From: Candidatus Poseidonia sp.
GTDB taxonomy: Archaea > Thermoplasmatota > Poseidoniia > Poseidoniales > Poseidoniaceae
Direction: 5' to 3'
Assembly (NCBI GenBank): GCA_030827475.1
Contig: JAUREJ010000001.1
Span: 1-40,041 of the forward strand
DNA length: 40,041 nucleotides
Made by a program: the position numbers and the translations under genes. The notes under the pieces are model-generated. The model saw only the letters and a list, made by a program, of their open reading frames with translations, had not been told where the DNA came from and did no database searches. The first letter of the stretch is position 1. The number at the start of each line of letters is the position of its first letter. This document shows, one piece after another, positions 1 to 40,041 of the stretch.

Positions 1-330
1 AGATCGATGTTGGATGCTTTTGTCACTCAGCTCGCACCGCCGGCGCTGGCCGATGCCATCCTTGCTAATCTAGAACACCTGCCGCCAGCGAGTCAATACT
101 ACCTCGCGGGACGCGGTGCAAACGCACCTCGTCCGCCACCGCCACCGCCTTTTTTTCTTGCCATGGTCACCAACACCGCCGAATGCATTCTGCTACAACA
201 TCTCCCCGACTATAACACTTGGGTGAAAACAACACCCAAATCGGCTTGCTGTGACGAACTTTGGGGCGCCGAAAACGGCTTGATTCAGCCGTCCAAAAGC
301 CTATCGAGCCAAGCGTGGCAATTGACATGA
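1..330 (+). CDS. possible 3' end of an unidentified gene (partial)
   Basis: One plus-strand frame stays open from the window edge to a TGA at 328-330, encoding a helical-looking stretch rich in Ala and Leu, then a run of six prolines and a tail with no family I recognise. Codon choice is less regular than in neighbouring genes, and the last 46 bases overlap the end of the convergent UPF0200 gene, so the true gene may end earlier or not exist. All minus-strand frames are interrupted between about 70 and 101, so this is the best candidate for a long gene here. It is largely incompatible with the small minus-strand ORF at 99-164. Confidence 0.25.
   Translation, partial: RSMLDAFVTQLAPPALADAILANLEHLPPASQYYLAGRGANAPRPPPPPPFFLAMVTNTAECILLQHLPDYNTWVKTTPKSACCDELWGAENGLIQPSKSLSSQAWQLT
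99..164 (-). CDS. candidate 21-residue Gly/Arg-rich small ORF
   Basis: On the minus strand an ATG at 164 is preceded by GGTGACC, the same ribosome-binding arrangement as at thrS in this window. It opens a 22-codon frame (stop included) beginning MARKK, followed by six glycines and ending in a Pro/Arg-rich tail before TAG at 99-101. It lies about 120 bases downstream of the UPF0200 stop. The peptide matches no family I know. It could equally be a chance start antisense to the proline run of the plus-strand frame, so confidence is low. Confidence 0.2.
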   Translation of the reverse strand: MARKKGGGGGGRGAFAPRPAR

Positions 331-839
331 AACGAGGCCAAATCGGTTTCATTCTCCAAGGTATCATCGGCCTGCTCGATGAGCAGGTCGAGGCCCCAGC
401 CCGTCTCGCGTTGATTGCGAGCCTCAAAGGCCGCTCGGTCACCGTCCTCGGAGCGGCCTCGCTGCTGGATGCGTTGAAACCTCGTGTCTGCATCGGCGAC
501 GATGGCCACCGTGCGGTAGTTATCGCCCCACCTGGATGAAAAAACGGCTTGTTCGGCCGTGCCGCGCAAACCCTCGATCAGGACCAGGGGGTGCAAGGTG
601 AGAAGCTCGTCAACTCTGTCACACAGACGGACCGCAAGAACGTCCGCGCCGTGCGCTGCCCTCAAGGATGCGGCGACTTCGCCAAACACGTTCGGCGCCT
701 CCTCAAGGCCGCGGCGCCTGACCTCGGCGCGAATCATATCGCCCATGGACACCACGGGGACACCTGCCGAAACGAGCATGGCAGCAAATTCACCCTTGCC
801 CGACCCCGGCATGCCGCAAACGGCAACAACTTGAGGCAT
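285..839 (-). CDS. UPF0200-family P-loop nucleotide kinase-like protein
   Basis: A 184-residue P-loop NTPase of the archaeal UPF0200 (MJ1399-like) family, distantly related to adenylate and dephospho-CoA kinases. The Walker A sequence GMPGSGKG lies near residue 10, followed by a VVSMGD strand and helix, and later an Arg-rich lid-like segment (RFQRIQQRGR). The start at MPQVVAV is preferred over an upstream Met at 866, because it puts the Walker A strand at the very N-terminus as the family does. The substrate of UPF0200 proteins is not established. It follows the ABC permease gene on the same strand after 56 bases and may be cotranscribed with it, but I see no functional link. The family call is firm; the reaction is unknown. 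Confidence 0.8.
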   Translation of the reverse strand: MPQVVAVCGMPGSGKGEFAAMLVSAGVPVVSMGDMIRAEVRRRGLEEAPNVFGEVAASLRAAHGADVLAVRLCDRVDELLTLHPLVLIEGLRGTAEQAVFSSRWGDNYRTVAIVADADTRFQRIQQRGRSEDGDRAAFEARNQRETGWGLDLLIEQADDTLENETDLASFHVNCHAWLDRLLDG

Positions 840-895
840 GGCTTGGACGCGACGGTGAACGCACAAGAAGATACCTGCAAAAATTGGAAGCAGGC

Positions 896-2593
896 TCAGT
901 TTGAGAACTCAGCACGGCCCCATCGTCGGTCCATCAACTTCCACAAGACCGCCGAGGCGAACATCAAACCGACCGAGATGGCGATCATCCCGACGTACCC
1001 TTGCTGAACCATGGTTTCGTCGTACATTTGTGCGGTTGCAGCCAGCCCGTCCTGACTTGCACGTTCCCACCAGTTTCCGTAGAGGCTGACGTCGCCTTGC
1101 GTGAACGAAAGCAAGAACAACCCGAGCAGAGGCAAGACCGTCCCAATCCAAAACCAGACCATGATGGAGGCATCAAAGATGGCCTTGTTTGGACGCAGGC
1201 CCATCAAGAACGCCGTAAGAGCGACGATGTACACGGAATTTGCAAACATCACGATGATGCTCGTGGGCAGTGACGCCCATTCGTCAAGACGCCAGGCCAT
1301 GAGGACGATGAAAATCAGCGAAATCCAAGAGGTGGCTAAGAAGTAGACGACCACCTTCGCACGAATCAAATCGGGGACTTTGAGCGGCAACCCGTTCATG
1401 AAATCCGGGGAATCCAAAATGGTTAACCACGAATAAAAATTGAAGCCAAAGAAACCCAAAAACGGAGCATAAGAAAGCAGGTTGATGGGAATGGGAGCCT
1501 CGGCAAAATCCACCAGCCACGCCATACCGAGCAAAACCAGCAGCGGGATGGCGTACGAAACCGTCATTTTCTTGATGGCGCCTGAGCGGAACAGGTCAAC
1601 GAACTCCTTGGCGACGATGAGCCGTATTTCGCCTCGCCCCAGAAAACCGAGTCGATTGTACATCGGCTCAAGCAAGTCCCCCTGCTCAACAACGCTCACG
1701 TCAAAATCGTCGAGAATCAGTTGCGCAGCGAGAAAACCAATGCCGACCGACAATGCCAACCCGAGCAGAATGGCGACACCGCTCTGACTCGCTTGAGCGG
1801 CAAGACCCCACAAAAGGAGGTCGGCAGGCAGCACGCCAACGCCGACGGCAATGCCGAGTGCCACGATGACCACCGGACCCACGAGCGTGAACGGACGGCC
1901 GCGCAACCAAAGCGAGGACGCCAAAAACGAGAGCGCCAACCCTTGGCCGAGGGTCGTTGCCATCGCCAACCAGGTCCACGGGAGGGAAGACCACAGCAAC
2001 GGTGTACGGATGCCCGAAACACCGTCGAGGAGGATACCGAGCGCCATGCCGCTGATGATGGGCGTGAGAATGAGAAGCACGTAGAACAACATGTCCTTGA
2101 CGAAATAGACGAAATGTGCCATGGAATTGGGCAAAGGTTGCAAAGCCGGTGCGGCGAGAAGGTAATTTTTGGTCGCCGTCCTCCGGACAATAGCGTCCCG
2201 ACCCATGAAGGCGAAGGTCCCCATGCCCAAGGAGAACATGAAGAGCGGGAGATGAAGCGCAAAACGCAATTCCTGCCAGGTAAAGGTCTTGGAATCGATG
2301 TCGGAGGTTTGAGCGGTGGAGTCCCCGACCAAAAATTGCAGACCGATGGTTGAGATCGCAGTCACGAGCGTCAACAGCAACGGGAAAAGCACCATCTGCC
2401 GTTTTTTGGCGAATTCTACGCTTTTGCGAGCCTCTTCAACAAACATGACGCGAAACGTGGCGGAAAATGCGGCCCAACCTCGAAGCGGTTCGTTGAGTTG
2501 CACCCCGTGGGGCGAGGTTCCAAGCGAGCGGTGTTCTTCAACGACCCCGTCCGTCCATGGACGCGATTCGATGAAGGTACCCGGCACGTTCAT
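896..2593 (-). CDS. ABC-2 type transporter permease
   Basis: A 565-residue polytopic membrane protein with roughly twelve hydrophobic segments in two blocks, about residues 65-300 and 345-560, separated by a charged cytoplasmic loop. That is the layout of large ABC-2 exporter permeases. Its ATG overlaps the stop of the upstream ATP-binding gene (TCAT at 2590-2593 on the plus strand) and a GGAGG lies immediately before it, so the two are translationally coupled and should form one transporter in the cytoplasmic membrane. The first 60 residues are soluble. Substrate cannot be read from sequence; ABC-2 systems commonly export lipids, polysaccharides, drugs or peptides. Confidence 0.85.
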   Translation of the reverse strand: MNVPGTFIESRPWTDGVVEEHRSLGTSPHGVQLNEPLRGWAAFSATFRVMFVEEARKSVEFAKKRQMVLFPLLLTLVTAISTIGLQFLVGDSTAQTSDIDSKTFTWQELRFALHLPLFMFSLGMGTFAFMGRDAIVRRTATKNYLLAAPALQPLPNSMAHFVYFVKDMLFYVLLILTPIISGMALGILLDGVSGIRTPLLWSSLPWTWLAMATTLGQGLALSFLASSLWLRGRPFTLVGPVVIVALGIAVGVGVLPADLLLWGLAAQASQSGVAILLGLALSVGIGFLAAQLILDDFDVSVVEQGDLLEPMYNRLGFLGRGEIRLIVAKEFVDLFRSGAIKKMTVSYAIPLLVLLGMAWLVDFAEAPIPINLLSYAPFLGFFGFNFYSWLTILDSPDFMNGLPLKVPDLIRAKVVVYFLATSWISLIFIVLMAWRLDEWASLPTSIIVMFANSVYIVALTAFLMGLRPNKAIFDASIMVWFWIGTVLPLLGLFLLSFTQGDVSLYGNWWERASQDGLAATAQMYDETMVQQGYVGMIAISVGLMFASAVLWKLMDRRWGRAEFSN

Positions 2594-3375
2594 TCCTCCG
2601 AATCGTCACCGAGGCCTTCATCGCTCAAACGTTCCACGTCTTCGATGGAGCGGCCCACCAAACGGATGAAAACATCTTCCAGCGTCTCGTCCTGCGACCG
2701 TTTCAAACCTTTCACCGTGCCTGCCGCCAACACCCTTCCGTCGTTGATGATGGCCATGCGATTGCACATCCTTTCAGCCATTTCAAGGACGTGCGAGCAG
2801 AGAAAGATCGTCCCGCCGTTGGCGACATGGTCCAGCAACCACTCTCGGCATTTTCGCTGGTAAATCGGGTCCAGATTTGCAAAGGGTTCGTCCAAAAACA
2901 GGAGTTTTGGTTTGTGGATAAACGCACTCGCCAGCATCACTTTTTGCCGTTGTCCTTTGGAGAGGTCTTTGCACATCGTGTCCCTTTTTTCTTGCAGACC
3001 GAACCACTCGAGCCAGTGCTCGACCTTCGCCTTCATGTCGTCAACGCCACGCAAACGGGCCACAAACTCGAGGAATTCAGTCGGGGTCAAGAAGGACGGA
3101 GGGGATTCAGATTCCGGCACGATGCCGATGTTCGCTTTGACCTTTTGAGGGTCGGCTACGGCATCAACACCGAGCACTTCAATCCGTCCTTTGCTCGGGC
3201 GAAGTTGGCCCGTGAGGAGCTTGATGAAAGTGGATTTTCCTGCTCCGTTGGGACCGAACACGCCGAAGAATTCACCCGCATGAACCTCCACGTTCAGGGG
3301 GTGCAAAGCCACGAAATCACCGTATTTTTTGGCCATGTCTTTTGCGCTGACCATCGGCGACGACCCAGCAGTCAT
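2590..3375 (-). CDS. ABC transporter ATP-binding protein
   Basis: A 261-residue ABC ATPase that powers the permease encoded next to it. In order it has Walker A GPNGAGKST, a Q-loop region (VPESESPP), the signature LSKGQRQK, Walker B LLFLDEP with the catalytic Glu, and the switch histidine in CSHVLE. Two starts are plausible, MTAGSS at 3375 and MVSAKD at 3354. The open frame runs further upstream to 3708, but that part is antisense to the enoyl-CoA hydratase gene and has no domain, so I reject it. It is divergent from the hydratase, with about 95 bases between them, and stop/start overlaps the permease by 4 bases. The C-terminus is acidic. Confidence 0.9.
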   Translation of the reverse strand: MTAGSSPMVSAKDMAKKYGDFVALHPLNVEVHAGEFFGVFGPNGAGKSTFIKLLTGQLRPSKGRIEVLGVDAVADPQKVKANIGIVPESESPPSFLTPTEFLEFVARLRGVDDMKAKVEHWLEWFGLQEKRDTMCKDLSKGQRQKVMLASAFIHKPKLLFLDEPFANLDPIYQRKCREWLLDHVANGGTIFLCSHVLEMAERMCNRMAIINDGRVLAAGTVKGLKRSQDETLEDVFIRLVGRSIEDVERLSDEGLGDDSEE

Positions 3376-3469
3376 GCGCCGTTGAAGGAAGCGACGGATA
3401 TGATACCTTGCTTCCGCTTCATTGAACCTCGGCGATGAGATGAAGAAGAAGAGGGGGTTGACCTCGTCC

Positions 3470-4312
3470 ATGAACCCCCCCGAAAGCGACGTGATCAGGG
3501 TTGACCTCCACCCCATCAGCGAAGACGATGATATCGGTTTTTTTGCTTGCATGACCGTTGACCGGCCCGACAAATTGAACGCCCTCAACGCCGAAGTGAT
3601 GGCCTCGCTCAAGGCGGTTTGCGCATGGATGGAAGCCTCCGAGGAGGTCCGGGTGCTCGTGGTCACGGGCGCTGCACCCAATGCACCGCCGGAAGGGAAG
3701 CGCGCCAAACCTCACGCCTTCGTTGCTGGGGCCGATATCACGGAGTTTGCTGGTGCAGGAAGCGGCGTCATTCGCGAGAAATTTCGAGACAATGCCGTTG
3801 AAGCCTTGTGGAACCTTTCCAAACCAACCATCGCCATGGTCGACGGTTTTGCCTTGGGCGGTGGTTGCGAAGTGGCGTGTTCCTGCGATGTCCGAATTGC
3901 GAGTGACCGTTCCACCTTTGGAACCCCTGAAATCAATCTTGGACTGATCCCAGGATACGGGGCAACCCAACGGCTGGAACGCTTGGTCGGTTACGGGAAA
4001 GCGCACGAAATGATCATGACCGGCGACATGGTGCCGGCGGACGAGGCTCACCGCATCGGGCTGGTCAATCACGTCGTCTCCCCTGAGGAACTTGAGGAGA
4101 CGGTCTTCGCCATGGCTCGCAGAATCGGAAGCAAATCCTCCCATGCCCTCCGGGTTGGAAAACAAATCGTGCGTGCCGCCCTCGACGAGGGATTGACCGA
4201 CGGCGTTGAACTCGAAGCCGTCGCCTTCGCCAACCTGTTTGACAGCGAAGACAAAGAAATCGGGGTTCAGGCTTTCCTCAACCGGGAAACTGCACGCTGG
4301 ATGCATCGCTGA
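3470..4312 (+). CDS. enoyl-CoA hydratase/isomerase family protein (crotonase fold)
   Basis: A 280-residue crotonase-superfamily enzyme that probably hydrates short or medium enoyl-CoA esters in fatty-acid or amino-acid breakdown in the cytoplasm. The oxyanion-hole motifs are visible (AGADITEF near residue 86, and ALGGGCE near 128). Both acid residues of true hydratases are present: Glu134 in GGCEVA and Glu154 in GTPEINLG. The C-terminus carries the usual sequence around PGYGATQRL. The ATG at 3470 has GAGGGGG about a dozen bases upstream; an ATG at 3440 and a TTG at 3422 are in frame and cannot be excluded. No other beta-oxidation gene is adjacent, so the exact substrate is open. Confidence 0.87.
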   Translation: MNPPESDVIRVDLHPISEDDDIGFFACMTVDRPDKLNALNAEVMASLKAVCAWMEASEEVRVLVVTGAAPNAPPEGKRAKPHAFVAGADITEFAGAGSGVIREKFRDNAVEALWNLSKPTIAMVDGFALGGGCEVACSCDVRIASDRSTFGTPEINLGLIPGYGATQRLERLVGYGKAHEMIMTGDMVPADEAHRIGLVNHVVSPEELEETVFAMARRIGSKSSHALRVGKQIVRAALDEGLTDGVELEAVAFANLFDSEDKEIGVQAFLNRETARWMHR

Positions 4313-4368
4313 TGAACCGCTGCAACGGGCTCACATTCAATCTCGAGCCTGTCGGCCAAAGGGGTTGT

Positions 4369-4410
4369 AGGAAGCGCCACTGCCTTCCTCTTGTCCGGGA
4401 GCGTGCCCGG
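4369..4410. terminator. two tandem hairpins between convergent genes
   Basis: The roughly 120-base gap between two convergent genes holds two perfect inverted repeats: AGGAAG (4369-4374) with CTTCCT (4384-4389), and CCGGG (4395-4399) with CCCGG (4406-4410). A TTTTC follows on the plus strand. They may help end or protect the two transcripts. Archaeal termination depends mainly on T-runs and only a short one is present, so this is tentative. Confidence 0.3.
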
Positions 4411-4432
4411 CCACGTTGATTTTCTTGAAGGA

Positions 4433-4843
4433 TCAAAGCTCTACGAAGCGAATCTGCTCCTCCCTGAGGAAGGCGCGGAAATGCCCCATATGACGCCGAT
4501 ATTCCCTGCGGAACGCACCGTTGATAACCAACACGTCAAATGCATTTGAAGCGGTGTTGCAGCCACGGGTTCGCTTGTCGCGAAGACGGCGAAGCATACG
4601 CTGGTTGGTGCTCTTGAGCAGGTCACCATCGCACGTGCAAGGGACCGTCGTGCGCATTTGGGTTGGCTTGATGGGAACAAAACCAACGCCATTGTTGCGT
4701 TGAGACGTTTCGCCTTCGACCTTCGGTTTTGGTGCCTTGGTCGGTTTTTTCTTTCCTTGGAACGGCTCAATGCGCTTGGTGTGCGGATTGTAGCGTCGTT
4801 GTTGGTTGGGTCGTATCCTTCTGTTGTTTCTTCTCTTTACCAT
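4433..4843 (-). CDS. basic orphan protein, possibly nucleic-acid binding
   Basis: A 136-residue protein I do not recognise. The first 45 residues are a strongly basic, Arg/Lys/Asn/Pro-rich tail beginning MVKRRNNRR, likely disordered. The middle contains a CTC pair and a further Cys about 30 residues on. The C-terminal half is predicted helical and again Arg-rich. Composition suggests RNA or DNA binding, which is inference only. The start is well supported: AGGAGAG at 4849-4855 lies five bases before the ATG. The gene has an unusually long upstream region with a TATA-like box, a short upstream ORF and a hairpin, listed separately. It is convergent with the enoyl-CoA hydratase gene. Confidence 0.7.
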   Translation of the reverse strand: MVKRRNNRRIRPNQQRRYNPHTKRIEPFQGKKKPTKAPKPKVEGETSQRNNGVGFVPIKPTQMRTTVPCTCDGDLLKSTNQRMLRRLRDKRTRGCNTASNAFDVLVINGAFRREYRRHMGHFRAFLREEQIRFVEL

Positions 4844-4848
4844 GGTAT

Positions 4849-4855
4849 CTCTCCT
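4849..4855 (-). promoter_or_regulatory. strong Shine-Dalgarno site of the basic orphan gene
   Basis: AGGAGAG on the minus strand ends five bases before the ATG at 4843. This fixes the start and is one of the strongest ribosome-binding sites in the window. Confidence 0.6.
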
Positions 4856-4893
4856 AAATCTGCCTATCTTTCTGTGCAGCGATGCTCGCTAAA

Positions 4894-4914
4894 CAGGTGC
4901 ATGAAAAGCACCTG
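4894..4914 (-). promoter_or_regulatory. leader hairpin upstream of the basic orphan gene
   Basis: CAGGTGC (4894-4900) and GCACCTG (4908-4914) form a perfect 7-bp stem with a 7-base loop, about 50-70 bases before the ATG at 4843 and between a short upstream ORF and the Shine-Dalgarno site. It may be part of a regulated 5' leader, or of an unrecognised small RNA. The rest of 4844-5060 shows no gene I can support. Confidence 0.35.
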
Positions 4915-4937
4915 CCGGCATCTCCGCATTCGTAGGT

Positions 4938-4982
4938 CTACGATTCAGGTCCAGAATTGGTCCATTGAAGTGGCATGGTCAT
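4938..4982 (-). CDS. possible 14-residue upstream ORF in the leader of the basic orphan gene
   Basis: Two in-frame ATGs (4982 and 4976) lie downstream of a GGAGA and open a frame of 14 residues (MTMPLQ to PES) ending at TAG 4938-4940. It precedes the leader hairpin at 4894-4914 and the main start at 4843. A leader peptide is conceivable, but a frame this short can occur by chance. Confidence 0.2.
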   Translation of the reverse strand: MTMPLQWTNSGPES

Positions 4983-5014
4983 GTCTCCAACAAGAATGTA
5001 TTATGTTGGCGGTC

Positions 5015-5024
5015 ATAAATAAAT
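5015..5024 (-). promoter_or_regulatory. TATA-like box upstream of the basic orphan gene
   Basis: ATTTATTTAT on the minus strand is the only strongly AT-rich stretch in the 217-base gap 4844-5060. Transcription starting about 25 bases downstream would give a leader of about 145 bases for the gene starting at 4843, containing the short ORF and hairpin noted above. Confidence 0.35.
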
Positions 5025-5060
5025 GTTCTGCCTATCGGCAACAGAAGGCGGAGAACAGAA

Positions 5061-5969
5061 TCAGTCTCGCATCTCTTCTCGCAGCGCAGAGAGGGCACTG
5101 CTTGCTGCGGGCATCGGCGGAAGGGCAAGAGGTTGGCCATCGGGGCCGATGAGAGGAGGAAGTTCCTTCCCGTCAGGGCCGATGAGTTTCGGCACATCGG
5201 GAGCGGGGGGTTGCAGGGGTTCAAAGCCGACATCCAAGGGGAGGCGCAGTTTCAGAACACGAGCCTCATCGATGCGAATAAAGGTGGCGCCGTAGACATG
5301 ACCGGGTTGAGGATGCTCAGGTTCATCGAGCACCGTGTGCCCGTGACCGGGCGTCTGCAGCAGCGCCACCAAGTCTTCACCGCCAGCGTGTTCCTCCCAC
5401 ATTCGGGCGGTTGATGCCCGAATTTCGGCCATTTGGCCCCGTCGGCGCCGCTTGATGCGCTCTCGGATCGCTTCATGGCGTTCCCGCCGTTCGTTGACGG
5501 TGAGTTCGATGTCAGCGTCTTCAACCGACTCAGGGCTCACGTCCACCACGTATTCGTCCGCAACGTGAACATCCTCAATCTCGACTTCAACCTCAACCAG
5601 GCTCTCACTCTCGTCTGCGAGCGCTGCTGCTTGAGCGGCTTGCGCTGCAGCAATCTTTGCTAATTTCCGTTCCCGCAAGGTCGCCCCGTCGAGCGAATCC
5701 GCCGTGACGGGAGCAGGCATTTCTTCGTCCTCATCTTCGATTTCGGGTTCGGTGGCTTCAACCGCTTGGGAAGCCGCTTGCGTTTGTGGACGGGGGGGCT
5801 GCTGACGAGGTGCAGGCTTGGGGGCGAGGTTCACCCAAAGAAAAGCCAACACGGCCATCGTACCAACGAAGCCCCACTTGGCTTCCTCTGTCAAGGAACC
5901 GATGGTGAGGAGATAAAACGCGAGAACGGAGAGAAACAGCAACCCTACGGCCGTGCGTGCAAATCCCAT
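5061..5969 (-). CDS. membrane protein with two N-terminal helices and an acidic cytoplasmic domain
   Basis: A 302-residue protein I cannot place in a family. Two hydrophobic helices (about residues 5-23 and 34-52) form an N-terminal hairpin. A Pro/Gln-rich linker, a very acidic segment with several EDE runs, an Ala/Glu/Arg-rich probable coiled coil including four consecutive arginines, and a compact C-terminal part follow. The C-terminus carries a near-duplicated LIGPDG motif. The start at MGFARTAV is preferred: the frame extends to 6116, but that extension is antisense-like and overlaps the ITPase gene. It lies 55 bases downstream of the ITPase gene on the same strand. Its role is unknown; the layout suggests a membrane-tethered scaffold. 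Confidence 0.65.
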   Translation of the reverse strand: MGFARTAVGLLFLSVLAFYLLTIGSLTEEAKWGFVGTMAVLAFLWVNLAPKPAPRQQPPRPQTQAASQAVEATEPEIEDEDEEMPAPVTADSLDGATLRERKLAKIAAAQAAQAAALADESESLVEVEVEIEDVHVADEYVVDVSPESVEDADIELTVNERRERHEAIRERIKRRRRGQMAEIRASTARMWEEHAGGEDLVALLQTPGHGHTVLDEPEHPQPGHVYGATFIRIDEARVLKLRLPLDVGFEPLQPPAPDVPKLIGPDGKELPPLIGPDGQPLALPPMPAASSALSALREEMRD

Positions 5970-6024
5970 GGCCCTCGCTCCGGCCAACGCTCGGTGCTTT
6001 ATGACGGTGATGGCGGAGGGGAGA

Positions 6025-6693
6025 TTAGACCTTCTTGGACAAGTCGGGCAGTTGGCGCAACAGGTCGTCCAAGGCCTTCCGGCGGTGACTGAAGACTTGT
6101 TTTTTGGACTGCTCAACGGCGCCGAAGGTCATCCCATGCGTGCTTTCCTGGCCCAAGACATCAGGGGGCAGCGGCTCGCCCTCACCGTTGAGATCGGCGG
6201 GAATGAACACCGGGTCAAACCCGAACCCAGACTCACCTTGCATTTCCGTGGAGATGGAACCGGGGCATGCCCCCGTACCAAAGAGCGTGCGTTCGCCGTC
6301 CCAAAATCCAGCCACTGCTCGGAATTGAGCGGACCGCAATCGCTTCGCTTGAACCGGATCATCGCTGGCGAGATGAGCCAACAAACGCAGCACACCGAGG
6401 CAACCTACGGTGTCAAACACGTAAGAAGAATACACGCCGGGAAAGCCGTTGAGCGCATCGATGAAGAGCCCTGCGTCCTCCACCATGACCTTCGCAGTGG
6501 GAGAAGGAAGGAGGGCCCGTGCCTGTTCGATTTTTGCCCTTGCAACGGTTTCGAGGTCGGAGGCCTGAGGTTCCACGACGGACGCTTTTTCGGCCAGCAA
6601 CTGTCGGACTTCGTACCCCATTGGATGGAGATGCTGTTGAGCCTCAGCAAGCTTTCCAATGTTCCCCGTGAGAAACCAAATCACGTTTTCCAT
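6025..6693 (-). CDS. rdgB: non-canonical purine NTP pyrophosphatase (ITPase, RdgB/HAM1 family)
   Basis: A 222-residue enzyme that hydrolyses dITP, ITP and XTP to monophosphates and pyrophosphate, cleaning deaminated purines from the nucleotide pool. Family marks are all visible: the N-terminal TGNIGK phosphate-binding loop, the VEDAGLFIDALNG metal and catalytic segment near residue 70, GFGFDPVF near residue 156, and SHRRKAL near the C-terminus. Length is slightly above the usual 185-205 residues. It starts 88 bases from the divergent fluoride channel gene and is probably the first gene of a two-gene transcript with the membrane protein downstream. Confidence 0.92.
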   Translation of the reverse strand: MENVIWFLTGNIGKLAEAQQHLHPMGYEVRQLLAEKASVVEPQASDLETVARAKIEQARALLPSPTAKVMVEDAGLFIDALNGFPGVYSSYVFDTVGCLGVLRLLAHLASDDPVQAKRLRSAQFRAVAGFWDGERTLFGTGACPGSISTEMQGESGFGFDPVFIPADLNGEGEPLPPDVLGQESTHGMTFGAVEQSKKQVFSHRRKALDDLLRQLPDLSKKV

Positions 6694-6781
6694 GGTTTTG
6701 CGAAACTGGCTGAGCCTATGACGATAACCCCGAAGTTGGGCCTTATGTGACCGTCTTGAGGCATATGTTCAAAGACGGCTC

Positions 6782-7177
6782 GTGCAGGAAACCATCGTGT
6801 TCTCCAACTGGGTGCTGGTCGCCGTCGGCGGTGCAGTCGGCGCCTTGCTTCGGTACGCATTGAGTGAAAACATGGCTTCCGAGACCTATCCTTGGGCAAC
6901 CTTGACAGCGAACCTGCTCGGTTCGTTTGCCCTTGGTGTGGTGACGGCATTGGTCGCTGCGAGCGTTGTTGGTGAACAGCAGGCGTTGCTGTTAGGCATG
7001 GGCCTTCTCGGTTCATTTACGACCCTTTCGACGTTTTCGGTTGAAAGCGCACACATGCTCGATGAAGGACGGCATTCCACGTTGGGCCTTTACCTCGCTC
7101 TCACCGGCGTTCTCGGCCCGTTGTTGGCCTTGCTTGGGTGGAAGGGGACGGCAGCGTTGCTTCCCGTCACGCCTTGA
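6782..7177 (+). CDS. crcB: fluoride ion channel CrcB/Fluc
   Basis: A 131-residue protein with four membrane helices of the CrcB/Fluc family, which forms dual-topology dimers exporting fluoride. Typical motifs are present: GGAVGALLRY near the N-terminus, NLLGSFALG, and GLLGSFTTLSTFSVE, which contains the polar and aromatic track residues. The start codon is GTG; the first helix follows directly. There is a single crcB gene here, so the channel would be a homodimer. I looked for a fluoride riboswitch in the 88 bases upstream and saw no convincing match. The 3' end overlaps the convergent nadA gene by 11 bases. Confidence 0.9.
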   Translation: MQETIVFSNWVLVAVGGAVGALLRYALSENMASETYPWATLTANLLGSFALGVVTALVAASVVGEQQALLLGMGLLGSFTTLSTFSVESAHMLDEGRHSTLGLYLALTGVLGPLLALLGWKGTAALLPVTP

Positions 7178-8321
7178 TGGCCAACATGCGGTTGAGCGCC
7201 ATGAGCGAACCTTCCTGAACATCTTTGGGCACAACGATTTGGTTGGGGATTTCACCGTCAACCAAGCGTTCGAGCACGTCCATCAAATAGGCTGGATGAA
7301 TCATGTACATCGTTGAACACGGACAAATTTCCTCGTCCAAACACTCGATGTGCTTGTCGGGGTGTTCTTGGGCCAGTCGAGCCACCATGTTGATCTCCGT
7401 ACCAATGGCCACCGATGCCCCGGCGGGCAACTCCTCCACGTACTTGCGAATGAAATTGGTTGAACCGTAGGCATCAGCAAGGTCGACGGTTGCTTTGGGA
7501 CATTCCGGGTGCACCACGACCAAGCCGTCGGGATGTTCAGCGCGGAACGCATGAATCTGGTCGGGCGTGAACCGCTTGTGAACGGAACAAAAACCGTGCC
7601 AGAGAACGATTCTGGCGCCTTTCAGCGGCATGCTTGCACCGATCCCCGGTGTCCATGTCGGCATCGCCATTTCCGAAACGCCCATGGCATGACCGGTGTT
7701 TCTTCCAAGGTGTTGATCGGGGAAGAACAACACGGCCCCCTCTGGGCCTGCTCGCTCAAAGGCCCAGTTGAGGACGCCTTCGGCGTTTGAAGACGTGCAA
7801 ACCACCCCGCCGTGGCGACCCACGAAATCCTTGAGGTCTGCGCTTGAATTCATGTAGGTCACGGGTACGAGGTAGGAGGTTCCCTCCTCAGCGGGCGAAT
7901 CGGCATCGGCTCTAGAGATGGGGTCAGCAAGACCGGACTCGGCAAGGATGGCGTCCCAAGCGGCTTCAACCTCAACAAGCGTCGCCATGTCCGCCATCGA
8001 GCAACCCGCACGGAGGTTGGGAAGCACCACGGATTGCTCGTCAGACGTCAGAATATCGGCGGATTCCGCCATGAAATGAACGCCGCAAAAGACGATGTGT
8101 TTTGCCGAGGATTCGGCCGCTTTCTGGCTGAGCATGAAGGAATCCCCGAGGAAATCGGCGTGCATGACGATGCTGTCCCGTTGGTAGTGGTGACCCAGGA
8201 TGAGCAGGTCGTCGCCCAACTGGGCTTTCAGTTCTTCAATTCGGTCCGCAATCGCCTGTTCTTCAACCGACAGCGAGGTGTCCATGAAGTTGACCGAACA
8301 CATGGGGAGGGAAATGCTCAT
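7167..8321 (-). CDS. nadA: quinolinate synthase
   Basis: A protein of about 384 residues, NadA, which condenses iminoaspartate with dihydroxyacetone phosphate to quinolinate in NAD synthesis, using a [4Fe-4S] cluster. The first of three repeated domains shows LGHHYQRD. Cluster cysteines appear in NLRAGCSMAD, in VVCTSSNAEGV and near the C-terminus in EEICPCST. VVHPECPK, typical of the third domain, is also present. Several Met starts exist (8339, 8321, and MDTSLS near 8285); I chose 8321, but the conserved part begins only after MDTSLS. nadB and nadC are not adjacent. The gene is divergent from bud32 and overlaps crcB by 11 bases at the 3' end. Confidence 0.93.
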   Translation of the reverse strand: MSISLPMCSVNFMDTSLSVEEQAIADRIEELKAQLGDDLLILGHHYQRDSIVMHADFLGDSFMLSQKAAESSAKHIVFCGVHFMAESADILTSDEQSVVLPNLRAGCSMADMATLVEVEAAWDAILAESGLADPISRADADSPAEEGTSYLVPVTYMNSSADLKDFVGRHGGVVCTSSNAEGVLNWAFERAGPEGAVLFFPDQHLGRNTGHAMGVSEMAMPTWTPGIGASMPLKGARIVLWHGFCSVHKRFTPDQIHAFRAEHPDGLVVVHPECPKATVDLADAYGSTNFIRKYVEELPAGASVAIGTEINMVARLAQEHPDKHIECLDEEICPCSTMYMIHPAYLMDVLERLVDGEIPNQIVVPKDVQEGSLMALNRMLAIKA

Positions 8322-8406
8322 GGGACTCAACAGTCCCACGCATCAACCCTTTTTCAATGAACGGATAGGGCTGAAGTTTCAAAAAGCCCCAAGCATGCGT
8401 TGTGCC

Positions 8407-9087
8407 ATGGTCTTCAAGCCCACCGAGCGCCTGCACTTGGGAGCGGAGGCGGAGGTTTGGAAGGGGGTTTGGTTCGGTCAAACCGCTGTACGTAAACAGC
8501 GGCGCCCCCGTTCTTGGCGCCATCCAGACCTCGACCACCGTCTTGGCGTCCGTCGCATGGTGAGCGAAGCACGCTTGCTGATACGTTCGCGGAAAGCCGG
8601 CCTTTCCGTCCCGGCCGTTTGGGATTTGGATTACGAGGGAGGGCAACTCATCGTCCAGCACTTGGAAGGCGTCCCGCTCATCGAAGTTCTCAACACCGAA
8701 GGCAAGGAGGAAGGCGACGTTCGGGCAACGCTCCATCAGGTCGGTGGAAGCGTGCGGCGACTTCACCGCGAGGCCATGACCCATGGGGACCTGTCGAGCA
8801 ACAACATCCTCATCGACGGAAACGAGGTCCATCTCATCGATTTTGGACTGGCCTCCATCGAATACGATGTTGAAAAATTCGGCATAGACCTGCATGTTCT
8901 TGACGAGATTCTTGGCGCATCTCACCCCCATTGGCCCAACGCCATGGAATGGGTGATTGAAGGCTATCTCGCTGAGGAAGGTCGACTCGGGCCTGCTCCG
9001 GTCTTGCAAGGTGGCGCCGTTCCCACCGCAAGCGAAGTTCATGCGCGTCTTGAGGATGTTCGAACGCGAGTTCGTTATCACGGCTGA
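8407..9087 (+). CDS. bud32: Bud32/PRPK family atypical kinase of the KEOPS complex
   Basis: A compact kinase of about 226 residues matching Bud32, the KEOPS subunit that supports Kae1 in forming t6A on tRNAs decoding ANN codons. Family features are the shortened nucleotide loop (GAEAEVWKG), the Arg-rich stretch with HPDLD, the catalytic loop HGDLSSNNILI and the metal-binding LIDFGLA. In many euryarchaea Bud32 is fused to Kae1; here it stands alone and no kae1 is in the window. The start is taken at MVFKPTERL; an ATG at 8395 is also in frame. The last ten bases overlap the convergent PAP2 gene. Confidence 0.88.
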   Translation: MVFKPTERLHLGAEAEVWKGVWFGQTAVRKQRRPRSWRHPDLDHRLGVRRMVSEARLLIRSRKAGLSVPAVWDLDYEGGQLIVQHLEGVPLIEVLNTEGKEEGDVRATLHQVGGSVRRLHREAMTHGDLSSNNILIDGNEVHLIDFGLASIEYDVEKFGIDLHVLDEILGASHPHWPNAMEWVIEGYLAEEGRLGPAPVLQGGAVPTASEVHARLEDVRTRVRYHG

Positions 9088-11144
9088 TTCGCTTGACGCC
9101 GTTCGCTTTGCCGCTGCCACATGTGCCAGGCGACCACCACAAAGGCCAACAACACACCAGCCTGCAAAATGAAACTGGAGTAGCCTCGCAATTCCGGCTC
9201 CCAAGCGTGGATTTCAACGGTTCGCACCTCATCTTCAAGCTGGAAGTAGACAAGATGATTCTCCAAGACCTGCGGCCCCCACTGGTCGTTGGTATCTGAT
9301 GTCAGCACGTGGGTCGTGTTCTCCACCAAATCAAGGAAGTAAATTTCGCGGTCCAGGTACTTGGTTTGTGGAGATGTTGGATTGAGATGGTCACGAACCG
9401 ACCAAGCCAAGATTCCGTGACCCATGGAGGGGCCAGAGACCTCGTACTTCGGGTTGCTCGCCAACCACTGCTCGGCCGAGGACCGATTCACGAGCACCAA
9501 ACGGTCGGTGGCACTGACGTTGACGGTGACGGCCAAGTACGACCGGTCAAAGGCAAGCGTATCGATCGTTGCGTTTTCCATGTCCACCGGCGTGCCCCAC
9601 GCAGCGAGAACCTCGTCCTCTTCCACGGGGGCAGTGGCGTTGATGGTGTAAGTCACCTGGCCCGTCACACCGAGTTGGAACACGTTGACCTGAAGAGGCG
9701 CCGTTTCGGTAACATAGGCGATTTCAGAGCCGCTGCACACCAAACGAGCAACGTCGCTCAACTCCGAGTGTGCGCCCTCGAGGCGCTGCCCGTCAAGAGC
9801 TCGCATCACGATAGAACCGTTCTCTGAATAGACCACGACCATGGATTGGGCGAGCCCACAGAGGGCAACATCGCTCACGTCACCGGTTGAAAACGAAGCG
9901 ATGGGTGTTGTTGGTTGCTCCATGTCAAAGACGTGCATGATGTTTGGATTGCTCACCACCAGACGGTCGTTCATCACGTCGTAGGAAGCGTTGAGCGTCA
10001 AGCCGGGAACGTTGAACCGAGCAGGTTCGGTCGTGATCGTGGAAAGGTTGTGCAGCAACAGCGCTGCTCCTTCGGTTTGGTTGTCCAAGGTGACCATCCA
10101 GCCTTCGATAGCGGCGGCAGCTTCGGGTGCCTCAACCCCTCCTGCAGGGAGGGAGCGATTGGTCAAATCCCATGTGATGACGGCGGCGACCACGATGAGG
10201 ATGGCAAGCGCCATCCGCCCGGTCTCGGTGCTGGTTGGTGACCGGTATTGCAAATACATCCTGTGCAATCTGCTTTTGATCCAAGTCCACGCCTTTTTGG
10301 GGCGTGTCAGCACCGTCACGATGCGGACGTTCATCGTGCGCTCATCGAAAAACTTCCACCAGGTGTTTGAGGTCCTGTCGGCCATGGAAACCGCAGCGCC
10401 TGCGACCAGCATGCCCCCGATAATGTCCATGAACCAGTGAATGCCGAGGTAGATGATGGTAAAGGCCGTGAGAGCGGTGTAGGCAAAGACGGTGTGACGG
10501 TATCGGTTCCAACGTCGGTCATCGTCAAATCGGGTTAAGCACAACCACACGGCGAAGGGAATGCCGATGTGGAGGGAGGGCATGCCGTTGGTGAACGGGT
10601 CAATCCGGCGGAACCAATCAGCAATTTCCGGGGTTAAGGTGTACGCCAAGGTTTGCATTTCTGGAATGGTGTCACCGGTCACCCTGACATTGAAAAACAA
10701 GTAAAACGGGACGGCAAGGATGTACACCCAAGCGATGGAAAGGGTGACGCGGTCGGCGAGCCAACGGTCGTCAAAGTAGGCAAAATAGAACACGGAAACA
10801 TAACAGATGAACATGAAGCCAGCGACATAAAAATGGGTGAGAGCCGTGGTCAGCCAAGCCGCTTCAAACGTTTGTTGAACCCACAACACGAGGTTGCCCT
10901 CAATCGCCCAAATGTAGGGGGTCATGTCGAGTCCAGTGCTCGCCATCAACACCCGGTCGAGTTGGTCCAAGCCGTCTTTGAGGTTGTAGATAGTAAAGAC
11001 GATCAGAAGGTGAACCCAATACCGCCGGAAGAAATCAACGAAGGGTGGAAGGGACACCTTCGCCCACGGCGGTTTGAACACCGGAAGGAGCAGAACCCCC
11101 AAGGCGAGAGCGCTGATCATCCATGTCAAATAGACGCTCTGCAT
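9078..11144 (-). CDS. PAP2/Aur1-like membrane enzyme fused to an extracellular beta-rich domain
   Basis: A 688-residue membrane protein. Residues 1-255 hold about six helices and a PAP2-superfamily core resembling the inositol-phosphoceramide synthase (Aur1) branch: MPSLHIG at 188-194 and GIHWFMD around 234-240, giving the two catalytic histidines and an aspartate. Another helix near 315 leads to a domain of about 300 residues made of short beta strands, propeller-like in look, with about nine Asn-X-Ser/Thr sequons, so it is probably outside the cell. A final helix near 655-677 and a basic tail close the protein. PAP2 enzymes act on phospholipid or polyprenyl phosphates, and the Aur1 branch transfers head groups. 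I infer a lipid-phosphate phosphatase or head-group transferase with a sensing or binding ectodomain; the substrate is unknown. Confidence 0.75.
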   Translation of the reverse strand: MQSVYLTWMISALALGVLLLPVFKPPWAKVSLPPFVDFFRRYWVHLLIVFTIYNLKDGLDQLDRVLMASTGLDMTPYIWAIEGNLVLWVQQTFEAAWLTTALTHFYVAGFMFICYVSVFYFAYFDDRWLADRVTLSIAWVYILAVPFYLFFNVRVTGDTIPEMQTLAYTLTPEIADWFRRIDPFTNGMPSLHIGIPFAVWLCLTRFDDDRRWNRYRHTVFAYTALTAFTIIYLGIHWFMDIIGGMLVAGAAVSMADRTSNTWWKFFDERTMNVRIVTVLTRPKKAWTWIKSRLHRMYLQYRSPTSTETGRMALAILIVVAAVITWDLTNRSLPAGGVEAPEAAAAIEGWMVTLDNQTEGAALLLHNLSTITTEPARFNVPGLTLNASYDVMNDRLVVSNPNIMHVFDMEQPTTPIASFSTGDVSDVALCGLAQSMVVVYSENGSIVMRALDGQRLEGAHSELSDVARLVCSGSEIAYVTETAPLQVNVFQLGVTGQVTYTINATAPVEEDEVLAAWGTPVDMENATIDTLAFDRSYLAVTVNVSATDRLVLVNRSSAEQWLASNPKYEVSGPSMGHGILAWSVRDHLNPTSPQTKYLDREIYFLDLVENTTHVLTSDTNDQWGPQVLENHLVYFQLEDEVRTVEIHAWEPELRGYSSFILQAGVLLAFVVVAWHMWQRQSERRQANQP

Positions 11145-11218
11145 CGTTCCCCTCGTTCCTTTGGGCGAGGCCCTGCATTCATCAACTCGTCGTCAATACG
11201 GGACTCAATTTTGCCTTT

Positions 11219-11572
11219 TTACCATGCGCCGTGGACGTAGGGCCTGCCACGATCGGGGTCCCGTCGGTTGGCGAGGTCGTAGATTCGCTCGAAGCGATAA
11301 ATGCCGCTCGAACAGCCTTGCTGCCATTCAAAGGAGAGCGCATATTTGCCGACCGTTTTGACGGTCGGTTTCTCGGCCGGCAGCGCCTCAACCTGCCTTC
11401 GGAGGGTCCGGCTGGTGTCGTCTTCGTTGCGCATCGGTGCACATTTTGCGCAAGGGCACGCATGTCGCACGTCGTCGTAACTTACCGTGAAGGTGGAGTC
11501 GTCGTCGTAGGTCAGCACCATGTCGCTGGTACGTCGCTCGAGTTTCTTCAGTGTGGGAAGCGGTTCGCTCAT
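11219..11572 (-). CDS. DUF971 (GBBH-like N-terminal) domain protein
   Basis: A 117-residue single-domain protein of the DUF971 family, the fold found at the N-terminus of gamma-butyrobetaine hydroxylase and at the C-terminus of the plant Fe-S carrier HCF101. CPCAKC (Cys39, Cys41, Cys44) matches the three zinc cysteines of that fold. The fourth ligand, usually His in a GHxSGIY-type motif, is Cys87 here in QQGCSSGIY. It starts 9 bases after the stop of the Mrp ATPase gene on the same strand, so the two are almost surely cotranscribed and probably work together in iron-sulfur protein maturation. The family call is strong; the role is inferred from neighbour and fusion evidence. Confidence 0.85.
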   Translation of the reverse strand: MSEPLPTLKKLERRTSDMVLTYDDDSTFTVSYDDVRHACPCAKCAPMRNEDDTSRTLRRQVEALPAEKPTVKTVGKYALSFEWQQGCSSGIYRFERIYDLANRRDPDRGRPYVHGAW

Positions 11573-11581
11573 CGTTCCACC

Positions 11582-12595
11582 TCAAACGATTTCCAAACCG
11601 CTGTCGGTGCCGTCGGAAAGTTGGGCTTGAATCGCCTCAACCACGTTCGCAAACGCACGGGCAGAGGGGCCCTCGGGTTCGGAGACGATGCGGTGGACCC
11701 CGTCATCACCGCCGCGAACGAAACCTGGGTCAAAGGGCAAGGCCCCCAAAAACGGGACACCGAATTCCTCCGCCGTGGCTTGACCCCCGCCTTGCTTGAA
11801 GATGTCAAGGGTCACGGAAAACCTTCCATCATCGTCCGCTTTTGTCGTGAGTGTTTTGCCGCCGGGAGCAGCGATGTTGAGGCTCGTTCCGGGAGGTGCG
11901 GTGCCGTGGACGGTGAAGCCGCTCATGTTTTCCACCACGCCGAGCACGGGAACCTTCAGGGATTCGGAAAACGTGATCGATTTTCGGCTGTCGAGCAAAG
12001 CAACCTGTTGCGGCGTGGTGACGATGACCATGCCGTCAATGTTGGGAAGGGACTGAGCTACGGTCAACGGTTCGTCGGATGTACCGGGAGGGAAATCGAT
12101 GATGAGGAAGTCAAGTTCACCCCACTCAACGTCGCCGATGAATTGTTGAATCGCCCCGAGTTTGATGGGGCCTCGCCAAACCACGGGTGTGTCTTCGTCC
12201 TCCAGAAGGAAGGCCATGCTGATGACCTTGACACCCAAATGGCCTTCAGCAGGATGAATGCGTTTGTTCTCAACGTGAAGACGACGCCCGTCCAAACCCA
12301 TCATCTTGGGGACGTTTGGACCGGTGATGTCGATGTCAAGAATGCCGACGCGATGACCTTGTTGGGCCAAGGAGAGGGCTAAACCGGTGGAAACGGTGGA
12401 TTTCCCAACACCGCCTTTCCCAGAAAGGACCATGATCTTGTGTTTGATTTTCCGCCCGATTTCCTCCATCGCCATCTTCCGTTTCATCTGAGCATATGCC
12501 TGCTCCATTTGCTTCTGCTCTTGGGGCGATGGTTCGGGGTTGGCCGGTGCCGACTGGCCTCCGGGGGAGTTGATGGTCACGGGGGAATCCGCCAT
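11582..12595 (-). CDS. Mrp/NBP35-family P-loop ATPase without cysteines
   Basis: A 337-residue ATPase of the Mrp/ApbC/NBP35 group, cytoplasmic carriers of [4Fe-4S] clusters. The deviant Walker A GKGGVGKST (59-67), DIDITGPNVP, the IIDFPPGTSDE motif and VVENMSGF (220-227) are clear. Family members normally have a C-x-x-C after ENMS that holds the cluster between two subunits. Here that site is replaced by an insertion of about 35 residues (228-263, Gly/Thr/Asp-rich) before the usual GGG..AEEFGVPFLG, and no cysteine occurs anywhere in the protein. There is no N-terminal DUF59 domain. With the DUF971 gene downstream, the pair resembles a split HCF101. It may act as an ATPase for a cluster bound elsewhere, or do something else. 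Confidence 0.88.
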   Translation of the reverse strand: MADSPVTINSPGGQSAPANPEPSPQEQKQMEQAYAQMKRKMAMEEIGRKIKHKIMVLSGKGGVGKSTVSTGLALSLAQQGHRVGILDIDITGPNVPKMMGLDGRRLHVENKRIHPAEGHLGVKVISMAFLLEDEDTPVVWRGPIKLGAIQQFIGDVEWGELDFLIIDFPPGTSDEPLTVAQSLPNIDGMVIVTTPQQVALLDSRKSITFSESLKVPVLGVVENMSGFTVHGTAPPGTSLNIAAPGGKTLTTKADDDGRFSVTLDIFKQGGGQATAEEFGVPFLGALPFDPGFVRGGDDGVHRIVSEPEGPSARAFANVVEAIQAQLSDGTDSGLEIV

Positions 12596-12620
12596 GCCCG
12601 AACCACCGTGCAGGCCTACT

Positions 12621-12989
12621 TCAACCCACCCACGAAGGGCCGTTTGCCGATTTCGACAGCCGCCTGTCCAACATCAAATGCGCCCCGAGGGAGGCGCCGC
12701 TGAGCAGAAACACCAACGGCCACGACCAAGCCATGCCGGCGTAGGCCCATGCGAGGCCGACGCAAAGGGGCATGGAAAGCAAAGCCCCCGTTCGATTGGT
12801 CTTCCTTCGGTGAAGGCGGGAAGGCGAGCCCTCCAAAAGTATCGAAAACGGCCCAAAAAGAAGAATTTGGCAGGTGATAAGCAATGCGATCAGTCTGAAT
12901 GCAAGTTCCAGGTCAAACGATGCGAAAACGATGTGGAGGCCGAAAAACACGGCGAACAGGCCTCCGTTGATGAGGTGACCTCGCTGCAC
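12621..12989 (-). CDS. small membrane protein, unknown function
   Basis: A 122-residue protein with about four hydrophobic helices, at roughly residues 5-22, 26-50, 70-86 and 88-106, separated by a short basic loop (RLHRRKTNR). I recognise no family. It begins about 60 bases from the divergent ArsC-like gene and ends 25 bases before the Mrp ATPase gene, so it is probably the first gene of the operon that continues with Mrp and DUF971. Whether it takes part in iron-sulfur metabolism cannot be told from sequence. Confidence 0.6.
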   Translation of the reverse strand: MQRGHLINGGLFAVFFGLHIVFASFDLELAFRLIALLITCQILLFGPFSILLEGSPSRLHRRKTNRTGALLSMPLCVGLAWAYAGMAWSWPLVFLLSGASLGAHLMLDRRLSKSANGPSWVG

Positions 12990-13050
12990 AGAAGCGAGGA
13001 AGTATCGGCCCTATGTCAATCCCACCGTAGTCTACGGAGAAAGGATTCAA

Positions 13051-13446
13051 ATGCACTCAAAACCACATTGTTTCATGAACATCTTGTTTGTGTGTGTCGG
13101 CAACTCGTGCAGGTCGCAAATGGCCGAGGGTTTGGCCAAGGCGATGGGGTTCACCGCCTCATCGGCAGGCACGCATCCTGCAACCGCCGTCGCGCCCCAT
13201 GCGCTGACCTTGTTGGAAAGCCGAGGCATCGACACCACCGGCATGCACCCCCAGAGCATCGATGAATTCCAACCCGAGACCTTCGACAAGGTGATTTCAA
13301 TGGGTTGCGGCGTTCATTGTCCCGCCATCAAGATCGATGATGACTGGGGCTTGGAGGACCCGGTTGGAAGCGAATACGACGTGTATGAGCGCACCGCAGA
13401 AGAGATTGAGCGCCGCTTGAAAGCGCTGCTCGATCAAGCCTCTTGA
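13051..13446 (+). CDS. ArsC-type low-molecular-weight phosphatase-fold protein (arsenate reductase-like)
   Basis: A 131-residue protein of the LMW tyrosine phosphatase fold. The P-loop CVGNSCRSQMAEG lies near residue 15. Later GCGVHCP, with two cysteines, and DDWGLEDPVG match thioredoxin-coupled arsenate reductases, which use the P-loop Cys and two further cysteines to reduce arsenate to arsenite. The start at 13051 has AAAGGA five bases before it; MNILFVC at 13075 is an alternative that removes a short unconserved tail. No arsenite exporter or ArsR is adjacent, so a general phosphatase role remains possible. Its last 13 bases overlap the convergent alba gene. Confidence 0.85.
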   Translation: MHSKPHCFMNILFVCVGNSCRSQMAEGLAKAMGFTASSAGTHPATAVAPHALTLLESRGIDTTGMHPQSIDEFQPETFDKVISMGCGVHCPAIKIDDDWGLEDPVGSEYDVYERTAEEIERRLKALLDQAS

Positions 13447-13754
13447 GCCGCGGGGACCTCACCTTCACCGGTCAAATCGATGCGCAGCACACTGACTGTG
13501 CGAACCCCGTCCTCAGCTGGGATTTCTTCCGATTCGCATGCGAGATGGTCAATCGTGACCGTTTCGGGCAAACTTTGTGCGATGTGACCGCTCCGACGAC
13601 GGCAGACTTCAGCTACATCGACAGCCCTAGAGATGGTGGCCCCCCGGGCCACCAACTGGACGGCTCGGTTCCCTTCCTCCATCGCCATAACGACGGCGCG
13701 AACGTAGGCGTGCAACGGTTTTTTGCCAATGAAAATCTCTCGACGGTCGGACAT
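13434..13754 (-). CDS. albA: Alba chromatin/RNA-binding protein
   Basis: A 106-residue Alba-family protein, a dimeric archaeal protein that coats DNA and binds RNA. The N-terminal IFIGKKPLHAYV has the Lys-Lys pair that includes the acetylation site known from Sulfolobus Alba. VARGATISRAVDVAEVCRRR forms the central helix, and EEIPAEDG..VSVLRIDL the C-terminal hairpin. The start at MSDRREIFIG is fixed by homology and by GGGGAGA five bases upstream. An in-frame extension to 13970 runs through the tRNA gene and is not real. A tRNA-Gly gene lies just upstream on the same strand. Confidence 0.93.
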   Translation of the reverse strand: MSDRREIFIGKKPLHAYVRAVVMAMEEGNRAVQLVARGATISRAVDVAEVCRRRSGHIAQSLPETVTIDHLACESEEIPAEDGVRTVSVLRIDLTGEGEVPAAQEA

Positions 13755-13828
13755 GGTTCTCCCCTTCGGAAAGGTGTTTCCTCCATCCCATAAAACTTCA
13801 CAATCAAGCGTTGAACGAGAGCATGAAA

Positions 13829-13900
13829 TGCGAGCGCCGGGACTCGAACCCGGGTTCAGGCGTTGGCAACGCCCGGTGATAACCACTACACTACGCTCGC
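13829..13900 (-). tRNA. tRNA-Gly (anticodon GCC)
   Basis: On the minus strand the sequence folds as a cloverleaf: acceptor GCGAGCG/CGCTCGC with discriminator A at 13829, a D arm containing AGTGGTTA, an anticodon stem GGGCG/CGCCT with loop TTGCCAA (anticodon GCC), a 4-base variable loop GAAC, and a T arm CCGGG-TTCGAGT-CCCGG. No CCA is encoded and there is no intron. A TTTAAA box lies 26-31 bases upstream. The alba gene follows on the same strand. Confidence 0.96.
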
Positions 13901-13925
13901 TTGCATCCCTCGCACCTTGCAGGGG

Positions 13926-13931
13926 TTTAAA
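13926..13931 (-). promoter_or_regulatory. TATA box of the tRNA-Gly gene
   Basis: TTTAAA lies 26-31 bases before the tRNA 5' end in GC-rich surroundings, the distance expected for an archaeal TATA box when transcription begins at or near the mature 5' end. Confidence 0.6.
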
Positions 13932-13966
13932 CGATTGTCGGCCGGGTTGAAATGACCCGTCAAAGG

Positions 13967-16900
13967 TCACTGCATCCCGAACCGGTCAAGCGACTCGCCG
14001 TCTTGCCCTCCCTGTCGGCGGTTCATCAGGCCCAAAACAACGAGAGCGCCCAACAAAAGGAGGCCGCCAAGGACGGTGACCAAAACGGTGTTTGAGGAGG
14101 CACCCCCTTCACCTGAGCCGCTCCCGTCCACCAACTGTATGGCGACCGAAGTGGTGTTCATTTCTCCGTACGCATCAAAACTCCGAACGCTCACTTCATG
14201 CGTGCCGAGCGGCGTCCCATCACGTATGGAAAGCACCACGGAATACACGCCATCTCCGGCCGTCAAATCACCGCCGGAGCGACCGTCATCGTGCATCGCC
14301 GTCCACGAACTTTGGCCGAGGGGAGCGTAGACGCCCAAATCGATTTGAACGCGTTCAATGCCGTCTGGATCGGTCACGACGACCGTAAAGACAGCGGTTT
14401 CCTCGGGGTTTTTCTCAACCGTGAGGGGCAACGCTTCCATCACAGGTCGGTCGTTCAGCACCTCGATTTCGATGGGGTTCTCCGAGGCCACGGTAACGTG
14501 ATGGGGGCCTTGGAGAGAATCCCCAACTTCGCCATCGGGTTGCGTGAAGGTTTGGTAACGTTCGCTGGCTCCCAAACTGTCCTCAACCACCACCGTGACG
14601 GTCTGAACCCCCGGCGAGAAGCCAAGTGGAAGCGGCACCATGGCCGTCCAAACACCGTCCGTAGCCGTCAAGTCCACCAGCGTGCCTGCGTACATGCGAA
14701 GGTCCAACTGGACCTTTGAAACACCGTGGCCATCGTAAGCACGGGCGTTCACCACGGTGGATTGACCGCGTTCAAGCGATGCGGGGGCAAACTCAACCGA
14801 CAGCAGGCGAGGCGCTTGGTTGAGGACCGTGATCGACCCTTCCTCGGTGCTTACCGAACCAAAACTGTCCGTGGCCGTAACGTTCACCGAGTAAACACCG
14901 ACTTCAAGCCCCGTGACACGCAGCGTGGTGGTGTAGACATCGTCACCGATGCTTAGATCACCGTCAAGTCCCCGGTCGTTGAGTTGAAGGATGCCCAAAC
15001 CGACGTTGCCGGCATCAGCGGTGACCTCTACCACGTTCCATTCCGTATCGGTGACGCTCACCTCAAAATGAGCGAGGCTGCCGCCTTCCCCAAGGACCAG
15101 ACCTTCACGAAGGCCGATTCCAGCAATCGCCGGCGGGTTATTTTCGTCCTCACTCACGATTTCGGGTGAAAGAACCCGGTCGAGGTGCTGTGTTTCTTGA
15201 ACCGAAATGCTTTCACCGTTGGCGCCGAAGGGAAGGCTCAGGTTGCGCTCAACGTTAGAAAGCAAGCCTGACAAGGGGCCTACAGAGACCACGGATCCAA
15301 AGGCCGTCCCCGATTCGCCTGAGCCCCCGTATGTCCCGCTCCACTCGATCACCGTCAAGTTGTGGCCGTCTCGTGCATCGATGGCGGTTCCCCCCGCAAG
15401 CACTGAAAGCGACATCCCGTCTTGCTGATTGAGCAGCAAGCGGTCGTTGGTCGCCATCGGAATGGGCATGAAACCGGTTTCCCGACCGACCGTGACGTCA
15501 CCAAGGCCTTCCTCGGAGACCGGTGCCGTAGGGTCCTGTTGCACCGGGCTGTTGTCGGGGAAGGATTCGCCTTCAGATGCATCCGGACCGGTTTCCCGCC
15601 ACACCAAGCGAACCGTCCGGTTGCCCCAATCGGACTGAACTGCCTGATAGTCCCACGTTTGGTTGTGGGTAGCGCCGATTCCTGCGCCGTCAAAGAAATT
15701 CCCACCGTTCACCCCGGTGATGTTGAACCAAGACTCTTGGAAGATGACGTTGACGAGGAAGGATTCACCCGTTGCGTTGGCTTGCATGCCCGTGGTCTCA
15801 ATGCCACGCACGACTCCAAAGGAGCCTTGCACATCTCCCGTCAGCACCCCGTCAACGTGGAGGTCATCAACCGTCGTGATGCCGTTCTCGATTTTTGTGT
15901 GCAGGTCCAGAATGGTCCCGTTCACCTGCACGGAAGCGTTCTCTTCTTCACCCTCAAACCCAAAGGTACCGTCGCCGTAGAGTTCCTCCAGGTGCTCGGT
16001 GCGGACGCCGTTTTCCCACCGCTCCAGCGAAATGAAGCCGTCCAATTCGACGTCCAATCGGGTGCCGTCTTCAACGAGCACGAAATCAGCCATGGCCTCG
16101 AAAGCGGTGTGTTGAAGCAAGCGTTCTCCGTTGACATCGTGATATTCGAAGAAGAACACGGCGAGTTCGCCATCGATGTTCAACGAACTGTTCTCCGCCC
16201 CGTCCTCTGTGACATTCAGGCTGCCCGTCGCTTCGAGCAGCAAGCGCTCACCGACGATGCCGTTCACCAACGAACGGTTGAGAAGGGCTTGGGAGACATC
16301 GGCGTGGACCACCGTTTCCATCTCCCCGTCGATCACCGTGGTTTGAAGAGAGCCGAAACCGCGAGCATCGAACACCTGATGCGTCAGGATTCCTGCAACG
16401 AGCGTTTCGTTCTTCCAGACTTGCGTGAGGACCAAATCGAGGTCCGTTTCACCCTCTCGTGTGGTCTCGAGAGTTTGGAACGTGCCGTTGCCCAGTTCCC
16501 AAGAAGAGAGCACTTCGCCAACGCGTTGCTGCCAGCCCTGCCCGGTAAAACCCAAAGCAAAACGTTGCGGACCTGAGCCGTTGTCGTAGACTTGTTCAAG
16601 CGACCATGAACTCGTGAGCATCACTTCGTGGTCATCCATCGGTTGGTTCCAAACCCCCACCGTCAATTCACGGCTGTGGATGACATCAACCGGACTTCCG
16701 TCCCGAGAGGTGACGTGCGCATCCAGCACGATGCGATCGCCCCAAACCAACGAGGTGTTGAAGGTCGCAAGTGCGGTTCGCATCCCGTCATCGCTATCCC
16801 ATTCAAGCACGTAGGAAGTGGGAAGCAGCGTATCGTTTCGGCGGTGTTCCATGGACAGGTTGACCTGGTAAGAAGCGTTGTCTGCAAACGAGAGCAAGTA

Positions 16901-17050
16901 AGCGTGCGCCATCCCGTCTCCACTGGCTTCCAACCAGTGAACACGAATCTCAAGGCTGATCTCCGTGGCTTCGTTGGCATGAACGGGAAGCGTCGAGAAG
17001 AGCAAAACTGCACACAGGGCTAACGTGAGCAACGGTCGGACGGTTTTCAT
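13967..17050 (-). CDS. large surface protein with Ig-like domains and a C-terminal membrane anchor
   Basis: A 1027-residue protein with a signal peptide (a basic start, a hydrophobic stretch, and likely cleavage after VHANEA). The first 550 residues are beta-rich with many Asn-X-Ser/Thr sequons. Residues of about 640-950 hold three Ig-like modules with the recurring pattern DxxxxDLxAGDGVY or a close variant, followed by VxVxDSxG-type ends, as in choice-of-anchor or bacterial Ig-like domains. A Gly/Ser linker, one hydrophobic helix (about 993-1015) and a short charged tail anchor it to the membrane. It is probably a glycosylated cell-surface protein for adhesion or substrate capture; the N-terminal part matches nothing I know. 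The start lies 51 bases after the deoxyhypusine synthase stop. Confidence 0.8.
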   Translation of the reverse strand: MKTVRPLLTLALCAVLLFSTLPVHANEATEISLEIRVHWLEASGDGMAHAYLLSFADNASYQVNLSMEHRRNDTLLPTSYVLEWDSDDGMRTALATFNTSLVWGDRIVLDAHVTSRDGSPVDVIHSRELTVGVWNQPMDDHEVMLTSSWSLEQVYDNGSGPQRFALGFTGQGWQQRVGEVLSSWELGNGTFQTLETTREGETDLDLVLTQVWKNETLVAGILTHQVFDARGFGSLQTTVIDGEMETVVHADVSQALLNRSLVNGIVGERLLLEATGSLNVTEDGAENSSLNIDGELAVFFFEYHDVNGERLLQHTAFEAMADFVLVEDGTRLDVELDGFISLERWENGVRTEHLEELYGDGTFGFEGEEENASVQVNGTILDLHTKIENGITTVDDLHVDGVLTGDVQGSFGVVRGIETTGMQANATGESFLVNVIFQESWFNITGVNGGNFFDGAGIGATHNQTWDYQAVQSDWGNRTVRLVWRETGPDASEGESFPDNSPVQQDPTAPVSEEGLGDVTVGRETGFMPIPMATNDRLLLNQQDGMSLSVLAGGTAIDARDGHNLTVIEWSGTYGGSGESGTAFGSVVSVGPLSGLLSNVERNLSLPFGANGESISVQETQHLDRVLSPEIVSEDENNPPAIAGIGLREGLVLGEGGSLAHFEVSVTDTEWNVVEVTADAGNVGLGILQLNDRGLDGDLSIGDDVYTTTLRVTGLEVGVYSVNVTATDSFGSVSTEEGSITVLNQAPRLLSVEFAPASLERGQSTVVNARAYDGHGVSKVQLDLRMYAGTLVDLTATDGVWTAMVPLPLGFSPGVQTVTVVVEDSLGASERYQTFTQPDGEVGDSLQGPHHVTVASENPIEIEVLNDRPVMEALPLTVEKNPEETAVFTVVVTDPDGIERVQIDLGVYAPLGQSSWTAMHDDGRSGGDLTAGDGVYSVVLSIRDGTPLGTHEVSVRSFDAYGEMNTTSVAIQLVDGSGSGEGGASSNTVLVTVLGGLLLLGALVVLGLMNRRQGGQDGESLDRFGMQ

Positions 17051-17101
17051 GGTGAGAATCCTGAGGCGGTCCCCTTCAAGACTTTGGGGAGATTGCGCCC
17101 C

Positions 17102-18061
17102 TCAGAGGTCCAAAACATAGCCAAACATCAGCGGCAAAACGATGCTGGCGTCGCTTTGGATGTTGAAGCGAGGCGTTGCTGCACTGAGTTTGCCCCACGT
17201 GATTTTTTCGTTCGGTGGTGCCCCTGAATATCCGCCGTAGGAGGCGGTTGCGTCGGTGATTTGAGCAAACCAAGCCCACAGCGGGACATCGGTTTCACCA
17301 AGGTCTTGGTGCAACAAAGGGACAACGCAGATTGGGAAGTCGCCGGCGATTCCTCCACCTGCTTGAAGGAAGGCCAACGGATGAGCGGTTGAGCGGTAGA
17401 ACGTCATCAGTTCGGTCATGTAGTGAACGCCGCCCAAAACCGCACTCGGGTTGACCACGCCCTCCGAACAACGAGCTGCAAAGATGTTGCCGAGGGTTGA
17501 ATCCTCCCATCCAGGGACGAAGAGGGGCAGGTCAACCTCTGCCGCTGCAAGCAACCAGGAGTTCTCTGGGTCGGCTTGGTAGGCGTCTTCAAGCGCGCCC
17601 GTAGCGAGCAGACGGTAGAGGTAACGATGGGGCAGGTGCGATGCATCGTCATCTGAAGCCTCTTTCCAAAGACGAAGAACCTCGTGTTCGATCGCTCGTA
17701 TGGCTTCCTCCTCTGGAATGCACGTGTCGGTGACGCGATTGAGATGTCGAGCCAGCAAATCTTCCTCATCGCTTGGAGCGAGATCTTCGTAATGCGGCAC
17801 CCGGACATAATGGTCGTGAGCCACCAGATTGAAAACGTCCTCTTCGAGGTTGGCGCCCGTGCATGAGATGGCTGCAACGTGGCCTGAGCGAATCATTTCG
17901 GCGAGGCTACGACCGATTTCAGCGGTGCTCATGGCGCCCGCCAAGGTGAGGAAGATTTTTGCCTCGGATTGCAGCATGTTCACCAACGATTCGCTGGCAC
18001 GCTGGACGGTTCCGGCGTTGAAGTGGCGGTAGTGTTCGTTGACGAAGTCACGAACACCCAT
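17102..18061 (-). CDS. dhs: deoxyhypusine synthase family protein
   Basis: A 319-residue enzyme of the deoxyhypusine synthase family, which moves the aminobutyl group of spermidine to a lysine of initiation factor aIF5A using NAD. Family marks include LTLAGAMSTAEIG near residue 40, CTGANLEEDVFN, an NPSAVLGG segment, FLQAGGGIAGDFP, and the C-terminal EKITWGK with the catalytic lysine (Lys291), then SDASIVLPL. The catalytic lysine is therefore present. Four bases separate it from the AdoMet decarboxylase stop, so it is the last gene of an operon with agmatinase and AdoMet decarboxylase. Some family members act on other acceptors (homospermidine synthase type), but the neighbours favour polyamine/hypusine metabolism. 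Confidence 0.9.
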   Translation of the reverse strand: MGVRDFVNEHYRHFNAGTVQRASESLVNMLQSEAKIFLTLAGAMSTAEIGRSLAEMIRSGHVAAISCTGANLEEDVFNLVAHDHYVRVPHYEDLAPSDEEDLLARHLNRVTDTCIPEEEAIRAIEHEVLRLWKEASDDDASHLPHRYLYRLLATGALEDAYQADPENSWLLAAAEVDLPLFVPGWEDSTLGNIFAARCSEGVVNPSAVLGGVHYMTELMTFYRSTAHPLAFLQAGGGIAGDFPICVVPLLHQDLGETDVPLWAWFAQITDATASYGGYSGAPPNEKITWGKLSAATPRFNIQSDASIVLPLMFGYVLDL

Positions 18062-18065
18062 ATGA

Positions 18066-18452
18066 TCACGCCTCAGTCAAGAATCGGTTTACGCGGTCTC
18101 GGCGTACCAAATGCAATTCCGAAGCACCTTCCATCAACGCATGATGGATGAAGTCTGCAATCTGCCCAGGGTCGGTGTCACCGCAGGTGAAGCAGTCCAA
18201 GGCAAGCATGCCTCGGTCAGCATAGTGGTGAGCCGTAACGTGGCTTTCATCGATGAGCACCACGGCTGCGAACCCGGGAGGAGAGGTTGATCCGTCAAAA
18301 GCGACGACGCGAGAGTGAACTTCCGTCGCAGGACTTTGGGCGACGGCTTCCCTCATAACGGAAAGCACCCAATCCGGAGCATTTTCATCTTCAAAAAAGG
18401 CACCCGTGTAGTCTACGAAGACATGGGCACCTCGAATTCGGTGTGCAGCCAT
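18066..18452 (-). CDS. speH: S-adenosylmethionine decarboxylase proenzyme
   Basis: A 128-residue pyruvoyl enzyme that decarboxylates S-adenosylmethionine to supply aminopropyl groups for spermidine. The self-cleavage site is in IDESHVTAHH: cleavage before Ser70 would make the pyruvoyl group, with His71 and the later FTCGDT cysteine conserved as in the short SpeH class. The start at MAAHRIRG is supported by AGGGTGAT just upstream; an in-frame ATG at 18479 would add nine residues. It lies between agmatinase (34 bases upstream) and deoxyhypusine synthase (4 bases downstream). The spermidine synthase needed to use its product is not in the window. Confidence 0.93.
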   Translation of the reverse strand: MAAHRIRGAHVFVDYTGAFFEDENAPDWVLSVMREAVAQSPATEVHSRVVAFDGSTSPPGFAAVVLIDESHVTAHHYADRGMLALDCFTCGDTDPGQIADFIHHALMEGASELHLVRRDRVNRFLTEA

Positions 18453-18485
18453 GGTATCACCCTGCGCTCCGCCGGACACTTCCGC

Positions 18486-19505
18486 TTAAGAACGTGCCGA
18501 AAGTGTTACTCCCTTTGCTTCTGAAAAAAAGGTGGACGGCGCTTCATCCGAGCTTGTTTTTTCCCGATGAAGCCAGCGGCCCTCCCGCCGAGCCAAAAGG
18601 TGGCAAGCAAGCATTTTCGTCGCCAAACACGCAGCGGTGAATTGGGTTAATGGCGTTCCCTCTTGTGCAACGATTTCGTTGACATCGGCGCTGATGACCG
18701 TTGCGTTGGGGTTAGCAAACAAGGTCTCAATGGTCTCGACAGCTTGCCAATAGGACAACCCTCCGGGGACAGGAGTTCCGGTTGCAGGAACGAGCGCTCC
18801 ATCCAATCCGTCGATGTCCAAAGTCAAGTGAACAGGACCCTGAATCGCTGCGAGCGCGTGAAGCCAGCCTTGCCATGCATCGCCACCGGTGTGGGGGTGT
18901 TGGGTGTCTTTGGCGAAAAACGTCGTGATGCGATCGTCTTCCTCTATACGGACCGATTCCTCGAGCGAGTAGGCCCGTATTCCTGCTTGAAGCAGGCGAC
19001 CGACGCCGACATCCAAACTTCGCGAGGCGGCGCATGCGTGTGAAAACACCTCACCGTCAAGTTCAGATCTCAAGTCTGCATGGGCGTCGAGTTGCACGAC
19101 GGTCAACCGCGACAAGTCACCGTCGACCAAAGGATGCATCCGAGCGGCACGCACGAGCGCTGGGAGAATCCCGTGCTCGCCACCCAAAGCAAGTGGAAAG
19201 ACCGACCCGTCATAGAAAGGTTGCACATGGTCGACCATCTCGTCCAGTTGGCCGTGAAGCGTCGGTGCCGAACCCTCCCAAACGGGCAGGGTTTTGAAAC
19301 GGCATCCGTCGGGCAGATCTGCACCGAGCGTTGCATCAAACAATTCCACCTGGCCGCTGGCTTCCACGCAAGCAGCAGGACCGTCAACCGCACCGGTTCC
19401 GTACGAAGTCGTAAGCTCATAGGCCAGCGGTATCACGACGACGTCAGGTTTGCCTTCGCCTTGGGGCAGACCGAGGAACTGGCCCTCCTCAAAATCCGCT
19501 GACAT
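18486..19505 (-). CDS. speB: agmatinase/arginase family ureohydrolase (probable agmatinase)
   Basis: A 339-residue Mn-dependent ureohydrolase, probably splitting agmatine into putrescine and urea. The metal-site motifs are GGEHG (the first His), LDAHADLR (Asp, His, Asp), and LDIDGLDG followed by ATGTPVPGGL (two Asp). The catalytic-region Glu appears in ADVNEI. GGEHG instead of GGDHS, and the missing Pro after the DxDxxD motif, are mild deviations. I start at MSADFEEG (19505); ATGs at 19532 and 19535 are in frame. It opens the polyamine/hypusine operon, with speH and the deoxyhypusine synthase gene downstream, which favours agmatinase over arginase. It diverges from the gene starting near 19679 across an AT-rich promoter region. 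Confidence 0.88.
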   Translation of the reverse strand: MSADFEEGQFLGLPQGEGKPDVVVIPLAYELTTSYGTGAVDGPAACVEASGQVELFDATLGADLPDGCRFKTLPVWEGSAPTLHGQLDEMVDHVQPFYDGSVFPLALGGEHGILPALVRAARMHPLVDGDLSRLTVVQLDAHADLRSELDGEVFSHACAASRSLDVGVGRLLQAGIRAYSLEESVRIEEDDRITTFFAKDTQHPHTGGDAWQGWLHALAAIQGPVHLTLDIDGLDGALVPATGTPVPGGLSYWQAVETIETLFANPNATVISADVNEIVAQEGTPLTQFTAACLATKMLACHLLARREGRWLHREKTSSDEAPSTFFSEAKGVTLSARS

Positions 19506-19602
19506 GGGTGAATGGTGCGGCAAACCCTTCATCATCCTGCCGATGGACAACAAAGCCCGAAAGCAGGGCTCAATGCACCGATTCCATGAAATTCGGTGGA
19601 AC

Positions 19603-19629
19603 ACTTAATATGGGTTGGCGACCAATATA
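19603..19629. promoter_or_regulatory. divergent AT-rich promoter region
   Basis: Two AT boxes stand out: TTAATATG (CATATTAA on the minus strand), suitably placed to drive the agmatinase operon leftward, and AATATA at 19624-19629, suitably placed to drive the gene at 19679 rightward. Neighbouring sequence is much richer in GC. This is assignment by position and composition only. Confidence 0.4.
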
Positions 19630-19678
19630 CATTAGCAAGAGCGGCGAGGATATCGGCCGACTCACTGGGGAAATCAGC

Positions 19679-20098
19679 ATGGGAATGACGCTCGCAGAAC
19701 TCACACGTGCAATTCAACAGCACATTGACGAAAACATGGACGCAGAGGTTGCGCAGGGTATGGCAGAACACGCTTTGGGGTTCTTTGGCTTCTACAATCG
19801 CATCATTGACAATGCGCTTGAACCGACCGACCGTAACTTGTTTTACATGTTCCAAGATTACGATTTGCTCACGACCGAATCCGAAGAAACCACGTTGTGG
19901 GACGGACGGGAATGGCGCATTCACTATTGGAAGTTCAAACCGGACCTGCGAGACCGTGTGGAAGCCTACATGCAACGCAGCCTCCAGGAAGATGATGCTG
20001 ACCCCTTCGCAGACATTTACGCTGGAGACGGAGCAAGCATCTGGACAAGAGAGGGCGAAAAGGTCGCGAACCCCAACGCGTTCACCTCCGACTGGTGA
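19679..20098 (+). CDS. conserved archaeal small protein (possibly DUF6015)
   Basis: A 139-residue acidic soluble protein beginning MGMTLAEL. It has two N-terminal helices, an FFGFYNRIIDN segment, LFYMFQDYDLLTTE, and a TLWDGREWRIHYW segment typical of a small winged-helix-like wing. It recalls the euryarchaeal DUF6015 family, a recollection I cannot check. The frame is open from 19508, with upstream ATGs at 19586 and 19610. I prefer 19679 because 19610-19670 contains TATA-like sequence and rare codons (ATA), and the family-like part begins at MTLAEL. A Thr/Ser-poor acidic tail ends the protein. It is followed by the carboxypeptidase gene after 48 bases. Confidence 0.65.
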   Translation: MGMTLAELTRAIQQHIDENMDAEVAQGMAEHALGFFGFYNRIIDNALEPTDRNLFYMFQDYDLLTTESEETTLWDGREWRIHYWKFKPDLRDRVEAYMQRSLQEDDADPFADIYAGDGASIWTREGEKVANPNAFTSDW

Positions 20099-20146
20099 AG
20101 CCCGTTGGATGCAAGCGTTTTTCATTGGCGTGAACGACGGGAAACC

Positions 20147-21538
20147 ATGCGAGTGGCCATCGGTTTGGTTGTTTGCATGGTGCTCGCCAGTATTCCAACG
20201 ACGGCTGCCCAACCCATTGTGGATGACAACGCTGCTTGGCCTGGCGACCCTGTTGATAGCCACGTTCATCTGACTTGGGCCGCACTGACGCTTGACGTGA
20301 ACGACTGGGCCAGTGAGCATCCAGACATCGTTGACCTCACCACCGCCGGGACCTCTGAGCTCGGCAAAACACTCTGGGTTGTGCGCCTCTCCGATTGGTC
20401 AATGGAGACCAAGCCGAACGGCTCGGCCAAAGAAATCGTGTACATTGACGGCGGGCACCACGGCAACGAATACCTCGGCACCGCCTTGGCCTACTTAACA
20501 GCAAAATGGTACATCAACGCCTGGAGCGAAGGGAACGAGGAAGCGGTTCAAGTGCTTCAGAGCACCGAACTTCACATCCTCATCATGCTCAACCCCGACG
20601 GGAACGATATCGATACCCGCTGGAACATCAACCAGGTCGACCTCAATCGAAATTACGACCACTACTGGAACACCTGCCCCACCACCCAACCCGGCTCGAG
20701 CGCTTTCAGCGAATCGGAAACCGCCTCCAACTCGGCCTACATGAACGAGTTCGTGGTCGACGCCGACCTGTATGTGACCATGCACACCGGGGTGTGGATC
20801 ATGCTCTACCCCTGGGGGAAATGGCCGGATCAACCGCCCGACTGGGAATTGTTCTGGGGCATTCGGGACGAAGTTCACGCCACCGTCTCCGACATTCCGA
20901 TTCAAAACGCGAACCAAGGCCTCTATCCGAACTGCGGCACCAGCCGGGACTACGGCTACGGCGTCATGGGATTCCCAACCTTCACCTTCGAGACGGACGA
21001 CGAACAATTTGTCCCGGGAAGCTTTGAGAACCTCAACGAACGCTTGGGCGAAGAAATGGACGTCATGCGATACCTCATCAACAAGGTCTGGTATTGGCGA
21101 GCCCGCCTTGACGTCCAATCCCTTGAAATCAGCCAAGATTCGGTTGAACTCACGGTCTTCAACCACGGCATGGCCTCCACCTCGAACGCCAGTTTGGAAT
21201 ACCTCAACGGAGAAGGGGATGTGGTTTGGGCATCGCCTCCGTTCGGCGTCAATGCGACCAACAGCAGCACTGTTCAATTCGTTGCAAAGTCGTCAACGTT
21301 CGTGGACGGAGGTTCGTGGAATTTGAACTACCAAAAGCGAGTCATCACCGCGTCGGTTTGGGTCAACGAAAGCGTCGATATCCAGCCCCTCTACGTCGAC
21401 GATGACGGAGGCGATCGCTTTCTCATCGGGTTCGGCATGTTCAACCCCATGAGCACCCTTCTGGCCATGGTCGGAGTAAGCGCTTGGATGCAACGCAGAA
21501 CCGGCATCCATGTCGACGAAGAAGAAGCTGTTGTGTGA
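20147..21538 (+). CDS. secreted, membrane-anchored M14 zinc carboxypeptidase
   Basis: A 463-residue protein with a signal peptide (hydrophobic residues 3-20, cleavage near TTAAQP). The peptidase M14 domain (about 35-310) has the zinc motif HGNE (His105, Glu108), NPDGND, VDLNRNYDHYW with the substrate-binding Asn-Arg, a downstream zinc His in TMHTG, and the catalytic Glu region TFTFETDDE. A beta-sandwich of about 100 residues with Asn-X-Ser/Thr sequons follows, then a hydrophobic segment near 435-452 and an acidic tail, so the enzyme probably sits outside the cell anchored at its C-terminus. It would trim C-terminal residues from external peptides. The start at MRVAIGLV is chosen because it begins the signal peptide. 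Confidence 0.88.
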   Translation: MRVAIGLVVCMVLASIPTTAAQPIVDDNAAWPGDPVDSHVHLTWAALTLDVNDWASEHPDIVDLTTAGTSELGKTLWVVRLSDWSMETKPNGSAKEIVYIDGGHHGNEYLGTALAYLTAKWYINAWSEGNEEAVQVLQSTELHILIMLNPDGNDIDTRWNINQVDLNRNYDHYWNTCPTTQPGSSAFSESETASNSAYMNEFVVDADLYVTMHTGVWIMLYPWGKWPDQPPDWELFWGIRDEVHATVSDIPIQNANQGLYPNCGTSRDYGYGVMGFPTFTFETDDEQFVPGSFENLNERLGEEMDVMRYLINKVWYWRARLDVQSLEISQDSVELTVFNHGMASTSNASLEYLNGEGDVVWASPPFGVNATNSSTVQFVAKSSTFVDGGSWNLNYQKRVITASVWVNESVDIQPLYVDDDGGDRFLIGFGMFNPMSTLLAMVGVSAWMQRRTGIHVDEEEAVV

Positions 21539-21614
21539 CCCTTCATCTGAACCTCATGCGATGAACGAGAGTGTCTGCACCGTGGGTTGATTCCTGACGA
21601 AAGCGAAAGGAACA

Positions 21615-21636
21615 CCCCCAAGGGTTGAAGTGGGGG
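21615..21636 (+). promoter_or_regulatory. G/C hairpin upstream of the M17 aminopeptidase gene
   Basis: CCCCCA and TGGGGG pair perfectly across a 10-base loop, about 28 bases before the ATG at 21664 (coordinates accurate to about one base). It could end the upstream carboxypeptidase transcript or shape the leader; no T-run follows. The rest of the 125-base gap shows nothing else. Confidence 0.25.
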
Positions 21637-21663
21637 AAATCATTGGTCCTCAACGGTGAACCC

Positions 21664-23157
21664 ATGCAAGTGACCATCAGTTCAGGAAACAACATCAACG
21701 GAACGCTCGTTCTTCCGTTGTTCGAAGGCGAAGAAGCACTCCCGGAATCCGTTGAAGGCATTCCGAGTTCGCTCAAGAGCCAAATCAACGTCGTCCTCGG
21801 CGACGGCGACTTCAAAGCAAAAGCCAACGCAACGATGACCTTGTTGGGAACCGATGGCGGCAAAGCCATCCTCATCGGCTTGGGCAAGCAAGCCAAAGCC
21901 GATGCACACACCTACAGAGAAGGTGGCGCCACCGTGGTGGCCTCGTTGAAGAAAGTCCACGGCAATGAATTGACCGTGGTCTTCCACGACGCCGACGTGA
22001 AGAACATGGCAGCTTTTGCCGAGGGCATGATGCTGCGAAACTACAGTTACGACGACTACAAACAAGTTGATGAGGACGACGAAAAGCCAGCTCTGGCCGC
22101 TCGGATCAACTGCAGCGAAGCCAACGCCACCGCGTTGTCGAAGGCCGTTGAGCGAGCAGCCGCTATCGCAAGCGGCGTACACCTTTCCCGAGACCTCGGC
22201 AATTGCCCCCCCAACGACATGTACCCGATGGCGTTCGCCCTCAAGGCTGAGGAGTGGGCCAAGGCCTACGACAACGTCAAGGTGGAAATCATCGATTACG
22301 AATCCGCAAAACGCCAAGGTATGGGCGGATTGGTCGCCGTCGGCATGGGCTCGGCCCGAAAACCCTGCATGGTCATCTTCACGCTGAACGGCGACCAAAA
22401 AGGCCGTTACCCCGTGCTCGTCGGCAAAGGCATCACCTTTGATACCGGGGGCATTTCCCTCAAACCCGGAGCCAACATGGACGAAATGAAGTACGACATG
22501 GGCGGTTCAGCCACCGTCTTCGGCACCATGGAAGCCCTCGCAGCCAGCGGCTACGGTGGAAAAGTGGTCGGCATCACCTGCATGGCAGAAAACATGCCCT
22601 CCTCGAACGCTCAACGACCCGGCGACGTCATCACGACCCTCTCGGGCAAGACCATCGAGGTGCTCAACACCGACGCAGAAGGGCGCCTCGTCCTCTCCGA
22701 CGGTTTGTGGAAGGCCGGAACCGACTTTGACCCCGAGTACATCATCGACTTTGCGACCCTAACGGGCGCGTGCGTGGTTGCGCTCGGCCACGAAGCCACC
22801 GGCCTATGGTCCAACGACGACGACTTCCGTACCCGCATTCACGAGGCCGGAAACGACGTTGGTGAACTCGCATGGCCCATGCCGCTTCTGCCCGCCTTTG
22901 AGAAGGAAATGACCGATTCCAAGATCGCCGACACCCGTAATTTGGGCGCTGGACGCTGGGGGGGCGCCAACACGGCCGCTGCCTTCCTCAAGCAGTTTGT
23001 CCCCAAGCGTGGCGAGGGCGACGATGCCGAACAAATCACATGGGCTCACATGGACATCGCTGGAACCTATTGGGGCGCCAAGACAAACAAGATGGTCGGC
23101 CACGGCGCCACGGGCATCCACGTTCGAACCATGGTCCGCCTGATCACCGGCGAGTGA
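21664..23157 (+). CDS. pepA: leucyl aminopeptidase (M17 family, PepA-like)
   Basis: A 497-residue cytosolic aminopeptidase with two metal ions in the active site, releasing N-terminal residues from peptides. The N-terminal macro-like domain is weakly conserved. The catalytic half shows VGKGITFDTGGISLKP (lysine and aspartate ligands), MKYDMGGSATV, and the family signature NTDAEGRLVLSDGL near residue 335, with the bicarbonate-binding Arg. Length is usual for the family. The start at ATG 21664 is set by GGTGA four bases upstream; a TTG at 21625 is in frame but lacks support. With the secreted M14 enzyme just upstream it suggests a peptide-degradation pair, external then internal, though the 125-base gap leaves cotranscription open. 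Confidence 0.93.
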   Translation: MQVTISSGNNINGTLVLPLFEGEEALPESVEGIPSSLKSQINVVLGDGDFKAKANATMTLLGTDGGKAILIGLGKQAKADAHTYREGGATVVASLKKVHGNELTVVFHDADVKNMAAFAEGMMLRNYSYDDYKQVDEDDEKPALAARINCSEANATALSKAVERAAAIASGVHLSRDLGNCPPNDMYPMAFALKAEEWAKAYDNVKVEIIDYESAKRQGMGGLVAVGMGSARKPCMVIFTLNGDQKGRYPVLVGKGITFDTGGISLKPGANMDEMKYDMGGSATVFGTMEALAASGYGGKVVGITCMAENMPSSNAQRPGDVITTLSGKTIEVLNTDAEGRLVLSDGLWKAGTDFDPEYIIDFATLTGACVVALGHEATGLWSNDDDFRTRIHEAGNDVGELAWPMPLLPAFEKEMTDSKIADTRNLGAGRWGGANTAAAFLKQFVPKRGEGDDAEQITWAHMDIAGTYWGAKTNKMVGHGATGIHVRTMVRLITGE

Positions 23158-23215
23158 AGTTTCATCCTCCGGCGGGTTTGACCGCTAAGGGTTTGCTAAC
23201 ATCCATCAACCAGTG

Positions 23216-23227
23216 AGCCGAAAGGCT
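23216..23227 (+). repeat. short GAAA-tetraloop hairpin upstream of the chaperone cluster
   Basis: AGCC-GAAA-GGCT forms a 4-bp stem, extendable by two G-T pairs, with a GNRA-type loop. It lies about 40 bases before the TATA-like box of the chaperone cluster, just after the pepA gene, and may belong to the pepA transcript end. Support is by inspection only. Confidence 0.2.
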
Positions 23228-23264
23228 TGATGTCGCGTCCAACCAGCATGGCGTTTTGATTAGA

Positions 23265-23271
23265 TTTATAT
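23265..23271 (+). promoter_or_regulatory. TATA box of the chaperone cluster
   Basis: TTTATAT lies about 55 bases before the ATG at 23324. Transcription would start near 23295 and give a short leader of about 30 bases with GGTGA five bases before the start. This is the clearest TATA-like element ahead of a protein gene in the window. Confidence 0.55.
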
Positions 23272-23323
23272 GGGGTCACCCTATCGCCACTATACAACCG
23301 ATGGTTAAGTAGTGGTGAATTCA

Positions 23324-24019
23324 ATGGCCGACGATTCCTGGGAAGACGCCTTTCTCGACAAACTGGAGAACATGCTCCAAAACATGGGGATGCCCATCAA
23401 TCGAAAGCAACTCAAGGGCTTCATGAATCAATTCAAAGACCAGTTTGACGCCATGGGCATCAACCCTGAAAAGATTGCCAAAGGTGAAGTCAACTTCAAT
23501 TTTGATATCTCCGACATCTCAAAGATGTTCAACGCAGGAACCTCGGTCGAGGACCTCTTCAAGAATTTGGGCATGAATGTTCGCGTGGATGCTGCCCCCG
23601 TGGAACTTGACCCCTCAGCGCTGGAATCCAACGCCGACGAAACGGTCAAACTCCCGGCAGAGGACGTCTACCTCGACGGTTGGAACATGTCGGTGACGCT
23701 CGATTTTGCCCTTAAAGGCGACATTGATTCCGAGCACCTCGAAATTGAACTCATCAAGAACGGTTCGCAGATCGAAATCATGCGAAGCACTCAACCAAAG
23801 CCACTGGCTTTGGTGGAACTCCCCCACCCCTGTGATGACGTGGTGGACTGGACCCTAAACAACGGCATTCTCGACATCACCCTGAAGTTGACCCCACAGG
23901 GGAAAGCCTTGGAAGCGAACGATGACGATGAGGTCCCCGCCCCGGGGGACATCAGCATTGACGTCGGCGAGAGCGACGACGACGATGACGAAGACGACGG
24001 TGGCATCCCCATTTTTTGA
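23324..24019 (+). CDS. Hsp20-like (alpha-crystallin fold) protein with helical N-terminus and acidic tail
   Basis: A 231-residue protein, probably a small heat-shock-type chaperone. Residues 1-90 are helical and rich in Met, Asn and Phe. Residues of about 110-195 look like an alpha-crystallin domain: strands VYLDGWNMSVTLDF, LEIELIKNGSQIEIM and VELPHPCDD, and the closing WTLNNGILDITLKL, which resembles the Hsp20 NGVLEVRLPK end. The tail is a run of Asp and Glu before GGIPIF, close to the IxI/V motif small heat-shock proteins use for assembly. It sits 17 bases before dnaK, behind its own TATA box, which supports a chaperone role. The fold assignment is by pattern and moderate. The start at MADDSWED follows GGTGA. 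Confidence 0.65.
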   Translation: MADDSWEDAFLDKLENMLQNMGMPINRKQLKGFMNQFKDQFDAMGINPEKIAKGEVNFNFDISDISKMFNAGTSVEDLFKNLGMNVRVDAAPVELDPSALESNADETVKLPAEDVYLDGWNMSVTLDFALKGDIDSEHLEIELIKNGSQIEIMRSTQPKPLALVELPHPCDDVVDWTLNNGILDITLKLTPQGKALEANDDDEVPAPGDISIDVGESDDDDDEDDGGIPIF

Positions 24020-24036
24020 AAAGGAAGTGAAACAAC

Positions 24037-25920
24037 ATGAGCAAAGTGATTGGAATTGACCTTGGAACAACGAACAGCTGCGTGGCGACCATCGAGAACG
24101 GCGAACCCGTCGTGATCCCCAACGCAGAAGGCGCCCGAACCACCCCCTCGGTGGTCGCGTTTGCAAAAGACGGCGGCGAGCGATTGATCGGCGTCACCGC
24201 CAAGCGCCAAGCGGTGACCAACTCCGACCGCACCATGATCTCTGTCAAGCGGCACATGGGGACCCAGTGGTCCACCGACGTCGATGGAACCACCTACACC
24301 CCGCAAGAAATCTCTGCGTTCATCCTCCAGAAGTTGAAGGCCGATGCAGAAGCCTACCTGGGGCACGAAGTGAAGCAAGCGGTCATCACCTGCCCGGCCT
24401 ACTTTACCGACGCACAGCGAAAAGCCACCAAAGACGCCGGCCGAATTGCTGGGCTTGAAGTGCTTCGCATCATCAACGAACCCACCGCTGCGGCATTGGC
24501 CTACGGCGTTGACAAGACCCAGGACCAAACCATCCTCGTCTACGATTTGGGTGGTGGAACCTTTGACGTCTCCGTCCTCGAAATCTACGAAGTGGACGGC
24601 CAACCCCAAATCGAAGTCAAGGCCACTGCAGGAAACAACAAATTAGGCGGCGACGACTTCGACGAGAAGATCATCGCATGGATGACGGCCGAATTCAAGA
24701 AGGACACCGGCATCGACCTGTCCAAGGACAAGCAAGCCATGTCCCGACTGAAAGAAGCCGCAGAGAAAGCGAAGATTGAACTCTCCGGGACCCAACAAAC
24801 GCAGATCAACCTGCCCTTCATTTCCATGGCAGACGGCCAACCCGTCCACATGGACCTCACCCTCTCTCGGGCCAAGTTTGAGGATTTGATTTCCAAACTG
24901 ATCGAGAAGACGATGGTCCCGACCCGCCAGGCGATGAAAGACGCCGGCCTGAAGAAGGGCGACGTCGACAAAGTCATCCTCGTGGGTGGTTCAACCCGTG
25001 TCCCAGCGGTCCAAGACGCCGTTGAGAAAGAAGCGGGCAAGCCACCGTACAAGGGCATTAACCCCGACGAAGCCGTGGCGATGGGCGCCGCCCTCCAAGC
25101 CGGTATCATTGCCGGTGACGAAGGCGTCTCCGACATTCTCCTGCTCGACGTGACTCCCCTGACCTTGGGCATCGAAACCCTCGGCGGCGTCATGACGACC
25201 ATGATCGAACGGAACACCACCATTCCGTCCCGACGCTCCGAGATTTACTCAACCGCCTCCGACAACCAACCCGCCGTTGAAATTCATGTCTTGCAGGGCG
25301 AGCGCGAGTTTGCAAAGGACAACGTCACGCTGGGCCAGTTCCAGCTCGTTGGCATCCCACCCGCACCCCGCGGCGTGCCTCAAATCGAAGTCACCTTCGA
25401 TATCGACGCCAACGGCATCGTGAACGTTAGCGCCAAGGACATGGGAACCGGTAAAGAGCAATCCATCAAAATCGAATCCGCCACCTCACTCTCCGAAGAC
25501 GAGATTCAAGAAAAGATCGCCGAAGCCGAGAAGTTTGCCGAAGAAGACCAACGCCGAAAGGCCAAGGTCGAGTTGAGAAACATGGCTGATCAGGTGGTCT
25601 ACCAAACCCGACGCACGCTTGAGGAATCCGCCGATAAATTGGACGACAGCGATGTTGACCCCGTAAAGGCCCACTTGGACGAGTTGGAAAAGATGGTCCA
25701 AGACGACGATGGGAAACCCGTTGCCATCGAAGCCATGGACGACGCCGCCATTCAGGCCAAGGTCAAAGAAATCGAGGAAGCCATGCACGCCGTCTCCACC
25801 AAACTCTACGAAGCTGCTGCTGCCGAAATGGCGCAACAAGAGAGCGGGGAAGACGGCGCCATCAACATGGACGATGGCGTCGTTGACGCCGATTTCGAGG
25901 TCGTTGAAGACGAGGACTGA
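24037..25920 (+). CDS. dnaK: molecular chaperone DnaK (Hsp70)
   Basis: A 627-residue Hsp70 of bacterial type, an ATP-driven chaperone that binds exposed hydrophobic peptides. The ATPase domain shows [11 protein letters not shown] at the N-terminus, the phosphate-2 motif [16 protein letters not shown], and [13 protein letters not shown]; the linker and peptide-binding domain begin at [17 protein letters not shown]. The lid is complete and the acidic tail ends EVVEDED. GGAAGTGA lies before the ATG. DnaK is patchy in archaea and thought to be acquired from bacteria; there it usually sits with grpE and dnaJ. Neither partner is in this window. Instead the neighbours are an Hsp20-like gene and a divergent chaperonin. 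Confidence 0.97.
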
Positions 25921-25979
25921 ACCCGTACCTCAAGCCTGCAAAGCGCTTGGCTTATGGCAGGGATGTCGGTGGCAGAGGC

Positions 25980-27581
25980 ATGAGCGAAGTCCCCATCCTC
26001 AAGGAGACCACCCGCTCAACGGGGAGAGAAGCCCTTCGAAACAACATCACTGCAGCGATGGCGCTGGCTGGAGCGGTCCGTACCACTCTTGGACCCTTGG
26101 GTCAGGACAAGTTGCTCATTGATGACGAAGGTCGCACGATGGTGACCAACGACGGCGTGACGGTGCTTGAATCTGCGAAGGTTGAACACCCCGTGGCCAA
26201 GATGCTCATCAACGCCTCAACCACCCAAGACCGCATCGCTCGAGACGGCACCACCAGTGCCGTTCTTCTTGCCGCTGAACTTCTTCAAAACGCATGGGAA
26301 TTGGTGCTCCAAGGGGTCCATCCCTCCGCCATCGCTCGAGGCTACCGACTGGCTGAGGAAGCCTGCAGGGAACATTTTCCAAAACTCGTTGTCAACGCAA
26401 CCCCTGAGAGGCAACACCAAGCCGCCGTCACCTCCCTCGCTGGAAAAATCCACACGGCAATGCAAAACCATCTCGCTGAATTGGCCCTCCAAGCCGCCCA
26501 AGCGGTCGTGGAAGAGCGACCCAATGGCATTGTGGTGGACCCCACCCGGGTCAAGATCCTCACCCAAACCGGAGGGGCAATGACCGATTCTCACCTCGTC
26601 ATGGGCTTGGTTCTCGCCAAAAAACGAGCCACGGACCTCATGCCGAAACACCTCGTTTCTGGAAAAATTGCCCTCATTGACGGAGGACTTGAACGCCGAG
26701 AACTGATGAGCAGCGTCAACGTCAACCTCACGAAGGCGGGCGTCCTCGACGAGTTTCGCCAGCAAGAGAAAGCCCTGCTTCACGAGCAAGTTGACCATCT
26801 CGCCGCCATGGGCGTCACATTGCTGGCCTGCAAAGAAGGGATTGACGATGACATGCACCGTCGTTTGAGCAATGCGGGCATCCAAGCATATCGAAGGGTT
26901 GCTCGCTCGGATTTGGACCTGCTCGCGCGAGGGACCAACGCCACCCTCAACCACGACATCAGCAGTTTGACCGAGCGGGATTTGGGCGTCTTCATCTCCA
27001 GCCGCAACGAACATTGGAACGGGGTCATGCATTGGATCGTCGAAACCGAAGAGGGCGGAGCGACCTTCATTGCGAAGGGGTCAACCAACGAAACCGTGGG
27101 TGAGGTTGAGCGGTGTTTTGCCGACGCCCTCGGGGTGGCTTGTCAATTGCTGGAGGAGCCCCACTTGTTACCCGGCGGCGGCGCAACCCAGATTGCGCTG
27201 GCACGGCACCTTCGCCGATTTGCAGAGCGATTTCCCGGGCGCGAACAATTGGCCATCGAAGCCTTTGCCGATGCGCTTGAGGTCATTCCGAGAGTGCTCG
27301 CCCAAAATGCAGGTTTGGACCCCTTGGACACCCTCCTCAAAACCGTGGCCAAACAAACCACGGCAGAAGGCGATGAAGGGCATTTCATCGGCATGAACGT
27401 GCGAACAAAAGTCCCTGCCAACATGGTTGAAGAGGGCGTTGTTGAACCCCTTCGCATCACCCGTCAAGTGCTCTCCGGGGCCACCGAGGCTGCACTCTCC
27501 GTGCTTCGCATCGATGACGTGCTCTGGGCCAAACAGGACCCAACCGTGCCCGATATGCCCAAGAACGACGACGATTCTTGA
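25980..27581 (+). CDS. divergent group II chaperonin (thermosome) subunit
   Basis: A 533-residue protein related to thermosome/CCT subunits, which build double-ring folding chambers driven by ATP. TTLGPLGQDKLL, VTNDGVTVL, the hinge-region TGGAM, the DAL of the catalytic-Asp helix and LLPGGGATQ are in the family positions. The ATP loop normally written GDGTT is RDGTT here (Arg88), a position nearly always Gly. PGGGATQ replaces the usual PGGGAPE. Length is close to normal, and the C-terminus ends in acidic residues instead of the Gly/Met-rich tail of main subunits. The start at MSEVPILKE is preferred over an upstream frame from 25947. It is 59 bases after dnaK on the same strand and probably belongs to the chaperone cluster. 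It may be a specialised or ATPase-impaired subunit. Confidence 0.85.
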   Translation: MSEVPILKETTRSTGREALRNNITAAMALAGAVRTTLGPLGQDKLLIDDEGRTMVTNDGVTVLESAKVEHPVAKMLINASTTQDRIARDGTTSAVLLAAELLQNAWELVLQGVHPSAIARGYRLAEEACREHFPKLVVNATPERQHQAAVTSLAGKIHTAMQNHLAELALQAAQAVVEERPNGIVVDPTRVKILTQTGGAMTDSHLVMGLVLAKKRATDLMPKHLVSGKIALIDGGLERRELMSSVNVNLTKAGVLDEFRQQEKALLHEQVDHLAAMGVTLLACKEGIDDDMHRRLSNAGIQAYRRVARSDLDLLARGTNATLNHDISSLTERDLGVFISSRNEHWNGVMHWIVETEEGGATFIAKGSTNETVGEVERCFADALGVACQLLEEPHLLPGGGATQIALARHLRRFAERFPGREQLAIEAFADALEVIPRVLAQNAGLDPLDTLLKTVAKQTTAEGDEGHFIGMNVRTKVPANMVEEGVVEPLRITRQVLSGATEAALSVLRIDDVLWAKQDPTVPDMPKNDDDS

Positions 27582-27611
27582 GCAAAGGGTACCGATGCGA
27601 TAGGCGTTTCA

Positions 27612-28310
27612 TCAAAGGGTATCGTGAGGGGTTTCACCAAATTCTGAATTTCTTGGAATTTGCACACGCCCACTTTGAAGGCCTCCTAAATTGTAGAAAA
27701 TGAGCGGAGTTCCAATGAACGTCGGTAGAAGCCACATCACAATCCCACCACCTACTGCGGTCAGAGAAAATGCCGTGACGGTTGAGATGGTTCCCGCACC
27801 CATGAAAATACCGTGAAGTCGAATTCGTTCTTTCCCGCGTGGGGCAGTCCCACTTTTCAGGGAATGACGTTGAAAAGAAGTCAAGAAACCACAAATCAAC
27901 GCAAACACCAGCGGAACAATGGCAAAACTGGCTTCTTCATCCCAGGGCCCAACACCACCGAACGCAATATCTGCTGAAATGAAAAGAAGACCGAATGTTC
28001 CGATGATTCCCATGCCAACAAGCGCTTGATCGATGTTTCCGACTGAACCTTTTCGATTCTGCCCAAGCCTCCAACCCACGAGGACCATGTAGGTCGAAAA
28101 GAAAGCGATGAAAAGAAGGAAATCAGTACTTCCCTGCAACCATAATACCACCGCAGTCAATCCGACACCTATCATGGCGAGAGCGTAGATTTGACCCACC
28201 TTTGCATGAAATTTCGGCCCCTTCACCGTCAGAAATGCGAGCATTGCTGTCAGAAGCGCAATCCCACCGCAAAAGATGTGCAACAAAAGAACGACGTTGC
28301 TGACATTCAT
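27612..28310 (-). CDS. DUF2306-like multi-pass membrane protein
   Basis: A 232-residue protein with about seven membrane helices. It resembles the DUF2306 family, with an early LLHIFCGGIALLT helix, a KFHAKVGQIYALAM segment, a central STYMVLVGWR, and RLHGIFMGAGT towards the end. Conserved histidines at helix ends suggest haem or metal binding, but function is not established. It is the second gene of a two-gene operon, 9 bases after the stop of the upstream membrane gene. This region is visibly richer in A and T than the rest of the window, and its codon use differs, which may mean recent acquisition. Confidence 0.65.
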   Translation of the reverse strand: MNVSNVVLLLHIFCGGIALLTAMLAFLTVKGPKFHAKVGQIYALAMIGVGLTAVVLWLQGSTDFLLFIAFFSTYMVLVGWRLGQNRKGSVGNIDQALVGMGIIGTFGLLFISADIAFGGVGPWDEEASFAIVPLVFALICGFLTSFQRHSLKSGTAPRGKERIRLHGIFMGAGTISTVTAFSLTAVGGGIVMWLLPTFIGTPLIFYNLGGLQSGRVQIPRNSEFGETPHDTL

Positions 28311-28319
28311 TCAACCACC

Positions 28320-29183
28320 TCATTCACTCGGACATCCACCCTCGTTGACGGTGACGCCCTCATCCGTGTTGGGACAATCATCAAACCGGTCATAGACGCC
28401 ATCATGATCATCATCGATCATACCGTTGCTGTTCACATCGTACTGGGAGAACGTGCACCCGAACGAATCAACTTCTTCCCAGAACCATGTGTCAGAATCA
28501 TCGCACATATCCGAATCGTTGTGAACACCGTCGAGGTCCGTGTCATCTTCAATCATCGAATAGGTCGGCGTCGCCAGCGTCATGCCAACCACCATCCCGA
28601 ACCCAGTCAACACGACGGCAAGGTCTCGGACTGAATTCGCAGGGAAGTACAATGGCGTGACAATGAGAATCCACACAAGATTGGTGACCAAGCCGAGTTG
28701 GGCTGCTGTATTGCTTCGGTAGACCTCTGTGTAGCTGCCTGTTACATCATGACTGAAGGACAAAAAGACGACGATCATGGAGATCATCGATGCAGTCAGC
28801 CAAAACGCCAAGTGAGGCCGTATGAGCAAAAAGTGACGTTCCATGTCGACCTTCCCGTCCTCAGAGGCCTCAGGAGAATGCAATTCCATGAGGATGTAGA
28901 AACAACCAGCAAGCAAGGTGAGGGAAAGCGTCGAAAATGGAGAGAGTTGAGCTGTCGGGCTTTCGTAAGCCAAATTCCACTTGTAGAAAGCATGCCAAGA
29001 CAAGGAAATAATGGCAATCAGCAGGAGAGTCCACGTGGTGAGCATCCAATGCAATTTCGGTTTATTTTCATCTTCTAAAACAGCCCGCTCTTCAACAATT
29101 GTCCCAAGCGAAATGAACAATCGGGACATCCCGATACCCGTGATGAGCACGTAGGAAACGGTGAGGTACTCGAAGTTGTCCAT
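28320..29183 (-). CDS. membrane protein with C-terminal thrombospondin type-3-like calcium repeats
   Basis: A 287-residue protein with about six membrane helices spanning residues 5-212. A tail of about 70 residues follows, made of DxDxDG-type loops: DDTDLDGVHNDSD, DVNSNGMIDDDHDG and VYDRFDDCPNTDEG, with paired cysteines. Such thrombospondin type-3-like repeats bind calcium and are normally outside the cell. The membrane part matches no family I know. A TATA-like box 23-30 bases before the ATG suggests leaderless transcription. With the downstream DUF2306-like gene it forms an AT-rich operon. I infer a surface-facing membrane protein with a calcium-stabilised tail; its partner may be the DUF2306 protein. 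Confidence 0.7.
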   Translation of the reverse strand: MDNFEYLTVSYVLITGIGMSRLFISLGTIVEERAVLEDENKPKLHWMLTTWTLLLIAIISLSWHAFYKWNLAYESPTAQLSPFSTLSLTLLAGCFYILMELHSPEASEDGKVDMERHFLLIRPHLAFWLTASMISMIVVFLSFSHDVTGSYTEVYRSNTAAQLGLVTNLVWILIVTPLYFPANSVRDLAVVLTGFGMVVGMTLATPTYSMIEDDTDLDGVHNDSDMCDDSDTWFWEEVDSFGCTFSQYDVNSNGMIDDDHDGVYDRFDDCPNTDEGVTVNEGGCPSE

Positions 29184-29205
29184 GCAAACCCGATGGGGTG
29201 TATTT

Positions 29206-29213
29206 CTTAATAG
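29206..29213 (-). promoter_or_regulatory. TATA-like box of the two-gene membrane operon
   Basis: CTATTAAG on the minus strand lies 23-30 bases before the ATG at 29183, so the transcript would start at or next to the start codon (leaderless). Confidence 0.4.
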
Positions 29214-29288
29214 TTTGAGAGAGAGATCTCCAAGGATGGATATTGATCTGGATTTACTGAGATCTCATTTCCTTGAAATCATGTGGGT

Positions 29289-29319
29289 TCTCCCAAACCC
29301 ATCAAGACATGATGGGAGA
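29289..29319. repeat. inverted repeat in the gap 29184-29417
   Basis: TCTCCCA (29289-29295) pairs perfectly with TGGGAGA (29313-29319); an alternative CCCATC/GATGGG pairing lies inside. The element is downstream of the threonine dehydrogenase-like gene and upstream of the membrane operon on the minus strand, so it may mark the end of the former transcript. The rest of this 234-base AT-rich gap has no gene I can support. Confidence 0.3.
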
Positions 29320-29417
29320 GTACAATGGGTGTTGATTCCTCCAGTACCGAGCCTACCTCTGCGTAAGATATCGATGAAGTTCCCCCGTCGATGGAAATCG
29401 CGGGTGTCTTCCTCGAA

Positions 29418-30455
29418 TTAGGCCTCAAAATCCAACACGACTTTGCCACAATCCCCCGACAAGGCCAGTTGAATGCCCGTTTCAAACTCTGAGACCGGAA
29501 GGCGGTGGGTCAAGACTCGGTCCACGTCGATGAGTCCTCGCTCCAACAGCTCGTGCATCGTGTCCCACGTCGACCACATCTTTCGGCCGTTGATGCCTTT
29601 GAGATGGAGGTAGCGGAAGACCACCTCGTTCATCGGCACCTTCGGCATCGATTCGCCGTAGACGGAGAGAATGTTGACATAACCGCCCATGCGGGTGGAG
29701 CGAACGGTGTTGGCCAGCGCAGCAGCAGAACCCGAAAATTCGCAGCTGTTGTCCACCCCACGCCCTTCTGTCGCTTCGAGAATGGATTCGACGATATCGT
29801 CATTCTTCCCCAGCACCACATCGGCACCGAGTTCCTTGGCGAGGTTCATCCGGTAGGCGTTGTCCCAATCCACGGCAATCACCTTTGTTGCGCCCATGGC
29901 TTTCGCAGCGTTCACCGCAAACAGCCCGATGGGACCGAGGCCGTGAACTGCAACAGTAGCGCCTTCAACAGGCCCGCCAGTCAAGGTGTGAATGGCGTTG
30001 CCCAGCGGGTCTTGGATAGAAGCATGCCCCGGGTCAAGTCCCTTGGGAACATGCCGGGCATTCACGGCCGGCACCACAAAGTAGGGTGCAAACGCGCCGT
30101 TTCCGTGCACACCAAAGATGGAACCGTTTTCGCAGACGTGAGCGTTGCCTTCCTCGCAACGAGGGCATGCCCAACACGCCAAGTGACATTCAACGGCAAT
30201 GTGGTCACCAACAGCATGGGTGGTGACGCCCGACCCGAGGCCAACCACCACGCCGCTGGTTTCGTGCCCGGTGATGGTGCCCAAGGGGACGTTTTCACGG
30301 CTCCAGTCATCCCACTTCCAGATGTGGATGTCGGTGCCGCAAATCGAGGTGGATTGAGACTTGACGAGGACCTCTCCTGGCCCCGGAGCAGGGACGGGAT
30401 GGGTTTCAAGGCTGAAGCCCCCTTCTTCGTCCCGGGTTTTGGTCCAGGCGGTCAT
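29418..30455 (-). CDS. tdh: zinc-dependent dehydrogenase, L-threonine 3-dehydrogenase-like
   Basis: A 345-residue medium-chain dehydrogenase that probably oxidises L-threonine to 2-amino-3-ketobutyrate with NAD. The catalytic zinc segment [19 protein letters not shown] matches threonine dehydrogenases closely. GHE, the four structural-zinc cysteines in [15 protein letters not shown], and the nucleotide-binding [20 protein letters not shown] are all present. Length is that of the E. coli enzyme. The start at MTAWTKTRD is preferred; an upstream ATG at 30500 adds an Arg-rich unconserved stretch. The ligase that would complete threonine breakdown to glycine is not adjacent, so a related polyol dehydrogenase role cannot be excluded. 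It is divergent from pyrG. Confidence 0.82.
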
Positions 30456-30621
30456 GGTTGATGGGATGGATTGCACGCCTCGCCCTCGCCACCAATTCAT
30501 TCGGTCACCTTTTCATCCTTCGCTCACGTTGACCTCTCAACTTCGGGGCAAACGGTACGAAAAGGGGCTTCGGTATGTTGATAGGGGAGGCGCGACGGCC
30601 TCAAATCCCGTTGATGTTGCA

Positions 30622-32247
30622 ATGAAGTACGTCGTGGTCAGCGGGGGTGTCTTGTCAGGTCTTGGAAAAGGCGTGACGGCGAGCAGCATCGGTGTCCTCC
30701 TCAAAAGCGCTGGACTGCGAGTAACCTCAATCAAAATTGACCCGTACCTGAACAGCGATGCAGGGACGATGTCCCCGTTTGAACACGGCGAGGTGTTCGT
30801 GCTGGACGACGGCGGAGAAGTCGACCTCGACCTCGGTAATTATGAGCGGTTTCTTGACATTAACCTCTCGAAAGACAACAACCTCACCACGGGAAAAATC
30901 TACGCCAAGGTCATCGAGGCTGAACGCCGGGGCGATTACTTGGGGAAGACCGTGCAGGTCATCCCCCACATCACCGATGCGGTGCAGGATTGGATCGAAG
31001 ACGTGGCCGCACGCCCAGCAGATGGCAGCGATGAATCGCCCGATGCATGCATCATCGAACTCGGTGGGACGGTCGGCGACATTGAATCGGCCCCCTATGT
31101 CGAAGCGCTTCGGCAGTTTCAATTCAGAGTCGGCCGAGAGAACGTGACCTTCGTCCACGTCTCCCTCGTACCCGTCATGGGACCCGTTGGCGAGCAGAAG
31201 ACCAAACCCACCCAGCACACCGTCAAGGAACTCCGGGGCTTGGGCATTTCCCCGGACATTCTGGTCTGCCGCTCATCCGCACCCCTCAGCGACGAGACGA
31301 GGGAAAAACTCGCTGCCTTCTGCCACGTCAAGCCCCAAGCCGTGATGTCAACCCACGACGTGCCCAACATCTACCACGTTCCGCTGATGCTCCAGCAGCA
31401 GGGTTTGTGTGAAATCCTTGGCGTGGATTGCAACGTCACCAACCTGCTCGCGAACTGGGCCACGATGGCCCACCACCTTGACACGCTCACCGAAGAGGTG
31501 CACATCGCCATGGTTGGAAAGTACACCGACCTCTCCGATGCCTACCTTTCGGTCATCAAGAGCCTCCAACACGCTGCGATGGCGGTCGACCGAAAACTGG
31601 TCATCGATTGGATTGAAGCCAGCCACCTCGAACCGGATTGGGACGTGGCGGAACATGAAGTGGCGTGGTCCTTGCTTCGTGAGGCTGACGGCGTGTTGGT
31701 TCCCGGCGGGTTTGGCGACCGAGGCATTGAAGGAAAAATCCTCGCAGCGAATTACGCCAGGACCGAAGAGGTCCCGTACCTGGGCATCTGCCTCGGCTTG
31801 CAAATCGCCACCGTTGAATTCTGCCGAAACGTGCTCGGCCTTGAAGGTGCAAACTCCACTGAATTTGAAGACAACCCCGAACATGCGGCCGTGGTCTTCA
31901 TGCCTGAAATCTCCAAAACCCACCTCGGCGGCACCATGCGCCTGGGTAGCCGACCGACGCTTTGGCAGACTGAGAGCTCAAAGATTCGAACACTCTACGG
32001 CGAAGGCGATGCGGTGGACGAGCGCCATCGTCACCGGTACGAGGTCAACCCGGATTTGATCGAACGAATTGAAAGCGCCGGTCTTGTCTTTGTCGGAAAG
32101 GACGAATCTGGGCAACGCTGTGAGATCTTCGAACTTGAAGGCCACCCGTATTACGTCGGTGTCCAGTTCCACCCTGAGTTCAAGTCACGACCCGGACGAC
32201 CAAGTCCACCGTTCCTCGGATTGCTTCAAGCAGCCTCGAAACGATGA
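30622..32247 (+). CDS. pyrG: CTP synthase
   Basis: A 541-residue enzyme that aminates UTP to CTP using glutamine and ATP, the last step of de novo pyrimidine nucleotide synthesis. The synthetase half begins [17 protein letters not shown] and includes [15 protein letters not shown] and [12 protein letters not shown]. The glutaminase half shows [17 protein letters not shown] with the nucleophilic Cys, and VQFHPEF with the catalytic His-Glu pair. Length is standard. The reading frame is open upstream to 30361, but that extension is antisense to the dehydrogenase and unlike any CTP synthase, so the start is the ATG at 30622. It is convergent with the following membrane gene, with 25 bases between them. 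Confidence 0.97.
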
Positions 32248-32272
32248 GGCGAAGCAAGCCCCGTGAAACCGT

Positions 32273-32806
32273 TCAATCCACGATGTTGTGGCCGACGAAC
32301 AAGAGGACGACGGCAACGACAGAAAGCGCCCGTTGCATGTGGAGCAGGCGCGCCCCCCTGCGGAATTCCTTGGGAGGCCATTTCTGTTGCATGAGGTATC
32401 CAGAGATCACCAAAAACCAGAGAGCAGCCATGGCCGCCCACAGCGTCCAATGCCATTCGAGGACGTAGCCGTGAGCCGTTCCCACGGCAGCCGCTGCGAA
32501 GCCGATCCAGTTGTGAGCGCGCATGTAGCGACGGTTGAACACGCCAAGGGATTTCTTGAACGGCCTCGGTTCCTTGTTGAAAAGTTCGGGGCCGTTGGTG
32601 CGAAGCCACTTGAATGCGGGTTTCCAAACGACGATGGACAAGGTCGCAACCATCAGCCAAAGCGCCACATCACCGGTCCCTTCCCCGTCCAAGCCGAGAA
32701 GGGTGGCCTCAAAATCGTCGTTGTCATCGTCGTCATCGCCGTCCGCCGCCACGCTGGTCGCCGTGAGCAAGAGCGTGAGCGTCAAAAAGAGCAACCATCG
32801 CTTCAC
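32273..32806 (-). CDS. small membrane protein with paired histidines, candidate b-type haem protein
   Basis: A 177-residue protein with a signal peptide or first helix (1-20), an external Asp-rich segment (about 22-32), then four helices near 45-62, 98-115, 118-140 and 158-174. His98 and His112 lie 14 apart in one helix (RAHNWIG..TAHGY). His156 and His173 lie 17 apart in the last (LLHMQRA..VGHN). H-x13-H spacing in membrane helices is typical of b-haem ligands in cytochrome b and ferric reductase-type proteins, so I infer haem binding and an electron-transfer or sensing role. No family is recognised with certainty. It lies 48 bases downstream of the sirtuin gene on the same strand. Confidence 0.65.
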   Translation of the reverse strand: MKRWLLFLTLTLLLTATSVAADGDDDDDNDDFEATLLGLDGEGTGDVALWLMVATLSIVVWKPAFKWLRTNGPELFNKEPRPFKKSLGVFNRRYMRAHNWIGFAAAAVGTAHGYVLEWHWTLWAAMAALWFLVISGYLMQQKWPPKEFRRGARLLHMQRALSVVAVVLLFVGHNIVD

Positions 32807-32854
32807 GGGCGACTTCGTGAGCCGCTCGGATTTAACGGTTCGGCGCAGAACCCC

Positions 32855-33568
32855 TTAGTTCATCTCGTCGAGCCACATGTTGACAAGACCGGGAAGGAGT
32901 TCGCCCGCTGCACCGAGGTGAACTTCGTCGAATGCGTCGATGTTCGCCGGTGGTTCAGCGTTGACCAGAACGGTTTGCGCCCCGGCCTGCTTGGCTGCGT
33001 CCACCAGACCTGCGGCTGGATAAACATGTCCGGAACTACCGACCACGAGGAAAACATCGCATCGGAGGACGGCATCGTAAATCATCTCCATTCCGAGCGG
33101 CATCTCGCCAAACCAAACCACGTCGGGACGCATGCGTTGTGGCGACGAACAGCAGTTGCAGGAAACAAACCCATCCCCGAGAGATGCTTCGTCCATGCGA
33201 TGTTCGCTTCGGCCACTGACCTCGCAACGGAGCGTGAGCAGTTGTCCGTGCATGTGGTGAACATCCTCGCTCCCACCGCGTTCGTGAAGGTCGTCGACGT
33301 TTTGCGTGATGAGAACCGTTTCCTCGCACTCTCGCTGAAGCCGAGCGAGGGCGATGTGAGCAGGGTTTGGTGCAACTTCGTTCAACTGGCGGCGGCGTTC
33401 TTGGTAAAATCGCCACACCTTCTCGGGGTCAGCCGCCCAACCTTCGGGGGTCGCCACCTCCTCAATGCGATGGTTTTCCCACAATCCGTCGTTGTCTCGG
33501 AACGTTCGCACGCCCGATTCTGCCGATATGCCTGCGCCGGTCAACACCACAACTCGCTTTTGTTTCAT
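32855..33568 (-). CDS. cobB: NAD-dependent deacylase, sirtuin (CobB-like)
   Basis: A 237-residue Sir2-family enzyme that removes acyl groups from lysines while consuming NAD. TGAGISAESGVRTFRDNDGLW, LITQNVDDLHERGG with the NAD-binding Asn-Asp, and the catalytic His in HMHGQL are clear. The FYQERRRQL segment carries the Tyr-x-x-Arg pair that lets class III sirtuins take succinyl and malonyl groups. RCEVSG lacks one zinc cysteine, and CNCCSSPQRMRPDVVWFGEMPLGM follows bacterial CobB almost word for word, so transfer from bacteria is likely. The start is at MKQKRVVVLTG. Targets are unknown; Alba, 20 kb away, is a known sirtuin target in another archaeon. Confidence 0.93.
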   Translation of the reverse strand: MKQKRVVVLTGAGISAESGVRTFRDNDGLWENHRIEEVATPEGWAADPEKVWRFYQERRRQLNEVAPNPAHIALARLQRECEETVLITQNVDDLHERGGSEDVHHMHGQLLTLRCEVSGRSEHRMDEASLGDGFVSCNCCSSPQRMRPDVVWFGEMPLGMEMIYDAVLRCDVFLVVGSSGHVYPAAGLVDAAKQAGAQTVLVNAEPPANIDAFDEVHLGAAGELLPGLVNMWLDEMN

Positions 33569-33651
33569 AGGCGCTCCCGAGTCGTGAGGGTTTTTCAAAT
33601 CAAGAGCCGTTCATGTTGGCGCGTTTTTCACAACATCGGTTGGTGATGAAC

Positions 33652-34830
33652 CTACAACTCGGCCACGCGAAGAAGCCTCGTCGTGCGGAATCCCTGCAGA
33701 ATCTTGACAAAGCGTTTGGAATGGAAGGCTTGGTCCAATCCTTCATCACCGGTATCGATTCGGACCGCCTCAAGACCGATGAGTTTTGACGGCGTGGCAA
33801 CGCCCAAAATGTTGTTCTGGCCGATGCACCGCAAGACATCAGGTGAAAGTTGAAGGTTCCCTCTTCCGATCAAAAAGCCTTGACCGCCCATCGGGGAAAG
33901 AAGGAGGAGAAGAGGGCGTTGTTCTCCCGAAGCGTCGACGTGGCCACCGATGATGTCCAGAAGTGCGGCTTCGTTCAAGTCGGTGTGCAACGATTCGGCA
34001 TGCTGGACGTCAATGCCGAGGAGCGTGAGTTCAAGATCGAGATGCTCGCCCATCCGGCGCAAGGTACCGCCGCTGCCCCAAACCACCATCAAGTCCGGTT
34101 CGTCTTCCAGCAAGACGGCGACGTGCTTGGCCAAGCCTTCAATGGTGTCTTCCTCGCTTACCCGCTCAACTTGCTCTTTTGCTCCCTGCATGAACCGAGG
34201 AGAGGAGGGCGTCCACGCCTCGCCGTACATCCGGACCTTCCATTCGCCTTGGGAGTAGACATCTTCGTCGAGGTCCATGACTTCGGTGATCGCCGTGCGG
34301 AGGTCCCCGATGGCGTAGGCCAGGACCACTTCGGCCGCCGCCTTGGGGGTCGTCGCAAAACAACCGGAGTGCATTTTCACGCCCCCTGGAACCCCGATGA
34401 GCGCCGTTTTCATGGCCTCAGGGCCGCAGGTTTCGAGCGCGTTCACGATGTCTCTCGTCGTGCCGTCACCACCGGCGTAGAGGATGGCATCCACCTGCTG
34501 AGCGACCAATTCTTGGACGAGGCGGGCGGTGTCCGAAGGCGTGGTCGTGTCGGGTGTGGCTTCGGTCCACGTGTTGAGAAAAGAGGACGATTCAGGCGCC
34601 CATGCAGAACCCATCCGGCCCATCCAACCGACCAAAGTCACGGTGGTGGAGGTACGGTTGAGCGAGGAGGTGGCCAAGGTATCAAGATGTTCCAAACACC
34701 GTTGCATGCGCGGGCCAGCCCGGTCTTGAGCCCCTGCTGCACGGGCTTCCGCTGCCCGACCGTCGCTGCCCTTGAACCCCAATTTCCCGCCCAGGCCTGC
34801 ATCGGGATTCACCACCAAGCCGAGGCGCAT
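33652..34830 (-). CDS. ATP-NAD kinase/AcoX-family protein
   Basis: A 392-residue protein of the NAD-kinase-related family often annotated ATP-NAD kinase or AcoX-like (COG3199). It begins MRLGLVVNPDAGLGGK, carries the phosphate-binding YAGGDGTTRD near residue 155, then IGVPGGVKMHSG, and a C-terminal GRGNLQLSP and IGLEAVRIDTGD. Family members are predicted to phosphorylate NAD or a similar substrate, but few have been tested. The start at 34830 is fixed by the N-terminal strand; an upstream ATG at 34899 adds an unconserved extension. It is 83 bases upstream of the sirtuin gene on the same strand, so an NAD-related theme is possible but unproven. Confidence 0.82.
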   Translation of the reverse strand: MRLGLVVNPDAGLGGKLGFKGSDGRAAEARAAGAQDRAGPRMQRCLEHLDTLATSSLNRTSTTVTLVGWMGRMGSAWAPESSSFLNTWTEATPDTTTPSDTARLVQELVAQQVDAILYAGGDGTTRDIVNALETCGPEAMKTALIGVPGGVKMHSGCFATTPKAAAEVVLAYAIGDLRTAITEVMDLDEDVYSQGEWKVRMYGEAWTPSSPRFMQGAKEQVERVSEEDTIEGLAKHVAVLLEDEPDLMVVWGSGGTLRRMGEHLDLELTLLGIDVQHAESLHTDLNEAALLDIIGGHVDASGEQRPLLLLLSPMGGQGFLIGRGNLQLSPDVLRCIGQNNILGVATPSKLIGLEAVRIDTGDEGLDQAFHSKRFVKILQGFRTTRLLRVAEL

Positions 34831-34929
34831 GGTGGACGGTCTTGTCGCTCCCTCAAAAAGACCCGCGAAGCAAATCCACGCTGGAACCACACAACCCACC
34901 CCAGCCTTCTTGAGCAGAACCGTTCATTC

Positions 34930-35256
34930 ATGACCATGAAGGGGCCCCCGAACGCCAAACCCAACTTAGACGACGTCCTCGCACGGGACTTCGCTGAACT
35001 CAAGGTTGGGGAAAAGAACATCATGACCAAAACCGAACCTGCAGCGGACACGCCACAGGAGGAAACCGTTCAACGTCCTATCGCTTACAACCAGCCCATC
35101 AACGCCGTGGAAGACCGCCCGTCCTTTTCGGTGCCAGCACCACCCACCGAGAACAAGGCCGATGACAAGGAGGCGGGCGATGACAAATCTGCAGAGCAGC
35201 AAATCCTCCCCACCCCCACAAATACGATCGGTGACGACTTTGATGTTGCCTGGTAA
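34930..35256 (+). CDS. small acidic, probably disordered protein
   Basis: A 108-residue hydrophilic protein, rich in Pro, Glu, Asp, Lys and Thr, without membrane helices or a known domain. It starts MTMKGPPN (ATG 34930, or 34936) and ends IGDDFDVAW. A short helix around NLDDVLARDFAEL and two short conserved-looking hydrophobic motifs (PIAYNQPINAV near the middle, FDVAW at the end) look like binding motifs in an otherwise disordered chain. It is divergent from the NAD-kinase-like gene and lies 74-80 bases upstream of thrS on the same strand, so it may be cotranscribed with it. I do not know its function. Confidence 0.55.
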   Translation: MTMKGPPNAKPNLDDVLARDFAELKVGEKNIMTKTEPAADTPQEETVQRPIAYNQPINAVEDRPSFSVPAPPTENKADDKEAGDDKSAEQQILPTPTNTIGDDFDVAW

Positions 35257-35301
35257 ACCCTTGCAAGGTGATGAAGCATGCGCGGGATTCATAGCGAGGG
35301 T

Positions 35302-35320
35302 TCAACCCCATAGGGGTTGA
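35302..35320 (+). promoter_or_regulatory. perfect 8-bp hairpin in the thrS leader
   Basis: TCAACCCC (35302-35309) and GGGGTTGA (35313-35320) pair perfectly across an ATA loop. The hairpin ends 16 bases before the thrS ATG and 9 bases before its GGTGA ribosome-binding site. A T-run is absent, so a plain terminator for the preceding gene is unlikely. It could control translation initiation. Confidence 0.45.
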
Positions 35321-35336
35321 CGGAGAAACGGTGACC

Positions 35337-37361
35337 ATGACCCTGATCAACATCACGCTCCCGGACGGAACGGTCAACGAGTACGCCGCGGGCATCACCT
35401 GTGCTGAAGTCATCACCGATGCCCTCGGCAAGAAACACGGTTGCGTGGCGGCCAAGGTGGACGGAACGGAACGAGACATGTCCCACACCCTTACCGAAGC
35501 ATGTTCGGTCGAGGGAATTGCAGCTGAATCCGAGGAAGGCATGCACATCTTGCGGCATTCAGCCGCCCACCTGCTGGCCCAAGCCGTGATGGCCCTGTAC
35601 CCCGGCGCCTTGCCCACCATCGGGCCCGCCATTGACCGAGGCTTCTACTACGATTTCGCGATGGACCCTATCGCCGAAACCGACCTCAAGGCCATCGAGA
35701 AGAAGATGCAGGAATTGGCTCGGAAAAACCTGACCGTTGAGCGTGTTGAACTCGACCAAGATAGCCTCAGAGAACATTTTGAACACAACCCCTACAAGGT
35801 GGAAATCATCGATGATAAACTGGAAGCTGGCGATGGGTCCACCATCTACAAGCAAGGGGAATGGTACGATTTGTGTTTGGGACCGCACGTCCCCAACACC
35901 GCCCGCTTGATGTTTGTGAAATTGACCTCGGTTTCCTCAGCGTATTGGCGAGGCGACCAATCGAGGGAACAACTTGTCCGGATTTACGGATTGGTTGAAC
36001 CGACCAAGGAAGCGTTGAAAGAAACGCTGGACCGCATGGAAGAAGCCAAGAAACGAGACCATCGGAAATTGGGCAAGGACCTCCAACTCTTTCACATCGA
36101 CGAGGATGTCGGCCAAGGGCTCATTCTGTGGACGCCTCGCGGTGCGGTGATTCGTCAGGAACTTCAGGACTTCATTGCTCACCACCTTCGCCGGCAAGGC
36201 TACGCTCAGGTGTTCACCCCGCACATCGGGAAGTTGGACCTGTACCGCACCTCGGGCCACTTCCCCTACTATCAAGAATCCCAGTATCCGCCGCTGGTGG
36301 AACGCGATTTGATGCTCAAACTTGCGGACGAAGGCTGCACGTGCAGTGAATTGTCCAACCTCATGAAAACGGGCGACATTGACGGCTACATGCTCAAGCC
36401 GATGAATTGCCCTCACCACGTCAAAATCTATTCCAGCCAAGCCCGCTCCTACCGCAACCTCCCCCTGCGTCTTGCAGAGTTTGGCACCGTGTACCGTTGG
36501 GAACAATCGGGTGAAATTTCGGGGATGACCCGTGTGCGAGGTTTCACCCAAGACGATGCCCACCTGTTCGTGACCGAAGACCAAATCGCCGAGGAGGTGC
36601 TGGGCTGCATCGAGTTGGTTCAAATCATCTTTGAGAAACTCGGTATGGAGGATTACCGGGTACGAGTCGGCTTGCGCGACCCCGATTCAACCAAGTATGT
36701 TGGGGACCCTGCACGCTGGGACAAAGCCGAGGATGCGTGCAGAGCCGCCGCCGCTTCCTTGGGCGTGAAATGGACCGAAGAGCAGGGCGAAGCAGCGTTC
36801 TACGGTCCGAAAATCGACTTCGTCGTCAAAGATGTCATCGGACGGGAATGGCAACTCGGAACCGTCCAGGTCGACTACAACTTGCCAGAGCGCTTTGATT
36901 TGACCTACAAGGGAAGCGACGGCGAACTCCATCGTCCCGTCATGATCCACCGGGCGCCCTTTGGCTCCATGGAACGTTTCTGCGGCGTGCTCATTGAACA
37001 TTTTGCTGGCCGTTTCCCCACATGGCTCACGCCGACGCACTGTCACATCATCACCATTCGAGGCGAACACAAAGCCTACGCCGAAAGGGTTGCGCAGGTC
37101 TTGCGAGACCGCGGTGCGCGGGTGGAGGTTGACGATTCGGACAACAACATCATGAAGAAAATTCGCAACCATCGAAAACTCCAACCCGCCTACATGGTGA
37201 TTCTGGGCGACGGGGAGATGGAAAACGAAACGGTGAGTCTGCGCGCCCGGAACGGAGACCAGGTCGCCGACATTCCGCTGCAGGATTTCGTTGACCGATT
37301 GATGCTTGAAATCGAAACCAAAGTGAGTCAACCCGCCTTGGTACCGAACCAACAAGAGTGA
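35337..37361 (+). CDS. thrS: threonyl-tRNA synthetase, bacterial type
   Basis: A 674-residue class II synthetase that charges tRNA-Thr. In order: a TGS domain (1-60), the SAD editing domain with HILRHSAAHLLAQAV and the later DLCLGPHVPNT, the catalytic core (about 245-545) with zinc ligands in MNCPHH, downstream His residues, RWEQSGEISGMTRVRGFTQDDAH and HRAPFGSMERF, and a C-terminal anticodon-binding domain. Most archaeal ThrRS instead carry a D-aminoacyl-deacylase-like N-terminus, so this is the bacterial form, probably acquired. An insertion of about 30 residues with a CTCSELSN segment precedes MNCPHH. The start at MTLINITL (ATG 35337) follows GGTGACC; an in-frame GTG at 35331 is less likely. 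Confidence 0.96.
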   Translation: MTLINITLPDGTVNEYAAGITCAEVITDALGKKHGCVAAKVDGTERDMSHTLTEACSVEGIAAESEEGMHILRHSAAHLLAQAVMALYPGALPTIGPAIDRGFYYDFAMDPIAETDLKAIEKKMQELARKNLTVERVELDQDSLREHFEHNPYKVEIIDDKLEAGDGSTIYKQGEWYDLCLGPHVPNTARLMFVKLTSVSSAYWRGDQSREQLVRIYGLVEPTKEALKETLDRMEEAKKRDHRKLGKDLQLFHIDEDVGQGLILWTPRGAVIRQELQDFIAHHLRRQGYAQVFTPHIGKLDLYRTSGHFPYYQESQYPPLVERDLMLKLADEGCTCSELSNLMKTGDIDGYMLKPMNCPHHVKIYSSQARSYRNLPLRLAEFGTVYRWEQSGEISGMTRVRGFTQDDAHLFVTEDQIAEEVLGCIELVQIIFEKLGMEDYRVRVGLRDPDSTKYVGDPARWDKAEDACRAAAASLGVKWTEEQGEAAFYGPKIDFVVKDVIGREWQLGTVQVDYNLPERFDLTYKGSDGELHRPVMIHRAPFGSMERFCGVLIEHFAGRFPTWLTPTHCHIITIRGEHKAYAERVAQVLRDRGARVEVDDSDNNIMKKIRNHRKLQPAYMVILGDGEMENETVSLRARNGDQVADIPLQDFVDRLMLEIETKVSQPALVPNQQE

Positions 37362-37367
37362 TCTGGC

Positions 37368-39896
37368 ATGAGTTCACCCGTCATCATCCAAGGATATTCC
37401 ACAGCGATGCTGGGGCCCTTGGTGTTGGCCTTCCTTGCGGCTTGGTTCTTTTGGAATAACGTCGTCCCGAGGCAACTCAAAGGCTTGCAAGTCGCCTTCC
37501 AAACCGGAACGAAGACCTACGAAGTTCACCGAATCACGACCACGGTCGATGACGTCAAACGCTTGTTGGCTCAACGAGGCACGCGATTTGGCGTGGTGTC
37601 CTACTTGATGGCCTTAAGCGGCAGCCTCATCCTGTTGTTTGAGTTCTTCAACTTTCGAGGTGGAAACGCCACCGGATACCACGCACCTTCGGTGGCTTTT
37701 GCGCTGATGCTCATCGTTTTGCCCGCCGTGGTGTCCAGCGGGACATCCCTCGGGGCACAGGTCATTCAGCCAATGGGTGTCAGTCGAGCGACCCTGCAAA
37801 ACAGCACCAAGGCCCGATCTGTGGCCTACGTGGCCTTGACGGTGGCATGGCTCGCCCTCACCGTAGCCGTCAATGCTGTTCTTGAGGCACAAAACGTCTC
37901 GCAGACCAACCGATACAGCATCGTTGCCTTCGTTGCCTTCTCGCCAGCCGTGCTCGCCTATGGACGAATTTTGGGCTCGGCCTGGTACGCTTTGAAACAA
38001 TCTTCGAAACAAATCGCCAACGGCGGCAGTTCCCCTTTCCACAACCATCTGCCCAACGCCCGGCAGCAGTTCATTGCGCAAGTGGTGCATCTCAACCTGG
38101 TGGCGATGCCGTTTGTCGCCCTCAACACCTTGATTTCGCTGGTGGTCTTGCTCTGGGACCCGACCATGTTCACGCATTCCGACCGGGTGCTCAGCCTCCC
38201 TGAGTACCGGCCCCAAACCACCTACATGGAAGAGGGAGGCTTGCTGGGCTTTGCCCTTATCGAACTCTTTTCCAACATTCCTCAAGCGGGTATTCGAGTC
38301 CCCATCGTCACCACGCTGTTGCTGTTCCTGCTCTTGAACGTCGCCGCTATTGGCTTCCTCTTCGTTTACGAAGTCGCAAGGATTCTCTTTCTCGACGTCC
38401 AGGACATCTCGGGCGTTGGCGGGATTCGCCTTGCTGACAGCCGTTTGTTGCGGGCCGAGCCGATGCAACAAGCCAACGTGCTCAACTTCTGCTTTACGGG
38501 ATTTGCCGGCCAATCCATGCTCTTGTTGGCCTTGGCCATGATCACTTTTTGGGACTCAAGTTTCTTGCCTCAAGGTGCTGAATGCGGTTCTTGGGAAGCA
38601 AGCGTCTGCACGGTGATGGAAAAAGACACGTTGGAGCAGTTGACCTGGATGCTCGCCTCCGGCGGCCAGGTCGCGTTCTTGGCGATTTGGGCCTTGTCGT
38701 GGCGACGAGCCGGACAACTTGACGAAATCACTTTTGACGCATCGATGGACGAGGACAGAACTCGCTTGCGGGGCATGAGCGACATGATTTACCTCAAGCA
38801 GCGGCAGGTTGAGGAACTGGTCGCCGCCGACGAGTGGACAACTGCCATTCAACGGTATGAGGCCATGTCTCAAGGAAGAGAAGAGATGTTGATTGGCCTT
38901 GACATGGTTCGTCAAACCAAAGCCAGCATGATGCTCAAAGCCGCCATGGGTTGTTGGGACGAGGCCGAAGAACTCGCCGTGAACCTGCTTGCCCTTCAAG
39001 GAGGCCGAGATGCCCAGATTTCGCGCTTGGTGCTTTGCGCTGCGAGTTTAGCACAACAGGACTATCGTGAAGCCTTACCGAGGCTCAACCTGCTGACCAA
39101 CGACGATGTGGAAGCCGTCCGTTTGAAGTGGGTTGCGAGCCTGTTCTCGCCCAAGATTAAACTCGATGAAGAAGCACGGTCAATGTTGAGTGTTGACCCG
39201 CTCACGAAAGATAACATCCGCATGCTGGAGCGTTATGCTGGGTTCGAAATACGCATGAGCGAGCGAACACCGAGAACGCCGGCCCAAAGAGCCATGTTCC
39301 TCGCCGACATTGGTCGAATGCGCCTCTTTGGCCGGAGCGAGGAAGCGCTCAACCACCTTGAACGTCATCTGAGCGCTGCAGAAGCCGAGGGTTGGGTGCA
39401 AGGCCACTTGGTCAAAGCCCTGCTCAATCATGACGACGGTCGAACCCTGACGGCCCTTTCAACCTTGGAAAAGCTGGCAAAGGAACATCCACGCGACCCC
39501 AACGTGAAGACCGTGATGATGCAGTTCGCCCGGAAGGGGAAGGTCCCCTTGCCGTCTTCAGAACCGACAAATATTGAATGGGCCTGCGACCAAGAAACCG
39601 ATTGGCGGTTGCAATGGAGCCGTCACAACGTCAAGATCCCGCCCGTTCTGGACAACGACGACCTCAAGGCCCACGCCCTCCAAAACAACGCTTGGACGGC
39701 GTTGTTAACCCCTGATGCCCGGAAGGCTTTGAAGAGCAAAAACGGTCATCGCGCCTTGCGCTCCGAGCTGCCATTGGGGCTTTACACCCACCTCGCTGGC
39801 ATCGTGGTCACCGTTGGGGGTATGCCCGTTGACCTGGGACTGCCTGCCTCGTATCAGCACGAACAGGCGGTCAAAGCCGGCTTGCTGAACCTTTGA
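37368..39896 (+). CDS. polytopic membrane protein with C-terminal helical-repeat domain
   Basis: An 842-residue protein of no family I recognise. About nine membrane helices occupy residues 12-450, interrupted by loops of 30-60 residues. A long cytoplasmic domain (about 455-842) follows, made of paired helices with TPR-like spacing: LVAADEWTTAIQRYEAM, AAMGCWDEAEELAVNLLAL, LAQQDYREALPRLNLL, and SEEALNHLERHL. TPR-like repeats usually hold protein partners, so the protein may be a membrane-bound assembly platform; this is inference. The final 100 residues are less repetitive. It begins 6 bases after the thrS stop and is almost certainly cotranscribed with it, though the link may only be genome compaction. 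Confidence 0.75.
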   Translation: MSSPVIIQGYSTAMLGPLVLAFLAAWFFWNNVVPRQLKGLQVAFQTGTKTYEVHRITTTVDDVKRLLAQRGTRFGVVSYLMALSGSLILLFEFFNFRGGNATGYHAPSVAFALMLIVLPAVVSSGTSLGAQVIQPMGVSRATLQNSTKARSVAYVALTVAWLALTVAVNAVLEAQNVSQTNRYSIVAFVAFSPAVLAYGRILGSAWYALKQSSKQIANGGSSPFHNHLPNARQQFIAQVVHLNLVAMPFVALNTLISLVVLLWDPTMFTHSDRVLSLPEYRPQTTYMEEGGLLGFALIELFSNIPQAGIRVPIVTTLLLFLLLNVAAIGFLFVYEVARILFLDVQDISGVGGIRLADSRLLRAEPMQQANVLNFCFTGFAGQSMLLLALAMITFWDSSFLPQGAECGSWEASVCTVMEKDTLEQLTWMLASGGQVAFLAIWALSWRRAGQLDEITFDASMDEDRTRLRGMSDMIYLKQRQVEELVAADEWTTAIQRYEAMSQGREEMLIGLDMVRQTKASMMLKAAMGCWDEAEELAVNLLALQGGRDAQISRLVLCAASLAQQDYREALPRLNLLTNDDVEAVRLKWVASLFSPKIKLDEEARSMLSVDPLTKDNIRMLERYAGFEIRMSERTPRTPAQRAMFLADIGRMRLFGRSEEALNHLERHLSAAEAEGWVQGHLVKALLNHDDGRTLTALSTLEKLAKEHPRDPNVKTVMMQFARKGKVPLPSSEPTNIEWACDQETDWRLQWSRHNVKIPPVLDNDDLKAHALQNNAWTALLTPDARKALKSKNGHRALRSELPLGLYTHLAGIVVTVGGMPVDLGLPASYQHEQAVKAGLLNL

Positions 39897-40041
39897 TCAG
39901 ATTCGGCGACGCAGACGCTCCATCGCAGCATCGGCTTCAGCCAACCCCTCCAGGCAGGCCTCAATTTTACTCACGCCGAGCATGGATTCAGCTTCAGCGA
40001 TGGCTTGCTCGCACGCACGACGGTCCTCGTCTTGAACGCCG
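39897..40041 (-). CDS. 3' end of an unidentified minus-strand gene (partial)
   Basis: The last 47 codons of a gene entering from the right edge, ending at TGA (39897-39899), directly against the stop of the convergent membrane gene. The peptide is a helical, Ala/Glu/Arg-rich stretch (CEQAIAEAESMLGV, then LEGLAEADAAMERLRRRI), likely a coiled coil or helical-repeat end. It is too short to name. Confidence 0.6.
   Translation of the reverse strand, partial: GVQDEDRRACEQAIAEAESMLGVSKIEACLEGLAEADAAMERLRRRI

Follow-up and report, generated by a model that had tools for sequence, protein, structure and literature searches.

A cysteine-free Mrp/NBP35-family ATPase with an Ig-like insert at the CxxC site, and its DUF971 neighbour, in marine archaea of the order Poseidoniales

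Introduction

The P-loop ATPases of the Mrp/NBP35 family are described as binding a bridging cluster by a CxxC motif between two subunits; the motif is presented there as conserved and essential, and the role of nucleotide hydrolysis is called unclear (PMC6345978). In HCF101, an Mrp domain is joined with DUF59 and DUF971 in one chain. This architecture, the CxCxxC motif of DUF971 and the unknown function of that domain have already been published (PMC7980591, PMC11838916), and one of these texts calls the role of DUF971 in HCF101 elusive (PMC7980591). For plant HCF101, Cys128, Cys347 and Cys419 have been reported as required for the cluster (PMC5890173). The archaeal order Poseidoniales is called globally abundant in the title of a paper cited in a reference list.

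Here we analysed a stretch of 40,041 nucleotides from a Poseidonia genome (the window). An initial annotation of it had pointed to an Mrp protein without cysteine, encoded next to a DUF971 protein, and had proposed a split HCF101-like iron-sulfur system. Among open-licence papers, we found none that describes a cysteine-free Mrp in marine archaea or an Ig-like insert in place of CxxC.

Results

The Mrp gene and its motifs

The features of the locus are listed in Table 1. The window comes from a Poseidonia-type archaeon of marine group II (order Poseidoniales), and its four nearest named relatives were Poseidonia assemblies with 94-97% protein identity. Members of the Mrp family are recognised by the string GKGGhGK[ST] together with the NUBPL/ParA profile, and the window Mrp carries both, with GKGGVGKS as its Walker A and a PF10609 match at E 4.4e-90. 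The best stretch of this match stops at residue 230, just past ENMSGF, which is the site where other family members carry CxxC. As claimed in the initial annotation, the ATPase motifs are present and the protein contains 0 cysteines. CxxC was found in 0/105 distinct insert-type sequences. Judged from its sequence, the window Mrp is a member of the ATPase family by descent, not of the cluster-carrier type by motif.

Table 1. Positions of the Mrp-DUF971 features in the window
Feature	Position	Strand	Basis
DUF971 (GBBH-like_N) protein, 117 aa	11219..11572	-	Pfam PF06155, E 5e-15
Fourth DUF971 ligand position, Cys87 (occupied by His in those Mrp-DUF971 proteins read that have CxxC)	11312..11314	-	
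C-x-C-x-x-C motif of DUF971, Cys39, Cys41, Cys44	11441..11458	-	translation; kept in 77/77 unmasked relatives
Intergenic gap of 9 bases with a GGTGG Shine-Dalgarno-like stretch	11573..11581	-	sequence; role inferred
Cysteine-free Mrp/NBP35-family P-loop ATPase, 337 aa	11582..12595	-	Pfam PF10609, E 4.4e-90; 0 Cys
Ig-like (Big_6-type) beta insert replacing the CxxC stretch, residues 228-263	11807..11914	-	spacing, Pfam, PDB profile, model, Foldseek
Deviant Walker A GKGGVGKS, residues 59-66	12398..12421	-	translation; invariant in the alignment of 11 members

A separate classical Mrp, which with no link of the pair to Fe-S proteins would have spoken against the initial proposal, did not appear within Poseidoniales: no second Mrp above the family score was found in the own genome or in the Poseidoniales genomes G029, G039 and G116, and G059 gave one further partial match of 35.6 bits. 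Two weak matches in the own genome were considered as candidates and rejected, since on reading their sequences they appear to be ParA-like and ArsA-like, respectively. In the single-contig relative G039, the Mrp match (G039:C1:1777267-1778270) is split near query residue 299 into two pieces that lie in different frames, which may reflect a real frameshift or an assembly error.

Length, spread and constraint of the insert

The survey gave 195 loci with an Mrp match. Five masked or partial loci without the P-loop string (L126, L150, L186, L192 and L214) were dropped, and 133 distinct sequences were left. Among those dropped, L126, L150 and L192 (Poseidoniales) carry the insert, while L186 and L214 come from one genome of the marine group III genus g24 and are of the type of that genus. 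The spacing from ENM to GGG was 43 or 44 residues in 105 of the 133 sequences. From the P-loop on, 84 of these 105 have no cysteine and 21 have one. All of the measurable distinct Poseidoniales sequences (103/103; assigned by kinship or by at least 78% identity to the window protein) have spacing 44 and no CxxC, and the two sequences with spacing 43 belong to family f31. The other 28 comprise 20 that keep CxxC (spacing 17 or 18 in 18 of them and not measured in two), six from genus g24 with spacing 17 and no CxxC, and two deletions with spacing 7, one from a genome of family f24 and one from a genome of family f35.

The missing CxxC and the insert length, whose conservation in homologues the initial annotation had proposed to check, are therefore common to the order. 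Relatives that keep CxxC, which would have counted against it, are absent within Poseidoniales and present farther away in the phylum. The insertion had been put at about 35 residues; residues 228-263 do replace the CxxC stretch, but the net gain is 27 (ENM-44-GGG against ENM-17-GGG). The insert-bearing sequences stem from many different assemblies. Among the matches listed for 389 genomes sampled across the phylum, the insert was traversed only in the two Poseidoniales families and in f31 (G176 and G237). A tree holding the Poseidoniales and f31 inserts together as a single origin was not rejected (p-AU 0.145).

Over 28 sequences, the raw pN/pS values of the ATPase core, the insert and DUF971 were 0.061, 0.316 and 0.235, respectively; they are rough because synonymous sites are near saturation. 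The ATPase core is strongly constrained, and the insert is less, yet clearly, constrained. On this constraint, the idea of a junk insert was dropped.

Likeness of the insert to Ig-like domains

Pfam Big_6 matched the insert in 10 of the 11 members tested (E up to 0.05), with a best E of 8.2e-8. The match of the window insert (E 2.1e-4, 21.9 bits) lies below the curated cut-off of 27.6, which was exceeded in the relatives G116 and G039. Of 12 genomes searched in full, five carried Big_6 at the Mrp gene, and the own genome had one further, weak match elsewhere; the Poseidoniales genomes G057 and G059 and both f31 genomes gave no Big_6 match. The f31 insert fragment alone gave E 0.0075. Since the match spans only profile positions 12-60 of 83, the domain is incomplete.

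In the PDB, a profile built from 49 insert fragments matched a staphylococcal biofilm surface protein in its Ig-like repeats (7dm0, E 3.8e-9; 6m3a, E 1.5e-4). The fragment was modelled with five strands at a mean pLDDT of 75.2 and a pTM of 0.54; residues 11-50 had block means of 87-91. Foldseek with this model gave no match at E up to 0.001, and its first matches were Ig-like adhesin repeats with E about 0.2 and a TM-score of 0.68 by query length; at such an E the Foldseek likeness is support, not proof. By these profile and model matches, the insert is similar to a portion of an Ig-like domain of bacterial type.

The DUF971 neighbour and its metal-site residues

The second claim of the initial annotation, a DUF971 protein with four cysteines encoded 9 bases on, was borne out (Table 1), and the protein passes the Pfam gathering score of GBBH-like_N (56.4 bits vs 22.8). 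DUF971 lies directly downstream of Mrp in 79 of the 80 named Poseidoniaceae-like relatives (L035-L114), the exception being L082, where the contig stops 71 bases on. All four cysteines are kept in 77/77 unmasked Poseidoniaceae loci, with L045 and L059 masked at those sites. The gene order round the pair is largely conserved in Poseidoniaceae, so the adjacency is weak evidence of a complex; it also survives rearranged neighbourhoods (e.g. L086 and L097). In the sister family of Poseidoniales, Mrp and DUF971 were on different contigs in 9/9 genomes in which both were found. Of 145 genomes sampled across the phylum, 33 had a DUF971 match, one each: 31 belong to the two families of Poseidoniales and two to marine group III. 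Three Poseidoniaceae genomes and one marine group III genome of this sample gave no match. Mrp and DUF971 modelled as one read-through chain gave a pLDDT of 52.6 and a pTM of 0.47, too poor to judge contact.

The metal set of GBBH-like_N is CxCxxC plus His; the window protein has the CxCxxC, but Cys replaces His. Human gamma-butyrobetaine hydroxylase (BBOX1) binds zinc through such a Cys3His set, and Cys4 sites hold zinc as readily as clusters. The residue at this fourth position varies with the state of Mrp. Where Mrp keeps CxxC, DUF971 has CxCxxC and the His of a DGH motif (4/4 proteins of marine group III genus g23, L140, L141, L142 and L220, and 3/3 plasmid proteins read), whereas in Poseidoniales, where Mrp is without CxxC, the position is Cys (77/77 unmasked Poseidoniaceae and 11/11 sister-family loci). 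Genus g24 is also without CxxC, and neither Cys nor His stands there in the 6/6 proteins read. The Cys/His contrast may reflect only two or three evolutionary events.

Other lineages without CxxC

The CxxC has been lost in other ways elsewhere in the phylum. In genus g24, the Mrp-DUF971 chains (L139, L143, L186, L218, L219 and L221) have GFTPPGS instead, and the Mrp of the sister genus g23 keeps CxxC. In the two insert-bearing f31 genomes (79% and 92% complete), DUF971 was not found, and each has one further short P-loop match. In the f31 genome G176 (L165), Mrp lies near electron-transfer flavoprotein-like genes and a gene for an A-type-like Fe-S carrier, as read from the translations. The two Mrp proteins with the CxxC stretch deleted are L179 (f35) and L181 (f24), and DUF971 was not found in either genome. 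Beside L181, the f24 genome contains another strong Mrp-like match. In the f35 genome the Mrp is cysteine-free and the only one above the family score, with no DUF971 found, which suggests that the ATPase is useful without a cluster. As f24 and f35 lost CxxC with no DUF971 found, loss of the cluster site does not seem to require DUF971. From f31, f24 and f35 together, a shared cluster site in an Mrp-DUF971 complex is possible, not required.

Fused Mrp-DUF971 proteins

In marine group III, DUF59, Mrp and DUF971 form one chain. DUF971 was also matched in five plasmid records, in all of them under a gene named P-loop NTPase, and the three of these proteins that were read are all Mrp-DUF971 fusions. 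The first is encoded together with SufU, BolA, GrxD, two NifU-type genes and LipA in one run; the second and third lie between an Rrf2 regulator and a NifU-type gene.

The fused examples in our trees were those of marine group III and the three plasmid proteins, with eukaryotic HCF101 and stand-alone bacterial DUF971 absent. In the Mrp tree, a 95/97 branch set Poseidoniales, together with the ordinary Thermoplasmatota Mrp proteins, apart from the fused ones, the exception being one long Thermoplasmatota row, f6, on the fused side. In the DUF971 tree, a 100/100 branch separated Poseidoniales from the fused proteins. The three domains do not form one chain in the window either: Mrp and DUF971 are separate ORFs, and the DUF59 matches of the own genome are on other contigs. 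In neither tree, drawn without eukaryotic HCF101, does a half of the pair branch with the fused proteins. Since both trees separate them, the pair does not look like a broken HCF101; at best, by these trees, the same two modules were paired independently. To our knowledge, HCF101 of land plants is also without the canonical CxxC.

Iron-sulfur gene setting and other genes of the window

The class genomes were searched for SufB/D, DUF59 and the A-type carrier. SufB/D-type genes were found in 55/60 genomes, a DUF59 match in 58/60 (in marine group III partly within the fused chain) and an A-type carrier in 56/60, the own genome being among them in each case. One of the two DUF59 matches of the own genome shares contig and strand with SufB/D genes.

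Quinolinate synthase NadA, a [4Fe-4S] enzyme, is encoded at 7167-8339 (-), downstream of the pair beyond a PAP2 gene, and NadA lies near the pair in 67 of the 80 named relatives, in either orientation. Upstream, an Alba-domain ORF at 13434-13970 (-) has 77 residues ahead of its domain match and a GTG start that may be too early; its end overlaps by 13 bases with an opposite-strand gene for a low-molecular-weight phosphatase / arsenate-reductase-like protein (13051-13446, +). A Hsp70 gene is followed directly by a thermosome-type chaperonin gene at 24037-27581 (+). The NAD-kinase-like protein of 415 aa at 33652-34899 (-) has its N- and C-terminal domain matches about 120 residues apart.

Discussion

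In this study, a metal site commonly regarded as essential seems to have been replaced in a widespread order of marine archaea, with the enzyme retained. The Mrp ATPase is strongly selected after loss of the cluster site, and this therefore offers a natural separation of ATP function from cluster binding. The His-to-Cys contrast of DUF971 is a concrete site for testing the role of that domain.

The reading we prefer, with a rough probability of 0.45, is that the cluster-free Mrp serves as an ATP-driven adaptor in Fe-S maturation and that DUF971 provides the only thiol metal site of the pair. Having no cysteine, the Mrp cannot hold the usual bridging cluster, and would no longer carry a bridging [4Fe-4S] cluster but act as an ATP-driven docking adaptor in the maturation of Fe-S proteins. 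Cluster chemistry would be done by a SUF-type system and the A-type carrier, with Mrp downstream of both. The insert would replace the cluster at the dimer interface, assuming the contact with the other subunit or with a client, which is the simplest inference because it occupies the site where the cluster would be. DUF971 would be the partner subunit, and its site would most likely hold zinc and serve target recognition. We count for a cluster-free adaptor the constraint on ATPase core and insert, the lack of CxxC in all 105 insert-type sequences, the absence of a second Mrp above the family score in the own genome, G029, G039 and G116, the cysteine-free sole Mrp of the f35 genome, the presence of SufB/D, DUF59 and A-type carrier in most class genomes and the fused Mrp-DUF971 proteins beside Fe-S genes on bacterial plasmids, and against it the poor joint model, the unlinked genes in the sister family, the largely conserved gene order that weakens the adjacency in Poseidoniaceae, and the fact that a Cys4 site could hold a cluster.

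The last point leads to the alternative raised in the initial annotation, that DUF971 supplies the cluster site. The pair would then be a two-protein Fe-S carrier in which the Cys4 site of DUF971 holds the former cluster of Mrp and Mrp supplies ATP-driven transfer. The four cysteines are kept throughout the unmasked Poseidoniaceae loci, and the fourth is His where Mrp keeps CxxC and Cys in Poseidoniales without it, as such a transfer of the site would have it. This contrast may, however, count as two or three events only, and genus g24 lost CxxC yet has neither residue there. Moreover, f31 carries the insert and neither of its two genomes gave a DUF971 match, Mrp and DUF971 lie on separate contigs in the sister family, and Cys4 is equally usual for zinc. 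We regard a two-protein carrier as distinctly less probable than an adaptor.

Slightly less probable again is that the incomplete Ig-like sheets, derived from an adhesin repeat, complete each other at the Mrp dimer axis and form a metal-free clasp in place of the bridging [4Fe-4S] cluster, with ATP-driven opening and closing kept and the thiol site on DUF971. We hold it equally doubtful that the cysteine-free Mrp works outside Fe-S metabolism, as a regulator or a carrier of other cargo, by analogy with B. subtilis SalA. SalA is an Mrp-family protein described as having linked ATP- and DNA-binding functions (PMC5035731), and Mrp proteins without CxxC do occur in separate parts of the tree. The plasmid fusions, on the other hand, sit with Fe-S genes, none of 11 members showed a DNA-binding domain in Pfam, and the insert is Ig-like in look.

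A break of an ancestral DUF59-Mrp-DUF971 chain into separate genes, the split HCF101 of the initial annotation, is highly improbable. All three modules are separate proteins in Poseidoniales and one chain in the sister marine group III, the pair is conserved, and fusions exist, the plasmid ones beside Fe-S genes; this much of the proposal stands. Descent from such a chain does not, as both halves are set apart from the fused proteins, Mrp with 95/97 (and the f6 row on the fused side) and DUF971 with 100/100 in trees without eukaryotic HCF101 and stand-alone bacterial DUF971. Although the assemblies are mostly metagenomic and the G039 gene match is broken, a sequencing, assembly or gene-decay artefact is next to impossible, since one insert of fixed length under purifying selection is conserved across two families and many assemblies, which rules out a pseudogene or assembly error.

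In comparison with known systems, the Poseidoniales Mrp belongs to the same P-loop ATPase family as the Mrp/NBP35/ApbC carriers (PDB 6g2g, Cfd1; 2ph1; 3kb1; 8zkc) and can be aligned with them on both sides of the insert. It differs in being without CxxC, in the window without any cysteine, and in having the Ig-like insert at that site. With the Big_6-type Ig-like domains of Bap (PDB 7dm0 and 6m3a) and SiiE (PDB 2yn3), the insert shares the strand pattern and, with Bap, about 34 residues of sequence; unlike these domains, it is partial and lies inside an ATPase without sign of surface location. The DUF971 / GBBH-like_N structures (PDB 3luu, 2l6n and 2l6p) have the same domain, and 3luu the same CxCxxC, but theirs is His at the fourth position where the window DUF971 has Cys. 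The same difference sets the Poseidoniales protein apart from the CxxC-bearing fused proteins of marine group III and from those of the plasmids. As in HCF101, Mrp and DUF971 are encoded together in Poseidoniaceae, and a separate DUF59 is present in the genome; unlike HCF101, the chains of Poseidoniales are separate, are without CxxC and stand apart from the marine group III and plasmid fusions in both trees.
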